Origin: an uncultured Rhodobiaceae bacterium
GTDB lineage: Bacteria; Pseudomonadota; Alphaproteobacteria; Parvibaculales; Parvibaculaceae
Direction of reading: 5' to 3'
Length of the DNA: 55,875 bases
Assembly (NCBI GenBank): GCA_913057645.1
Contig: CAJXOU010000012.1
Coordinates: forward strand, 1 to 55,875
Shown here: in pieces, positions 1 through 55,875 of the stretch
Layout: every line of letters starts with the position of its first letter
Numbering within the stretch: the first letter of the stretch is position 1
Position numbers and translations under genes: made by a program
The notes under the pieces: model-generated
Databases searched by the model: none
Seen by the model: the letters and a program-made list of their open reading frames with translations, nothing else
What the model was told of the DNA's origin: nothing

Positions 1-57
1 GTGAATGGCCGGGTGGTGGTAGAAGAGTGCGTGGCGCGGGTGGCGAAGTGAGTCGAG

Positions 58-429
58 GTGATGGTGCGCGCGGAGAGGGGGGCGGGGGCGAGGGCGGCGG
101 AGGGCGGGTTGACGGTCGAGCGCGATAACGACAAGAATCCGGTCGTTGCGCTGCGCGAGATCGCGGAAAAGACGGTGATGCCGGACGAGCTGCGGGAAGA
201 CCTGATCGGCAGCCTGCAGAGCCGGGTCGAGACGGAAGAGCCGGAAGTCGAGAACATGCAGCTTCTCATGTCCGGCGAAGCGACTGGCGAGGTCCAGGAC
301 ACGTTCGGCGCGACGGAAGATGGCGGCGAGCGGATGAGCGAAGAAGACCTTCTTCGCGCCATTCAGAGCCAGATCGACTCGCCGCAGCAGAAGTCCGCCG
401 ATGCGGACGAGATGGACGGGGAAGACTGA
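58..429 (+). CDS. rpoZ: RNA polymerase omega subunit, N-terminus corrupted
   Basis: Omega is the small RNA polymerase subunit that helps beta' fold and assemble. From about residue 19 the protein matches alphaproteobacterial omega: [20 protein letters not shown], then an acidic C-terminus. Upstream in the same frame, codons from base 1 read NGRVVVEECVARVAK, a stop (49-51), then [10 protein letters not shown]. The spacing fits the usual MARVTVEDCV start residue for residue, so frame and length are kept while many residues are wrong. By hand count bases 1-120 are about 58% G and 14% C, unlike the rest. I infer sequencing error at a contig end rather than a true pseudogene. The open frame starts at GTG 58, but the natural start is at or just before base 1. 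A terminator follows. Confidence 0.85.
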
Positions 430-484
430 AGACGGCGGCACGGGCCGGCTCAGCGGCTCAGGCCCAGACGTTAATCGGTTCAAG

Positions 485-520
485 CGCCGCCCGGCCGGAA
501 GGTGAGGGGCGGCGTTTTTT
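485..520 (+). terminator. Rho-independent terminator after rpoZ
   Basis: Stem CGCCGCCC (485-492) pairs with GGGCGGCG (507-514) and is followed at once by six T. It separates rpoZ from rsh, so rsh probably has its own promoter between about 520 and 590. Confidence 0.85.
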
Positions 521-591
521 GTTCTGGGCGAAGTCTTGCCCGGGAAATCACGTTAGGACGTTCGCAAGAGAGGATACGGAGAATCTCAGGC

Positions 592-2739
592 ATGTTGCGT
601 CAGTATGAGCTCGTCGATCGCGTGCTCGGCTACGATCCGAAAGCGGACGAAGCCCTGATCAACCGCGCCTATGTCTATGCCATGAAGCAGCACGGTTCCC
701 AGAAACGTGCGAGCGGCGACCCCTATTTCTCCCATCCGATCGAAGTGGCCGGCATTCTGACCGATCTGAAGCTCGACACCGCGACGATCGTAACGGCGCT
801 GCTTCACGATACGATCGAAGATACCGGTTCGACGATGGACGAGCTGACCAAGCTCTTCGGGCCGCAAGTCGCCGGCCTGGTGGACGGTGTCACGAAGCTC
901 ACGCGGATTGAACTTACCTCCGAACGTTCCAAGCAGGCCGAGAATTTCCGCAAGTTCCTGCTGGCCATGTCGAACGACATTCGCGTGCTGCTGGTCAAGC
1001 TCGCGGACCGGCTGCACAACATGCGGACGCTTCATTTCATTGCATCCGCGGAGAAACGGCAGCGCATCGCGCTCGAGACGATGGAAATCTATGCGCCGCT
1101 TGCCGGCCGCATGGGCATCCAGGAAATCCGCGAGGAACTGGAAGACCTTGCATTCAAGGAACTGAATCCCGAAGCGCGCGAAGCCCTGATCAAGCGGCTC
1201 AACGAATTTCGCGAAGCGAGCGGCGACTCTGTGAAGAAGATCGCCGACGAGATCAAGGCGAAGCTCGAAGAGGGCGGCCTTTCGTGCGAAGTGATCGGAC
1301 GCGAAAAGCGGCCCTATTCGATGTGGCGGAAGATGGAGCGTCGCGCGATTTCGCTGGAACAGCTTTCCGACATCTTCGGTTTTCGCGTGATCGTGGACGA
1401 CGTGCCGGACTGTTATCGCGCGCTTGGTGCGCTGCATACGACATGGCCGATGGTGCCGGGACGTTTCAAGGACTACATCTCGACACCGAAGGCGAACGGA
1501 TATCGTTCGCTGCACACGACGATGATCGGGCCGCAGAAGAAGCGTGCGGAAGTACAGATCAGAACGCTCAAGATGCATGAGGTTGCGGAATACGGCATCG
1601 CGGCGCACTGGCTCTACAAGGAGGGGAACGAGGAGGACGCGTCTGGCGAGTTCGCCGGCACGTTCCGCTGGCTGCGCCAGCTCATCGAAATGCTGGAACA
1701 TGGCGCGTCGCCGGAAGAGTTTCTGGAGCATACGAAGCTGCAGATGTTCTCCGACCAGGTTTTCTGCTTCACGCCGAACGGACTTCTCATCACATTACCG
1801 CGCGGCGCGACGCCTATCGACTTCGCCTACGCGGTGCATACCGAGATCGGGGATACCTGTGTCGGCTGCAAGATCAACGGCCGGCACATGCCGTTGCGGA
1901 CGCGGCTCGAGAACGGCGACGAAGTGGAGATCATCCGTTCGCAGGCGCAGAGGCCGTCCCCCGCATGGGAGGCATTTGTCGCGACAGGCAAGGCTCGCTC
2001 GGCGATCCGCAGATCCATCCGGGCGACCAAGCAGGCGGAGTTCGGACGTCTTGGGCGTCAGATCGTGAAGAGTGCGTTCGACGCTGCGGGACGGGAAGTC
2101 AGCGACACGATACTGGAACGCGCTCTCGGCCCGCTTCGCAAAAGCGATGTCAACGACCTGCTTGCGTCCGTCGGCGACGGAACCTTGAGCCCTCAGCATG
2201 TCCTGCAGACGGTCTATCCCGAGGACCCCGCGCCAAAGAATGGCCGCAAGCGCAATATCAAATCGAACGGCAAGGACGAACGCGACGGTTCCGTGCGCGT
2301 TACGGGGCGGGCCTCCGGTCTCGCGATCCGCTTCGCGCCCGATATGTATCCGCTGCCGGGCGAACGTATTGTCGGCATCATGATGCCGGGCGAAGGTATT
2401 ACGATCTATCCGATCGACGCGCCGGCGCTTGAAGAGTTCGATGGCGACACGTTGCGCTGGATCGATGCAACATGGGACATCGATCCCGACCATCCACAGA
2501 CTTTTCCGACAAGACTGCGCGTGACGGCGAAGAACGAAGTCGGTTCACTGGGCCATATCGCAACGCTTATTGCCGATTATGGAAGCAATATTTCGAATCT
2601 GTCGCTTGCCCAGCGCGACATGGATTTCTACGACATCCAGATCGACATCGAGGTCAGGGATCTGAAGCACCTGACGCGCATCATGTCGGCACTGAACGGT
2701 CTTTCCTGCGTCAACACGGTCGTCCGCCCGCGGCGATGA
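592..2739 (+). CDS. rsh: Bifunctional (p)ppGpp synthetase/hydrolase, Rsh family
   Basis: A 715-residue RelA/SpoT homologue that makes and degrades the stringent-response alarmone (p)ppGpp in the cytoplasm. Domains in order: HD hydrolase (His48, His72-Asp73, Glu76-Asp77 in LLHDTIEDTG), synthetase (EKRPYSMWRKM, STPKANGYRSLHTT, EVQIRT), TGS (from about residue 390, VFCFTPNGLLITLPRG) and a C-terminal ACT domain. An intact HD motif implies hydrolase activity. The frame is open from 502, but that lies in the rpoZ terminator; ATG 592 gives the usual MLRQYELVDRV start. The product name is firm; relA versus spoT naming is arbitrary in alphaproteobacteria. Confidence 0.96.
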   Translation: MLRQYELVDRVLGYDPKADEALINRAYVYAMKQHGSQKRASGDPYFSHPIEVAGILTDLKLDTATIVTALLHDTIEDTGSTMDELTKLFGPQVAGLVDGVTKLTRIELTSERSKQAENFRKFLLAMSNDIRVLLVKLADRLHNMRTLHFIASAEKRQRIALETMEIYAPLAGRMGIQEIREELEDLAFKELNPEAREALIKRLNEFREASGDSVKKIADEIKAKLEEGGLSCEVIGREKRPYSMWRKMERRAISLEQLSDIFGFRVIVDDVPDCYRALGALHTTWPMVPGRFKDYISTPKANGYRSLHTTMIGPQKKRAEVQIRTLKMHEVAEYGIAAHWLYKEGNEEDASGEFAGTFRWLRQLIEMLEHGASPEEFLEHTKLQMFSDQVFCFTPNGLLITLPRGATPIDFAYAVHTEIGDTCVGCKINGRHMPLRTRLENGDEVEIIRSQAQRPSPAWEAFVATGKARSAIRRSIRATKQAEFGRLGRQIVKSAFDAAGREVSDTILERALGPLRKSDVNDLLASVGDGTLSPQHVLQTVYPEDPAPKNGRKRNIKSNGKDERDGSVRVTGRASGLAIRFAPDMYPLPGERIVGIMMPGEGITIYPIDAPALEEFDGDTLRWIDATWDIDPDHPQTFPTRLRVTAKNEVGSLGHIATLIADYGSNISNLSLAQRDMDFYDIQIDIEVRDLKHLTRIMSALNGLSCVNTVVRPRR

Positions 2740-2775
2740 CCCGAGTTCCACCTCAAGCTGTCTACCGGTGAATAA

Positions 2776-3360
2776 ATGGATCAAGAAAAGGTTCTCAAGG
2801 AGTTCGAGAAGGCCGGAGCGCTTCTGAAGGGGCACTTCATCCTGTCGTCGGGGTTGCACAGCCCCGTGTTTCTGCAGAAAGCGCTTGTTTTCATGAACCC
2901 GGCGCGAACCGCGAAACTCTGCAAGGCGCTTGCCGCAAAGATCACCGCGGAGGTCAAGGGCCCGATCGATGCCATCGTTTCGCCTGCTGTCGGCGGCATC
3001 ATCCCGGGATACGAGACGGCGCGGCACATGAAGGTGCCGGCGATGTATGTGGAGCGGGAGAATGGAGAGTTCGTGCTTCGCCGCGGATTTCATCTCGAAA
3101 AAGGCATGCGCGTGGTGATGGTGGAGGACATCGTGACCACGGGCCTCTCGTCGCGGGAATGTATCGAGGCGATTCGGCAGACCGGCGCGAAGGTGGTCGC
3201 GGCTGCCTGCCTGATCGACAGGTCGGGCGGCAAGGCGAAGGTCGGCACAAAGCTCATTTCGCTCGCGCGCATTTCAATTCCCGCTTACCCGGCCGACAAG
3301 CTGCCGAAGGAACTTGCGGCAACACCCGCCGTGAAGCCCGGCAGCCGCCATCTAGCGTGA
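2776..3360 (+). CDS. pyrE: Orotate phosphoribosyltransferase
   Basis: Adds phosphoribose from PRPP to orotate to give orotidine 5'-phosphate, in de novo pyrimidine synthesis. At 194 residues it is of normal length. The type I PRPP-binding loop [14 protein letters not shown] lies near residues 113-126, the flexible-loop part [13 protein letters not shown] just before it, and [10 protein letters not shown] near residue 73. It follows rsh by 36 bases and is probably co-transcribed with the downstream genes. Confidence 0.95.
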
Positions 3361-3372
3361 GGGAGTTCCCGG

Positions 3373-3993
3373 TTGTTTCGCCGCCGCGTCGATCTGCACC
3401 CGATTGAGAAGCTGAAGGAAATCTTCTGGCCGCGTTCCGGCTGGAAGAGGGCGATTCAGTACGGGTGGCGGCGTGTGTGGCGTCTTTCGGGTACGCCGCA
3501 TGCGATCGCGCTTGGCGTGGCGGCCGGCGCGTTTTCGTCCTGCACGCCCTTTCTCGGATTCCACATTCTCGTCGCCATGCTGATTGCGTGGGTGATCCGG
3601 GGCAATCTGATCGCAAGCGCGCTCGGCACGTTCATCGGAAACCCGATAACCTTCCCCGTCATATGGCTGGTGGTATTCGAGGTGGGCCGGTACATCGTCG
3701 GGGCGCCGGCGGGCAGCGATCCGAACATAGCCCACGCCATGCAGCAGGCCGGCGCCTTTGACCGGATTCTGCCCAGTCTCGTGCCGTTGGCCGTGGGCTC
3801 CGTTCCCGTGGGAATCGTTCTCGGTTGTGTCTTTTATGTCCTTACGCGCAGCGGTGTCGAAGCCTATCAATCGCAGAGGCGGAAACTGCTGGCCGAGCGC
3901 GCGAATGCGCGGCTCCAGACCTCAGCCCCGCAAACGGCGCCCGACGTGAACCATGCAGCAGGCATGGGACTGGAAAAGGGAGACGCGACATGA
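3373..3993 (+). CDS. DUF2062 membrane protein
   Basis: A 206-residue inner-membrane protein with the DUF2062 signature: [25 protein letters not shown], then IGNPITFP and two more hydrophobic helices (roughly residues 50-80, 90-115 and 140-165). Its role is unknown. A TTG start at 3373 is used because GGGAG sits about 8 bases upstream and the protein begins [16 protein letters not shown], typical of the family. The stop overlaps the pdxJ start (ATGA), so the two genes are translationally coupled. Confidence 0.85.
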
Positions 3994-4787
3994 GCAATGC
4001 CGGCGGCAAGAGTGCGCCCGGATATCTGCGGCTCGGTGTCAATATCGACCACGTCGCCACGATACGGAACGCGCGCGGCAACGATCACCCCGATCCGACC
4101 CGTGCGGCGAAACTTGCTGAAGAAGCGGGAGCCGACGGTATCACGGCGCATTTGCGCGAAGATCGCCGTCACATCCGCGATGCCGACATCGCGAGGTTGA
4201 AAGACGAGATCGGTTTGCCGCTCAACCTCGAAATGGCGGCGACGCCGGAGATGCTTGCAATCGCGCTCCGGCACAAGCCGCATGCATGCTGCATCGTGCC
4301 GGAGCGCCGGGAAGAAGTGACCACGGAAGGCGGTCTCGACGCCGCAGGGCTTCACAATCACCTGAAGCCCATCGTCGACCGGCTTGGCGATGCGGGAATT
4401 CGCGTTTCCCTCTTCATCAATGCGGAGAAGCGTCAGTTGGAAGCCGCGAGATCCCTCGGCGCGCCCGTCGTGGAGCTGCATACCGGGGCCTATTGCGATG
4501 CCGCAATGGAGCGGCAGAGCGCCAAGCGCGATGCGGAGCTGGCGAGGCTTGCCGCCGCCGCGCGCGAAGGAACGGCGCTCGGCCTTGAAGTTCATGCGGG
4601 GCACGGACTTACCTTCGATACCGTCGGGCCCGTTGCCGCCCTGCCGGAACTCGCCGAACTCAATATCGGACATTTCCTTGTCGGTGAGGCGATTTTCGTC
4701 AGCCTCGGCGAAAGCATACGGTTGATGCGCGCCGCAATGGATGCCGCGCGGCCTGCTTCGGACGCAAGCCACAAGGCCTCACGATGA
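3990..4787 (+). CDS. pdxJ: Pyridoxine 5'-phosphate synthase
   Basis: Condenses 1-deoxy-xylulose 5-phosphate with 3-amino-2-oxopropyl phosphate to make pyridoxine 5'-phosphate, the last ring-forming step of DXP-dependent vitamin B6 synthesis. The 265-residue TIM barrel shows [63 protein letters not shown] and [13 protein letters not shown], all family marks. The ATG at 3990 overlaps the previous stop, and its own stop overlaps acpS (ATGA at 4784), a tight coupled array. Confidence 0.96.
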
Positions 4788-5185
4788 TCATCGGTATCGG
4801 CAGCGATCTGATCGATATCAGGCGGGTGGAGCAGACGCTGGAGCGCTTCGGCGATCGCTTCGTCGAACGGATATTCACCGAGGTCGAGCAGCGGAAGTCC
4901 GAGAGCCGGCGCATGCGAGCCGCGTCCTATGCCAAGCGATTCGCGGCGAAGGAGGCCTGTTCAAAAGCGCTCGGAACGGGCATTCGGCGCGGCGTGTTCT
5001 GGAAGGATATGGGGGTCGTCAACATACGGGGCGGCCAGCCGACCATGGCGCTGACAGGGGGCGCACTGGTTCGGCTCGAGGAGATCACTCCGCCGGGGAT
5101 GGCTCCCGTCATTCACCTCACGATCACCGACGATCACCCGCTGGCGCAGGCTTTCGTCATCATTTCCGTCGTGCCGAAAACCTAG
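4784..5185 (+). CDS. acpS: Holo-[acyl-carrier-protein] synthase
   Basis: Moves 4'-phosphopantetheine from CoA to a serine of acyl carrier protein. At 133 residues it is the usual AcpS size. GIGSDLIDI at residues 4-12 carries the magnesium-binding Asp8; [13 protein letters not shown] carries the conserved Glu and Lys. The pdxJ-acpS-lepB-rnc-era order is common in alphaproteobacteria. Confidence 0.95.
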
Positions 5186-5251
5186 GGTTTAGGGCAGACG
5201 GGCTGTCCCTTTATGGTATGGTCCGCCGGATTTCAAAGGGAGCCCCGCGGA

Positions 5252-6028
5252 ATGGCGAAAAGCTGGAAGATGGCGATGAGCGAAAATGCCAGGAAACTTC
5301 GTGGCAGTTCGCTGGCCGAGAATGTCCGGACGATCGGCTATGCGCTGCTGATCGCGCTGTTCATCAGGGCGCTCCTGTTCCAGCCGTTCTTCATTCCCTC
5401 CAGCTCCATGGAGTCGACGCTGCTGATCGGCGACTATCTCTTCGTCGCGAAATACAGCTATGGCTATTCACGGCATTCGCTGCCGTTCTCGCCGCCGATT
5501 TTCAGCGGGCGCATCGCGGGCGTGCAGCCGGAGCGCGGAGATATTGCGGTTTTCAAGCAGCCGATCGACAACCGTACCGATTTCATCAAGCGCGTGATCG
5601 GCCTTCCCGGCGACACGGTGCAGATGAAGGGCGGCGTGCTTTATCTGAACGACAAGGCCGTGCCGCGCGTGCGCGTGGACGATTTCATCCAGCGCGACGC
5701 GGCGGGCAACGTGCATCGCATTCCGCAATACAGGGAAACGCTGCCGAACGGCGTGTCCTACATCACGCTGGACCGTATGCGCGACAGCGTCTGGGACAAT
5801 ACGGGGCTCTATATCGTGCCGGCGGGCCACTATTTCATGATGGGCGACAATCGCGACAATTCGAGCGACAGCCGCGTGCCGGATGCGGTTGGGTATGTGC
5901 CTTTCGAAAACCTGATCGGCAAGGCGGAGATCATCTTCTTTTCCGCGGATGGCAGCGCCGCGTTCTGGCAGTTCTGGAGATGGCCGTCCGCGATACGCTG
6001 GGACCGCATCGGCAAATGGACCGAGTGA
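5252..6028 (+). CDS. lepB: Signal peptidase I
   Basis: Cleaves signal peptides of Sec and Tat exported proteins at the periplasmic face. From ATG 5252 the protein has 258 residues: a single N-terminal membrane helix (about residues 27-47), the Ser nucleophile Ser52 in PSSSMESTL, general-base Lys113 in FIKRVIGLPGD and the GDNRDNSSDSR box. ATG 5252 is chosen because AAAGGGA precedes it at good spacing; the frame is open from 5213. It overlaps the rnc start by 13 bases. Confidence 0.94.
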   Translation: MAKSWKMAMSENARKLRGSSLAENVRTIGYALLIALFIRALLFQPFFIPSSSMESTLLIGDYLFVAKYSYGYSRHSLPFSPPIFSGRIAGVQPERGDIAVFKQPIDNRTDFIKRVIGLPGDTVQMKGGVLYLNDKAVPRVRVDDFIQRDAAGNVHRIPQYRETLPNGVSYITLDRMRDSVWDNTGLYIVPAGHYFMMGDNRDNSSDSRVPDAVGYVPFENLIGKAEIIFFSADGSAAFWQFWRWPSAIRWDRIGKWTE

Positions 6029-6690
6029 ACGCCAGGCTCGAAGCGCGATTGGCCCATGAATTCAAGGACATGGGCCTGATCAAGCGGGCGCTTACGCATC
6101 CGAGCGCGGAAGGGGCGGACTATCAGCGCTTCGAATTTCTCGGCGACCGGGTGCTCGGCCTCGTGATCGCGGGGCGGCTCCTGAGAGACTTTCCGCAGGC
6201 GGACGAAGGCGAATTGGCCATTCGTTACAATGCCTTGGTGCGCAAGGAAGCGTGCGCGGAGGTGGCGGAACGGATCGGCCTCGGCGCGCACATCGTGATG
6301 GGCGCGGGCGAGGCGAAGGCCGGCGGAAGGCAGAAATCCGCCATTCTTGCGGATGCCTGCGAGGCGGTGATCGCGGCGCTCTATCTCGATGGCGGGCTTG
6401 CGGCGGCGGCACGTTTCATCGAGGCTGAATGGGCGTATCTTATTGAAAAGTCTGGAGAAGTTCAGCAGGACGCGAAGACGGCCCTGCAGGAATGGGCGCA
6501 GGGACAGGGACGACCCGTGCCGAAATACGATCTGATCGACCGGACCGGGCCGGACCATGCCCCGGAGTTCACCGTGGCGGTCACTGTCGAAGGCGCGAAG
6601 CCCTTGCAGGCAAAGGGAAATTCGAAGCGGCAGGCGGAGCAGACGGCGGCGCAGGCCATGCTCGAAAAGCTCGGCGTATGGGCTACCTGA
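6016..6690 (+). CDS. rnc: Ribonuclease III
   Basis: Double-strand-specific endoribonuclease that processes rRNA precursors and structured mRNAs. The 224-residue protein has the catalytic signature FEFLGDRVLGL near residues 38-48, ADACEAVIAALYLDGG with the second set of acidic metal ligands, and a C-terminal double-stranded RNA-binding domain (about residues 155-222, ending KGNSKRQAEQTAAQAMLEKL). ATG 6016 lies inside the end of lepB; a GTG at 6025 overlapping the lepB stop is an alternative start. Confidence 0.95.
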   Translation: MDRVNARLEARLAHEFKDMGLIKRALTHPSAEGADYQRFEFLGDRVLGLVIAGRLLRDFPQADEGELAIRYNALVRKEACAEVAERIGLGAHIVMGAGEAKAGGRQKSAILADACEAVIAALYLDGGLAAAARFIEAEWAYLIEKSGEVQQDAKTALQEWAQGQGRPVPKYDLIDRTGPDHAPEFTVAVTVEGAKPLQAKGNSKRQAEQTAAQAMLEKLGVWAT

Positions 6691-6737
6691 GGATAAGTCG
6701 CGACTGACTGTCATCGTAATGTTATCGAAACGTCACA

Positions 6738-7682
6738 ATGGAAAATGAACACGCAAACGACAACGGCGGGAAGATGGCCGAACCGGGGATAACCCGGTGC
6801 GGTTTCGTCGCCATCATCGGCGCGCCGAATGCCGGCAAGTCGACCTTGCTCAACCAGCTCGTCGGATCGAAGGTCGCGATCGTCACGCACAAGGTGCAGA
6901 CGACGCGGACGCGCATCCGCGGCATCGCGATGGAGGGCAACACGCAGATCGTCTTCGTCGACACGCCCGGCATCTTCAAGCCGAAGCGGCGGCTCGACCG
7001 GGCGATGGTGGAAGCGGCCTGGGGCGGGGCGGGCGACGCCGACCTGATCGTGCTGATGGTCGACGTGGAGCGCGAACGCGAGGAAGACCTCGAGCAGATC
7101 ATGGCGGGGCTTTCCACGCAGGGCCGAAAAGCGATCCTTGTACTGAACAAGATCGATGCGGTGAGCCACGACAAGCTCCTGAAGATGGCGGCGCGGCTGA
7201 ACGAGAGCGGCATTTTCGACCAGACCTTCATGATTTCGGCGCTGTCGGGGAACGGGGTCGGCGATTTGCGCCGCTACATCGCGGAGCGGATGCCCGAGGG
7301 ACCGTGGCATTATCCGGAAGACCAGGCGGCCGACGTGCCGCTGCGCTCGCTCGCGGCGGAGGTGACGCGCGAGAAGCTCTTTCTCCGGCTGCACGACGAG
7401 CTTCCCTATTCGCTGACCGTCGAGACGGAGAGCTGGGAGACGAAGAAGGACGGTTCGATCCGGATTCAACAGGTGATCTTCGTCGAGCGCGACAGCCAGA
7501 AGAAGATCGCGCTCGGCAAGGGCGGACAGACGATCAAGACGGTCGGCCAGCTTGCGCGCGAGGAACTGCAGGAGATGCTGGAAACGAAGGTGCATCTCTT
7601 TTTGTTCGTGAAGGTGCGCGAGAACTGGTCGGACGACCGCGAACGCTACCGCGAGATGGGGCTCGATTTTCCGAAGGACTGA
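6738..7682 (+). CDS. era: GTPase Era
   Basis: Essential GTPase that binds 16S rRNA and helps mature the 30S subunit. The 314-residue protein carries GAPNAGKST (residues 28-36, P-loop), TTRTR (switch I), DTPG (G3), NKID (G4) and a C-terminal KH domain with IALGKGGQTIK. A short N-terminal extension precedes the G domain; ATG at about 6774 is a possible later start. It sits four bases before the dksA-like gene. Confidence 0.95.
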   Translation: MENEHANDNGGKMAEPGITRCGFVAIIGAPNAGKSTLLNQLVGSKVAIVTHKVQTTRTRIRGIAMEGNTQIVFVDTPGIFKPKRRLDRAMVEAAWGGAGDADLIVLMVDVEREREEDLEQIMAGLSTQGRKAILVLNKIDAVSHDKLLKMAARLNESGIFDQTFMISALSGNGVGDLRRYIAERMPEGPWHYPEDQAADVPLRSLAAEVTREKLFLRLHDELPYSLTVETESWETKKDGSIRIQQVIFVERDSQKKIALGKGGQTIKTVGQLAREELQEMLETKVHLFLFVKVRENWSDDRERYREMGLDFPKD

Positions 7683-7685
7683 GCG

Positions 7686-8033
7686 ATGGCGAAGGACGAG
7701 ACGTCCACCGCTTTCGAGAAGGCGCTCCGCGCCGAGCTCGACGAACTGCGCGCGCAGTCGGAGACGAGCGCCCAGTCGCGGGCGCCGGTGACGCTCGATC
7801 AGCAGAGCGTGGGGCGGCTGTCGCGGATGGATGCGATGCAGGCGCAGGCCATGGCGCAGGCGACCGAGCGGCGGCGGCTTTCGCGCATCAAACAGGTCGA
7901 GGCGGCGCTGAAGCGGATCGAGGACGGCGAATACGGCTATTGCCTGACCTGCGGCGAGGAGATCGAGGCGAAGCGGCTTGCCACCGATCCCGCCGCTCCG
8001 CTCTGCATCGGCTGTTCGCGCGGCGGTAATTGA
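7686..8033 (+). CDS. DksA/TraR-family C4 zinc-finger protein
   Basis: A 115-residue protein with an acidic, helical N-terminal half and a C4 zinc finger: CLTC near residues 80-83 and CIGC near residues 108-111. The family binds the RNA polymerase secondary channel, often with ppGpp. This one is shorter than classical DksA and lacks a clear long coiled coil with the DD tip, so it is closer to the short TraR/YocK-like members. It directly follows era and was probably transcribed with it. Confidence 0.85.
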   Translation: MAKDETSTAFEKALRAELDELRAQSETSAQSRAPVTLDQQSVGRLSRMDAMQAQAMAQATERRRLSRIKQVEAALKRIEDGEYGYCLTCGEEIEAKRLATDPAAPLCIGCSRGGN

Positions 8034-8177
8034 GGCGGGGTTGGTCGAGGCGCACCGAATATTCCATGCCGCATCCGAAGCCGGCGGGCGGCAGGGACGC
8101 CGGGCGGGTTTCGGCGACGGCAAGATGATTTGGCATTGGCCCGTTATCGGATACTCTCCCGCCGTCCGGGGAGCAGG

Positions 8178-8198
8178 CGCGCGCCGAACCGGCGCGCG
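8178..8198. other. GC hairpin before the CNNM/CorC gene
   Basis: A perfect 9-base-pair stem (CGCGCGCCG / CGGCGCGCG) with loop AAC, ending 15 bases before the next start codon. No T run follows, so it is not a standard terminator; it could affect mRNA stability or translation. Confidence 0.4.
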
Positions 8199-8213
8199 GG
8201 CCTGAAAGGAATC

Positions 8214-9518
8214 ATGCTTTACATCGAACTGTTGATCGTTCTCTCGCTGACCGTCGTGAACGGTCTTCTGGCGATGTCCGAACTCGCCCTTGTCTCGTCG
8301 AGGAAGGGGCGGCTCCAGCAGATGGCGAAGGAGGGGCACCGCGGCGCCAGCGCAGCGATTACCCTGATCAACGACCCGGGCCGCTTTCTTTCGACGGTGC
8401 AGATCGGCATCACGCTGGTGGGCGTCGTGGCGGGCGCCTTCAGCGGCGCGACGCTGGGCGAGCGGCTTGGCACCTGGTTGAAACAATACCCGCTCCTCTC
8501 CGAGCATGGCTACACGGCGGGGATTGTCGTGGTCATTGTGGCGATCACCTATCTTTCGCTCATCGTCGGTGAACTCGTACCCAAGCGGATTGCACTCACC
8601 AATCCCGAGAGGACCGCGAGCCTCGTGGCGCGGCCGATGCAGATGCTGGCGCGGGCTGCCTCGCCGGCTGTCTGGCTCCTCAAGATTTCCACCGACACGG
8701 TGCTGCGGCTGATCGGCCTCGGCGGCGCGCGGGAGACGACGATCAGCGAGGAGGAGGTGAAATCGCTTCTGGCGGAGGGGACACTCGCGGGTATTTTCGT
8801 TCCGCAGGAACGCGACATGATCGAGGGGGTCTTGAGGCTCGCGGACCGAACGGTCGCAGCGATCATGACGCCGCGTCCGGAAATCGTGTGGATCGACCGG
8901 AAGGCGGACGCCGCGAGCATTGCGCAGACCGTGCGGGAGAGCCGGGTTTCGCGGTTTCTCGTCTGCGACGGAACGGTGGACGAGGCGATAGGCGTTGTGC
9001 ATGCGAAGGACATGCTGCCGGACGCGCTGACGCATGAAGGCTTCTCGCTCGAGAAGGTGACGGTCCAGGCGCCGGTCGTGCCGGAGAACAAGGAAGTGCT
9101 GAAGCTTCTCGACCGTTTCAAGCGGGAGAGAATTCATATCGCCATCGTGGTGGACGAATACGGTGTGACGCGGGGGGTCGTCACGCTGACCGACATCCTG
9201 GAATCGATCGCGGGCGAACTGCCGGAAGCGGGCGAAGAGGATGAGCAGGCGATGCACCTGCGGAGCGACGGCTCCTGGCTCGTGGACGGAGCGATGCCCA
9301 TCGACAAACTGGCGGCGCAACTGAATCTCGACGAGATCGACGGCGGCTTCCATACAGCGGCGGGGCTCGTTCTCGATGCGCTCGGACACATTCCCGCCGC
9401 AGGGGAAGCATTGGACATCGGAGGTTATCGTTTCGAGGTCGCCGATATGGACGGAAGGCGGATCGACAAGCTGATCGTTACGCGGCTCCCGGAAAAGTCT
9501 GCCCATGGAATGGCGTGA
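8214..9518 (+). CDS. CNNM/CorC-type hemolysin-family membrane protein
   Basis: A 434-residue inner-membrane protein of the UPF0053 family, linked to magnesium/cobalt efflux or resistance. It has an N-terminal DUF21 domain with four hydrophobic helices (residues 1-180, with LSLTVVNGLLAMSELALVSSR), a CBS pair (about 200-330, MTPRPEIVWID and VVDEYGVTRGVVTLTDILE) and a C-terminal CorC_HlyC domain (about 350-430). ATG 8214 follows a good GAAAGGA site; the frame is open from 8130. The end overlaps recO by 14 bases. The substrate is not known. Confidence 0.88.
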   Translation: MLYIELLIVLSLTVVNGLLAMSELALVSSRKGRLQQMAKEGHRGASAAITLINDPGRFLSTVQIGITLVGVVAGAFSGATLGERLGTWLKQYPLLSEHGYTAGIVVVIVAITYLSLIVGELVPKRIALTNPERTASLVARPMQMLARAASPAVWLLKISTDTVLRLIGLGGARETTISEEEVKSLLAEGTLAGIFVPQERDMIEGVLRLADRTVAAIMTPRPEIVWIDRKADAASIAQTVRESRVSRFLVCDGTVDEAIGVVHAKDMLPDALTHEGFSLEKVTVQAPVVPENKEVLKLLDRFKRERIHIAIVVDEYGVTRGVVTLTDILESIAGELPEAGEEDEQAMHLRSDGSWLVDGAMPIDKLAAQLNLDEIDGGFHTAAGLVLDALGHIPAAGEALDIGGYRFEVADMDGRRIDKLIVTRLPEKSAHGMA

Positions 9519-10233
9519 CGAAGGGATCGTGTTGTCGGCGCGCGCTCATGGCGAGACGAGCGCGATTCTCGAGCTGTTCACGCGGGAGCAGGGGCGGTAT
9601 CTCGGGCTCGTGCATGGCGGCGCGGGGCGGCGGATGCGGAGCGTGCTGCAGCCGGGCAACAAGCTCTCGGCGCATTGGCGGGCGCGGCTCTCCGAACATC
9701 TCGGCACGTTTCAGGTGGAGCTCGTGCGCCCGCTGGCGGGTCTCCTCATGGACGATCCGCTGGCGCTGCTTGCCTTGAGCGCGGCGAGCGCGACGGCAGG
9801 CATCGTGCCGGAGCGGGAGGCGCATCCGGCGCTTTACGACGGCTACGAGGTGCTGCTCGAAACGATGCAGGACGGGGATGTCTGGCCGGCGATCTTCGTG
9901 CGGTGGGAGCTGGGGCTCCTGCAGGAGCTCGGCTTCGGGCTCGATCTCACGCGCTGCGCGGCGACAGGGAGCCGCGACGATCTCGCCTATGTGTCACCGA
10001 AAAGCGGGAGCGCGGTGAGCCGCGCGGCGGGCGAGCCCTACAAGGAGAGGCTGTTCCGGCTGCCGCCGTTCCTGATCGGCACACAGGCGGGCGAAGCCTC
10101 GTTCGCCGACGTGGCGGAGGGGTTGCGGCTTACGGGACATTTTCTCGACCGGCATCTCTTCGCGGCGCATGAGCGGCATCTGCCGGATGCGCGGATCAGG
10201 CTGATGGAGAAGATGGCCGCGAGGGCGGAGTGA
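9505..10233 (+). CDS. recO: DNA repair protein RecO
   Basis: RecO works with RecF and RecR to load RecA onto SSB-coated gapped DNA. At 242 residues it is of usual length. [31 protein letters not shown] is the typical N-terminal OB fold opening, followed by a helical domain with [24 protein letters not shown]-like sequence (seen as [18 protein letters not shown]). ATG 9505 lies within the end of the preceding gene, implying coupled translation. Confidence 0.93.
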   Translation: [242 protein letters not shown]

Positions 10234-10297
10234 GCGGCGAATCGCTGGTATATTGAGTGAAGATTACGCGGGCTCTTGCCTGCGGGAGCCCCCGCCC

Positions 10298-10349
10298 CGA
10301 AATTTGTTCGCTCAAGCTCTCAAATTTCGACCCTCCCCGAGGGGAGGGT
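10298..10349. repeat. Paired palindromic element upstream of parC
   Basis: Two adjacent hairpins: CGAAATTTG (10298-10306) pairs with CAAATTTCG (10321-10329), and CCCTCCCC (10331-10338) pairs with GGGGAGGG (10341-10348). The layout is like dispersed intergenic palindromes of alphaproteobacteria. It fills the recO-parC gap. In RNA the second stem could act as a weak terminator or as an mRNA-stabilising element. Confidence 0.6.
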
Positions 10350-10383
10350 GGGAAGCAAAGCCAGTTACCGAGAAGACATAGAC

Positions 10384-12630
10384 ATGACCAAGGCCGTTAC
10401 GCCGCCGGAGCCCGAGAACGAGATCAATCTGCGCGAGGCGCTGGAGACGCGGTATCTCGCCTATGCGCTCTCGACGATCATGCACCGGGCGCTGCCGGAT
10501 GTGCGCGACGGGTTGAAGCCGGTGCATCGCCGCGTGCTGTTCGCGATGCGGCAGTTGCGGCTCGAACCGGGGCAGGGGTTCAAGAAGTCGGCGCGCGTGG
10601 TCGGCGACGTGATCGGCCGCTATCACCCGCATGGCGACCAGTCGGTCTATGACGCGCTGGTGCGGCTCGCGCAGGATTTCTCGGTGCGCTATCCGCTGGT
10701 GGATGGCCAGGGCAATTTCGGCAATGTGGACGGCGATAACGCGGCGGCCATGCGCTACACGGAAGCGCGGCTGACGGCGGTTTCAGCGCTGCTGCTGGAC
10801 GGGCTCGACGAGGACACGGTCGATTTCCGCGAGACCTATGACGGCGAGGACCGCGAGCCGATGGTGCTGCCGGGCGCGTTCCCGCAGTTGCTCGCGAACG
10901 GCGCGGCGGGGATCGCGGTCGGCATGGCGACCAGCATTCCACCGCACAATGCGGCGGAGCTTTGCGACGCGGCGCTGCATCTCATCAAATATCCAAATGC
11001 GCGGACGGAGAAGCTCGTCAGTTTCGTGCAGGGGCCGGACTTCCCGACGGGCGGCACCATCGTGGAGTCGCGCGAGGCGATCATCGAAGCCTATGAGACG
11101 GGCCGCGGCGGCTTCCGTGTGCGTGCGAAATGGGAGCGGGAAGACCTGCCGCGCGGGCTGTGGCAGATCGTCGTCACGGAAATTCCCTACCAGGTGCAGA
11201 AGTCGAAGCTGGTCGAGAAGATCGCCGAACTGCTGCAGACCCGGAAACTGCCGTTGCTCGAAGATGTGCGCGACGAGAGCGCGGAGGAAATCCGGCTCGT
11301 GCTGGTGCCGAAGTCGAAGATGGTGGAACCGGACCACCTGATGGAGTCGCTGTTCCGCTCGACCGATCTCGAGAACCGCTTTCCGCTGAACCTGAACGTG
11401 CTGTCCGCAAGCCAGGTGCCGGGCGTGATGAACCTGCGCGAGGCGCTCAGGGCGTGGCTCGAACACCGCAAGGAAGTGCTGGTCCGGCGTTCGAACTTCC
11501 GGCTCGACAAGATCGAGAAGCGGCTGGAAGTCCTCGAAGGCTATCTCAAGGCCTATCTCAATCTCGACGAGGTGATCCGGATCATCCGCGAGGAGGACGA
11601 GCCGAAGCCCGCGCTCATCAAACGCTTCAAGCTGACCGACAACCAGGCGGAAGCGATCCTCAACATGCGGCTGCGTTCGTTGCGCAAGCTCGAGGAAATG
11701 GAGATCAAGGGCGAGCACAAGGAACTGACCGCCGAGCAGAAGCAGCTCAAGGCGCTGGTCAGATCCGACAACCAGCAATGGGCGCGCGTTGCCGACGAAA
11801 TCAAGGAAGTGAAGAACACGTTCGGGCCGAAGACGAAGCTCGGCGCGCGGCGGACGCAATTCTCCGATGCGCCGAAGATCGAGTTCGTACCGGTGGAAGC
11901 GATGATCGAGAGGGAGCCGATCACGGTCGTCTGTTCGAAGAAGGGCTGGATCCGGACCCTGAAGGGGCACGTGGCGCCGGATACGGAGATCAAGTTCAAG
12001 GAAGGCGACGGGCCGCGCTTCATGCTGCATGCCGAGACCACGGACAAGATCCTGCTGTTCGCGACGGATGGGCGCTTCTACACGCTGGAGGCGACGAAGC
12101 TGGCGGGCGGGCGCGGAAACGGCGAGCCGGTGCGCCTCATGATCGATCTCGACGAGAGCCGCGACGTGGTGGAGCTTTTCGTGCACCAGCCGGGACGGAA
12201 GCTGATCGTCGCCTCGCATGAGGGCAATGGTTTCGTCGTGCCGGAAGACGAGGTGGTCGCGATGCGCCGCGCGGGCAAGCAGGTGCTGAATGTGAGCGGC
12301 ACGGATGAGGCGATCGCCTGCGCGGTGGTGCAGGGCGATCATGTGGCCGTGATCGGCGACAACCGGAAGCTGCTGATCTTCCCGCTCAAGGAAATGAACG
12401 AGATGACGCGCGGCAAGGGCGTGCGCCTGCAGCGCTACAAGGATGGCGGGCTTGGCGACGTGAAGACCTTCACGCTGAAGCAGGGCCTCATCGCCTATGA
12501 CCGATCGGACCGGGCGCGGACCTTCGAGGGGCTGAAAGAGTGGGTGGGCCAGCGCGCGCAGGCGGGGCGGCTGCCGCCCAAGGGCTTCCCTGTGGGGCAC
12601 AAGTTCGGCGGCACGTTCGGGGCGGCGTGA
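10384..12630 (+). CDS. parC: DNA topoisomerase IV subunit A
   Basis: Breakage-rejoining subunit of topoisomerase IV, which unlinks daughter chromosomes with ParE. The 748-residue protein has the winged-helix region with the quinolone-region stretch [20 protein letters not shown], the catalytic Tyr125 in [10 protein letters not shown], a coiled-coil arm and a C-terminal beta-pinwheel domain (from about residue 510). The length and a pinwheel lacking the GyrA box support ParC rather than GyrA. The frame is open from 10276 through the repeat element, but ATG 10384 gives the family N-terminus ([19 protein letters not shown]). Confidence 0.93.
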
Positions 12631-12649
12631 CGGGCTGAGTTTGCGGCCC

Positions 12650-12824
12650 TATGGATTGCCGCGTCGCTTCGCTCCTCGCAATGACGGAATTCTAGAGGGA
12701 TAAACAAACTATCGGCGTCATTGCGAGAAGGCCGAAGGCCGACGAAGCAATCCATAGGGCGTTTGCAGGAAGGCGAGGCCGTATGGATTGCCGCGTCGCG
12801 GCTTTGCCGCTCCTCGCAATGACG
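12650..12824. repeat. Three-part palindromic repeat array, left copy
   Basis: Three units of one dispersed repeat. Unit 1 (+, 12650-12686) begins TATGGATTGCCGCGTCGC and ends CTCCTCGCAATGACG; unit 2 (-, 12716-12756) is its reverse complement with a longer centre; unit 3 (+, 12782-12824) has the centre GGCTTTGCC. Each unit is itself partly palindromic. The same order and orientation recurs at 13156-13327, and the GIY-YIG gene lies between. Confidence 0.9.
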
Positions 12825-12841
12825 GTTTATAGGGGTGGGGG

Positions 12842-13129
12842 ATGAAGCGTCCGGCCGTGTACATCGTCGCGAACAAGCGGAACGGGACGATCTATACGGG
12901 CGTGACGTCGCATCTTGAGCGGCGCATCTATGAGCACCGTGAAGGGGTGTTGCCGGGCTTTTCCAAGCGTCACGGGTGCAAGATGCTCGTCTGGTACGAG
13001 ATGCACCAGACGATGGAGTTTGCCATCGGACGCGAGAAGCAGATCAAGGCAGGGTCGAGGCAGAAGAAGGTCGAGCTGATTCAGAGCATGAATCCCGAGT
13101 GGCGGGATTTGTATGAGGATCTGGCCTAG
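12842..13129 (+). CDS. GIY-YIG endonuclease domain protein
   Basis: A 95-residue single-domain GIY-YIG nuclease of the UPF0213/YhbQ kind. Key residues: VYIV at 7-10 and TIYTGVT (GIY-YIG motif), an Arg in LERRIYEH, and a metal-binding Glu in the following helix (AIGREKQIK). Such small proteins cut DNA in a few tested cases, but their role is mostly unknown. The gene stands alone, 18 bases after one palindromic array and 27 bases before its near-duplicate, which suggests that gene and repeats spread together. Confidence 0.88.
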   Translation: MKRPAVYIVANKRNGTIYTGVTSHLERRIYEHREGVLPGFSKRHGCKMLVWYEMHQTMEFAIGREKQIKAGSRQKKVELIQSMNPEWRDLYEDLA

Positions 13130-13155
13130 GGCGTTATCGGATGTGACTGCGGCAG

Positions 13156-13327
13156 TATGGATTGCCGCGTCGCTTCGCTCCTCGCAATGACGAGGTTAGG
13201 AAATGCCCCAACCCTATCCGCGTCATTGCGAGAAGGCGAAGCCGACGAAGCAATCCATAGGGCGTTTGCGGGAAGGTGAGGCTGTATGGATTGCCGCGTC
13301 GCGGCTTTGCCGCTCCTCGCAATGACG
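13156..13327. repeat. Three-part palindromic repeat array, right copy
   Basis: Units at 13156-13192 (+), 13221-13259 (-) and 13285-13327 (+), in the same order and orientation as the left array. The linker after unit 2 (GGGCGTTTGCGGGAAGGTGA) differs from the left linker by only a few bases, so about 110 bases form a near-identical direct repeat around the GIY-YIG gene. Confidence 0.9.
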
Positions 13328-13353
13328 GTTTAGGGAGAGGAAAAGCAGCCGGT

Positions 13354-13845
13354 TCAGTCGATGGTGATCGGCTCGCGGATTTCGTGACCCCAGTATTTCA
13401 GGAAGAGGATGTAGTCGCCGGGTTTCACGCGGGACGTATCGAGCGTGAGCGTGTAGTTGCCCGAGATGGTGTGATTGCCCTCGAGCTCGCCGCGGACGGG
13501 CACCTCGACGCAGGTTTCCTCGCCGCGCTGCGACTGGACGAAGTTCTGGTCTTCGTCCGTCAGGAACCAGCGGAAGATGTCGCATTGCGAGCCGGTTTCG
13601 AGCGCCAGCGGCTCCTCGGTGTTGTTGGCGAGGGTGACGCCGACTTCGAGCGAGAGGGGACCGGCCTCCGTCCATGTGTTCGGCTGAGAGACGCTCGCCG
13701 TCAGTTCGACCGGTTCGTTGAGCTGAACGCGGCCAGTGCCGACATAAAAGGCGATGACACCGCCCATCGCGAGGAAGACGAGCGACATGCGGGTGAGATT
13801 GCTGCCTGCCTTGCTTGCGGCGTCGCGGGGATTGTTTTCGGACAT
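13354..13845 (-). CDS. Membrane-anchored BsuPI-like domain protein
   Basis: A 163-residue protein not confidently assigned. One hydrophobic helix (about residues 20-37, MSLVFLAMGGVIAFYVG) anchors it, leaving a periplasmic all-beta domain. Stretches such as LEVGVTLANNTEEPLAL, DIFRWFLTDEDQNFVQ and VKPGDYILFLKYWG resemble the BsuPI-type fold (a secreted beta-sandwich). Two cysteines (SQCDIF, ETCVEV) may form a disulfide. Its start is six bases beyond the dctM stop, so it is the last gene of the TRAP operon and may help that transporter; this is inference. Confidence 0.7.
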   Translation of the reverse strand: MSENNPRDAASKAGSNLTRMSLVFLAMGGVIAFYVGTGRVQLNEPVELTASVSQPNTWTEAGPLSLEVGVTLANNTEEPLALETGSQCDIFRWFLTDEDQNFVQSQRGEETCVEVPVRGELEGNHTISGNYTLTLDTSRVKPGDYILFLKYWGHEIREPITID

Positions 13846-13850
13846 GGGGT

Positions 13851-15425
13851 TCACATAGCGCTGAAGAGGAGGCGGGGCAACCATGTCGCCAGCGCCGGGA
13901 AGAGGGCGATGACGCCGAGCGCCACGAGCTGCAGGCCGACAAAGGGAACCGCTCCGCGATAGATCTGCATGGTGGTGACGCTTTCGGGCGCGACGCCGCG
14001 CAGATAGAAGAGCGCGAATCCGAAGGGCGGCGTGAGGAAGGAGGTCTGCAGGTTGATCGCCATCATGACGCCGAGCCAGACGGGGTCGACCCCCATCATG
14101 AGGAGGATCGGCGCGACGATGGGCACGACGACGAAGATGATCTCGATGAAATCGAGGAAGAAGCCGAGCAGGAACATGATCGCCATGACGGTGACGATGG
14201 CGCCGACCGTGCCGCCGGGCATGGAGGTGAGGAATTCCTGCACCGTCTCGTCGCCGCCCAGACCTCGGAAGACGAGGCTGAAGAGCGCCGCGCCGATCAG
14301 GATGACGAAGACCATGGACGTGATGCGTGCCGTCGACTGCGAGACTTCGCCGAGCACGCCCGAGCGCCAGAGACGCCACAGCGATGCGCCGAGGCCGATG
14401 GCGACGATGGCACAGAGGATGTAGGCGGCGAGGATGGCGATCTGATCGATGCCGGAAATCTCGGTGCGGGCGGTGCGCAGGTCCATGAAGGAGGTGAGAA
14501 GAAGGAGCGCAATGAGCGCGGCGGCGGCGCTGCGCACGGCGCGCTTCATGCCGCCCGCGCGCTCGCCCGCCAGCAGGATCGAGCCGATGGCGCCCAATGC
14601 GGCGGCTTCCGTGGGCGTCGCGATGCCGCCGAGGATAGAGCCCATGACGGCGACGATGAGGGCGACGGGCGGCACGAGGGCGCGAAGCGTGCGCTTGTAG
14701 AGCTCGACTGTGGAGATGTCGTCTTCGACCGGCATGGCGGGCGAAGACTTCGGATCGACGGCGGCGCGGAACACCTGGTAGAGGATGTAGAAGCCGACCA
14801 GCATGAGGCCGGGGATGAGCGCGCCCGCGAAGAGATCGCCGACGGAGAGCGTTTCCGGCGAGAAGATGCCCTGTTCGAGCTGAGCCTTCTGGTAGGAGTT
14901 CGCCAGCGTGTCGCCCAGCAGCACCAGGACAATGGAGGGCGGGATGATCTGGCCGAGCGTGCCGGCGGCGGCGATGGAGCCGGTCGCGAGCGAGGCGTCG
15001 TAACCCCGGCGCAGCATGGTCGGCAGCGCGAGGAGGCCCATGGTGACGACCGTCGCGCCGACGATGCCGGTGGAGGCGGCAAGGAGCGCGCCGACGATCG
15101 AGACGGAGAAGCCGAGCCCGCCGCGCAGACGGCCGAAGAGGCGGCCCATGTTCTCAAGCAAGTCCTCGGCGACGCGGGAACGCTCCAGCATGGTGCCCAT
15201 GAAGACGAAGAGGGGGACGGCGATGAGCACGTCGTTCGTCATGTTGCCGTAGATGCGCTGCGGGAGCGCGGCCATGAAGCCGAAGTCGAAGACGCCGAAC
15301 GCCATGCCGATGAGGCCGAAGGCGAGGGCGACGCCCGCGAGCGTGAAGGCGACGGGGAAGCCCGTGAGCAGCACCGAGCAGGCGGCAACGAACATCAGAA
15401 CATCGAGACTATCGCGAAGGTCCAT
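13851..15425 (-). CDS. dctM: TRAP transporter large permease (DctM type)
   Basis: The large membrane subunit that forms the sodium-driven transport channel. At 524 residues it is longer than classical DctM (about 430), with an extra hydrophilic and transmembrane insertion near residues 200-350, as in subunits paired with TakP-like binding proteins. Family marks include AVPLFVFMGTMLERSRVAEDLL, SIVGALLAASTGIVGATVVTMGLLALP and GSIAAAGTLGQIIPPSIVLVLLGD. It starts just after dctQ. Confidence 0.92.
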   Translation of the reverse strand: MDLRDSLDVLMFVAACSVLLTGFPVAFTLAGVALAFGLIGMAFGVFDFGFMAALPQRIYGNMTNDVLIAVPLFVFMGTMLERSRVAEDLLENMGRLFGRLRGGLGFSVSIVGALLAASTGIVGATVVTMGLLALPTMLRRGYDASLATGSIAAAGTLGQIIPPSIVLVLLGDTLANSYQKAQLEQGIFSPETLSVGDLFAGALIPGLMLVGFYILYQVFRAAVDPKSSPAMPVEDDISTVELYKRTLRALVPPVALIVAVMGSILGGIATPTEAAALGAIGSILLAGERAGGMKRAVRSAAAALIALLLLTSFMDLRTARTEISGIDQIAILAAYILCAIVAIGLGASLWRLWRSGVLGEVSQSTARITSMVFVILIGAALFSLVFRGLGGDETVQEFLTSMPGGTVGAIVTVMAIMFLLGFFLDFIEIIFVVVPIVAPILLMMGVDPVWLGVMMAINLQTSFLTPPFGFALFYLRGVAPESVTTMQIYRGAVPFVGLQLVALGVIALFPALATWLPRLLFSAM

Positions 15426-15440
15426 CGGAACGGGCCGCCT

Positions 15441-15980
15441 TCAGAGGAGGGGCGAGGCTTCTTCCAGCGGCATTTCGGCCCCGGAGAGAACGCGCAGCGC
15501 ATGAATGAGGGTGGAGAGGCCCTGGAGGGCGAGGAGCACGACGAAGACGAGGATGACGCTCTTCAGGAGGTAGACGCCCTGAATGCCGCTCGTCTCGCGG
15601 CTGCCTTCGAGGACCGACCATGAGGCTTCGACGTAAGGGAAGGAGACGTAGAAGATCAGGAAGCAGACGGGCCAGAGCAGGAGGAGCGTGCCGAGGAGAT
15701 CGACCCAGGCCTTGGCGCGGGGCGACATGGTGCGGTAGAGCACGTCGACACGGACATGGGCGTTGTGGAGCAGCGTATAGCCCGCAACGAGCATGAAGAG
15801 GACGCCGTGCATGTAGACGATGGATTCCTGCATCCAGATCGAGCCGATGCCGAAGACGTAGCGCTGGAGCACGACGACGAACTGGACCAGCACCATGAGA
15901 ATGGCGAGCCAGGAGACGGTGCGGCCCACGCGCTCGTTGAGGGCGTCGATGAGGCCGGCAATGCGGACGAGTGCGGTCAT
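15441..15980 (-). CDS. dctQ: TRAP transporter small permease (DctQ type)
   Basis: A 179-residue subunit with four predicted membrane helices that brings the binding protein to the large permease. Typical pieces are WLAILMVLVQFVVVLQRYVFGIGSIWMQES and YTLLHNAHVRVDVLY. The frame is open to 16055, but ATG at 15980 gives the normal start (MTALVRIAGLIDALNERVGR), 26 bases after the binding-protein stop. Confidence 0.9.
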   Translation of the reverse strand: MTALVRIAGLIDALNERVGRTVSWLAILMVLVQFVVVLQRYVFGIGSIWMQESIVYMHGVLFMLVAGYTLLHNAHVRVDVLYRTMSPRAKAWVDLLGTLLLLWPVCFLIFYVSFPYVEASWSVLEGSRETSGIQGVYLLKSVILVFVVLLALQGLSTLIHALRVLSGAEMPLEEASPLL

Positions 15981-16006
15981 GATTTCGGGATCACGTTCTG
16001 GCTGCG

Positions 16007-17080
16007 TCAGCCGCGGCGCGCCTCCACGAAGCCCTCGTCGCCGATGCGGGTCCATTCGCTGGTGGTGTCGAGGAAGGCGCGGAAGCTCTCATAGACCTTG
16101 CCGGTGACGGCGTCTTCCTTCGCGGCGTCCTCGAGCACCTGCTTCGAGGTTTCCTTGAGCGCGGCGACGACGTCGTCGGGGAACCGGCGGACCATGACGC
16201 TGTGCTTCTCGATGAGGGTCTTCAGCGCGTCGCCGTTATGGGCGTTGTATTCGGCGAGCGTGTAGTCGTTCTCGGCGGCGCAGGCGGCGCGGACCACGGC
16301 CTGCTGCTGCTTCGTGAGCGATTCCCAGACGGCGAGGTTGAAGCCCGCGGCGAGCGACGAGCCCGGCTCGTGGAAGCCCGGCCAGTAGTAGTATTTGGCG
16401 AGGCGGTAGAAGCCGAAGGCCATGTCGTTCCAGGGGCCGACCCATTCGGCGGCGTCGATGGTGCCGTTCTGGAGGGCGGGGAAGATGTCGGGACCGGCCA
16501 ACGTGACGGCGGCCGCGCCGAGACGGCGCATGACCTCGCCGCCGAGGCCCGGCATGCGGATCGAGAGACCCTTGAGGTCGTCGAGCGAGTTGATTTCCTT
16601 GCGGTACCAGCCGGGAAGCTGGACGCCGGTGTTCGCGGCCATGAACGGCTTGATGTTGAAGCCCCTGGCGAGATCGTCCCAGAGCTCCTGTCCGCCGCCG
16701 TGATAGATCCAGGCGTTGATCTCGGCGGCCGTCATGCCGAAGGGGACGGCGGTGAAGAAGTTGTAGGCCTTGGACTTGCCCTGCCAGTAGTACTCGGCGC
16801 CGTGATAGATGTCGGCCGCGCCCGAGGAGACGGTGTCGAAGCATTCGAGCGGGGGGACGAGTTCGTTGGCGGCGAAGACCTTGATCTCGAGCGCGCCGTC
16901 GGTCATGTCGCCGATGCGGCTTGCAAGCCGCTCGGCGGAGGTGCCGAGGCCGGGATAATTCTTCGGCCAGGTGGTGACCATCTTCAACTGGCGCTTGCCC
17001 TGCGCGATGGCGGGCGCGGGCATGGCGGCGGCGGCGAGGCCGGCGATACCGGCGCCAGCCAGAAACGAGCGGCGTTTCAT
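16007..17080 (-). CDS. TRAP substrate-binding protein, TakP-like
   Basis: A 357-residue periplasmic binding protein with a twin-arginine signal (MKRRSFLAG, cleavage after APAIAQ). TAVPFGMTAAEINAWIYHGGG, GNTGVQ-like ANTGVQLPGWYRKEI, and NGTIDAAEWVGPWND match the TakP/mannitol-chloroaromatic branch, whose characterised members bind 2-oxo acids such as pyruvate or lactate. The exact ligand is inferred only. ATG 17080 is chosen for the Tat signal and a GGGGAGTTTTCT site upstream; the longer frame to 17188 lacks support. First gene of the operon. Confidence 0.9.
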   Translation of the reverse strand: MKRRSFLAGAGIAGLAAAAMPAPAIAQGKRQLKMVTTWPKNYPGLGTSAERLASRIGDMTDGALEIKVFAANELVPPLECFDTVSSGAADIYHGAEYYWQGKSKAYNFFTAVPFGMTAAEINAWIYHGGGQELWDDLARGFNIKPFMAANTGVQLPGWYRKEINSLDDLKGLSIRMPGLGGEVMRRLGAAAVTLAGPDIFPALQNGTIDAAEWVGPWNDMAFGFYRLAKYYYWPGFHEPGSSLAAGFNLAVWESLTKQQQAVVRAACAAENDYTLAEYNAHNGDALKTLIEKHSVMVRRFPDDVVAALKETSKQVLEDAAKEDAVTGKVYESFRAFLDTTSEWTRIGDEGFVEARRG

Positions 17081-17209
17081 AGAAAACTCCCCGATCTTTA
17101 TCCCCAGGGCAGCCGGTTCCGGCCGCCTCGTCCCCGATTGAAGGGGCACAATTCGCGGCCAGTATAGGCGGGCGGGCACAGGGCGCAACGGCGGCGGAGG
17201 CCGGTTTCT

Positions 17210-17521
17210 TCAGGCGGCTGCCGGGCCGGAACGGCCGTTAGCCGACGTAGCCTCGAGGCGAATGCCAAGTGCCTTCAAGACGCCAAGCAGTGTGGTGAGC
17301 TTCGGATCGCCCTCGCTGCTGAGGGCCTTGTAGAGAGCCTCGCGCGTTACGCCTGCGTCCTGAGCGACGCGAGACATGCCTCGCGCACGGGCCACGATGC
17401 CCAGCGCATTCGCGATATAGGCCGGATCGCCGGTGGCAAAGGCATCCGAAAGAAGCGCGAGCTGGTCTTCTTCGGTGTCGAGATATTGGGCCGCATCGAA
17501 AGGAATGGTCTCAATTGCCAC
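17210..17521 (-). CDS. higA: HigA-type antitoxin (addiction module antidote)
   Basis: A 103-residue helix-turn-helix protein of the COG3636 antidote group: the HTH spans about residues 45-85 (MSRVAQDAGVTREALYKALS, then PKLTTLLGVLKALG). Such antitoxins neutralise the toxin and repress their own operon. It follows the toxin by three bases, in the toxin-first order usual for HigBA. Confidence 0.9.
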   Translation of the reverse strand: MAIETIPFDAAQYLDTEEDQLALLSDAFATGDPAYIANALGIVARARGMSRVAQDAGVTREALYKALSSEGDPKLTTLLGVLKALGIRLEATSANGRSGPAAA

Positions 17522-17524
17522 GTT

Positions 17525-17812
17525 CTAAACCTCTTTTGCGAGCCTTCTGGCGCGTTCTATGTCCTTCTTCTGCGTGCTCTTGTCGCCTCCGCATAGAAGA
17601 ACGATGAGAACGTCGCCCCGGCGGACGAAATAAACCCGATATCCGGGACCGTAGTCGACGCGGAGTTCTCCTATGCCGCCGAAGAATTTCGCATCGCCGA
17701 ACAGCCCGGATTCGAGACGCGCGATCCGCTGGGCAATGCGTTTGACAGCCTGACGATCCTTCAGGCCGTCAAGCCAATCCCTGAAGAGCAACGTCTGGCG
17801 TACTTCCAGCAT
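17525..17812 (-). CDS. higB: HigB/RelE-type toxin
   Basis: A 95-residue toxin of the RelE/ParE superfamily (phage-derived Gp49-like or COG3657 branch), expected to cleave mRNA on the ribosome. Family features are FRDWLDGLKDRQAVKRIAQRIARLESGLFGD, ELRVDYGPGYRVYFVRRGD and CGGDKSTQKKDIERARRLA. No ribosome-binding site precedes the ATG; the predicted promoter would give a leaderless transcript. A palindromic operator begins four bases upstream. Confidence 0.9.
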   Translation of the reverse strand: MLEVRQTLLFRDWLDGLKDRQAVKRIAQRIARLESGLFGDAKFFGGIGELRVDYGPGYRVYFVRRGDVLIVLLCGGDKSTQKKDIERARRLAKEV

Positions 17813-17815
17813 GTA

Positions 17816-17833
17816 TGTGAACTGTAGTTCACA
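17816..17833 (-). promoter_or_regulatory. Palindromic operator of higBA
   Basis: A perfect inverted repeat, TGTGAACT-GT-AGTTCACA on the + strand, which covers the predicted -10 box and ends three bases before the toxin start. HigA-type antitoxins bind such palindromes, so autoregulation is the likely role. Confidence 0.75.
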
Positions 17834-17849
17834 GTCTTCGGTGCGTCAA
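17821..17849 (-). promoter_or_regulatory. Predicted sigma-70 promoter of higBA
   Basis: On the - strand, TTGACG (17849-17844) and TACAGT (17826-17821) are 17 bases apart. Transcription would start at about 17812-17814, at or next to the toxin ATG, giving a leaderless mRNA. Confidence 0.6.
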
Positions 17850-17870
17850 GGACTTCGAAAGCGTCCTTGA
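17846..17870. promoter_or_regulatory. Second inverted repeat upstream of higBA
   Basis: TCAAGGAC (17846-17853) and GTCCTTGA (17863-17870) form a perfect 8-base inverted repeat with a 9-base spacer. It overlaps the -35 box, so it may be a second regulator site, or a hairpin in transcripts coming from upstream. Confidence 0.5.
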
Positions 17871-17912
17871 TTGTCCGTATGCAGGCGGCGGCACAAGTTC
17901 CACTTCAATAAT

Positions 17913-17965
17913 TGGTGGGCGTACAGGGGCTCGAACCCTGGACCCGCTGATCAAGAGTCAGCTGC
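17913..17965 (-). pseudogene. 3' fragment of tRNA-Lys(CTT)
   Basis: On the - strand these 53 bases hold a perfect anticodon stem-loop (GCTGA-CTCTTGA-TCAGC, anticodon CTT at 17955-17953), a variable region, a perfect T arm (CAGGG-TTCGAGC-CCCTG), acceptor strand TACGCCC, discriminator A and CCA. The D arm and the 5' acceptor strand are absent: the bpt coding sequence begins one base away. Such fragments are typical of integrase attachment sites, where an element copies the tRNA 3' end. Confidence 0.8.
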
Positions 17966-17966
17966 C

Positions 17967-18704
17967 TTACTCGGGGAGTTTGCGCCAGCCTTCGGGGGTG
18001 AGCGCCTCGAGGGGGCGGAAGCGGGTCTTGTAGGCCATCTTGCGGGAGCCCTCCACCCAGTAGCCGAGATAGACGTAAGGCAGGCCGAGCGTCCGGGCGC
18101 GCTCGATGTGGTCTAGCACCATGAAGGTGCCGAGGCCGCGCACGGTCTCGGCGGGGTCGTAGAAGCTGTAGACCATCGAGAGGCCGTCTTCGAGCGTGTC
18201 GGTGAGGGCGCCGGCGACGAGGCGGCCGGGCGTCTCGATGTCGCCGGGCAGGCGGTATTCGAGGACGCGGGTGGCGATGGTCGTGTCCTCGACCATGGCG
18301 ACATAGTCGAGCTCAGACATGTCGGCCATGCCGCCTTCGGCGTGGCGCTCGTCGAGATAGCGGCGCAGCAGGTCATATTGCTCGGCCGTTGCCGCGGGCG
18401 GCGCGAGCGCCGCGCGCAGGTCGGCGTTGCGCGCGAGAACGCGGCGGAAGGTCCGGCCGGGCCGGAAATCGTTCACCGTGACGCGGACGGAGACGCAGGC
18501 CTGACAGCCGTCGCAGGCGGGGCGATAGGCGATGTTCTGGCTGCGGCGGAAACCGGCCTGGGTCAGCATGTTGTTGAGGGAGACCGGCTCGTCGCCGAGG
18601 AGATGGGTGAAGACCTTCTTCTCGTAGCGGCCGGGCAGGTACGGGCACGGCTGCGGCGACGTGATGTAGAACTGCGGAAATCTGATGCGGGACTGGTCCG
18701 TCAC
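17967..18704 (-). CDS. bpt: Aspartate/glutamate leucyltransferase (N-end rule)
   Basis: Aminoacyl-tRNA-protein transferase that adds Leu (Bpt type) or Arg (Ate type) to proteins with acidic N-termini, marking them for ClpAP. At 245 residues it has [40 protein letters not shown] and [20 protein letters not shown], shared by both types; bacteria with this short form are usually Bpt. Its stop abuts a tRNA-Lys fragment. Confidence 0.9.
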
Positions 18705-18737
18705 TGGCCTTCTCGCGCTGCCTCCGCGCCGGTTGTC

Positions 18738-20600
18738 TCAGAGGCCATAATACCACGGCGCAAAGAGAGAATAGGCCAGCCAGAGCAGAATGACGAGGGG
18801 GGTGCCGGTTCGCACGAAATCCCGGAATTCGTAGTGGCCGGGTCCCATAACCAGCAAATTGGTCTGATAGCCCATCGGCGTGGCGAAGGAGCAGTTGGCG
18901 GCGAAGATCACCGCATAGACGAAGATCAGCGGGTCGACGCCGAGCTGCGTTGCCGTGCTGATGGCGATGGGGGTGAAGAGGACGGCGGTGGCGTTGTTGG
19001 TCAGCACGTTCGTCATGACGGCGGTGGCGAAGAAGAAGGCCGAGAGGATGATCGGCACGCCGAAGCCGGAGAACATGACGACCGAGGTTTCCGCGATGGC
19101 ACGGGCGCCGCCGGTGGCTTCAAGCGCGGCGGCGACGCCGAGCATGGCGCCGACCATGAGGAAGATGCGCCTGTCGATGGCGCGGGCGGCCTGACGGACA
19201 TTGAGGACGCCGGCGGCGATGATCGCACCGGCGGCGGCGACCGAGGCGATTTCGATGGGCACGATGCCGAGAAGGACGGTGGCGACCATGACGCCGAAGA
19301 TGCCGAGGGCGCGGTGGGCGAGCTTGGGATCGGGCAGTTCGGTCGCCGACCATTCGAGCAGCAGCACGTCGCGGTTGTGACGGAGGTCCTGTACCTGGAC
19401 GCCCTTGCCGAGCACGAGCAGCACGTCGCCCGCTTCGAGGCGAATGTCGTTCAGCAGGGTACGGATCATGCGGCTGCGGCGCTGGATGCCGAGCACGATG
19501 CAGCCGGTCTGGTGACGGAAGGCGATCTGCTCGATGGTCTGGCCGATCATGCGCGAGCCGGGCGCGACGACGGTTTCGGCGAGAACGAGTTCGCCGCCGG
19601 GCTTGGCCGGACCGCCATTCGTCTCGACGCCTTCGGCGAAGCGCTCTTCGAGCATGCCTTCGAAGATGCGCGAGCCCGACTTCAGGGCTTCCATGAGCGT
19701 CTGGCGCGTGGCGGCGACGATGACGACGTCGCCGGGGATGAGCGTGACATCCTCGAAGGGCGGCAGGATCGGATGTTCGCCGCGCTGGATCATGCGCACG
19801 GTCATGTCGCGCAAGGGCGGAAAGAGGCCCGCCTTCGAACTCACGCCGACAAGCGGGTGATCGGCGGTGATTTCGAGCTGCGCGATATATTGCTTGCCGC
19901 CGCCGGCATCGGGCCCGGAGAGGTCCATCGCCGCGCCGCCGCGATCCGGCACAAGGTGCGGAACCACCAGTGTCGAATAGAAGAAGCCGATGGAAGCGAG
20001 GAAAATACCTGGCACGACGAAATCGAAAATGCCGATCGGCGGGAGATTCGAGGTCATGACGACGCCGGCCGCGAGCAGATTGGTCGATGAGCCGATCAGC
20101 GTCGTCATGCCGCCCAGGATCGAGACATAGCTCAGCGTCATCATGACCTTCGGCGCGCGCTGGCCGAAGCGCATGGCGAGCGTGGCAAGCACGGGGATGA
20201 ACATGACCGCGACGGGCGTGTTGTTCAGAAAGGCGCTGATGACGGCGACGAGCAGGAAGGTGAAGAAGATGGTCGTGCGCGGCCGCGTCGAGCCGAGGTC
20301 GGCGACGTAGCGCGCGGCGCCGTCGAGGGCGCCGGTCTGGAACATGCCGTGGCCGACAACGAGGAGCGCGAGCACGGCGATGAGCGCGGGGTTCGCGAAA
20401 CCGGCGAGCAGCGTCGTCGAGCCGAGAAGGTTCTGTCCGTCTTCGCCGATGACGGGGAAGAAATAGAAGAAGACGAGCAGTGCGACGAGAATGCCGAGGG
20501 CAGACAGTTCGAGCGAGAGACGCTCGATGCTGAACAGGATGACCGCGGCCAGGATCAGGCCGTAGGTCACCCACATCTGCCAAGCGTAGACTATCTCCAT
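18738..20600 (-). CDS. SLC13-family permease with two RCK_C domains
   Basis: A 620-residue anion/sodium symporter-type permease. Two sets of hydrophobic helices (about residues 1-190 and 400-620) flank a cytoplasmic insert with two TrkA-C (RCK_C) domains (about 205-290 and 305-390; repeated pattern of LVGVSSKAGLFPP and GDVVIVAATRQTL, then MIGQTIEQIAFRH and GDVLLVLGKGVQV). SNT-type motifs appear twice (GSSTNLLAAG and LTNNATAVLFTPI). Substrates in the family include sulfate and dicarboxylates; none can be assigned. ATG 20600 begins MEIVYAWQMWVTYG. Confidence 0.88.
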   Translation of the reverse strand: MEIVYAWQMWVTYGLILAAVILFSIERLSLELSALGILVALLVFFYFFPVIGEDGQNLLGSTTLLAGFANPALIAVLALLVVGHGMFQTGALDGAARYVADLGSTRPRTTIFFTFLLVAVISAFLNNTPVAVMFIPVLATLAMRFGQRAPKVMMTLSYVSILGGMTTLIGSSTNLLAAGVVMTSNLPPIGIFDFVVPGIFLASIGFFYSTLVVPHLVPDRGGAAMDLSGPDAGGGKQYIAQLEITADHPLVGVSSKAGLFPPLRDMTVRMIQRGEHPILPPFEDVTLIPGDVVIVAATRQTLMEALKSGSRIFEGMLEERFAEGVETNGGPAKPGGELVLAETVVAPGSRMIGQTIEQIAFRHQTGCIVLGIQRRSRMIRTLLNDIRLEAGDVLLVLGKGVQVQDLRHNRDVLLLEWSATELPDPKLAHRALGIFGVMVATVLLGIVPIEIASVAAAGAIIAAGVLNVRQAARAIDRRIFLMVGAMLGVAAALEATGGARAIAETSVVMFSGFGVPIILSAFFFATAVMTNVLTNNATAVLFTPIAISTATQLGVDPLIFVYAVIFAANCSFATPMGYQTNLLVMGPGHYEFRDFVRTGTPLVILLWLAYSLFAPWYYGL

Positions 20601-20684
20601 GCGCGCATCTTTTCCGGTAACGCATCGTGCAGACAAGCATCAATGCGTCGAGTGAAATTCCAAGATTCCTGAAGAGGCCCCGTC

Positions 20685-21164
20685 TCAGACGTCACTACGG
20701 ACGAAGACAGTACCGCAAAGATAGTCGTGGAGACAGCGGCGGCGTTCGTTGAAGAACGGAACGAGCAGCACAAGAACGGTTCCGACGGTAACGGTCACAT
20801 AGAACAGAACCGTCTGGAGCAGGGCCTGAAGATAGCCCGGTCTGTTGCCGTTCCATGCGCGCAGCTCGATGCCCTGCCAGCGCATGCCCGGCGTTGCCGA
20901 ATAGCGGCCGCCGAGTGTGAAAGTGAAATAGGCAAGGACAAGCAGCGGCGTGAGCGCCGCGCCCGGCCAGAGCAGGCCGAAGGTCAGGATGCCGAGAACG
21001 CCGAAAACGACCGAAGCGACGATGAGCAGTACGCAGATCACCAGAAGATCGGCGAGAAAGGCCAGGCAGCGGGCGAGGATGACGCCCTCAAAGGCAGCTT
21101 TCGGCCATTGCCAGCTTTCCGAAGCGGAAAGACCGACTTCAGCTACCCTGTTGCTTTCGCTCAT
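20685..21164 (-). CDS. RDD-family membrane protein
   Basis: A 159-residue protein with three or four hydrophobic segments (about residues 30-60, 65-85 and 112-135). It has the RDD layout: an Arg in the first helix (LARCLAFLADLLVICVLL), the two Asp-like positions and GMRWQGIELRAWNGNRPGYLQALLQ before the last helices, ending FNERRRCLHDYLCGTVFV. The function is unknown; some members act in ion transport. It lies between motB and the SLC13 gene with gaps on both sides. Confidence 0.82.
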   Translation of the reverse strand: MSESNRVAEVGLSASESWQWPKAAFEGVILARCLAFLADLLVICVLLIVASVVFGVLGILTFGLLWPGAALTPLLVLAYFTFTLGGRYSATPGMRWQGIELRAWNGNRPGYLQALLQTVLFYVTVTVGTVLVLLVPFFNERRRCLHDYLCGTVFVRSDV

Positions 21165-21242
21165 GTTTTCCCTGCTCCCGTGAACTCCGCCTGTTTGACA
21201 TAAGGGGAGCGCGAACGGAAGGCAAGAGCGTAAGAGGTGGCC

Positions 21243-22139
21243 TCAGGGGCTGAAACCGGGCGGTGTGACGGGGGCTTCGCGCAGCAGCAGGACCGAAAGA
21301 CGGCGGTTGGCGGCCATGTAGGGGTCTTCGGGGAAAAGCGGCTCGGAGTCCGCCTTGCCGACGACCTGGTAGATGCGATCGTTGGAGAGGCCGGCATTTT
21401 CCAGAATGCGCCGCGTCGCGTTCGCCCGGTCGGCGGTGAGCTCCCAGTTGGAGTAACCGGGACGGCCGGCCACGGGGTTCGCATCGGTATGGCCGGAAAT
21501 GCTGACGCGGTTCGGCAGCTTGATGAGAATGCCGGCGACTTCGTCGAGCAACTTGCGCGTCCGCTCGAAAGGCTCGGCGTGGCCGGAGGGGAACATGGAG
21601 CGGCCATCCTGATCGACGATCTGGATGCGAAGGCCTTCGGGCGTTTCATCGATGATGACGTTGCGCGAAAGCTCGGCGAGGTCCGGATTTTCGCGCATGG
21701 CCTGGCGGATGCTTTCGGCGGCGCTGCGGAAGTTCCGTTCGTCGCGCGCGGACTTCTCCTTCATGAGCTTGTCCATCTGCGCGGCGTCCTTCGCTTCCTT
21801 CTCGGCAAGCTCGGGGCTTTTCGGCTGCGCGGGCGTCGAGATCGTCATGACGACCTGCGGCTTGGTGCCGGGCATGCGCGCGCCTTCCTCGTCGAAGGCG
21901 GTGCCGCCCATGATGCCGCCGGCGCCGCTGGTCGAGCGGCTGACATTGGAGGGGGCGAAATAGTCGGCGAGGCCCTGCTTCTGTTCCGGCGTCGTCATGC
22001 TGATGAGCCACATCAGCAGGAAGAAGGCCATCATGGCGGTCACGAAGTCGGCATAGGCGATCTTCCAGGCGCCACCGTGGTGGCCGTGGACGACCTTCTT
22101 GACCTTCTTGAGGATGATCGGCTGTTCGTTGGTGGCCAT
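21243..22139 (-). CDS. motB: Flagellar stator protein MotB
   Basis: A 298-residue stator subunit with an N-terminal membrane helix carrying the proton-channel Asp (WKIAYADFVTAMMAFFLLMW, about residues 25-44) and a C-terminal OmpA-like peptidoglycan-binding domain (about 165-285: SGHTDANPV, ELTADRANATRRIL). MotB anchors the MotA-MotB stator and conducts protons. It starts 20 bases after motA. No other flagellar genes are present in the window. Confidence 0.94.
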   Translation of the reverse strand: MATNEQPIILKKVKKVVHGHHGGAWKIAYADFVTAMMAFFLLMWLISMTTPEQKQGLADYFAPSNVSRSTSGAGGIMGGTAFDEEGARMPGTKPQVVMTISTPAQPKSPELAEKEAKDAAQMDKLMKEKSARDERNFRSAAESIRQAMRENPDLAELSRNVIIDETPEGLRIQIVDQDGRSMFPSGHAEPFERTRKLLDEVAGILIKLPNRVSISGHTDANPVAGRPGYSNWELTADRANATRRILENAGLSNDRIYQVVGKADSEPLFPEDPYMAANRRLSVLLLREAPVTPPGFSP

Positions 22140-22159
22140 CTGGTCCTGTCCTGCGCCCG

Positions 22160-23023
22160 TCAGCTCGCAGCCTGAAGCGAGGCGGTGGACTGTTCGACTT
22201 CAATGAAGGTGGGGCGCACTTCGGACATCAGCGCCTTGCGCGCGAACTCGATCGAGACGGCGGGCGCGTATCCCGCCATGTGCGCGAGGAGGCCGGCTTT
22301 CATCGACAGATAGTATTTGGCTTCGGCTTCGTAGGTGTTGCGCAGCGACTGCGCCATCGGCCCGAAGAATCCGTAGGCGACGAAAACGCCGAGGAAGGTG
22401 CCGACGAGCGCGCCGCCGATCAGGCCGCCGAGCACGGCGGGCGGCTGGTCGATGGAGCCCATCGTCTTGATGACGCCGAGCACGGCGGCGACGATGCCGA
22501 GAGCGGGCGTGCCGTCGGCAAGCGCCTGTATGGCGGAGACGATGCGCTCCTGCTCCTGATGATGGGTTTCGAGTTCCTCGTCCATGAGCGATTCGAGCTC
22601 ATGCGCGTTCTCGGTGCCGAGCGTGATCATGCGCAGGTAATCGCACATGAACTCGACGGCGTGGTGGTCGGCGGAGAATTTCGGGAACTGGGCGAAGATC
22701 GCACTGTCGGCCGGATTCTCGACATGGGCTTCCAGCGCGAGATTGCCCTTGCTCTTGGCGAGCTTGAAGAGCGTGTACTGGAGGCCGAGCAATTCGAGGA
22801 AGGCGTCCTTGTCGTAGCGCGAGCCCTTGAAGAGCGTTCCGAAGATGCTGCCGGCCGCCTTGAGGACGGAGGGAGGATTGGCGATGCAGAACGCGCCGAG
22901 CGCGGCTCCCAGAATGATGACCGCCTCGAAAGGCTGCCACAGAACTTCCAGGTGGCCGCCCATCGCGGCGTAGCCGCCGAAGACGCTCAACAAAACCACT
23001 ACGATGCCGACAATGAGCCGCAT
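22160..23023 (-). CDS. motA: Flagellar stator protein MotA
   Basis: A 287-residue four-helix membrane protein that converts proton flow into torque on FliG. MRLIVGIVVVLLSVFGGYAAMGGHLEVLWQPFE is the usual opening; GTPALGIVAAVLGVIKTMGSI holds the conserved third helix and FVAYGFFGPMAQSLR the fourth. The cytoplasmic loop carries charged residues that meet FliG (MDEELETHHQE region). The frame is open to 23107; ATG 23023 fits the family. Confidence 0.94.
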   Translation of the reverse strand: MRLIVGIVVVLLSVFGGYAAMGGHLEVLWQPFEAVIILGAALGAFCIANPPSVLKAAGSIFGTLFKGSRYDKDAFLELLGLQYTLFKLAKSKGNLALEAHVENPADSAIFAQFPKFSADHHAVEFMCDYLRMITLGTENAHELESLMDEELETHHQEQERIVSAIQALADGTPALGIVAAVLGVIKTMGSIDQPPAVLGGLIGGALVGTFLGVFVAYGFFGPMAQSLRNTYEAEAKYYLSMKAGLLAHMAGYAPAVSIEFARKALMSEVRPTFIEVEQSTASLQAAS

Positions 23024-23297
23024 TTGCCCAAGCACTTTCTTTACGTTAACCCCGGCCGCCCGCCTCGCAGCAAGCCCGCCCCACCAGTTCGGCCATTCTT
23101 GGGGCATGGCTCTTAACAGCGGGTTTAACCAAAGACCTGATTGGGCGCTCTGGCGCCGTTTTGCGCGAAATTCCGCCGATTTGCACGGGTGAGTGTTGCG
23201 CGCGACGCTGTGCGTGGCTTAAACCGGGCCAACTGATTAAGGATGCGTTGACAAACGACCGTTGGCGGGCCGGGGTCCGCGAGGGAGCAAAGGTCAG

Positions 23298-23816
23298 ATG
23301 GGTAGCGAAACGAAGACGGTGACCGAAGGCGGCGCGCATGACGTGCGGAAGTTCCGCAACGCGCTCGGCTGGTTCACGACGGGCGTTGCCGTGGTGACGA
23401 CATGCGAGGGCGGGGGAACGCCCATCGGCATTACCGTCAATTCGTTTTCATCCGTTTCGCTCGATCCGCCGCTCGTGCTCTGGTGCCTCGACAAGCAGTC
23501 GGACACGCTTGCCGTTTTCGAGAAGGCGACGCATTTCACCGTCAACGTGCTGCGCGAGGAACACCAGGAGGTGTCGTCCCGGCTCGCCAAGAAGGGCGAC
23601 CACAGTCTTGAAGGTGTCGACCTCATCCACTGCGAGAGCGGCACACCGGCGCTGAAGGAAGCGCTTGCGCACTTCGAATGCGAAATCGAGGCGCGGCACG
23701 ACGCGGGCGACCATGTCATCATGGTCGGGCGCGTGCTCAAGTTCGACTTTGTGGAAGAGGGGCGTCCGCTGCTTTACCACCGTGGCGCCTATCAGTTCCT
23801 GCCGCCGGTCGGCTAG
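23298..23816 (+). CDS. Flavin reductase-like FMN-binding protein
   Basis: A 172-residue protein of the flavin reductase-like group: VRKFRNALGWFTTGVAVVTTCEGGGTPIGITVNSFSSVSLDPPLVLWCL and a C-terminal DHVIMVGRVLKFDF. Such proteins use NAD(P)H to reduce FMN or FAD for two-component monooxygenases. No oxygenase partner lies nearby, so the partner is unknown. ATG 23298 follows a GAGGGAG site 17 to 23 bases upstream and an AAAGGT closer in. The gene end overlaps the convergent marR gene by four bases. Confidence 0.9.
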   Translation: MGSETKTVTEGGAHDVRKFRNALGWFTTGVAVVTTCEGGGTPIGITVNSFSSVSLDPPLVLWCLDKQSDTLAVFEKATHFTVNVLREEHQEVSSRLAKKGDHSLEGVDLIHCESGTPALKEALAHFECEIEARHDAGDHVIMVGRVLKFDFVEEGRPLLYHRGAYQFLPPVG

Positions 23817-24325
23817 CTCAGGGTTTCCCCCGACCCCTTTTCCCGGGCATCGAGCGCCAGCAGATTGTCGTGCATCCGCTGCATGCATTTCAGCATGGTG
23901 AGGTAGTCCTTCTCGTCGATGCCGGAGATCGCCGCGCCGTGGATTGCGGCGTAGTGGTCGCGGCCGATATGCTTCTGGGCATGAAGAAGCGGCGTGAGCG
24001 TGATGCATTTGGCGCGGCCGTCGCTCGGGTGCGTCCGGCGCTCGACGAGGCCAAGCGCTTCCAGCTCACCGACATAGATGCCGACCGACACCTTGTGTAT
24101 GGCGAGCGCGTTCGCGAGCTCCGTCTGCGTCTGGCCGTCCTTCTCCAGAAGCTCGATGACGATGCGGGTCTGGTTGCGGGTTAGACCGGTGCGCCGGTCG
24201 TAGATCGTCGCGAGCATCGTGCCGAGCTCGGTGATCGTCCTGACGAAATTTTCCGGCGAAAGCGGATCGCCCAGAGAGGGATCCGTATCCGTATCCGTGG
24301 CCGTTGCGTTATTGTTCTTGGCCAT
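23813..24325 (-). CDS. MarR-family transcriptional regulator
   Basis: A 170-residue winged-helix regulator: DNA-binding helix about residues 65-95 (TQTELANALAIHKVSVGIYVGELEALGLVERRTHPSDGRA) with the classic DGRA wing. The N-terminus holds a TDTDTD run from a short GTATCC-type tandem repeat. It points away from exbB and overlaps the convergent flavin reductase gene. ATG 24331 (two residues more) is an equal start choice. Its target is not known. Confidence 0.88.
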   Translation of the reverse strand: MAKNNNATATDTDTDPSLGDPLSPENFVRTITELGTMLATIYDRRTGLTRNQTRIVIELLEKDGQTQTELANALAIHKVSVGIYVGELEALGLVERRTHPSDGRAKCITLTPLLHAQKHIGRDHYAAIHGAAISGIDEKDYLTMLKCMQRMHDNLLALDAREKGSGETLS

Positions 24326-24405
24326 TCCCACCTATCCCCGGCATCGGCTTCGGCCTGACGCCGAAACGCTCAGATTAAGGGTATCAAGGCAGCATCAAGA
24401 TGCAA

Positions 24406-24423
24406 TTTGACGCCGTCGACAAA
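24406..24423. promoter_or_regulatory. Imperfect inverted repeat near marR
   Basis: TTTGACG (24406-24412) and CGACAAA (24417-24423) form an inverted repeat with one mismatch, about 80 bases upstream of the marR start. MarR proteins commonly bind such sites in their own promoter. Support is weak. Confidence 0.3.
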
Positions 24424-24473
24424 ATTACGCGTTTGCGACGCTCGAACCGCTTGACGTTCACGCGCCGCGATGA

Positions 24474-24496
24474 TTTCGTAAATGCACTTTACTAAA
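24474..24496. promoter_or_regulatory. Inverted repeat upstream of exbB
   Basis: TTTCGTAAA and TTTACTAAA (8 of 9 positions complementary) flank TGCAC, an A/T-rich operator-like site in GC-rich DNA, 94 bases before exbB. Exb genes are often under iron control (Fur, Irr or RirA), but I cannot match this site to a known box with certainty. Confidence 0.45.
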
Positions 24497-24589
24497 AACG
24501 CGTCTGCCGGTCACCCAAAAAACGGGATTCGGCAAGGGTGGTTGTCGGGAGCAGCCGGGCGCAGGGGAGCTTAGTCGGGAGGAGTAGAG

Positions 24590-25396
24590 ATGCCGGAAGA
24601 GAATCCTGCGGCGGAAGCCGCCGAAAGCGCAACGGATGCGGCCAACGGGGCCGCCGAAGGCGCCGGCGGAGGAGCCGAGGGGGCGGGCGATACCGCGGCG
24701 GGTGCGGCAGATATCCTGGCGCAGTCGGGAGGCGGGGACGCCTGGTACTCGATCGCGTCGTTGCTCGACAAGGGCGGTCCGATCGTCGCGATCCTGCTGG
24801 TCCTGTCGGTAATTTCGGCAGCCGTGATCCTGCTCAAGATATTCCAGTTCTGGTCGGCGGGCCTTTCCAAGCGCAGCTTCGTCGATCCGGCCGTCGACAA
24901 GGTCGAGGCGGGCGATCTCAGCGGCGCGCTCGAGATTCTGAAGAAGCAGAAGACGCCACTTGCCCGGGCGATGGCGGCGGGCGTACGCGCAAAGATGCGC
25001 GGCGATCTGCGCGACGAAGACGTGGCCGCGGAAATCTCGCGCGTCGGGACAATGGAAATCGGATCGCTGCAGCGCTATCTGCGCTGGCTCGAAGTGATCG
25101 GCAACATCTCGCCGCTGCTCGGCCTGCTCGGCACGGTGATCGGCATGATCAATGCCTTCCAGAGCCTGGAGGCGGCAGGAACGCAGGTCGACCCGGCGCT
25201 TCTTTCGGGCGGCATCTGGGTGGCACTGCTGACGACGGCGGTGGGTCTCATCGTGGCGCTGCCGGCGATCACGGCGCTCAATCTCTTCGAGGGCAAGATC
25301 GACCAGGTACGGCTGTCGATGAGGGATGCAGCGGCGCGTGTGATCGCGGCGCTGCATGTGCGGCCGGGATCGGTGCAGTCCAGAGCAGCGCAGTAG
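24590..25396 (+). CDS. exbB: ExbB/TolQ/MotA-family proton channel protein
   Basis: A 268-residue inner-membrane protein with an unusual Ala/Gly-rich N-terminal stretch (about residues 1-48) before helix 1 (GGPIVAILLVLSVISAAVILLKI), then a cytoplasmic loop and helices 2 and 3 (EVIGNISPLLGLLGTVIGMINAFQSL and GGIWVALLTTAVGLIVALPAITALNLFE), the ExbB signature. ExbB pentamers hold an ExbD dimer and use the proton gradient to move a partner protein. It starts an operon of four genes and follows a GGGAGGAG ribosome site. Confidence 0.93.
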   Translation: MPEENPAAEAAESATDAANGAAEGAGGGAEGAGDTAAGAADILAQSGGGDAWYSIASLLDKGGPIVAILLVLSVISAAVILLKIFQFWSAGLSKRSFVDPAVDKVEAGDLSGALEILKKQKTPLARAMAAGVRAKMRGDLRDEDVAAEISRVGTMEIGSLQRYLRWLEVIGNISPLLGLLGTVIGMINAFQSLEAAGTQVDPALLSGGIWVALLTTAVGLIVALPAITALNLFEGKIDQVRLSMRDAAARVIAALHVRPGSVQSRAAQ

Positions 25397-25415
25397 CGCG
25401 TCGGAGGCTCCGGAG

Positions 25416-25823
25416 ATGTTCGAAGAACCCGTCCGCCGCAGAGGGATGGCCAGCCTGACGCCGCTGATCGACGTGGTGTTCCTGCTGCTCATCTTTTTCA
25501 TGCTGACGACATCTTTCCTGCAGACGCAGTCGCTGTCGGTGGTGACGCCCGCGCCGAGCGCGGAGGATCTGCCGAAGGACGCACGGGTGGTCGAGATCTG
25601 GCTGCTCGGGAACGGTACGCTCGCGATCGACGGGAAGCCGGTCGAGCGTGCAACGCTGACAGAGGCTCTCAACACCGCCATCGGCGAGCGAACGGACCTG
25701 ACCGTCACGATCCTCGCGGAGAAGGGGTCGAGGACGCAGGCGCTGGTTGCGGCCGTGGAGGCGGCTCGGCAGTCGGGCGCGAAGAGCGTCGGCACCGCAC
25801 GGGTGGAGAAGATCGCGCGATGA
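25416..25823 (+). CDS. exbD: ExbD/TolR-family protein, canonical
   Basis: A 135-residue protein with one membrane helix and a periplasmic domain. Its helix starts TPLIDVVFLLLIFFML and keeps Asp19, the essential proton-carrying residue of ExbD. The periplasmic part (AIDGKPVERATLTEALNTAI) is typical. ATG 25416 has CGGAG directly upstream; the frame is open from 25356 inside exbB. The stop overlaps the next start (ATGA). Confidence 0.92.
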   Translation: MFEEPVRRRGMASLTPLIDVVFLLLIFFMLTTSFLQTQSLSVVTPAPSAEDLPKDARVVEIWLLGNGTLAIDGKPVERATLTEALNTAIGERTDLTVTILAEKGSRTQALVAAVEAARQSGAKSVGTARVEKIAR

Positions 25824-26227
25824 TCGAGTTCGACGAAGAACAACCGAGAAAGCAGTTCGAGACGCTGGTGCCGCTCATCAATGTGGTGTTCCTGCTGCTG
25901 ATCTTCTTCCTGCTCGCCGGCACGATGCAGCCGGCGGAGAACGTCGCCGTGTCGCTGCCGGAAGGCGCGCTCAATGACAGGGAGCGCGAGGTGCCGACGA
26001 CACTGATCGTGGAGGCCGACGGGTTCGTGTGGCTCGGCGACCGGCCGACGGACGCGAAATTCGCGGGCAAACTGGTCGAGCAGTATCTGAGCGAGGAGGG
26101 AACGAAGCGCGTTGCGATCAAGGCGGATGCGGATGCGCCCGCCGAAGCGGTGCTCGAACTCATGGAAGGCTTGCGCGAAGCGGGCGTGGAACAGGTGACG
26201 ATCATGACCGAGCGGAGTGGGTCATGA
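25820..26227 (+). CDS. ExbD/TolR-family paralogue lacking the channel Asp
   Basis: A second 135-residue ExbD-like protein. Its helix reads VPLINVVFLLLIFFLL: Asn21 stands where the first copy has Asp19. The rest looks intact (periplasmic domain with GFVWLGDRPTDAKF and VAIKADADAPAEAVLELMEGLREAGVEQVTIMTE). Both copies are in one coupled operon, so a mixed ExbD dimer with one protonatable Asp is possible (inference). The stop overlaps the TonB-like gene (ATGA). Confidence 0.9.
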   Translation: MIEFDEEQPRKQFETLVPLINVVFLLLIFFLLAGTMQPAENVAVSLPEGALNDREREVPTTLIVEADGFVWLGDRPTDAKFAGKLVEQYLSEEGTKRVAIKADADAPAEAVLELMEGLREAGVEQVTIMTERSGS

Positions 26228-27075
26228 GCATGGCGGCGACCATGCCCGAAAACGGCGGGGGGGAACCGCGCGAGTTCCGGCTACGCAATTTCATCATCGC
26301 ATCCGTGGTGCTTCACGGGCTGCTGTTCCTTTCGGCGTTTCTGACATTCGGCGGGATTTTCGGCGGACCTGGGCCGGGCGGCGGCGAGGCGGTGACGTTC
26401 CAGCTCGCGGCGGGCTCTGCCAACGACCGCTATGCGGCGCCGCCAAAGCCGGTGGAAGAACCGAAGCCGGAAGTGAAACCCGAACCACCGAAGCCGCCGG
26501 AGCCGAAGCCGGAGACGGCGGTGCGGAAGGCGGCGAAACCGATTCCGCCGCCGGAGGAAATTCCCGAACCGACGCCTGAGCCCGTCGAACAGGCCTCGAG
26601 CGCGGGCGGCGGCACGCAAGGCGGGCAGGCCGGCGGCGCGGGTGGCGACGCGGAAGAAACGATCCTCAACAAGAAGGGCAACTCGCTTACCGCAGGGCAG
26701 ATCCGCGCGCAGATGACGGGCAAGACCTTTCACCTCGAAATGGGGCGGATCGAACTTGAGGGTGGCAGCAGGCTCATCAACACGATCATCGAGCTTCATG
26801 CCGACGGAACGACGGATGTGGAACTCATCCAGTATTTCCATCAGACCTATCATCGCGGATCGTCGTCCACGCGAAGCCGTGACGGTGACGGCACGTGGTG
26901 GATCGAGGGCAATCGCTGGTGCCATAAGTCGGACGAAATCCAGTACGGCACCACGGACTGCTACGACATGACGAAAGAAGGCAGTATCGTGCGGCTCTAT
27001 TACGGGCCCTGCACGAACATGTCCTCGCAGCTCTGCAAGACAGGCCGCATCGCCGCCGAAGGCGAGATTCGCTAG
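26224..27075 (+). CDS. TonB-like protein with a non-TonB C-terminal domain
   Basis: A 283-residue protein with TonB layout at the N-terminus: one membrane helix (about residues 24-45, FIIASVVLHGLLFLSAFLTF, with a His as in TonB) and a Pro/Glu/Lys-rich spacer (about 75-125). A Gly-rich linker leads to a C-terminal domain (about 155-283) that lacks TonB-C features such as the YP...A...G box. It has DGDGTWWIEGNRWC, TTDCYDM, GPCTNM and QLCKTG: four cysteines and a GTW pattern like small lipocalin-type DUF995 domains. This likeness is from memory. It is coupled to exbB-exbD-exbD. Confidence 0.75.
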   Translation: MSMAATMPENGGGEPREFRLRNFIIASVVLHGLLFLSAFLTFGGIFGGPGPGGGEAVTFQLAAGSANDRYAAPPKPVEEPKPEVKPEPPKPPEPKPETAVRKAAKPIPPPEEIPEPTPEPVEQASSAGGGTQGGQAGGAGGDAEETILNKKGNSLTAGQIRAQMTGKTFHLEMGRIELEGGSRLINTIIELHADGTTDVELIQYFHQTYHRGSSSTRSRDGDGTWWIEGNRWCHKSDEIQYGTTDCYDMTKEGSIVRLYYGPCTNMSSQLCKTGRIAAEGEIR

Positions 27076-27137
27076 GCCTCTTTGCCCTTTGTGCGTTTGG
27101 CCTGTTAGATAGGCCCGTCAAAGCGCGAGGAGAGGCC

Positions 27138-28007
27138 ATGAGCAAAGTCACCTTCATCGGGCTCGGCGTGATGGGATATCCGATGGCCGGACATCTCGCC
27201 AGAGCCGGGCACGACGTCACCGTCTATAACCGCACCGCCGCAAAGGCGGATGCCTGGGTGAAACAGCATGGCGGCCGTGCTGCGCCGACGCCGCAGGAAG
27301 CGGCGGCCGGTGCGGAGATCGTGTTCGCCTGCGTCGGCAATGACGACGACCTGCGCGAAGTGACGGCGGGCGAGAACGGCGCGTTTCACAGCATGGGCAA
27401 GGGGACGATCTTCGTCGACCACACGACGGCATCGGCGGCCGTGGCGCGCGATCTTTGCGAGGAGGCAAAGGCGCGCGGCATTTCCTTCATCGATGCCCCG
27501 GTATCGGGCGGACAGGCAGGCGCGGAAAACGGCGTGCTGACCGTGATGGCGGGCGGCGACGAGGCGGCCTTCGCGACGGCGAAAACTGCGATCGATGCCT
27601 ATGCGCGGATGGCGAAGCTGCTCGGGCCGTCGGGCGCGGGGCAGCTCACCAAGATGGTGAACCAGATCTGCATTGCCGGGCTCGTCGAAGGGCTTGCCGA
27701 AGGGCTCCACTTCGCGAAGAAGGCAGGGCTCGACGCCGAAGCGGTGATCGAGACGATTTCCAAGGGCGCGGCGCAAAGCTGGCAGATGGAAAATCGTTAC
27801 AAGACGATGATAGAGGGCAAGTTCGATTTCGGCTTCGCGGTCGACTGGATGCGCAAGGACCTCGCCATCTGCCTCGACGAGGCACGGCGAAATGGCGCGC
27901 ATCTGCCGGTGACGGCGGCAGTCGACCAGTTCTATTCGGAAGTACAGGCCATGGGCGGGCGGCGCTGGGACACATCGAGTCTCATCGCAAGATTGGAGAA
28001 GACATGA
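27138..28007 (+). CDS. 3-hydroxyisobutyrate dehydrogenase-family oxidoreductase
   Basis: A 289-residue NAD(P)-dependent beta-hydroxyacid dehydrogenase: GLGVMGYPMAGHLARAGHDVTVYNRT (Rossmann), DAPVSGGQAGAENG (substrate site) and GQLTKMVNQICIAG with the catalytic Lys. Family substrates include 3-hydroxyisobutyrate, tartronate semialdehyde and succinic semialdehyde. A second paralogue lies in the valine operon at 33140, so this one may serve another substrate. Its stop overlaps the decarboxylase start. Confidence 0.88.
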   Translation: MSKVTFIGLGVMGYPMAGHLARAGHDVTVYNRTAAKADAWVKQHGGRAAPTPQEAAAGAEIVFACVGNDDDLREVTAGENGAFHSMGKGTIFVDHTTASAAVARDLCEEAKARGISFIDAPVSGGQAGAENGVLTVMAGGDEAAFATAKTAIDAYARMAKLLGPSGAGQLTKMVNQICIAGLVEGLAEGLHFAKKAGLDAEAVIETISKGAAQSWQMENRYKTMIEGKFDFGFAVDWMRKDLAICLDEARRNGAHLPVTAAVDQFYSEVQAMGGRRWDTSSLIARLEKT

Positions 28008-29155
28008 CCACACCAGCCCGACAGTTGCGTTTCTCTTCCGTAGCCGACGTGATCCAGCGGCTCAATCCTTCCTATCCGGTGTTCTGCGTCTTTCCGGACA
28101 TTCTGCGCGCGCGGGCGAAGACGTTCGTGGAAGGCTTTCCGGGCACCATTCTCTATGCGACGAAGTGCAATCCGCATCCCTATGTGCTGAAAGCGCTCGC
28201 GGAGGGTGGCATCGAGCATTTCGATACGGCGTCGATTTCCGAAATCGCGAATGTGACGGAGCTGATGCCGGACGCGCATTGCTATTTGAACCATCCGGTG
28301 AAAGGGCGGGGCGCTCTGGAAGCGGCGGCGGATGTCTACGGGATCACCGATTATGTGGTCGACCACGTGGACGAGCTCGACAAGGTGATCTCGATCGCGG
28401 GCACCGACATCACCATCGAGGTGCGGATCGCGACGCCGAAAGGAAAGGCGGTCTACGACCTTTCGGCAAAGTTCGGCGCGCCGCCCGATGAAGCAGTGGC
28501 GCTTCTGAAGGAGGCGCGGAAACGCGGCTGCCGGACGGCGCTTGCGTTCCATGTCGGCAGCCAGTGCCTGGACCCGGATGCCTTTCGCGTTGCGATGGAA
28601 CTGGCGGTGAAAGTCGCGGACAAGGCCGGTGTGCCGCTCGAATATCTCGATGTCGGCGGCGGCTTTCCCGCGATCTACAAGATGAACGTGCCGCCGCTCA
28701 GGGACTATTTCGAGGTCATCGAGAAGGCAAAAGCCGATCTCGGCATCGGGGTGCCGTTGCTTGCCGAGCCGGGCCGTGCGCTCGTCGCCGACGGTTGCTC
28801 CGTGCTGACGCAGGTGCATCTCCGCAAGGGCGACGATCTCTACATCAATGACGGCATCTATGGATGTCTTTCCGAAATCCGGGACGGCGATCTCGATCCG
28901 CCGGTGCGTGCGGTTTCACGCTCGGGAGAAGCCGTCAGTGGCGATAGCAGGCCGTTCCGCATCTTCGGGCCGACCTGCGACAGCCTCGATGTGCTGAAGC
29001 TCCCCTTCCACCTGCCCGAAGATATCGGGGAGGGGGACTGGATCGAATTCGGGCTGATGGGGGCCTATTCGATCGGGATGCAGACCGGCTTCAACGGATT
29101 TGTCACGGATACCATCGTGCGCATCGACGGAATGCACGAGGACTTCGTTTTCTGA
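28004..29155 (+). CDS. Fold-III PLP ornithine/lysine-type decarboxylase
   Basis: A 383-residue alanine-racemase-fold decarboxylase like eukaryotic-type ornithine decarboxylase. PLP Lys54 lies in YATKCNPHPYVLKAL; FHVGSQC, DVGGGFP and LLAEPGRALVADG line the cofactor site; FGPTCDSLD holds the catalytic Cys. The likely product is putrescine (or cadaverine), feeding polyamine synthesis. The exact substrate specificity (Orn or Lys) cannot be read from sequence alone. It overlaps the oxidoreductase gene by four bases and the two are probably co-translated. Confidence 0.88.
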   Translation: MTTPARQLRFSSVADVIQRLNPSYPVFCVFPDILRARAKTFVEGFPGTILYATKCNPHPYVLKALAEGGIEHFDTASISEIANVTELMPDAHCYLNHPVKGRGALEAAADVYGITDYVVDHVDELDKVISIAGTDITIEVRIATPKGKAVYDLSAKFGAPPDEAVALLKEARKRGCRTALAFHVGSQCLDPDAFRVAMELAVKVADKAGVPLEYLDVGGGFPAIYKMNVPPLRDYFEVIEKAKADLGIGVPLLAEPGRALVADGCSVLTQVHLRKGDDLYINDGIYGCLSEIRDGDLDPPVRAVSRSGEAVSGDSRPFRIFGPTCDSLDVLKLPFHLPEDIGEGDWIEFGLMGAYSIGMQTGFNGFVTDTIVRIDGMHEDFVF

Positions 29156-29235
29156 CGAGCCGCTTTTTCCTTACCGATAATTCGTTTTTGATCCAGAACG
29201 ATTTCTTCCGTTCACGGAGCGTTCTCAAATTAAGG

Positions 29236-29263
29236 TTGACGTCGATGTTAACATCGATAACAT
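29236..29263 (+). promoter_or_regulatory. Promoter with palindromic operator before tetR
   Basis: TTGACG (29236-29241) and TAACAT (29258-29263) are 16 bases apart, and the spacer holds a perfect palindrome CGATGTTAACATCG (29243-29256). Binding there would block the promoter, as expected for TetR autoregulation. Transcription would start near 29270, which argues for the ATG at 29301 rather than 29262. Confidence 0.6.
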
Positions 29264-29300
29264 GCTAATTATTGAGACAAACCGGGAACGGGTTACGGAG

Positions 29301-30772
<1,472 letters not shown>

Positions 30773-30926
30773 TCATAGCGCCTGGAAAGAAAGGGTGCAA
30801 TCTGGCTGCTTGCCGCAGTGCCGCAGCGTTAGCCCGCCTGCGGCACGGCACTTCGTTGACAGGTTAACGGGCGGCCAGTATCACCGCTGAAAAGGCCTTC
30901 GGGCCATTCCCGGGAGGAACATTTCC

Positions 30927-32066
30927 ATGCGCTTCGAGCTCAGCGAAGAGCAGCAGGCATTCCAGGACGTCGCGCGGAACTTCGCGGCGGAGGAACTGGC
31001 CCCTCATGCCGCCGACTGGGACCGGGATGCGGTTTTCCCCGTGGAGACGATGCGCAAGGCAGCGGCACTCGGCTTTGCCGGCATCTATGTGCAAGAGGAT
31101 GTCGGCGGATCGGCGCTGACGCGGCTCGATGCGGCGCTGATCTTCGAGGCGCTGTCTGAAGGTTGCACCTCCACAGCGGCGTTCATGTCGATCCACAACA
31201 TGGCATCGTGGATGATCGACCGTTTCGGCAATGAAGAGCAGCGGCAGAAATGGCTGCCGAAACTGACGCCGATGGACCTCATTGCGAGCTATTGCCTGAC
31301 CGAGCCGTCGAGCGGATCGGACGCGGCATCGCTGAAGACGAAGGCGGTGAAGGACGGCGATCACTACGTGCTGAACGGATCGAAGGCTTTCATCTCGGGC
31401 GCCGGCACGTCGGACATTTATGTCTGCATGGTCCGTACCGGCGACGCGGGAGCAAAGGGCGTTTCCTGCCTTGTCGTCGAGAAGGGAACGCCGGGACTTT
31501 CGTTCGGTGCGCCGGAGCGGAAGATGGGCTGGAACAGCCAGCCGACGGCGCAGGTGAACTTCGAAGATGCCCGTGTGCCGGTCGCGAACCGCATCGGCGA
31601 AGAGGGCGAAGGCTTCAAGATCGCGATGATGGGGCTCGACGGCGGACGGCTCAATATCGGGGCCTGCTCTCTCGGCACGGCGACGGCTGCGCTGAAGCGG
31701 GCCAAGGAGTATGCCGGCGAGCGCGAGCAGTTCGGCAAGAAGCTCGCGCAGTTCCAGGCCTTGCAGTTCAAGCTCGCGGACATGGCGACGGAACTCGAAG
31801 CGGCGAAGCTCATGATCTACCAGGCGGCGGCGAAGGTCGACGCGAAGACGCCGGACGCGACGATGCATGCGGCGATGGCGAAGCGCTTTGCGACGGATGC
31901 GGGCTTCAATGTCATCAACGAGGCGCTGCAGATCCACGGCGGCTATGGCTACCTCAAGGATTTTCCGTTGGAGCGGCATCTGCGCGATGCCCGCGTGCAC
32001 CAGATTCTCGAAGGCACGAACGAGATCATGCGCGTCATCATCGCCCGGGAATTTCTGAAGGATTGA
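30927..32066 (+). CDS. Acyl-CoA dehydrogenase, probable isobutyryl-CoA dehydrogenase
   Basis: A 379-residue FAD enzyme: [16 protein letters not shown] (FAD/substrate site), [39 protein letters not shown] and the catalytic Glu in [11 protein letters not shown]. It is the first gene of a cluster with 3-hydroxyisobutyryl-CoA hydrolase and 3-hydroxyisobutyrate dehydrogenase, so isobutyryl-CoA to methacrylyl-CoA in valine breakdown is the best call. A GGGAGGAAC site precedes it. Confidence 0.92.
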
Positions 32067-32076
32067 AAGAGGCACG

Positions 32077-33117
32077 ATGAGCGAGGAAGCCGAAGTCCTG
32101 TTCGAAAAGCGTGGCGCGGCGGGCGTCATCACGCTGAACCGGCCGAAGGCGCTGAACGCGCTGACGCTCGGCATGGTCCGGCTGATCCATCCGAAGCTCA
32201 GGGAATGGGCGGAGGATGCAAGCGTCGAGTGCGTGATCGTGGAAGGAGCGGGCGAGAAAGCCTTCTGCGCCGGCGGCGACATTCGCGCGCTCTACGACTG
32301 GGGGCAGACGGGCGACAAGACGGCCATCGACTTCTGGCGCGAAGAATATCAGCTCAATACGTTCATCAAACGCTATCCGAAGCCCTATGTCGCGCTGATG
32401 GACGGGATCAACATGGGGGGCGGCGTCGGGCTCTCGGTGCATGGATCGCATCGTGTGGCGACGGAGCGGCTCACCTTCGCGATGCCGGAGACGGGGATCG
32501 GGCTCTTTCCGGATGTGGGCGGCACCTATTTCCTGCCGCGCGCGCCGGGCGAGACGGGCATGTATCTCGCGCTCACAGGCGCGCGGCTCAAGGCGGCGGA
32601 CGCGATCTATGTCGGGATCGCGGATGCGTATGTGCCGTCCGAACGGCTGGAGACGCTGAAGGACAGGCTGGCGGGGGGCATGCCGGTGCGCGAGGCGCTG
32701 GCGGAAGTTGCGGAAGAAGAAGGACCCGCGCCGCTTGCCTCGATGCAGGCCGAGATCGGCGCGCATTTTTCGGGCGGAGCGGTCAGCGACATTCTCTCAT
32801 CGCTGCGTGCAGACGGCAGCGAGTGGGCGGAGAAGACTGCCGACACGATCGAGACGAAGTCGCCGATCTCGACGCTGGTCGCCTACCGGCAGGTACGTGA
32901 GGGCGCGGCGCTCGGCTTCGAGGACTGCATGCGGCTCGAATTCCGCCTCATCAACCGGTTCGCGGCGGGGCATGATTTCTATGAGGGCGTGCGGGCGGTG
33001 GTGATCGACAAGGACCAGGCGCCGAAATGGAAGCCCGCGACCATTGCGGATGTGAGCACGGACGAGGTCGAGCACTATTTCGCGCCGCTCGGAGACAATG
33101 AAATAACCTTCGGCTGA
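32077..33117 (+). CDS. 3-hydroxyisobutyryl-CoA hydrolase
   Basis: A 346-residue crotonase-fold enzyme. Residues AFCAGGDIRALYDWG, GINMGGGVGLSVHGSHRVATE and FAMPETGIGLFPDVGGTYFLPR carry the oxyanion hole and the acidic residues typical of HIBCH, which hydrolyses 3-hydroxyisobutyryl-CoA. The C-terminal part (EFRLINRFAAGHDFYEGVRAVVIDKDQAPKW) is that of the hydrolase and not of a plain enoyl-CoA hydratase. It lies 10 bases after the dehydrogenase. No methacrylyl-CoA hydratase was seen in the window. Confidence 0.9.
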   Translation: MSEEAEVLFEKRGAAGVITLNRPKALNALTLGMVRLIHPKLREWAEDASVECVIVEGAGEKAFCAGGDIRALYDWGQTGDKTAIDFWREEYQLNTFIKRYPKPYVALMDGINMGGGVGLSVHGSHRVATERLTFAMPETGIGLFPDVGGTYFLPRAPGETGMYLALTGARLKAADAIYVGIADAYVPSERLETLKDRLAGGMPVREALAEVAEEEGPAPLASMQAEIGAHFSGGAVSDILSSLRADGSEWAEKTADTIETKSPISTLVAYRQVREGAALGFEDCMRLEFRLINRFAAGHDFYEGVRAVVIDKDQAPKWKPATIADVSTDEVEHYFAPLGDNEITFG

Positions 33118-33139
33118 GAAGGTCGTCAGGGAGGACAAT

Positions 33140-34030
33140 ATGTCGGCAATCGGATTTATCGGGCTCGGCAATATGGGCGGGCCGATGGCGCGGAACCTCC
33201 TGAAGGCGGGACACGCGCTGAAAGTGTTCGACCTGTCGGCGACGGCGGTCGACGGGCTCGTCGAAGCAGGCGCGGCGAAAGCAGCGAGCGCGAGCGATGC
33301 GGCGGCAGATGTCGAGTTCGTCGTGACGATGCTGCCGGCGGGCGAGCATGTGCGTTCCGTCTATCTCGGGACAAGCGGTCTCCTCGCCTCGGCGGCGAAG
33401 GGGACGCTCTTCATCGACAGCTCGACCATCGACATTCCATCCGCGCGCGAAACCATCGCTGCGGCGGAGAAGGCCGGCATGATGATGCTCGACGCGCCGG
33501 TGTCGGGCGGCGTCGGCGGTGCGGAAGCGGGCACGCTTACCTTCATGGTGGGCGGCGCGGATGATGCCTTTGCGAAGGCGAAGCCCATCCTCGAAAAGAT
33601 GGGCAAGAACATCTTCCATGCAGGCGCAGCGGGGAACGGGCAGGTCGCCAAGGTCTGCAACAACATGATCCTCGGCATTTCGATGATCGGCGTTTCGGAG
33701 GCTTTCGTGCTCGGCGAGAAGCTCGGCCTCGACGCGCAGACGCTGTTCGACATCTCGTCGACCGCGTCCGGCCAGTGCTGGTCGATGACATCCTACTGTC
33801 CGGTGCCCGGTCCGGTGCCGGCATCGCCTGCGAATCGCAACTACAAGCCGGGCTTCACGGCGGGGATGATGCTGAAGGACCTCAGACTTGCGCAGGATGC
33901 GTCCAAAACGGCGCGTTCTCCGATCCCGCTCGGCGCGCAGGCGGCGCAGCTCTATGCGCTCATGGAGGCCGCAGGCGAGGAAAACATCGACTTTTCCGGA
34001 GTCATCCGCCTGATCCGCGGTGAAATATAG
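33140..34030 (+). CDS. mmsB: 3-hydroxyisobutyrate dehydrogenase
   Basis: A 296-residue NAD-dependent enzyme that oxidises 3-hydroxyisobutyrate to methylmalonate semialdehyde. GLGNMGGPMARNLLKAGH is the Rossmann motif, LDAPVSGGVGGAEAGTLTFMVGG the substrate site and GNGQVAKVCNNMILG holds the catalytic Lys. QCWSMTSYCPVPGPVPASPANRNYKPGF is characteristic of MmsB. It completes the valine cluster; the methylmalonate-semialdehyde dehydrogenase is not in the window. Confidence 0.94.
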   Translation: MSAIGFIGLGNMGGPMARNLLKAGHALKVFDLSATAVDGLVEAGAAKAASASDAAADVEFVVTMLPAGEHVRSVYLGTSGLLASAAKGTLFIDSSTIDIPSARETIAAAEKAGMMMLDAPVSGGVGGAEAGTLTFMVGGADDAFAKAKPILEKMGKNIFHAGAAGNGQVAKVCNNMILGISMIGVSEAFVLGEKLGLDAQTLFDISSTASGQCWSMTSYCPVPGPVPASPANRNYKPGFTAGMMLKDLRLAQDASKTARSPIPLGAQAAQLYALMEAAGEENIDFSGVIRLIRGEI

Positions 34031-34166
34031 TCTTAATCATATTCGCCTCAGCCTGGCGCCAAGGCGGCGGGTTTAATGCCTCGTTAGGACGGCACCCTCT
34101 ATGGTTCGCAATTGCGGGACAGGACGTTCCGTGTGTGCGAACCGGTGCGAGTCAGAGGCCAAACCC

Positions 34167-34679
34167 ATGGGTATGACCAACGTCAAAAGCGAGCCGATTG
34201 TTGGGGATCAGAAGGATCCAGGCCGCAAAGAAGCTTATCTCGAAACGCTGACCTATGTGGAACGCCTCCACAGGCGGCTGCTCGATGTCATCAAGGACGA
34301 GCTGGATCGAATCCGCTGTTCCGAAATCAACAGCGTGCAGGCGCTGTTGCTGTTCAATATCGGCGATTCGGAAATGACCGCCGGCGAACTCCGGACGCGC
34401 GGTCACTATCTCGGCTCCAACGTCTCCTACAACCTCAAGAAGCTGGTCGAAGCGGGCTATATCCATCACCAGCGCTCGCGTTCGGACCGCCGCTCGGTTC
34501 GCGTTCGTCTGACGGAAAAGGGGCGGGCGATCTGTGCGATGATCGACGACGTCTACAACAAGCATTGCGCCATGCTTGGTGAGGTCGGCGATATCTCGGT
34601 CGAAGAATTGCGGCAGGCAAACGCCACGCTGTTCAAGCTCGAGCGCTTCTGGACCGACCAGATCCGTTACCGGCTCTGA
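34167..34679 (+). CDS. ldtR: LdtR-type MarR regulator
   Basis: A 170-residue winged-helix regulator: LLFNIGDSEMTAGELRTRGHYLGSNVSYNLKKLVEAGYIHHQRSRSDRRSVRVRLTEKG. This strongly resembles LdtR of Liberibacter and Sinorhizobium, where it controls a neighbouring L,D-transpeptidase gene and stress tolerance. Here the next gene on the same strand is an L,D-transpeptidase, as expected. The frame is open from 34101; ATG 34167 or 34173 is more likely given the N-terminal sequence. Confidence 0.87.
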   Translation: MGMTNVKSEPIVGDQKDPGRKEAYLETLTYVERLHRRLLDVIKDELDRIRCSEINSVQALLLFNIGDSEMTAGELRTRGHYLGSNVSYNLKKLVEAGYIHHQRSRSDRRSVRVRLTEKGRAICAMIDDVYNKHCAMLGEVGDISVEELRQANATLFKLERFWTDQIRYRL

Positions 34680-34967
34680 TTTTCCCTAATCCCGGCATGG
34701 GCTGGTCCTGCGCGATCGCGCGGGCCGCCTCGCCGTGTCCGGAGGTCCGCAGCACGGGAGTTGCAGATTCATCACTGAATGAGGGCCGTCTGACCTATTC
34801 CGGGCCAGGCGGCGCCGATATTGGCTCTTGATGCGACACAATTCATGGCAAGCTGCGACAACAGGCAGGATGGCGTGCGGCTTTTGTCCCGAAATGGTAA
34901 ACGGGATGCGCAGGCCCATGCTGGTGCCTGTGCCGGCGGGGCTGCCGGTGGATTGGAACGGGGCAAG

Positions 34968-36263
34968 GTGACCGGAAGATTCCTTAAATTCGTTGCGGCG
35001 GGGCTTGCGCTTCAGGCAGTGCTTCTTGGCGCGCCGACGGGCCTTGCGCCGGCGCGCGCGGAGACGGCGACCCATTACAGTCAGGACCAGACGCACTGGG
35101 TCGATCCCTGGCAGGCGTCGGGCGACCAGCAGGCGGCCCAAAGCGAGGTGCCGCTCAGGGTCGCGACCGTTCCGACGCTCAGCGAATCGACGATGGTGCC
35201 GGTCGGCCGGGCGATCCTCAAATATCGCGAAATCGCGGCCTGGGGCGGCTGGGGCCATGTTGCCTCGGGCGAGCGGCTTGAAATCGGCGTCCGCGATCCG
35301 CGCGTGGCGCAGGTGCGCGAGCGGCTGGTCGCAACGGGCGATATGGGCCCGGCGCCCGGCGATGCCTATCTCTATGACGAGCAGGTGGCGGAAGCGGTGC
35401 GCCGTTTCCAGACGCGCAACGGACTGGACCCGGACGGGGTCGTGGGCCGGCGGACCGTCGCGGCGATGAACGTGCCGGTGCAGACGCGCATCCGCCAACT
35501 CGAGATCAATCTGCGCCGCATCGCGGAGATCGCTCCTGCCACCGCCACGGAGCGGCGCTACATCTTCGTCAACATCGCGGGCCAGGAAGTCGAAGCGGTG
35601 AACAATGGCGTGGTGGAGTTCCACGAACGCGTCATCGTCGGCAAGCTGAGCCGCCAGACGCCGGAAATCACGAGCAAAGTCACGTCGGTGACGTTCAATC
35701 CCTACTGGTACGTGCCGAAATCGATTGCGATGGCGGACATGCTGCCGAAGGTCCGTTCGAACCCCGGCTACCTGAAGCGGCAGGGCATTCGCGTCATGCA
35801 GGGCTGGGGCGACAATATCCGCGAACTCGACCCTGCGCAGATCGACTGGTCAAACCCGCGCATCAACGAAGCCTATTATCTCAGACAGGATCCGGGCCCG
35901 TGGAACTCGCTTGGTTCGCTCAAGATCAACTTCCCGAACAGCGATGCGATCTTCCTGCATGATACGCCGACCAAGACGCTGTTCGGCCGGCAGGCGCGCA
36001 ATTTCAGCTCGGGCTGCGTTCGCGTGCAGGACGTGCGCGGCCTCGTCACATGGCTGATGCAGGGTGACAGCGCGAAGTGGGATGCGGCGCGCGTGGAGCG
36101 CGCGGTCGCCTCGGGTCAGTACAGGAACGTCACGCTCGCCACGCCGGTTCCGATCTACATCACCTATCTCACCGCCTGGGTCGACGGTTCCGGCGTCGTA
36201 CATTTCCGCGACGATGTGTATGATCGCGATGGAAGCGTGAACACGAGCGCACTCGAAAACTAG
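34968..36263 (+). CDS. L,D-transpeptidase (YcbB-like) with peptidoglycan-binding domain
   Basis: A 431-residue exported enzyme that crosslinks peptidoglycan stems (3-3 links) or attaches proteins to the wall. Signal peptide at residues 1-31 (FLKFVAAGLALQAVLLGAPTGLAPARA), peptidoglycan-binding domain (about residues 115-170, YDEQVAEAVRRFQTRNGLDPDGVVGRRT) and a YkuD catalytic domain with His and Cys in FLHDTPTKTLF and FSSGCVRV. GTG 34968 is chosen since the signal peptide begins there and GGAACGGGG precedes it; the upstream open frame is not signal-like. Probably an LdtR target. Confidence 0.9.
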   Translation: MTGRFLKFVAAGLALQAVLLGAPTGLAPARAETATHYSQDQTHWVDPWQASGDQQAAQSEVPLRVATVPTLSESTMVPVGRAILKYREIAAWGGWGHVASGERLEIGVRDPRVAQVRERLVATGDMGPAPGDAYLYDEQVAEAVRRFQTRNGLDPDGVVGRRTVAAMNVPVQTRIRQLEINLRRIAEIAPATATERRYIFVNIAGQEVEAVNNGVVEFHERVIVGKLSRQTPEITSKVTSVTFNPYWYVPKSIAMADMLPKVRSNPGYLKRQGIRVMQGWGDNIRELDPAQIDWSNPRINEAYYLRQDPGPWNSLGSLKINFPNSDAIFLHDTPTKTLFGRQARNFSSGCVRVQDVRGLVTWLMQGDSAKWDAARVERAVASGQYRNVTLATPVPIYITYLTAWVDGSGVVHFRDDVYDRDGSVNTSALEN

Positions 36264-36283
36264 AAGCGCGGCAGGCGAGGCGG

Positions 36284-37060
36284 ATGCGCCCGGCAAAATA
36301 TCCCTATCTTGAACATGACGGGCTGCTGGCCTTTGCGCATCGCGGCGGCGCGGGCGCTTGGCCGGAGAACACGATGCCCGCCTTCCAGGGGGCGGTCGAT
36401 CTCGGCTATCGCTATATCGAGACCGATGTGCATGCGACACGCGACGGCGTGCTGCTGGCGTTCCACGACGACAAGCTCGACCGCGTGACCGACATGCAGG
36501 GCACGATCGCCGAGATGGACTATGCCGAGGTCAGGAAGGCGCGGATCGCAGGCACGGAGCCCATTCCGTTGATGGCGGAGCTGCTTTCCACCTGGCCCGA
36601 CATCCGGATCAACATCGATCCCAAGCGCGACAATGCCGCCGCGCCGCTCATCCGGCTGCTGCGGGACTCCGGCGCCGTGGAACGGGTTTGCGTTACCGCC
36701 TTTTCGGGACCGCGCACCGCGGGGATCAGGGACGCTCTCGGAGCAAAGCTCTGCACGGGCATGGGACCGCTGTCCACGGCGCGACTGCGGTTTTCGAGCT
36801 GGTTGGGTGCGGCCGGCGGTCTTCTCGGCGGGTTCGTGGAGGGCTGCGCTCAGATACCCACGGAGCAATACGGCATTCCACTGGTCGACCAGGCATTGAT
36901 CGACAGGGCACACGAAATGAACCTTCAGGTCCATGTATGGACCATCGACGAGGAGGCGGAAATGCGCCGCCTGATCGATCTCGGCGTCGACGGCATCATG
37001 ACGGACGATCCGGCCCTCCTGAGAACGGTTCTGACCGAAAAAGGCCTTTGGGCCTCGTAG
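36284..37060 (+). CDS. Glycerophosphodiester phosphodiesterase
   Basis: A 258-residue GDPD-fold enzyme that splits glycerophosphodiesters to glycerol 3-phosphate and an alcohol. The active-site residues lie in FAHRGGAGAWPENTMPAF, YIETDVHATRDGVLLAFHDD and INIDPK, with HVWTIDEEAEMRRLIDLGVDGIMTDDP at the end. No signal peptide, so a cytoplasmic UgpQ-like enzyme. It begins 21 bases after the transpeptidase. Confidence 0.93.
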   Translation: MRPAKYPYLEHDGLLAFAHRGGAGAWPENTMPAFQGAVDLGYRYIETDVHATRDGVLLAFHDDKLDRVTDMQGTIAEMDYAEVRKARIAGTEPIPLMAELLSTWPDIRINIDPKRDNAAAPLIRLLRDSGAVERVCVTAFSGPRTAGIRDALGAKLCTGMGPLSTARLRFSSWLGAAGGLLGGFVEGCAQIPTEQYGIPLVDQALIDRAHEMNLQVHVWTIDEEAEMRRLIDLGVDGIMTDDPALLRTVLTEKGLWAS

Positions 37061-37193
37061 GCCGGCCACGCCAAGCCCATGTCTTTTCTGCGACAATTCG
37101 CTTATGGCCGGGCTGCGGGCAGAGGCTAAGGTATGCTAGATTAAGGGAGCAAAGGCCGGGCCGGAGTAGCGGCGCCGCCGGGACGGGAAGGCC

Positions 37194-38405
37194 ATGGATT
37201 ACACGCGCAAACTCAGCGATGCACTTCGCGCCGTAAAGGACGAGGGACGCTACCGCGTCTTCGCCGACATCGTGCGCCATCGTGGGTCGTTCCCCCGCGC
37301 GACATTCCACACGCCGGAGGGGACGCGGGATATCGTCGTGTGGTGTTCCAACGATTATCTCGGCATGGGTCAGCATCCGGCCGTCGTGGAAGCGATGCAT
37401 CGCGCCATCGACGAGGTGGGTGCGGGTTCGGGCGGTACGCGCAACATTTCCGGCACGACGCATTACCATGTCGAACTCGAGCGCGAACTTGCCGATCTTC
37501 ATGGCAAGGAAGCGGCACTGCTTTTCACGTCAGGCTATGCGGCAAACGATGCGACGCTATCGACACTGGCGCGCATCCTGGGCGACTGCGTCATCATCTC
37601 GGACGAGATGAACCATGCGTCCATGATCGAAGGGATCAGGCGCGGGCGCGGACCGAAGAGGTTGTGGCGTCACAACGATCTCGCGCATCTCGAGGAACTG
37701 CTGAGGGAACTCGATCCCGAGCAGCCGAAAATCGTCGCCTTCGAATCCGTCTACTCGATGGACGGGGACATCGCTCCCATCGGCGAGATTTGCGACCTTG
37801 CGCGGAAATACGGTGCGCTGACCTATCTCGATGAGGTCCATGCGGTCGGTCTGTACGGACCTCGCGGCGGCGGGATTGCAGAGCGCGATGACGTCCTAGA
37901 CAAGGTCGATATCATCGAAGGAACGCTTGCCAAGGGGTTTGGTGTGATGGGCGGCTACATCGCCGCTTCCGCGGACCTCGTTGATGTGGTGCGCTCCTAT
38001 GCGCCTGGGTTCATTTTTTCGACTTCGCTCGCGCCGGTGCTCGTCGCGGGCGTGCTTGCCGCGGTTCGTCATCTCAAGACGAGCAGTGCCGAGCGCGAAA
38101 AGCATCAGGAAAGGGCGGCGACGCTTCGGCAGATGATGGCCGATGCCGGCCTGCCGGTGATGTGGTGCGAGAGCCATATCGTGCCTGTGATGGTCGGCGA
38201 TCCCGTGGTCTGCAAGCAGGCCAGCGATGAATTGCTTGCCGACTACGGCATATATGTTCAGCCGATCAACTACCCGACCGTTCCGCGGGGTACGGAACGC
38301 CTGCGCTTCACGCCGTGTCCTGTGCATACGGACGAGATGATGCGCGACCTGGTGACGGCGCTCGATCAAGTCTGGACGCGCCGCAAGATCCGGCGTGCCG
38401 CCTGA
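37194..38405 (+). CDS. hemA: 5-aminolevulinate synthase
   Basis: Condenses succinyl-CoA and glycine to ALA, the Shemin route to heme typical of alphaproteobacteria. The 403-residue PLP enzyme has [70 protein letters not shown] and the PLP Lys in [15 protein letters not shown]. The C-terminus [15 protein letters not shown] matches ALA synthase. It shares a short overlap with the next gene. Confidence 0.97.
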
Positions 38406-38676
38406 CGGCCCGCAAAAGGGCAACTCCGGCGGAAACGCCGGGGGACGCGAAATTATTTTCGAATATCATCCGGTCGGCATCAGCGTCAAAGTGACAGCGG
38501 TCGACGTGGAGACGGGGCTGGAGGTATCGGTGGTCGGGCCGTCCAGCGCTGCGCGTTCGGAACTTGAACGGGTGGCCGTCAACAAGCTCAGATACATGCT
38601 CGCGCGGCAGAAGTCCGGCGGCGGGAAGGATGAACCGGATCCCGAAGGCGGAACGGGAGGCGGAATTCTGGTCTGA
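38395..38676 (+). CDS. Small conserved protein of unknown function
   Basis: A 93-residue protein beginning at a GTG inside the end of hemA. The core, [54 protein letters not shown], is a compact two-strand plus helix unit; the ends are Gly-rich and disordered. It resembles a small family found next to hemA in related bacteria (a DUF6898-type protein, not certain). No function can be given. Coupling to hemA suggests a heme-related or regulatory role. Confidence 0.72.
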
Positions 38677-38681
38677 GGCGA

Positions 38682-39128
38682 TTACTTCTTGCGGCGCCCG
38701 CGGGCAGGGGCGGAGCCGGCGCGGCCGAGGCCGATCTGCTTGGCGAGTTTGGAGCGCTGCGCCGCATAGTTCGGCGCCACCATCGGATAGTCGTGGGGCA
38801 GGTTCCAGCGGGCGCGGTATTCTTCCGGCGTCAGCCCGTATTGCGAGCGCAGATAGCGCTTCAGCATTTTCAGTTTCTTGCCGTCTTCAAGGCAGACGAT
38901 GTAGTCGGGCGTGACGGACTTCTTGACTGGCACTGCCGGCGCCAGGTCGACGTCTGCCGCGGTGTTGTTCTGGTCAAGGCCTGTAAGTGTCGAGTGAACG
39001 GTCCGGATCATTCCCGGAAGATCGTTTGCCGCTATAGCGTTGTTGCTGACATAGGCTGCGACTATTTCAGTCGTCAGACGCATTATCTCTGTCGTTTCAG
39101 CAGAAACGGAAGATTTAATCTCATTCAT
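38682..39128 (-). CDS. Ros/MucR-family regulator lacking zinc histidines
   Basis: A 148-residue regulator of the Ros/MucR group. The N-terminal MucR part and DYIVCLEDGKKLKMLKRYLRSQYGLTPEEYRARWNLPHDYPMVAPNYA are clear. Cys79 and Asp82 remain, but the usual His at 92 and 96/97 are Tyr92 and Gln96-Tyr97, so a classical zinc finger cannot form; some rhizobial homologues also fold without zinc. Such proteins bind AT-rich DNA and act as H-NS-like silencers. The 485-base region upstream is AT-rich and probably holds its own promoter. Confidence 0.88.
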   Translation of the reverse strand: MNEIKSSVSAETTEIMRLTTEIVAAYVSNNAIAANDLPGMIRTVHSTLTGLDQNNTAADVDLAPAVPVKKSVTPDYIVCLEDGKKLKMLKRYLRSQYGLTPEEYRARWNLPHDYPMVAPNYAAQRSKLAKQIGLGRAGSAPARGRRKK

Positions 39129-39613
39129 TACGGCGACTTGCCTTGCTCCAGAAAGCGCCGCCGGCCGGCGGGGCTGAATTAGTGCGATCTTCTAGCGCGA
39201 TTTAACTCTTCTTATCAAGGGTCTCAAGATTATCCCCTAGGTCGAGACATGTCTAAACCTAGTGCTTTTAAGGTGAATCATTGGCTCACAGTACAGGTTA
39301 ATAGAGAATCAACTTAGGTTCACAAGTAAACTGGCTATTTCTAGTCAATCTTACATCAGACTCACACAAGTTTGTTTCTCAGACCTGAAAGGACGCGCAT
39401 GACGCGGGCGAGTGCTTGCCGTTCCGCCGACGGCCGGAAGACGGCCGGTATTGTCCGAAGGTTTGTGGCAAATTGGCGATGCCCGACGAGATGTGGTATT
39501 ACGCCGGTTCGCAACCGGGCGACCGTCAACACGGTCATGGCGCGCGCATGGCGTCGCGACGTAACCGGTTTGCGGTCCCGAAAGAATTCGAATTGAAATG
39601 AAAAGGTAAGTTT
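39129..39613. other. AT-rich divergent intergenic region mucR/glyA
   Basis: Unusually long and AT-rich (mainly 39180-39370) for this genome. It holds a GC-palindrome CGCCGGCCGGCG (39158-39169) next to the mucR start, T-A-rich stretches fit for MucR binding, and a possible 40-residue frame (39479-39601) just before glyA. I found no clear riboswitch or tRNA. Confidence 0.6.
39479..39601 (+). CDS. Possible 40-residue leader ORF before glyA
   Basis: A 40-residue frame starting MPDEMWYYAGSQPGDRQHG and ending KEFELK, 12 bases before the glyA start codon. Codon third positions are moderately GC-biased and WYYA.G.Q.G recalls GYF-like starts, but the ribosome site is weak. It may be a short peptide, a leader, or chance. 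Confidence 0.3.
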   Translation: MPDEMWYYAGSQPGDRQHGHGARMASRRNRFAVPKEFELK

Positions 39614-40930
39614 ATGTCTTTGAGCGATGCCGCTGCCGGACGAGGCACCTTCGCCGGCTTCTTCACGGACGGGTTGGCTGAAAGCGACCCCGATATCCTG
39701 GAAGCCATTGAGAAGGAACTCGGGCGTCAGCAGAACGAGATCGAGCTGATCGCCTCCGAAAACATCGTATCCCGCGCCGTGCTCGAGGCGCAGGGCTCGA
39801 TCATGACGAACAAGTACGCGGAAGGCTATCCGGGCAAGCGCTACTACGGAGGCTGCGAGTTCGTCGACATCGCGGAAAATCTGGCCATCGAACGGGCGAA
39901 GAAACTCTTCGACTGTTCCTACGCAAATGTGCAGCCCAATTCCGGATCGCAGGCGAACCAGGGCGTGATGATGGCGCTGCTGAAGCCCGGCGATACGATC
40001 ATGGGCATGAGCCTTGCCGCCGGCGGCCACCTTACGCATGGCGCCGCTCCCAACCAGTCCGGCAAATGGTTCAACGCGATCCAGTACGGGGTGCGCCAGC
40101 AGGATCACCTGATCGACATGGACGAAGTCGCGAGCCTCGCCAGGCAGCACAAGCCCAAGATGATCATTGCAGGCGGTTCGGCTTATCCGCGCGTCATCGA
40201 CTTCAAGGCGTTTCGCGAGATCGCCGACAGCGTCGGTGCGCTCTTCATGGTGGACATGGCGCATTTCGCCGGGCTCGTCGCGGGCGGTGCCCATCCGAGC
40301 CCGCTGCCGCATGCCGATGTCGTCACCACGACGACGCACAAGACGCTTCGCGGTCCGCGCGGCGGCATGATCCTCTCCAACAATGAGGACATCGGCAAGA
40401 AGATCAATTCGGCAATCTTCCCTGGTATTCAGGGCGGGCCGCTGATGCATGTCATCGCCGGCAAGGCGGTCGCATTCGGCGAGGCGTTGCGTCCCGACTT
40501 CAAGGACTATGCAAAGTCCATCGTGGATAATGCGCGCACGCTTGCCTCCACGCTGGCGGACTCGGGCCTTGCCATCGTGTCGGGTGGCACGGATACGCAT
40601 CTGATGCTGGTGGACCTTCGGCCGAAGAAGCTGACGGGCAAGGTGGCCGAAGCTGCGCTGGAGCGTGCCTACATCACCTGCAACAAGAATGGCATTCCGT
40701 TCGATCCCGAGAAGCCGATGGTTACGTCGGGCGTGCGGCTCGGCACACCTGCCGGCACGACACGCGGTTTCGGTGTCGCGGAATTCGCACAAGTGGGTAA
40801 GCTGATTACCGAAGTGCTGGATGGACTCGTGCGGAACGGTGACGACAAGAATGCGGATGTGGAAGCGGATGTGCGCGGTCGCGTGATCGAGCTTTGCAAG
40901 CGTTTTCCGATTTACGGCGGGCCGAAGTAA
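39614..40930 (+). CDS. glyA: Serine hydroxymethyltransferase
   Basis: Converts serine and tetrahydrofolate to glycine and methylene-tetrahydrofolate. The 438-residue PLP protein has [43 protein letters not shown], and the PLP Lys in [17 protein letters not shown]. It provides glycine for hemA and one-carbon units for other pathways. It starts a long gene run (nrdR, rib genes, nusB, thiL) and uses the AAAGGTAAG site. Confidence 0.97.
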
Positions 40931-40975
40931 TCCGGCAAAACGGAACCGGCTGACTATTGAGGGGGCTGACAGCGG

Positions 40976-41467
40976 ATGCGTTGTCCATATTGCGGTAACG
41001 ACGACACCCAGGTGAAGGACTCGCGTCCGACGGAAGACAATACGGCGATCCGCAGGCGGCGCTTCTGCACCGCCTGCGGCGGCCGGTTTACCACGTTCGA
41101 ACGGGTCCAACTCCGTGAGCTGACGATCATCAAGTCGAGTGGCCGCAGGGTGCCCTTCGACCGCGACAAACTCATGCGTTCCGTGCAAATCGCGATGCGG
41201 AAACGCCCTGTTGAGCAGGAACGTGTCGAGCGTATGGTGAGCGGCATCGTCCGGCGGCTCGAGAGCATGGGGGAAAGTGAAATTCCCTCCGCCATGGTCG
41301 GCAAGCTGGTCATGGAGGGCTTGAGCTCACTTGATGCCGTCGCTTATGTGCGCTTCGCTTCGGTGTACCGGAATTTCCGTGAAGCGAAGGATTTCGAGGA
41401 GTTTCTGGGCGAACTTAGCGGGCCGCTCGGCGGTTCCCTCCGGGACGAGGACGAAGACGACCGCTAG
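40976..41467 (+). CDS. nrdR: Transcriptional repressor NrdR
   Basis: A 163-residue repressor of ribonucleotide reductase genes that senses ATP/dATP. The N-terminal zinc ribbon has CPYCGN at residues 3-8 and CTACGGRF near 31-38, followed by an ATP cone ([13 protein letters not shown] to [10 protein letters not shown]). It sits between glyA and ribD, its usual position in alphaproteobacteria. Confidence 0.95.
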
Positions 41468-41521
41468 GTGACCGGGCCGCCCTGTTGCGGGCCGGCATGG
41501 GCCCCGCCGACAGGAATGAAA

Positions 41522-42637
41522 ATGCGGCCAGACGACATCCGGTTCATGAAGACGGCCCTGACGCTCGCGGCACGCGGGCTTGGTCAGGTTGCGCCCAATC
41601 CGACGGTTGGATGCGTGATCGTGCGCGAGGAAGAGGAAGGGCCGCGCATTGTCGGTCGAGGCTGGACACAGCCGGGCGGACGCCCTCACGCCGAGACGGA
41701 GGCCCTTGCGCGGGCGGGAGAGCTCGCCAAGGGAGCGACGGCCTATGTGAGTCTCGAGCCCTGCTCTCATCGGGGCAAGACCGGACCTTGCGCCGAGGCG
41801 CTGATCAAAGCGGGGATCGCCCGTGTCGTCGGCGCGGTGGCGGACCCCAACCCGGAAGTCGCCGGGCGCGGCTTCGCGATGCTCCAGGCGAAGGGCGTTG
41901 AGGTGGTCGAGAATGTCTGCGCCGCTGAAGCCCGCCATCTCAATGCGGGATTCTTCCTGACAATGTCGGAGAACCGGCCCCTCGTTACGCTCAAGATCGC
42001 GAGTTCTCTCGACGGGCGGACGGCGACGCATGACGGCCACAGCCAGTGGATCACCGGCGAGGGGGCAAGGGCGCGCGGCCACCTGTTCAGAGCGACGCAT
42101 GACGCGATCATGGTGGGCAGCGCGACGGCGATCGTGGACGATCCGGAACTTACCTGCCGGTTGCCGGGCCTCGGTGCGCGGTCGCCGATCCGCATCGTGG
42201 CCGACGGGCGGCTGCGCCTGCCGTTGACTTCGAAACTCGTGCGCGACGCGAAGAAAGTGCCGCTGTGGCTACTGACGCTTCCGGGCGGAGACGCCAACCG
42301 GCGCAAGGCTTTCGAGGAATGTGGTGCTGTGCTGATCGATGTCGAACCTGGCGAGGATGGTGTCATGAGCATGCGCGACGCGCTCGGGGCGCTGTCGGAG
42401 AAAGGTGTGACCCGGCTGCTGGTCGAGGGAGGTGCGCGGCTTGCAGCGTCTCTGATGCGGGACAGGCTCGTCGATCGTATCGAATGGTTCCAGGCACCGA
42501 AGATCATCGGTGGCGATGGCTATCCTGCAATTGCCGGACTCGGTGTGAAGCATCTGGACGGCGCGCCGGTTTTCGAGCTCCGCGACGTGGTGCAGCTCGG
42601 CGAGGACTCGCTCGCGCGCTATGCGAGGGGTGTCTAG
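41522..42637 (+). CDS. ribD: Riboflavin deaminase/reductase RibD
   Basis: A two-domain enzyme of riboflavin synthesis: the N-terminal deaminase (zinc site in RPHAETEAL and SLEPCSHRGKTGPC) and the C-terminal NADPH reductase (LKIASSLDGRTA, VGSATAIVDDPEL, RLLVEGGARLAASLM). With ATG 41522 it has 371 residues; an AGGA site sits six bases upstream. The frame is open from 41468. Confidence 0.94.
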   Translation: MRPDDIRFMKTALTLAARGLGQVAPNPTVGCVIVREEEEGPRIVGRGWTQPGGRPHAETEALARAGELAKGATAYVSLEPCSHRGKTGPCAEALIKAGIARVVGAVADPNPEVAGRGFAMLQAKGVEVVENVCAAEARHLNAGFFLTMSENRPLVTLKIASSLDGRTATHDGHSQWITGEGARARGHLFRATHDAIMVGSATAIVDDPELTCRLPGLGARSPIRIVADGRLRLPLTSKLVRDAKKVPLWLLTLPGGDANRRKAFEECGAVLIDVEPGEDGVMSMRDALGALSEKGVTRLLVEGGARLAASLMRDRLVDRIEWFQAPKIIGGDGYPAIAGLGVKHLDGAPVFELRDVVQLGEDSLARYARGV

Positions 42638-42640
42638 TCC

Positions 42641-43267
42641 ATGTTCACCGGAATCATCACGGATGTCGGGCGCATTCGCGGCGTCGAGAAGCGCGGCGAT
42701 ACACGGTTCACCATCGCCACGGCCTATGACGCGGAGGGCATCGACATCGGTGCGTCGATTGCCTGTGCCGGTTGCTGCCTGACGGTGGTTGAAAAGGGCA
42801 AGGACGGCGAAGGCGACTGGTTCGCCGTCGACGTCTCGCAGGAGTCGCTCGACTGCACGACGCTCGGGACCTGGGAAGAGGGCACGCGGATCAACCTGGA
42901 GAGGGCGCTCAAGGCGGGCGACGAGTTGGGTGGCCATGTCGTGAGCGGCCATGTGGACGGGGTCGGCCGGATTGTCGATATCCGTCCGGAGGGGGACTCG
43001 CTGCGTTTCACATTCGAGGCGCCGGAGGGACTCGGCCGGTTCATCGCACCCAAGGGCTCGGTAACGCTGAACGGCACTTCTCTCACCGTAAACGAGGTCG
43101 AGGACCCGAAACCCGGCGGAAATGCTGGCGGAACCCGCTTCGGCGTCAACATCATTCCGCACACCCAGGCGGTCACAACCTGGGGGATGGCGAAAGCCGG
43201 CGATCCTATTAATCTTGAAATCGACATGCTGGCCCGGTATGTGGCGCGGCTGGTTCAGAAGGACTGA
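42641..43267 (+). CDS. ribE: Riboflavin synthase alpha chain
   Basis: Dismutates two 6,7-dimethyl-8-ribityllumazine molecules into riboflavin. The 208-residue protein has two similar beta-barrel halves: MFTGIITDVGRI at the start and LNGTSLTVNEV in the second half with INIIPHT-like NIIPHTQAVTTWG. It begins four bases after ribD. Confidence 0.95.
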   Translation: MFTGIITDVGRIRGVEKRGDTRFTIATAYDAEGIDIGASIACAGCCLTVVEKGKDGEGDWFAVDVSQESLDCTTLGTWEEGTRINLERALKAGDELGGHVVSGHVDGVGRIVDIRPEGDSLRFTFEAPEGLGRFIAPKGSVTLNGTSLTVNEVEDPKPGGNAGGTRFGVNIIPHTQAVTTWGMAKAGDPINLEIDMLARYVARLVQKD

Positions 43268-43272
43268 GATCT

Positions 43273-44421
43273 GTGTACAAGGAATATCTCTCCCCGATAG
43301 AGGATGTCATCGAGGACGCCCGTAACGGCAAGATGTTCATCCTCGTCGACGCGGAAGACCGCGAGAACGAGGGCGACCTCGTGATCCCCGCGCAGATGTG
43401 TACGCCCGAAGCCGTGAACTTCATGGCGAAGTACGGGCGAGGCCTTATCTGTCTGACGCTGACGAGCGAGCGGGCGAAGCAACTCAATCTACAGCTCATG
43501 TCCTCGACCAACCAATCGCGCCACCAGACGGCGTTCACGGTTTCAATCGAGGCCCGCGAAGGTATTTCCACCGGCATCTCCGCGCATGACCGCGCGCATA
43601 CAGTTTCCGTCGCGATCGATCCGACCAAGGGATCGACGGATATCGTTTCGCCGGGGCACGTCTTTCCGCTTGTGGCGCGCGACGGCGGCGTCCTGGTGCG
43701 CGCGGGGCATACGGAATCCGCCGTCGACATTGCTCGGCTGGCGGGGCTTTATCCGGCGGGCGTGATCTGCGAGATCATGAACGATGACGGCACGATGGCG
43801 CGGCTTCCCGACCTCGTGCAATTCGCCCAGCTTCACGGTTTGAAGATCGCGACCATCGCGGATCTGATCGCCTATCGCCGGCGCTACGATAACTTCATCC
43901 ATCGTGCGATCGAAACCGAACTCGATAGTGAGTTCGGTGGCGACTTCAAGATGATGGTTTATCTCAACACCGTCGAATATGCCGAGCATATCGCGCTGGT
44001 GAAGGGCGACCTTTCGGGGCCGGATCCGGTTCTCGTGCGCGTGCATGCGATCAATGTCTTCGATGACATTCTGGGTGCGACGGGGCCGCGCTCCGACGTT
44101 CTGAAGGACTCGATGCGGATCATTGCCGAGGAGGGGCGTGGCGTGATCGTGCTCATCCGCGATACGACGGCGACGGTGGTGTCGGACATGCTACTCCGCA
44201 AAGGCGAGGGTGGCGAGCAGGGCATGCCGAGACGCCTGCGCGAATACGGCGTTGGCGCTCAGATTTTGCTCGATCTAGGTATCCATGACATGGTGCTGCT
44301 GTCCGACACTGATCGCAGCATTGTCGGTCTGGAAGGATACGGGTTGCGCGTCGTCGGTCAGCGCCCGCTCTCGAAAGCTGGTGCGTCGGCAAAACCGCGC
44401 AGCAAGGAGACGACCTCGTGA
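43273..44421 (+). CDS. ribB: 3,4-dihydroxybutanone 4-phosphate synthase with degenerate GTP cyclohydrolase II domain
   Basis: A 382-residue protein with GTG start. The N-terminal RibB domain is intact (DAEDRENEGDLVIPAQ, FMAKYGRGLICLTL, SIEAREGISTGISAHDRAHT, RDGGVLVRAGHTESAVDIARLAG). The C-terminal domain has the fold of GTP cyclohydrolase II but where the zinc box CLTGD..SLRCDCG should be it reads INVFDDILGATGPRSD, with no cysteine ligands. Such RibBA/RibBX proteins are known from alphaproteobacteria. A separate ribA would be needed elsewhere. It is co-transcribed with ribE and ribH. Confidence 0.9.
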   Translation: MYKEYLSPIEDVIEDARNGKMFILVDAEDRENEGDLVIPAQMCTPEAVNFMAKYGRGLICLTLTSERAKQLNLQLMSSTNQSRHQTAFTVSIEAREGISTGISAHDRAHTVSVAIDPTKGSTDIVSPGHVFPLVARDGGVLVRAGHTESAVDIARLAGLYPAGVICEIMNDDGTMARLPDLVQFAQLHGLKIATIADLIAYRRRYDNFIHRAIETELDSEFGGDFKMMVYLNTVEYAEHIALVKGDLSGPDPVLVRVHAINVFDDILGATGPRSDVLKDSMRIIAEEGRGVIVLIRDTTATVVSDMLLRKGEGGEQGMPRRLREYGVGAQILLDLGIHDMVLLSDTDRSIVGLEGYGLRVVGQRPLSKAGASAKPRSKETTS

Positions 44422-44879
44422 CCACCACCCAGGCGCATATCCTCATCGTGGAAGCTCGCTTCTATGAGGAACTGGCGGACGAACTGGCGAAGGGCGCGAT
44501 CGAAGCCATCGAAGCGCGCGGCGCTACATGGCAGCGAGTGGCGGTGCCGGGGGTGCTGGAGCTACCGGCGGCCGTGAAATATGCTCTCGATGCGATGGCG
44601 CATGGTGGCTTCACGAAGGCCATTGACGGGTTCGTGACGCTCGGTTGCGTCATTCGCGGAGAGACGACCCATTATGACATTGTTTCGAACGAGTCCGCGC
44701 GGGCACTGATGAACATCACGGTGGATCGCTCGCTGGCGCTCGGCAATGGCATACAGACTGTCGAGAACGAGGCACAAGCCTGGGCGCGGGCGAAGAGAGA
44801 TCAGAAGAACAAGGGCGGCGGTGCCGCCAATGCGTGTCTCGACATGATCGAACTGAAGCGCAAGTTCGGCTCATCGTGA
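44418..44879 (+). CDS. ribH: 6,7-dimethyl-8-ribityllumazine synthase
   Basis: Joins the RibB and RibD-pathway products into lumazine. The 153-residue protein has FYEELADELAKGAIEAIEARGA, VPGVLELPAAVKYAL, GFVTLGCVIRGETTHYDIVSNESARALM and a C-terminal helix. It overlaps the preceding gene by four bases. Confidence 0.95.
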   Translation: MTTTQAHILIVEARFYEELADELAKGAIEAIEARGATWQRVAVPGVLELPAAVKYALDAMAHGGFTKAIDGFVTLGCVIRGETTHYDIVSNESARALMNITVDRSLALGNGIQTVENEAQAWARAKRDQKNKGGGAANACLDMIELKRKFGSS

Positions 44880-44903
44880 ACAGAACGGGGTCTGGCGAGT
44901 AAG

Positions 44904-45419
44904 ATGGCGACCGTTCCCAAACAACCGGCATCCGAAGGCGGACTCGATCCGAGCGCCCGCTCGGCGGCGCGGCTTGCCGCGGTGCAGGCGCTTTACCAGA
45001 TGGACGTCGCCGGCACGCCGCTCGACGATGTGATCGAGGAGTTCATCGAACACAGACTTGGACGCGACATCGAGGGCGTGGAGATCAACGCCGCCGATGC
45101 AGCGCATTTCGAGGATGTCGTTCGCGGTGTCGTTCGCGAGCAGCGAGAGCTCGACAAGCAGGTGAACGGTGCGCTCGCACAAGGCTGGTCGCTTGCGCGG
45201 ATCGACTCAACATTGCGTGCGATCCTGCGCTGCGGGACCTACGAAATTCGCCGCTGCAAGGATATTCCGGTCAAGGTCGTCATCAACGAATATGTAGACG
45301 TCGCGCATGCCTTCTTCGAGGGAGATGAGCCCGGCGTCGCAAATGCGGTTCTCGACAGGCTGGGTCGCGAAATCCGGCACGGCACGGGAGCGGATCATGG
45401 TGCCGCCGGACAAGGCTGA
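44904..45419 (+). CDS. nusB: Transcription antitermination factor NusB
   Basis: A 171-residue all-helical RNA-binding protein that joins NusE (S10) at boxA in rRNA operons. SARSAARLAAVQALYQMDVAGTPLDDVIEEFIEH and TLRAILRCGTYEIRRCKDIPVKVVINEYVDVAHAFFEGDEPGVANAVLDRLGREIR are family marks. The end overlaps thiL by 23 bases. Confidence 0.94.
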   Translation: MATVPKQPASEGGLDPSARSAARLAAVQALYQMDVAGTPLDDVIEEFIEHRLGRDIEGVEINAADAAHFEDVVRGVVREQRELDKQVNGALAQGWSLARIDSTLRAILRCGTYEIRRCKDIPVKVVINEYVDVAHAFFEGDEPGVANAVLDRLGREIRHGTGADHGAAGQG

Positions 45420-46410
45420 CGGCGGCGGCAAGCGGCCGGGCGAATTCGAACTCATCGAGAAGATCTTTGCGCCGCTGGCGGCGGGTGCCGACGGCGCCTA
45501 TGCATTGAAGGACGATGCCGCGCTCTATCGTTCCGCGCCGGGCTGCGAAACCGTGCTGACCGTGGACGCCATGATGGCGGGTGTTCATTTCCTGCCGGAG
45601 GATCCGCCTGAGAGCGTCGCGCGCAAGCTCCTTCGCGTGAACCTTTCCGACCTGGCGGCGAAGGGCGCGGTGCCAAAGGGGTATCTTCTCACCACCGTCT
45701 GGGCCGAAGGAACTTCACTCGAGTGGATCGAGGCGTTTGCCTCGGGCCTCGAGAGCGATCAGGTGCGCTACGGCGTGACCCTCTGGGGAGGCGATACGGT
45801 GAAGACGCCCGGTCCGCTCACCCTGTCGCTGACCGCCATCGGAGAAGTTGCCGAAGGCCAGATGATTCGCCGCGGCGGGGCGCGGCCGGGCGATGACCTC
45901 TACATCACCGGAACCGTCGGCGATGGCGGGCTCGGGCTGATGGTTCTGCAGAACAAATTAAGGGGGCTGAGCGCCGCCGATGCGGCCTTTCTCTCCCGCC
46001 GCTACCGGGAGCCCGACCCGCGAACGGATGTCGGGCCGAAGCTTTGCGGGATTGCCCATGCCGCCCTCGACGTTTCGGATGGACTGATGGCCGATCTCGG
46101 CCATATCTGTGAGGTTTCCGGCGTCGGCGCGCGGGTGGAAATGGACCGCGTGCCGCTCTCCGATGCAGCGAGGGCAGCGCTCGACAAAGATGCAGGCCTG
46201 GTGGCGCAGATCGCGGGCGGTGGCGACGATTACGAGATCCTCTTCGCCGCTCCAGCCGGAAAGGCGGATGCGATTGCCGGTATCGCTGCGGAAACCGGGG
46301 TGCCCGTGACCCGAATCGGATCGATTCTGAGGGCGGACCAGGGGCTTTCCGCCGTCGACGGTTCCGGCAGGCAGATTCCCCTCAAACAGTTGGGATATCG
46401 TCACTTTTAG
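45397..46410 (+). CDS. thiL: Thiamine-monophosphate kinase
   Basis: Phosphorylates thiamine phosphate to thiamine pyrophosphate, using ATP. The 337-residue protein has GEFELIEKIFAPLAAG, ALKDDAALY, VDAMMAGVHF, RKLLRVNLSDLAAKGAVPKGYLL, WGGDTVKTPGPLTLSLTAIG and LDVSDGLMADLGHI. ATG 45397 follows GGGAGCGG and gives the standard start; the frame is open from 45307. Confidence 0.94.
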   Translation: MVPPDKADGGGKRPGEFELIEKIFAPLAAGADGAYALKDDAALYRSAPGCETVLTVDAMMAGVHFLPEDPPESVARKLLRVNLSDLAAKGAVPKGYLLTTVWAEGTSLEWIEAFASGLESDQVRYGVTLWGGDTVKTPGPLTLSLTAIGEVAEGQMIRRGGARPGDDLYITGTVGDGGLGLMVLQNKLRGLSAADAAFLSRRYREPDPRTDVGPKLCGIAHAALDVSDGLMADLGHICEVSGVGARVEMDRVPLSDAARAALDKDAGLVAQIAGGGDDYEILFAAPAGKADAIAGIAAETGVPVTRIGSILRADQGLSAVDGSGRQIPLKQLGYRHF

Positions 46411-46570
46411 CCTCCGCCCACCCGGTGTGCCGGTTGCTTTCCCAGTGCGTATTTGGCATCTTTCCGCGCGATTTCTGCATTCGGCAGGGGGAGGACTTTC
46501 GGCGTTCGGTGCCGGAAGGCTGAGTGGCAAATCCCGCCGGTAAATCCGTCAAGGAACTAAGGACAAAACA

Positions 46571-48685
46571 ATGAGCACTGCTTTGTGGGCTATTATCGGC
46601 TGCGGGCTGCTCGCGCTCGTCTACGGCATCTGGGCGATCCGCTCGGTGCTGGCGATGGATGCGGGTAATGCACGCATGCAGGAGATCGCGGCAGCGATCC
46701 AGGAGGGCGCCAGCGCCTATCTCGCGCGGCAATACACCACCATCGCCGTTGTCGGCGCTGTCATCTTCGCTGTCGTCTGGTATCTGCTGACCTTGAAGGT
46801 TGCCGTCGGTTTTCTCGTCGGCGCCACGCTTTCGGGCGCTGCCGGTTATATCGGCATGCTGGTTTCGGTTCGCGCGAACGTGCGGACGACACAGGCATCG
46901 AGTGTCAGCCTCGCTTCGGGCCTCAGCGTTGCCTTCAAATCGGGCGCGGTGACGGGCATGCTGGTCGCCGGCCTCGCGCTTCTCGCCGTCGCGGTCTACT
47001 ACGCGGTGCTCACCACTTATCTCGGTTACGAGCCGGGCTCCCGCGAAGTTGTGGATGCGCTGGTCGCGCTCGGCTTCGGCGCTTCGCTCATCTCGATCTT
47101 CGCTCGTCTTGGCGGCGGCATCTTCACCAAGGGTGCCGATGTGGGCGGCGATCTCGTCGGCAAGGTTGAAGCGGGCATTCCCGAAGACGATCCGCGCAAT
47201 CCCGCAACGATCGCGGACAATGTCGGCGACAATGTCGGCGATTGCGCCGGCATGGCGGCCGACCTGTTCGAAACCTACGCCGTGACTGTCGTTGCCACGA
47301 TGGTTCTGGCGTCGATCTTCTTCGCGGGCGAGGGGCTTGCCAGCGTCATGCTCTATCCGCTCGCCATCGGCGGTGCCTGCATCGTGACGTCGATCATCGG
47401 CACCTTCTTTGTGCGGCTCGGCAAGAGCAACAACATCATGGGCGCGCTCTACAAGGGCTTTATCGCCTCGGCGGTGCTGTCGCTTGTTGCCCTCTATTTT
47501 GTCACCGATCAGATCATCGGCCTCGAAACGATCTTCACGGTTGGTGAGAAGTCGTTCACCGGTTTCGATCTTTACACCTGTGGCGTTGCAGGCCTCGTGG
47601 TTACCGGCCTCATCATCTGGGCAACGGAGTACTACACGGGTGTGAACTATCGTCCCGTGAAGTCGGTGGCCGCGGCTTCGGCCACGGGTCACGGCACGAA
47701 CGTCATTCAGGGACTGGCGATTTCGATGGAAGCGACGGCGCTGCCGGCCCTCACCATCGTCATCGGCATTCTCGTCACCTATGGCCTTGCCGGTCTCTTC
47801 GGTATCGCGATCGCGGTCACCACGATGCTTGCACTCGCGGGCATGGTGGTTGCGCTCGACGCTTTCGGCCCGGTGACAGACAATGCGGGCGGTATCGCCG
47901 AGATGGCGGATCTTCCTGCCGATGTTCGCAAGACGACGGACGCGCTTGACGCCGTCGGCAACACGACGAAGGCGGTCACCAAGGGCTATGCAATCGGTTC
48001 GGCGGGCCTCGGCGCGCTGGTGCTGTTCGCTGCCTATACGGAAGACCTGAAGTTCTTTGCGGCGAACTCTGACACCTACGGATATTTCGCAGGGGTCAGC
48101 CCGGACTTCTCGCTCTCCAACCCCTATGTCGTGATCGGTCTCTTCATCGGCGGCCTGCTGCCTTATCTCTTCGGTTCGATGGGTATGACGGCCGTCGGTC
48201 GTGCGGCCGGCTCGGTCGTCGAGGAAGTCCGCCGCCAGTTCAAGGCAGATCCGGGCATCATGGCGGGCACCTCGAAGCCCGACTATGCGCGGGCCGTGGA
48301 CATGCTGACCAAGGCGGCGATCAAGGAGATGATCATTCCGTCGCTCCTTCCGGTGCTGTCCCCGATCGTTCTCTACTTCATCGTGCTCGGCATCGCCGAC
48401 AAGTCTGCGGCCTTCTCGGCTGTTGGCGCGATGCTGCTCGGCGTCATCGTGACGGGTCTCTTCGTCGCGATCTCGATGACCTCCGGCGGCGGTGCGTGGG
48501 ACAATGCGAAGAAGTACATCGAGGACGGCAATTTTGGCGGTAAGGGCTCGGAAGCCCACAAGGCCGCCGTCACCGGCGACACGGTGGGCGATCCTTACAA
48601 GGACACCGCCGGCCCCGCCGTCAACCCGATGATCAAGATCACGAACATCGTGGCCCTGCTGCTGCTCGCGGTGCTTGCGCACTAA
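46571..48685 (+). CDS. hppA: Membrane proton-translocating pyrophosphatase
   Basis: A 704-residue multi-helix pump that uses pyrophosphate hydrolysis to move protons. Catalytic motifs include [47 protein letters not shown] and [13 protein letters not shown], and [10 protein letters not shown] near the end. The potassium determinant reads [10 protein letters not shown]: Lys at the position that is Ala in K+-dependent enzymes, so this is the K+-independent type. An own promoter is likely, since 160 bases separate it from thiL, and a strong terminator follows. Confidence 0.97.
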
Positions 48686-48707
48686 GGCAGGACAGCCCAA
48701 AGACAGA

Positions 48708-48740
48708 AGCCCCGCGGAGCGATCCGCGGGGCTTTTTTTG
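48708..48740 (+). terminator. Rho-independent terminator after hppA
   Basis: Stem AGCCCCGCGG / CCGCGGGGCT around a six-base loop, followed by seven T. It lies between hppA and the convergent bamE gene and serves the + strand. Confidence 0.92.
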
Positions 48741-48757
48741 TCGTATCCGGCGTTCTC

Positions 48758-49276
48758 TTACCTGCGCTGTGTCGGATCGCCGGTGCCGATGGACGGGATG
48801 CCGCCGCTCGGATTGTTGAAACGGCCGAGATTGCCGAAGAGCTGCCCGAGAATGGTGAGTTCCTTGCCGCGTGTCGGAGTCTTGCGGTCCACGAAATTCA
48901 CGATCTGTCCGTCTTCGAGGCCGTAGTAGGCCACTTGCTGCACGACGTCTGTCTTGTCGAAATAGACAGCGGCGACCGTGCGCTCGACCTCCTTCGGCTG
49001 GTAAAAGGTATAGGTTTCGAACTTGCTGGAAATATAGTACCAGGCTTCGCCGTCCACCGTGGAGACGGTCGAAGGTGAGCCCATGACGGTACGGACCTGC
49101 TCTTTCGACGAGCCAGCTTGCAGTTTGTCCAGGTCGTCCGGTTCGAAGATATAGCCGCGTTCTTCCACGACGGGCTTCACAAGCGGTGCGCAGGCAGGAA
49201 GCGCGGCCGTCGCAAGTGCGAGGCAGGCAGCCGTCGCCAGAAACGGGGCGGTGCGGTGCTTGCGGGACAATGTCAT
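48758..49276 (-). CDS. bamE: Outer-membrane assembly lipoprotein BamE
   Basis: A 172-residue lipoprotein of the SmpA/OmlA family. Signal peptide with lipobox ALPAC (Cys29) and the BamE core (residues 38-125: IFEPDDLDKLQAGSSKEQVRTVMGSPSTVSTVDGEAWYYISSKFE). BamE helps the BAM complex insert beta-barrel proteins. The C-terminal tail is Gly/Pro-rich. Confidence 0.92.
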   Translation of the reverse strand: MTLSRKHRTAPFLATAACLALATAALPACAPLVKPVVEERGYIFEPDDLDKLQAGSSKEQVRTVMGSPSTVSTVDGEAWYYISSKFETYTFYQPKEVERTVAAVYFDKTDVVQQVAYYGLEDGQIVNFVDRKTPTRGKELTILGQLFGNLGRFNNPSGGIPSIGTGDPTQRR

Positions 49277-49394
49277 GGCGCGGGTCTCCTCGGGCCTAAA
49301 AATGTTCAGTCGTTGACCTACCCTTGTCGCCCGGTAAATTCAATCGGCATATGCGGCAAGGCCGCCAAGCTACACCGGGGACCGGAGCGAAGCC

Positions 49395-49961
49395 ATGATA
49401 TGGAAAAGATTTTTTGGCACGGAGTCCCGGGATGAAGTGCCATATCAGCTCTATGGCGCGGCCGTTCGTCAGGCCCGCTCCCCGGCCTTCTATCTCGATG
49501 GCGGTGTGCCGGATACCGTCGAAGGACGCTTCGAGATGGTGGCGCTGCATGCGTGGCTGCTGCTGAGGCGGCTCCGCGAGGGCGGTGAGGCGGGCAAGGC
49601 CACCGGGCAGAAGGTCTTCGATATCCTGTTCGACGACATGGACCAGACACTTCGCGAAATGGGCGTCGGCGACCTCTCCGTCGGCAAGAAGATCAAGGCG
49701 CTTGCCTCGTCCTTCTATGGCCGCATGCAAGCCTATGACGGCGGGCTTCAGGCATCCGGAGACGAACTGCTCGCGGGAGCTCTGTTGCGCAACGTGTATG
49801 GGGAAGGTGCGGACTCGGGCGGGCAGGCGGAAAGGCTTGCCGCCTATGTGCGGCGTGCCGACCGCGACCTTCATGATCAGGCGATTGCGGAGATGCTGGC
49901 GGGGCGCGTTGTTTTCGGGACACCGTTCCAGCGGGCTGAAACCGTGCCGGATACGATCTGA
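49395..49961 (+). CDS. Ubiquinol-cytochrome c chaperone (CBP3 family)
   Basis: A 188-residue protein of the CBP3/UQCC1 family, which helps assemble cytochrome bc1 complex. RFEMVALHAWLLLRRLREGGEAGKATGQKVFDILFDDMDQTLREMGVGDLSVGKKIKALASSFYGRMQAYD is the family core. It precedes the DUF177 gene by 17 bases, as in many alphaproteobacteria. Confidence 0.92.
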   Translation: MIWKRFFGTESRDEVPYQLYGAAVRQARSPAFYLDGGVPDTVEGRFEMVALHAWLLLRRLREGGEAGKATGQKVFDILFDDMDQTLREMGVGDLSVGKKIKALASSFYGRMQAYDGGLQASGDELLAGALLRNVYGEGADSGGQAERLAAYVRRADRDLHDQAIAEMLAGRVVFGTPFQRAETVPDTI

Positions 49962-49978
49962 GCAGGGGAGAAAACCCT

Positions 49979-50536
49979 ATGCGTGAACCAGAATTCAGCC
50001 TGATTGTCGCCATGGGCGATGTTCCGCCTGCTGGCAAGGAACTGCACTTCGAGGCCGACCAGACGACTCGGACGCGGCTGGCGCGGCGATACGGGATTCC
50101 GGAGATCACGCGTCTGGCCGGAACGGCGCGGATCAGGCCCTATCGCAAGGAAGGGCTGACGCTCGATTGTCATTTCGAGGCCGAACTTGTTCAGAACTGC
50201 GTCGTCACGCTGGACCCGGTGACGCAGCACATCGATGAAGAATTCAGACAACGGTATCTGCCCGAGCACATGACCGGACCGGAGCCGGACGCCCCTGAAA
50301 ATGACCGCGAAATCACCATCGATGTCGACGCCGAGGATTCTCCCGAGCCGATGAAGGCGGGAAAAATAGATATCGGTGAGACGGTCGCCGAGCAACTGGC
50401 CCTTGCGATCGATCCTTATCCCCGCAAACCGGGCGTGAGTTTCGATCCACCGTCCCCGTCCAAAGAGGCGGGTGACGCTTCGGAAAGCCGGCCTAACCCA
50501 TTTGCAGTGCTCGAAAAACTCAAGAAGAATTCTTGA
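49979..50536 (+). CDS. DUF177 (YceD) family protein
   Basis: A 185-residue protein with LDCHFEAELVQNCVVTLDPVTQHIDEEF (the DUF177 core) and a C-terminal IDIGETVAEQLALAIDPYPRKPG. The family is linked to 23S rRNA metabolism and is often next to rpmF, which is absent here; plsX follows directly. The gene precedes the phospholipid/fatty acid genes. Confidence 0.9.
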   Translation: MREPEFSLIVAMGDVPPAGKELHFEADQTTRTRLARRYGIPEITRLAGTARIRPYRKEGLTLDCHFEAELVQNCVVTLDPVTQHIDEEFRQRYLPEHMTGPEPDAPENDREITIDVDAEDSPEPMKAGKIDIGETVAEQLALAIDPYPRKPGVSFDPPSPSKEAGDASESRPNPFAVLEKLKKNS

Positions 50537-50653
50537 GTTGACGCGATTCGCGGCCATATCCGGCTATTGTTTGCCCCTCGCAACCCTGTATCTTCGGGGC
50601 GCGCGGGACGGGACCGCGCGTCGATTGCAGATATTGCCAAGGGGGTTTCCCGG

Positions 50654-51733
50654 GTGACGCGAGCACTGACGATTGCGCTGGATGGAATGGGCGGCGACCA
50701 CGGACCGGCGACGGTGATCGGCGGCGCCGAGATTGCGTCGGTGCGTCATCCCGACGTGCGCTTCCTGATCTTCGGCGACGAAGCCCTGATCCGCCCGCTT
50801 CTCGACAAGCATCCGCGCGTCGCGTCGGCGGCGGAGCTTGTGCATACCGATGTCGCGATTTCGATGAACGACAAGCCGAGCCAGGCGCTTCGGCGCGGCC
50901 GCAAGACAAGCAGCATGTGGCTCGCCATCGACGCCGTGAAAGAGGGCCGTGCCCAGGCCGCCATTTCCGCCGGCAACACCGGCGCCTTGATGGCGATGGC
51001 CAAGGTCATCCTGAAGACGATACCGAATGTGGAACGGCCCGCGCTCGCGGCGATCTGGCCGACGGCGCGCGGAGAGAGCGTGGCGCTCGATCTCGGCGCG
51101 ACGGTTGGCGCCAATGCGCGGCAACTCGTGCAGTTCGCTGCGATGGGCGAAGCCTTCGCGCGGGTGATCTTCAACCTCGAACAGCCGACCGTCGGCCTGC
51201 TCAATATCGGCGAGGAGGAAGTCAAAGGCACCGAAGAGGTGAAGGAAGCAGCGCAGATGCTGCGCGAGTCGAACTTGCCGATCCGATTTCACGGCTTCAT
51301 CGAGGGAGACGACATATCGAAAGGCACGGTCGACGTGGTCGTGACGGACGGTTACACCGGGAATATCGCTCTGAAGACCGCGGAAGGAACGGTGCGGCTG
51401 ATCGTCGACTATCTGCGGAAAGCGATGGCAAGTTCGATCCTGTCGAGGATCGGCTATGTGCTGGCGCGCGGAGCCTTTCAGACCCTCTCCAAGAAGCTCG
51501 ATCCAAGGGCCTCCAACGGCGCGCTGTTTCTCGGGCTGAACGGGCTCGTGGTGAAGAGCCACGGAGGGACCGACCCTGTCGGTTTCGCATCGGCAATCGA
51601 TGTTGCCGTTGATGTCGCCTCCGCCGACCTCGTGAGCAAGATCGTGGCCGATCTCGACAAGCTGAAGGGGCTTGGGGGCGCGGACAGAAAAGAAAAATCA
51701 GACATATCGGAACCCGAGGCTGCCCTGTCGTGA
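50654..51733 (+). CDS. plsX: Phosphate acyltransferase PlsX
   Basis: Makes acyl-phosphate from acyl-ACP at the start of phospholipid synthesis. The 359-residue protein has [69 protein letters not shown] and [16 protein letters not shown] 50654 follows the AAGGGGG site; the longer open frame from 50567 is not used. Its stop overlaps the fabH GTG start. Confidence 0.95.
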
Positions 51734-52707
51734 GTGTTACCAGAACCGTTGTGGCCGGTGTCGGCAGCTATCTGCCGGCGCGCGTGATGACCAACGAGGA
51801 CCTGTCGAAGGTCGTCGATACGACCGATGAATGGATCGTCGAGCGAACGGGCATTCACAGCCGACATATCGCCGCCGACGGGGAGCTGACCTCGCACCTC
51901 GCACTGGCGGCCGCGCGCAATGCCATCGAAGACGCCGGGATCGACACGCAGGAAATCGACACGATCATCCTGGCGACGACGACCCCGGACAATACGTTTC
52001 CCGCGACAGCGACGACCGTGCAGGCGGAACTCGGCCTCTATCATGGCGCTGCGTTCGACATCCAGGCGGTCTGTTCGGGGTTCGTCTATGCGATGACGAT
52101 TGCCGATACCTTCATCAGGACCGGGCAGTCGAAGACGGCGCTCGTGATCGGCGCAGAGACCTTTTCGCGGCTTCTCGACTGGACGGACCGGACCACCTGC
52201 GTCCTCTTCGGCGACGGGGCCGGCGCCGCCATTGTAACGGGCGAGCAGGGGGCGGGGACAAATGCGGACAGAGGCGTGCTGACCGCGCATCTCCATTCCG
52301 ACGGGCGCTACAAGGACAAGCTCTATGTCGATGGCGGGCCTTCGTCCACGCAGTCCACGGGGCATGTGCGGATGGAGGGGCGCGAGGTTTTCCGCCATGC
52401 GGTCGTCAACATCGCGGAGGCGATCAAGGAATCACTGGAAGCGACGGGCCTGACGGCGGAGGATATCGACTGGTTCGTGCCGCATCAGGCGAACAAGCGG
52501 ATTCTCGACGGCACGGCGAAGCGGATCGGGCTGCCGCCGGAGAAGGTGGTGCTGACGGTTGGCGAGCACGGCAACACGTCCGCGGCCTCCGTGCCGCTGG
52601 CGCTCGACAAGGCGGTGAAGGACGGCCGAATCAAGCGGAACGACCTTGTGCTGCTGGAAGCGATGGGCGGCGGCTTCACCTGGGGGTCGCTGCTGTTCAG
52701 ATTCTAG
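51730..52707 (+). CDS. fabH: 3-oxoacyl-ACP synthase III
   Basis: Starts fatty-acid chains by condensing acetyl-CoA with malonyl-ACP. The 325-residue thiolase-fold protein has the catalytic Cys115 (DIQAVCSGF), His in [12 protein letters not shown] and Asn in [15 protein letters not shown] start overlaps the plsX stop (GTGA). Confidence 0.96.
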
Positions 52708-52855
52708 GTGAATGGCAGTGCCAGAGCCCGCCAAAAGGCTCCGGAATTAGCCTCGATCCTGAATCTCTTACCTAAGAGAAGACTGCCATCCCATTGATAT
52801 TGACGGGTTTCGGGGTGGGCAATAGGCTTCGAGTGAAACTCAAGAGGTGGAGGCC

Positions 52856-53173
52856 ATGGGGGAAACTGTCACGCGGGCGCATTTGAGCGAGGCGGTCTAT
52901 CAGGAAGTCGGTCTGTCGCGGAACGAGTCGGCGGAACTCGTCGAGCTGGTGCTGGCCGAGATTTCCGACAGCCTGGCGCAGGGCGACACGGTGAAGCTGT
53001 CGTCCTTCGGTTCGTTTTCCGTCCGCAAGAAGGGCGGGCGGATGGGCCGGAACCCGAAAACGGGCGAGGAAGTGCCGATCAAACCGAGGCGCGTTCTCGT
53101 GTTCCGCCCGAGCCATGTGCTCAAGGAACGGATCAACAGCGCGCTGAGCGGCAGGTCCGCCGCCGCCGAATAA
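52856..53173 (+). CDS. ihfA: Integration host factor subunit alpha
   Basis: A 105-residue HU/IHF-type DNA-bending protein: [88 protein letters not shown]. The beta-arm and the [12 protein letters not shown] sequence match IHF alpha. ATG 52856 has GGTGGAGG just upstream; it lies in its normal place between fabH and merR. Confidence 0.94.
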
Positions 53174-53188
53174 ACCTCGAGGAAAGCG

Positions 53189-53716
53189 ATGCCCTTGAGC
53201 AGGTCCGGGTTTACACATCGGATTGAGGAAGACCAACAGGGGCCTCATTTGTCAGGACAAAAGTCACCGGATGCCTTTCGGACCATCAGTGAGGTCGCGA
53301 CCGAGCTCGATGTGCCGCAGCACGTGCTGCGCTTCTGGGAAAGCAAGTTCAACCAGATCCGGCCGCTGAAGCGCGGCGGCGGGCGGCGCTATTACCGGCC
53401 CGAGGATGTGGACCTGCTGAGGGGCGTGCGGACGCTCCTCTACAATGACGGCTACACCATCAAGGGCGTCCAGAAAGTCTTTCGCGAACAAGGCGTTAAG
53501 TTCGTTTCCGAGACGGGCCGCGGAACCGTCGACACCTCGCTCGCCGAGCTCGCGCGCGAGGCGGTGGAGCGCGGCGAGCAGGAAGAGCGGGAAAGCCCCG
53601 CACGACCCGTCGGCGCGAAGGGACGCAAGCGCCTGGAGACGCTGCTGGAAGACCTGATCTCGCTCAAGGACGAGATCGACGAGACGCTCTGGGAGAGCGA
53701 AGAGGAAGAGGGCTGA
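53189..53716 (+). CDS. MerR-family transcriptional regulator
   Basis: A 175-residue regulator with a MerR-type N-terminal HTH ([66 protein letters not shown], about residues 32-97) and an acidic helical C-terminal part. It follows ihfA by 15 bases, the usual pairing in alphaproteobacteria. No metal-binding cysteines, so it is not a metal sensor of the classical type; its ligand is unknown. Confidence 0.9.
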
Positions 53717-53832
53717 GGCCTTCTCACAAATCCCGAAATTCATTGAGAAATACGGGTTCAGCCCGTTGCCGCCATGAGGTGCTTGCGTCTATATTCCGCG
53801 CCGCCGAGAGGGATTCCCTTTCGCCCGGAAGT

Positions 53833-53909
53833 CGGAGCGTAGCGCAGCCCGGTAGCGCACTTGTCTGGGGGACAAGGGGTCGTGGGTTCGAATCCCGCCG
53901 CTCCGACCA
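53833..53909 (+). tRNA. tRNA-Pro (GGG)
   Basis: A 77-base cloverleaf with 7-base acceptor stem CGGAGCG / CGCTCCG, anticodon GGG (53867-53869) in loop CTGGGGG, T-loop GTTCGAATC and encoded CCA. It reads proline codon CCC and CCU. Confidence 0.97.
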
Positions 53910-53912
53910 TTC

Positions 53913-53928
53913 CTGCCCGAAAGGGCAG
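53913..53928 (+). other. Hairpin with GAAA tetraloop after tRNA-Pro
   Basis: CTGCCC-GAAA-GGGCAG, four bases after the tRNA CCA. No T run follows, so it may aid tRNA processing or protect the downstream small mRNA. Confidence 0.5.
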
Positions 53929-53957
53929 CGACACCAAATGCTTAGGAGCGCGCGCCC

Positions 53958-54041
53958 ATGATTGGCCAGATTCTTCCGATCGTTCTTTTCCTCGTCGTGA
54001 TCTTCGCGCTGAACAAGCTCGTGACCGGCCGTTTCGGCTGA
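53958..54041 (+). CDS. 27-residue single-helix membrane microprotein
   Basis: The peptide starts MIGQILPIVLFLVVIFALNK and ends LVTGRFG: one strong membrane helix (about residues 5-18) with a basic tail. TAGGAG lies about 10 bases upstream of the ATG. It sits between tRNA-Pro and the DUF2842 gene. No function is known; it may be a conserved tiny protein of respiratory-type membrane complexes (guess only). Its shortness makes annotators miss it. Confidence 0.65.
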   Translation: MIGQILPIVLFLVVIFALNKLVTGRFG

Positions 54042-54134
54042 GACGGACTGACTGTCACCGAACTGTCATAAAAACGTCATATAACGATTTGGCCGTGCTG
54101 GCGGGAAGCCGGCCCGGGCGTTCCGCCGCTCGTT

Positions 54135-54350
54135 TCACACCGGGTCCGGACGAACCATCCAGGTGATGAGGTATCTGGCGGGGAACGCCCAAATCACACC
54201 CGCGGTGATGTAGTAGAGAAATTGCACGAAGCCGTTCTCCGGCAGGTGCCCGCTCACCGCAATCGTCATGATCAGAAACGAATAGAGCACGAGGAAGGTC
54301 AGCAGCACGAGCGTGCCGATGAGCTTGCGGGTGCGGATGCCGAGGCGCAT
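54135..54350 (-). CDS. DUF2842 membrane protein
   Basis: A 71-residue protein (or 83 with ATG 54386) with two hydrophobic helices (LIGTLVLLTFLVLYSFLIMTIAV and VQFLYYITAGVIWAFPARYLITWM), starting MRLGIRTRKLIG, as DUF2842 members do. The role is unknown. GGAG lies about 8 bases upstream of ATG 54350. It is divergent from ctaA, and both are common together. Confidence 0.82.
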   Translation of the reverse strand: MRLGIRTRKLIGTLVLLTFLVLYSFLIMTIAVSGHLPENGFVQFLYYITAGVIWAFPARYLITWMVRPDPV

Positions 54351-54493
54351 GGGCCGTCTCCGGGCGTGGTCGTTTCGAGTGGCCATTCCATACGGTATTC
54401 ACGGCCCGCGCGCAAAGCATCGAGGCCCGCGCGGCGACCTGTCGCGGCGGCTTATGGCTAGGCGGGACCGGACGGGCGGGGTAAGAATTTTCC

Positions 54494-55528
54494 ATGAGCG
54501 TTCTGCCCCGAATCCACGCGGTCGAGACGGCCGACCGGAACCGCCGCGCGATCGCGTGGTGGCTCATCGGCGTTGCCGCGCTCGTCTTCATCATGGTGGT
54601 GGTGGGCGGTCTGACAAGGCTGACCGAAAGCGGGCTCTCGATCACGGAATGGAAGCCGGTGACGGGCGCGCTGCCGCCGATGAGCGAGCAGCACTGGCAG
54701 GACGAGTTCGCGCTCTACAAGCAGATCCCGCAATACGAGATCATGAACAAGGGGATGACGCTTGCCGAGTTCAAGACGATCTACTGGTGGGAGTGGAGCC
54801 ACCGCTTTCTCGGCCGGCTGATCGGCGTTGCGTTTCTCGTGCCGTTTCTCTGGTTCGCGCTGACGGGCCGCATCGAGCGCGCGATGGTGCCGCGGCTGAT
54901 CTTCCTGTTCGTGCTGGGCGGCATGCAGGGCGTGCTCGGCTGGTGGATGGTGATGAGCGGGCTCGTCGAGCGGACGGAGGTGAGCCAGTACCGGCTCGCC
55001 GCGCATCTCGGACTCGCGACGCTGATTTACGGCGCGCTGATCTGGACCGCGCTCGACATGTTCCACGGGCGGAGCACGCGGTTCCTGAGCGGGCTGTCGA
55101 AGGCCGCGCTGGCGCTCATCGTTCTGGTTTTCGCGCAGACGATCCTCGGCGCCTTCGTGGCCGGGATCAGGGCGGGGCTCATCTACAACACCTGGCCGCT
55201 GATGGCGGGCGCCTTCATTCCCGACGGGCTCCTGAAGATGTCGCCGCTCTGGCACAATTTCTTCGAGAACCATCTCACCGTGCAGTTCCAGCACCGGATC
55301 GCGGCCTACCTGCTGCTGGCGCTTGCCGCCTGGCACGCCTGGAGCGCGCGCAAGAGCGACGGGGCGCGCGGCGCGAACCTCCTCGTCGCGGCGGTCGTCG
55401 CGCAGGCGGCGCTCGGCATCTGGACGGTGCTCTGGGTGGTGCCGATCCCGCTCGGCGCGGCGCATCAGGCGGGCGCGATGGTGGTGTTCGGGATTGCGGT
55501 CTGGCACGCGCACAGGCTGGCGAAGTAG
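54494..55528 (+). CDS. ctaA: Heme A synthase (Cox15/CtaA)
   Basis: Oxidises the C8 methyl of heme O to make heme A for aa3 oxidases. The 344-residue protein has eight hydrophobic helices; TRLTESGLSITEWKPVTGALPP, YWWEWSHRFLGRLIG, LAAHLGLA, VQFQHRIAAY and LGAAHQAGAM carry the conserved histidines that bind heme. Together with hemA and hemB it shows complete aerobic heme supply. Confidence 0.95.
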   Translation: MSVLPRIHAVETADRNRRAIAWWLIGVAALVFIMVVVGGLTRLTESGLSITEWKPVTGALPPMSEQHWQDEFALYKQIPQYEIMNKGMTLAEFKTIYWWEWSHRFLGRLIGVAFLVPFLWFALTGRIERAMVPRLIFLFVLGGMQGVLGWWMVMSGLVERTEVSQYRLAAHLGLATLIYGALIWTALDMFHGRSTRFLSGLSKAALALIVLVFAQTILGAFVAGIRAGLIYNTWPLMAGAFIPDGLLKMSPLWHNFFENHLTVQFQHRIAAYLLLALAAWHAWSARKSDGARGANLLVAAVVAQAALGIWTVLWVVPIPLGAAHQAGAMVVFGIAVWHAHRLAK

Positions 55529-55558
55529 GGCGGGGCGTGGTCTTGTGGCGTTAGGCCC

Positions 55559-55641
55559 ATGGACCCCGGCTTTCGCCGGGGTGACACTATTTTTGTATGA
55601 GGCAAAACACGGATGTCATCCCGGCGAAAGCCGGGATCCAT
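55559..55641. repeat. Inverted dispersed repeat pair
   Basis: Arms at 55559-55586 (ATGGACCCCGGCTTTCGCC start) and 55614-55641 (TGTCATCCCGGCGAAAGCC start) are inverted copies of the common ATGGA.CCCGGC..GCCGGG.TGACA element of alphaproteobacteria; each arm is also a hairpin. The first, followed by T-rich bases, could stop ctaA transcription. Confidence 0.8.
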
Positions 55642-55707
55642 CGGCGGCTGCGGCAGGTGGAGAGGCGGGTGTGGTGCGTCTCTTTCGAGTTTGTATGTGC
55701 CGCGTCC

Positions 55708-55749
55708 CCCTCACCCTTCCGCGGCCTGCGGCCGCTCCCTCCCTCTCCC
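55708..55749. repeat. C-rich dispersed repeat
   Basis: CCCTCACCCTTCCGCGGCCT followed by a mirror-like GCGGCC and CCCTCCCTCTCCC. The same pattern is common between genes in this group; no gene is visible here. Confidence 0.5.
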
Positions 55750-55875
55750 TGTATGGACTTGGGAGATGGGTAACACCTGTTCGGAGACATGGGTGACACA
55801 ATTGACCATGGATTGTTCGGCAAGGGAGCTGTGCGATGCCGTGGTCGGAGGTGTCAGTCGTGGAACTGCGCAAGG
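55750..55875 (+). mobile_element. Left end of an IS481-type insertion sequence (partial)
   Basis: From about 55750 two related repeats GATGGGTAACACC and ACATGGGTGACACA lie in tandem, as at the ends of IS481-family elements. The sequence then enters a transposase frame and stops at the window edge. The exact left border is uncertain. Contigs often break at such repeated elements. Confidence 0.6.
55836..55875 (+). CDS. IS481-family transposase, 5' end only
   Basis: The first 13 residues MPWSEVSVVELRK match the usual start of IS481-type transposases with an HTH and an integrase core. The rest is beyond the window. Assignment is by likeness of a short stretch. Confidence 0.55.
   Translation, partial: MPWSEVSVVELRK

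Follow-up and report, generated by a model that had tools for sequence, protein, structure and literature searches.

The window, by which we mean the whole 55,875-nucleotide stretch analysed here, comes from a Parvibaculum-type genome and carries at 24590-27075, on the forward strand, four tightly coupled genes in the order exbB, exbD1, exbD2 and TonB-like. The closest named locus for the window's protein is found in Parvibaculum sp. HXMU1428-15 (96 % identical). The genes and the parts of the fourth protein are as follows:

24590..25396, +: exbB, 268 aa, MotA/TolQ/ExbB proton-channel protein (PF01618, MotA_ExbB, E 9.8e-31)
25416..25823, +: exbD1, 135 aa (PF02472, ExbD, E 1.9e-21), proton-carrying Asp retained (TPLIDVVF)
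25820..26227, +: exbD2, 135 aa (PF02472, ExbD, E 4.1e-21), Asn for Asp (VPLINVVF)
26224..27075, +: TonB-like energy-transducer arm, 283 aa from the translation, weak N-terminal TonB/TolA matches, without TonB_C
26278..26364, +: transmembrane helix with S-V-V-L-H (SxxxH), read from the sequence, motif conserved in homologues
26380..26427, +: D-box-like strand GGGEAVTFQLAAGSAN, directly after the membrane helix, fitting the pattern of PMC10907165
26437..26594, +: Pro/Glu/Lys-rich spacer, read from the sequence
26674..27072, +: C-terminal four-cysteine domain, predicted eight-stranded calycin/ToxS-like barrel (two alignments, models and fold comparison)

The exbD1/exbD2 and exbD2/TonB-like joints are both 4-nt ATGA overlaps, and the exbD1 start, an ATG at 25416, agrees with homologues (MFEEP). 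An earlier note on this DNA had proposed an ExbB-ExbD-ExbD-TonB-like operon, and the four open reading frames are indeed present, with Pfam matches to MotA_ExbB and, twice, to ExbD. Two peculiarities that it had singled out fared less well: the “split ExbD pair” consists of two full-length ExbDs, paired exbD genes being common in the class, and the unusual Ala/Gly-rich start of ExbB is an N-terminal extension, long ExbBs being already described (PMC9008036). By eye, the neighbours of the operon are a MarR-type regulator and a 3-hydroxyisobutyrate dehydrogenase-like gene, both housekeeping-looking; no partner gene adjoining the operon is evident, and scans of the operon for promoters, terminators and tandem repeats returned nothing. 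A MotA-MotB-like pair of the same motor superfamily lies about 1.5 kb upstream (window 21243-23107, minus strand), and such a pair is also seen in other species near orphan arms, i.e. arms without an adjacent stator operon (L045, L108).

The fourth protein is laid out as a TonB-type arm, with a transmembrane helix bearing SVVLH, then GPGPGGGEAVTFQLAAG, then the Pro-rich spacer, so that the helix and spacer reported earlier are both present. Across homologues SxxxH is conserved as S/AxxxH, and the stretch VTFQLAAG matches the hydrophobic/hydrophilic pattern of the D-box, the stretch by which ExbD holds TonB (PMC10907165). This D-box-like strand is the best conserved part beyond the end domain in operon-borne homologues. 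Comparison of the whole protein to NCBIfam gave only weak TonB/TolA matches, located in its N-terminal half.

The four-cysteine end domain

The end domain comprises residues 151-283, about 130 aa with four cysteines, and these cysteines are invariant in 25 divergent homologues from seven families, at identities down to 22 %. Because of this invariance the four-Cys pattern is not a chance feature, and the four-cysteine end with a GTW/WC pattern described in the earlier note is real. No Pfam match to TonB_C (PF03544/PF13103) was obtained for the fourth protein at E 1, and hhalign against the TonB_C of sister operons returned a probability of 0.3 %; TonB_C was accordingly rejected as the identity of the domain, as was TolA-C, no TolA-type end being recognized by Pfam or NCBIfam. 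Submitted alone or as an alignment, the domain matched nothing in Pfam, NCBIfam, PHROGs or PDB sequences. The end domain is a replacement of TonB-C, and the known TonB-box binder is missing.

AlphaFold2 models from two different alignments, both shallow, reached mean pLDDT values of 81 and 82 and agree in their succession of secondary-structure elements, one helix and eight strands. The best VIA-align match for both models was the ToxS periplasmic domain 8u2f_B (Z 10.5, rmsd 2.8, 111 aligned; Z 10.8, rmsd 2.7, 111 aligned), followed at Z 6-9 by TP0435, numerous lipocalins (many of them at 6-8) and designed barrels. Foldseek E-values were weak (best 0.018), and the fold call relies on the consistent VIA-align result. 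By prediction, the end domain is thus an eight-stranded calycin/ToxS-like barrel, a fold which, together with the Pfam and hhalign results, upholds the original call that this end is not TonB-C. It resembles the periplasmic barrels of ToxS and VtrC and the lipocalins in predicted fold, with about 8 % identity to ToxS and no sequence match, and differs from all of them in its four conserved cysteines and its attachment to a motor arm.

This fold could indicate that a hydrophobic small molecule or a lipid is the ligand of the barrel, with the motor driving its loading, release or transfer across the periplasm. The nearest structure is ToxS, the VIA-align lists also include VtrC with bile salt and lipocalins with lipids, and bile sensing by ToxRS and VtrA/VtrC is reported in the literature. 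A shared fold is no proof of a ligand, however, and the NlpE and potempin E barrels, which have other roles, appear in the same lists; we regard a ligand-handling function as unlikely.

A second alternative is that the operon encodes an ordinary TonB serving outer-membrane receptors, with an end that either diverged past recognition or is an analogue still binding TonB boxes. The stator and gene order are as in ordinary TonB operons of the class, and the transmembrane helix, D-box-like strand and Pro-rich spacer are all TonB-like. Yet profile similarity to TonB_C is absent, the predicted fold is different, and the usual tonB, which the earlier note had suggested looking for elsewhere in the genome, is represented there by three proper TonB_C proteins, one of which adjoins its own ExbB-ExbD (L121). 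Contig C58 of the same genome bears a TolQR-type set, and the genome also encodes eight TonB-dependent receptors, whose genes all lie on contigs other than the window's. An ordinary TonB therefore appears quite improbable to us. These TonB_C proteins, TolQR-type set and receptors cover the ordinary jobs, and since normal Ton and Tol are both present, the operon is an addition here.

We consider it likely that the operon encodes a Ton/Tol-type energy-transducing system in which TonB-C has been replaced and the barrel acts on something in the envelope that is not a TonB box. ExbB and ExbD1-ExbD2 would assemble into an inner-membrane stator using proton motive force, which would grip the fourth protein at its SxxxH helix and D-box-like strand, while the Pro-rich arm would span the periplasm. 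Proton flow through ExbB-ExbD1-ExbD2 would then move the arm, and the barrel at its end would engage its partner in the envelope; a target other than TonB boxes is a reasonable expectation. This partner would most likely be an outer-membrane or cell-wall protein or lipoprotein, and less likely a hydrophobic small ligand, since a pulled arm needs a tethered load. Motors of this kind normally open iron-uptake pores; the job of this one at the cell envelope is probably different and as yet undescribed, because the pore-gripping end is replaced by a barrel and one ExbD lacks the proton-carrying residue. The proposal of an undescribed energy-coupling system is partly supported, and loses two of its arguments for novelty, as paired exbD genes and the ExbB are common to ordinary TonB operons of the class.

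Descriptions of Ton and Tol usually name two outputs, nutrient receptors on the one hand and Tol-Pal on the other, and a conserved third end type on the same arm would therefore imply a third kind of proton-gradient-powered envelope work. The window's system shares with TonB-ExbB-ExbD the stator proteins, SxxxH helix, D-box-like strand and Pro-rich arm, and with many alphaproteobacterial ton operons the gene order, but it has a four-Cys barrel and no TonB-C, one of two ExbDs without the proton Asp, and an ExbB with Val at the Glu176 position. With TolQ-TolR-TolA it shares the motor superfamily and an arm that would act on something besides TonB-dependent receptors, whereas TolA-C is lacking, no tolB or pal was seen nearby, and the TolQR-type set of the genome is separate.

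Distribution of the barrel and orphan arms

The four-Cys domain was detected in 36 of 37 Parvibaculaceae genomes, the single exception being 79 % complete, and was scarce in the other families of that sample of relatives. Across the class, it was found in 20/385 sampled genomes; the matches were strong for families f1, f126 and f167 and moderate for f42, f4, f54 and f99. All strong and moderate matches are on TonB-like proteins with a transmembrane helix and spacer, placing the domain on such arms in six alphaproteobacterial families beyond Parvibaculaceae; the weaker matches are secreted or fused proteins. A search of 398 genomes of the phylum found none beyond Alphaproteobacteria, the only two matches being alphaproteobacterial.

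Within the family, exbB-exbD-exbD lies directly upstream of the barrel arm at 26 of 30 loci and is absent at four, and the operon is present in f126 and f167 too. Homologues do not always follow paired exbD genes, a regularity the earlier note had proposed to check: barrel arms without adjacent exbB-exbD-exbD occur in four Parvibaculum genomes (L020-L023; also L045) and at L047/L048. These orphan arms occupy the same chromosomal place as the operon (L108:8069-8863, L045:5671-6768, L047:5947-6888), flanked by a MarR-type regulator and flavin reductase on one side and by 3-hydroxyisobutyrate dehydrogenase and a decarboxylase on the other, and because this place is kept, loss of the stator genes is a simple reading. 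The barrel protein can persist without a neighbouring motor. No Asn-type ExbD was found elsewhere in two orphan genomes (G006 and G004); therefore, either the arm can do without this motor or a different stator can take its place. The flanks read in f42, f4, f54 and f99 contain no exb genes, and one f54 genome (G089) has an Asn-type pair elsewhere. Three orphan relatives (L020-L022) have lost the SxxxH serine and the D-box-like stretch, and in a fourth (L023) the stretch is altered, a suggestive loss of putative coupling motifs that amounts to only two or three independent cases.

Several further proteins resemble the domain. Weak relatives form the C-terminus of MocR-type regulators (PLP aminotransferase-like; L051:2488-4425, L052:4357-6174), and the four-Cys pattern is absent from both. 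Secreted-looking stand-alone proteins (L071-L075) carry a W-C-W-C pattern resembling the domain core, and proteins of this type are a possible source of the swapped domain. At one locus (L041:6969-7655), the operon is immediately followed by a second four-Cys domain, carried by a short protein that has no Pro-rich spacer.

The ToxS-like fold, the fusion of weak relatives to MocR-type regulators, the secreted stand-alone relatives and the existence of orphan arms without a motor would all be compatible with a barrel that is a sensor, gating the stator or signalling, and not a pulled load. In the operon, however, the barrel occupies the position of TonB-C on a Pro-rich arm with coupling motifs, and the regulator-fused relatives lack the four-Cys pattern, such that we judge a sensor role very improbable and retain the energy-transducing arm as our preferred interpretation.

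The Asp/Asn ExbD pair and its effectors

The ExbB of the window has the threonine-bearing transmembrane motifs LLGTVIGM and LLTTAVG, and its TM3 motif GGIWVALLTTAVGL, when aligned by motif, carries Val where E. coli has Glu176, a position occupied in this ExbB subfamily by V, Q, T, A, I, L or E. ExbD1 reads PLIDVVF and ExbD2 PLINVVF, the two differing at the position of the proton-carrying Asp of ExbD/TolR/MotB. The Asp motif of exbD1 is present at all family loci with the operon. Across 69 paired loci, a set that includes duplicate retrievals of some genomes and in which L076-L102 had been found through the Asn motif itself, the order was Asp-then-Asn in 68 and Asp-then-Ser in one. A test free of this Asn-motif bias used loci chosen by the ExbB TM3 motif only, which occurs in 46/289 sampled genomes: at 30 of the 30 loci fetched in this way (27 counted by script and three, L146, L147 and L158, by reading), Asp stands in the first ExbD and Asn in the second. 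The exbD pair had been taken as an oddity, but the pairing itself is ordinary in this class; the fixed Asn of ExbD2, overlooked at the time, is the real departure.

The fourth gene downstream of this Asp/Asn stator varies. Among the sampled genomes, it is a normal TonB in most of the class and a barrel arm in families f1, f126 and f167, and at L091, L092 and L114 (7458-8582 in L114) the last gene of the exbB-exbD(Asp)-exbD(Asn) operon encodes a transmembrane protein with a vWA domain (VWA_4, E 1.5e-6), a third effector type in the place of TonB. Because the same stator type precedes TonB_C, barrel or vWA proteins, the fourth gene is a variable effector, the stator acting as a chassis that can be combined with different effectors and the barrel being one that has been swapped in.

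If ExbD1 and ExbD2 form a heterodimer, an Asp in one and a fixed Asn in the other would leave one working proton site. The Asp-to-Asn change in MotB has been called protonation-mimetic, and the rotary model has two central subunits that are nominally identical (PMC9389320). We tentatively propose, at somewhat less than an even chance, a class-wide obligate ExbD heterodimer with a single Asp and a protonation-mimicking Asn, serving as chassis for TonB-C, barrel and vWA effectors. Such a one-site heterodimer, if true, would contradict models in which equivalent central subunits alternate in proton carrying. The proposed one-site stator is the most consequential point of the window's system: the natural Asp/Asn pair provides a means, for which artificial mutants have otherwise been used, of asking whether a 5:2 motor depends on having two equivalent proton sites.

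In the mostly open-access literature searched, we found neither an Asp/Asn ExbD pair nor a TonB-like protein with a lipocalin-like end described. The tonB1-exbB1-exbD1-exbD2 operon of Sphingobium SYK-6 likewise pairs exbD genes, but it has tonB first and both of its ExbDs have Asp25, as against Asn in the second ExbD of the window, and all ExbDs in Sphingobium keep the Asp (PMC8599685). Myxococcus AglRQS also combines one ExbB-like with two ExbD-like proteins; both of the latter are described with Asp, its output differs from that of the window's system, and its two ExbD-like proteins may form either hetero- or homodimers (PMC9389320). The window's own genome contains another, partial-scoring pair of ExbD matches (G000:C8:53052-53537). 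A further exbD pair type, NTTPLVDVMLVLL / NTTPLIDVMLVLL, with Asp in both members, was seen in genomes of the genus with orphan arms and also in G134 (L118, L124, L126, L133, L136).

Follow-up and report, generated by a model that had tools for sequence, protein, structure and literature searches.

Conserved pairing of Asp-type and Asn-type ExbD proteins in Ton-type operons of Alphaproteobacteria and a putative asymmetric motor

In Alphaproteobacteria, a type of exb operon occurs in which two exbD genes stand in tandem, the first encoding an ExbD with the canonical channel Asp and the second an ExbD with Asn at the same position. Judged by the sequences compared here, this pairing, in its fixed order, is old and is maintained by selection. 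We consider it probable that the products of these operons assemble into an asymmetric Ton-type motor, ExbB5-ExbD(Asp)-ExbD(Asn), whose dimer would have a single protonatable site; the heterodimer is the part that we infer from the gene arrangement and the residues.

The operon and its two channel residues

The window, that is, the whole stretch of DNA that was analysed (55,875 nucleotides), contains four + strand genes between positions 24590 and 27075, in the order exbB, exbD copy 1, exbD copy 2 and a TonB-like gene (the Parvibaculum operon). Its features are the following:

24590..25396, + strand: exbB, ExbB/TolQ-type pentamer subunit (Pfam MotA_ExbB, 106.6 bits; cut-off 22.9)
25416..25823, + strand: exbD copy 1, 135 aa, with the canonical channel Asp19 (Pfam ExbD PF02472, 76.9 bits; cut-off 25.4)
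25470..25472, + strand: codon GAC for Asp19 of exbD copy 1
25820..26227, + strand: exbD copy 2, 135 aa, with Asn21 (Pfam ExbD PF02472, 75.8 bits; cut-off 25.4)
25880..25882, + strand: codon AAT for Asn21 of exbD copy 2
26224..27075, + strand: TonB-like fourth subunit, with an N-terminal transmembrane helix, Ser27/His31, a linker and a four-Cys C-terminal domain

An ATGA overlap joins exbD copy 1 to exbD copy 2 (genes 2 and 3) and another joins exbD copy 2 to the TonB-like gene (genes 3 and 4), which bears out the coupled operon of the original prediction. A scan for promoters and terminators found none. At other places, the window genome has two canonical ExbB/ExbD sets whose ExbDs carry Asp, and this indicates that the Asp/Asn operon is an extra system. 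In the same neighbourhood, a motA-motB pair, which belongs to the same motor superfamily, lies on the - strand at 21243-23107, ∼1.5 kb away from the exb operon. On contig 8 of the window genome (L143, 53052-53537), two tandem ExbD-like pieces are found in separate short frames, with no above-threshold ExbB neighbour.

The product of exbD copy 2 has Asn21 within ...VPLINVVFLLLIFF..., and that of copy 1 has Asp19 within ...TPLIDVVFLLLIFF.... Both residues align with the channel Asp of E. coli ExbD (Asp25) and TolR. Translation and alignment therefore agree with the earlier claim that Asn replaces the channel Asp in the second ExbD. That copy 2 belongs to the ExbD/TolR family follows from its PF02472 profile score (75.8 bits against 25.4), and its best sequence matches among solved structures are ExbD chains (7ajq_F at 1.3e-09). 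Its AlphaFold2 model (mean pLDDT 67.0) has a helix at residues 8-35 and a mixed alpha/beta domain. With Asn21, copy 2 lacks the channel Asp that characterizes a canonical proton-conducting ExbD.

Conservation, distribution and history of the pair

With copy 2 as query, 40 genomes of the order, which all belong to one family (Parvibaculaceae), gave orthologues at E < 1e-30 in 32 cases. All 32 orthologous operons have Asp in copy 1 and Asn in copy 2, and the gene order is identical. In 27 aligned family pairs, the Asn and the Asp columns are both invariant, and the copy 2 proteins are down to 47% identical to their counterpart in the window. The original prediction had held that a conserved Asn in copy 2 of relatives would reveal selection, and Asp in close relatives a recent point mutation; the alignment gave Asn in 32 of 32 and no Asp in the close relatives. 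Since Asn is found in all the family orthologues and far beyond the family (see below), selection rather than recent mutation is indicated. A recent point mutation at this codon was thus ruled out by the 32 orthologues, and we give practically no credit to a change, or a sequencing error, restricted to this one genome. It is worth noting that two genomes of the family (G003 and G009, loci L140 and L141) have an extra, diverged exbB-exbD(Asp)-exbD(Asn)-tonB operon beside the main one.

To follow the pair beyond the family, we ran the pattern P-L-I-N-[VIMA]-[VIMA]-F as a DNA pattern over 385 alphaproteobacterial genomes, with the reversed pattern as control. The Asn motif was found in 45 of the 385 genomes and the reversed pattern in 2 of 385. 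Outside the family, 42 places matched, 41 of which are second ExbD genes and one of which (L088) is not an ExbD. Both the excess over the control and the identity of all but one of the places argue that the matches are not due to chance. An ExbD gene, and exbB further upstream, directly precede these 41 second ExbDs, except for L122, which is truncated by a contig end before the copy 1 residue. A profile built from 40 Asn-type copy-2 proteins was also run over the 385 genomes, and from its hits we took the best of those that the pattern had not detected, together with some of lower score. The 16 pairs found only by the profile have Asn in copy 2 in 14 cases, Ser in one (L128) and Asp in one (L130). 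In all, the Asp/Asn pair is present in at least 54 of the 385 sampled alphaproteobacterial genomes. Finally, a looser Asn pattern matched in 24 of 398 genomes of the phylum, one match (L150) not being an ExbD, and yielded 17 further pairs, some of them in five genomes from three non-alphaproteobacterial families. By count of family codes, the Asp/Asn pair occurs in 31 GTDB-coded families.

Over 106 tandem pairs, the residue of copy 2 is Asn 104 times, Ser once and Asp once, a count in which 58 pairs came from patterns that themselves require Asn (41 from the class pattern and 17 from the looser one). Copy 1 has Asp in each of the 105 pairs in which the residue can be read. The 48 pairs free of the Asn requirement, namely the 32 family operons, found by similarity to the window protein, and the 16 profile-only pairs, the profile for which was itself built from Asn-type proteins, have Asn in 46, Ser in one and Asp in one. 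The 106 pairs leave out L088 and L150, which are not ExbD, L180, taken from around L150, L143, which consists of broken pieces, and L145 and L146, which are another type of tandem with Asp in both copies. The latter two are each preceded by two ExbB-like genes and do not group with the Asp/Asn pairs; Asp/Asp tandems of the class (these two and the published Sphingobium operon) are undercounted here, as the sample was drawn with regard to the residue.

A few loci deserve separate mention. The second copy with Asp (L130, genome G148) has the motif PLIDVSMFLL, and the second copy with Ser (L128) is from genome G350; the two constitute natural tests of the role of the channel residue. The Asp/Asn exbD pair at L133 (G248) lacks an exbB immediately upstream, and the preceding gene resembles, as judged by eye, a periplasmic iron or heme binding protein. 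At L090 (3563-4426), one reading frame spans both ExbD copies. We discarded this fusion as a proof of contact, because it is probably a frame slip of a draft genome and the topology of the fusion would be wrong.

The codons of the Asn in copy 2 are AAT in 54 pairs and AAC in 50. A single transition in either (to GAT or GAC) restores Asp, which was seen once in 106 pairs. An Asp only one transition away, together with an evenly mixed third codon base, argues that the copy 2 residue is under selection. The same data bear on the idea that the pore residue of copy 2 is free to vary and that Asn reflects mere inertia from one ancient duplication. The single origin of the Asn lineage suggested by the tree (see below) fits this idea. 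However, copy 2 has changed greatly at its other positions, with identities to the window protein as low as 22%, and Asn persists in 104 of 106 pairs with Asp one transition off and the third base mixed. For these reasons, we regard inertia as improbable.

A quick tree was made from 167 ExbDs, with the channel-residue column excluded and near-copies left out. It is weakly resolved, with few columns and 75 of 164 inner branches open. In this tree, the second copies cluster contiguously and are separated from the first copies as well as from canonical ExbD/TolR. Three sequences depart from this layout, namely a long-branched first copy (L164) and the second copies of the two Asp/Asp tandems (L145 and L146), which fall on the canonical side. 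The Ser and Asp second copies (L128 and L130) are nested beside Asn relatives, with supports of 98 and 99. The simplest history would be one duplication, an early fixation of Asn and rare later change.

Among the places read, we found no lone Asn-type ExbD lacking an ExbD gene just before it. This observation is relevant to a further possibility, that Asn-type ExbDs make up a homodimeric complex of their own, which conducts another ion or none. The operon has a single exbB, which could serve both complexes. An Asn-type ExbD was, however, never seen without an ExbD gene just before it, and 101 of the 106 second copies have no acidic residue within 20 residues from the helix proline, so that no obvious ion-binding acid is available. 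In our opinion, such a complex is very doubtful.

The ExbB partner, the fourth gene and the receptors

Aligned with E. coli ExbB, the window ExbB retains the equivalents of two of the residues expected in Ton systems, Thr148 (residue 182) and Thr181 (residue 216), and has Val211 (codon 25220-25222) at the position of the third, Glu176. One report (PMC8599685) describes Thr148 and Thr181 as essential for proton translocation and Glu176 as essential with an unclear function. Thr148 and Thr181 are present in all 102 ExbB partners of Asp/Asn-type pairs. Glu176 is found in 50 of the 102, the others having Val (34), Leu (6), Gln (5), Ala (3), Thr (2), Ile (1) or Gly (1), and it is present in 32 of 32 canonical ExbB/TolQ controls of the class, which were chosen by similarity to E. 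coli ExbB and are hence biased towards Glu176. If the Asp/Asn dimer exists, the frequent loss of Glu176 would belong with it to a single remodelling of the pore.

Among 44 relatives sampled beyond the lineage of the window, 43 have a gene with a TonB_C domain directly after copy 2, and no TonB_C domain was found in the 16 window-type fourth proteins. The fourth protein of the window has a single N-terminal transmembrane helix, a linker rich in Pro, Glu and Lys, and, at its C-terminus, a domain in which four Cys are invariant. In the first helix it has Ser27 and His31, with the Ser-x3-His spacing of the TonB transmembrane helix. The His of the first helix is invariant in the 16 window-type proteins. 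For TonB itself, an SHLS motif is named in PMC12215075. Fourth proteins with the four-Cys domain are those of Parvibaculaceae and of a small number of relatives (L095, L119, L120 and L128), and no Pfam family was found for its C-terminal part. The AlphaFold2 model of the window protein has a mean pLDDT of 55.5 and is better in residues 155-283, with low confidence outside them. This low-confidence fold is similar to small lipocalin-like barrels, the best match being the periplasmic domain of ToxS (Z 9.9, rmsd 2.5, 113 aligned residues); the predicted resemblance is taken as a lead only.

Around 24 sampled loci (of 33 chosen), 9 of 110 flanking reading frames have TonB-dependent receptor domains. 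A search of plasmids with the window copy 2 protein gave no match, and searches with the proteins of two relatives gave Leisingera and Tritonibacter for one and a single Leisingera record for the other. On the Leisingera aquaemixtae plasmid NZ_CP081052.1, exbB, exbD (Asp), exbD (Asn) and tonB adjoin siderophore genes, the neighbours being siderophore ABC genes, a siderophore-interacting protein and a siderophore receptor. The TonB_C domain in the next gene, the nearby receptors and the Leisingera cluster together indicate that, as far as gene content can tell, the system is a Ton system outside the window's lineage, and that it serves siderophores at least sometimes.

A putative asymmetric motor and its relation to known systems

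In the proposed mechanism, the pore of the ExbB pentamer would hold one copy of each ExbD, and the ExbD dimer would thus have one protonatable site and not two. The Asn partner would act approximately as a permanently neutral, protonated-like site, which would cross the hydrophobic wall and never load or release a proton. Two modes of action can be envisaged. In the first, the motor would step 72 degrees per proton, with 5 protons per turn and not 10. In the second, it would rock, with one stroke for each proton. If rotation requires that both sites are neutral, the motor would turn whenever the Asp is protonated, at one proton per two steps; if a strict alternation of charge is required, only rocking would be allowed. 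Under either option, the proton cost per cycle would be lower, and the motor would pull on the TonB-like subunit.

The pairing of the genes, their order, their overlap and the dependence of both exbD genes support a mixed dimer. The two exbDs overlap by ATGA in 51 pairs out of the up to 103 for which the spacing was measured, which is what is expected if both ExbDs are made in equal amounts. Of the earlier interpretation of this operon, the retention of Asn by selection (32 of 32) and the coupled operon stand, and the mixed dimer is the best reading, one that we infer. On the other side, both copies carry Asp in one relative (L130), the fourth gene of the window lacks the TonB_C domain that would point to its target, the tree is weakly resolved, and ExbD(Asp) homodimers could be doing the work. 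It is also known that MotB D32N is dominant negative. The channel Asp is reported to be essential in E. coli ExbD (PMC8599685). A mixed dimer would therefore need adaptation. As to the broader proposition, that these operons encode widespread natural 5:2 motors with an obligate Asp/Asn pore heterodimer and one proton site, working at 5 protons per turn or as a one-stroke rocker, we see the chances as evenly balanced.

The main competing view assigns the work to a homodimer of copy 1 and gives copy 2 a regulatory or anchoring role, such as docking to peptidoglycan or TonB, or plugging the pore as a non-conducting brake. The exbD2 gene of Xanthomonas campestris is dispensable for iron uptake and needed for another phenotype that requires tonB1 (PMC3551730), which indicates that second ExbDs can hold separate roles. 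In addition, copy 2 appears to retain a transmembrane helix and an ExbD-like periplasmic domain, both as predicted by the model. However, the strict 1:1 pairing, the fixed order and the frequent ATGA overlap suggest equal amounts of both proteins rather than an occasional exchange, and docking alone leaves the Asn at the pore residue in 104 of 106 pairs unexplained. We consequently judge a regulatory or anchoring role to be unlikely, and we retain the mixed dimer.

A natural Asp/Asn motor, if real, would be workable under only some of the stepping models proposed for 5:2 motors. PMC12215075 describes the ExbB5-ExbD2 complex, as seen by cryo-EM, with two Asp in unlike surroundings, and states that the rotary models of ExbBD and MotAB all assume 36 degrees per proton with two essential Asp alternating. 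In the turnstile picture, as given in PMC9389320, one site loads while the other unloads; there, the choice between a doubly protonated and a doubly charged intermediate is said to be open for any 5:2 motor. As Asn resembles a protonated Asp, an Asp/Asn motor that works would discriminate between models in which both sites must be protonated and models in which they must alternate. A changed gear ratio would also be a cheap way of setting the proton cost of uptake. In V-type rings, lost carboxylates change the gearing. With at least 54 of the 385 sampled genomes, Asp/Asn systems are common in Alphaproteobacteria.

With the TonB-ExbB-ExbD system of E. coli, the operons described here share an ExbB-type pentamer subunit that retains Thr148 and Thr181 and an ExbD-type subunit with a predicted single helix, and a TonB with a TonB_C domain comes next in most relatives. 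Unlike in E. coli, there are two different ExbDs, the second without the channel Asp, and Glu176 of ExbB is lost in half of the partners (52 of 102), with Val in the window. As in X. campestris and Sphingobium SYK-6 (PMC3551730 and PMC8599685), exbB is followed by two exbDs in a tonB operon. However, tonB is the first gene of those tandem operons, and in Sphingobium SYK-6 Asp25 is described as conserved in both ExbDs and Glu176 as present in ExbB1 (PMC8599685).

A search of the open-access literature, with most subscription papers outside it, gave no report of an Asn-type second ExbD. Tandem exbD ton operons are already known; a Ton-type motor whose ExbD dimer would be built on a single acid appears to be new. 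A similar arrangement among other motors is that of Myxococcus AglR-AglQ-AglS, in which one MotA/TolQ-type gene is likewise combined with two TolR-type genes (PMC9389320). In the same paper, AglQ and AglS are both described with the conserved Asp, whereas the present pair has Asp19 and Asn21, and the question of mixed or separate dimers of the AglRQS TolR-type proteins is said to be open. PMC9389320 also presents the MotB D22N stator mutant, with Asn at the equivalent site, as a mimic of the protonated state. That protein is a laboratory mutant, whereas here the Asn is natural and fixed in one of two paralogues.
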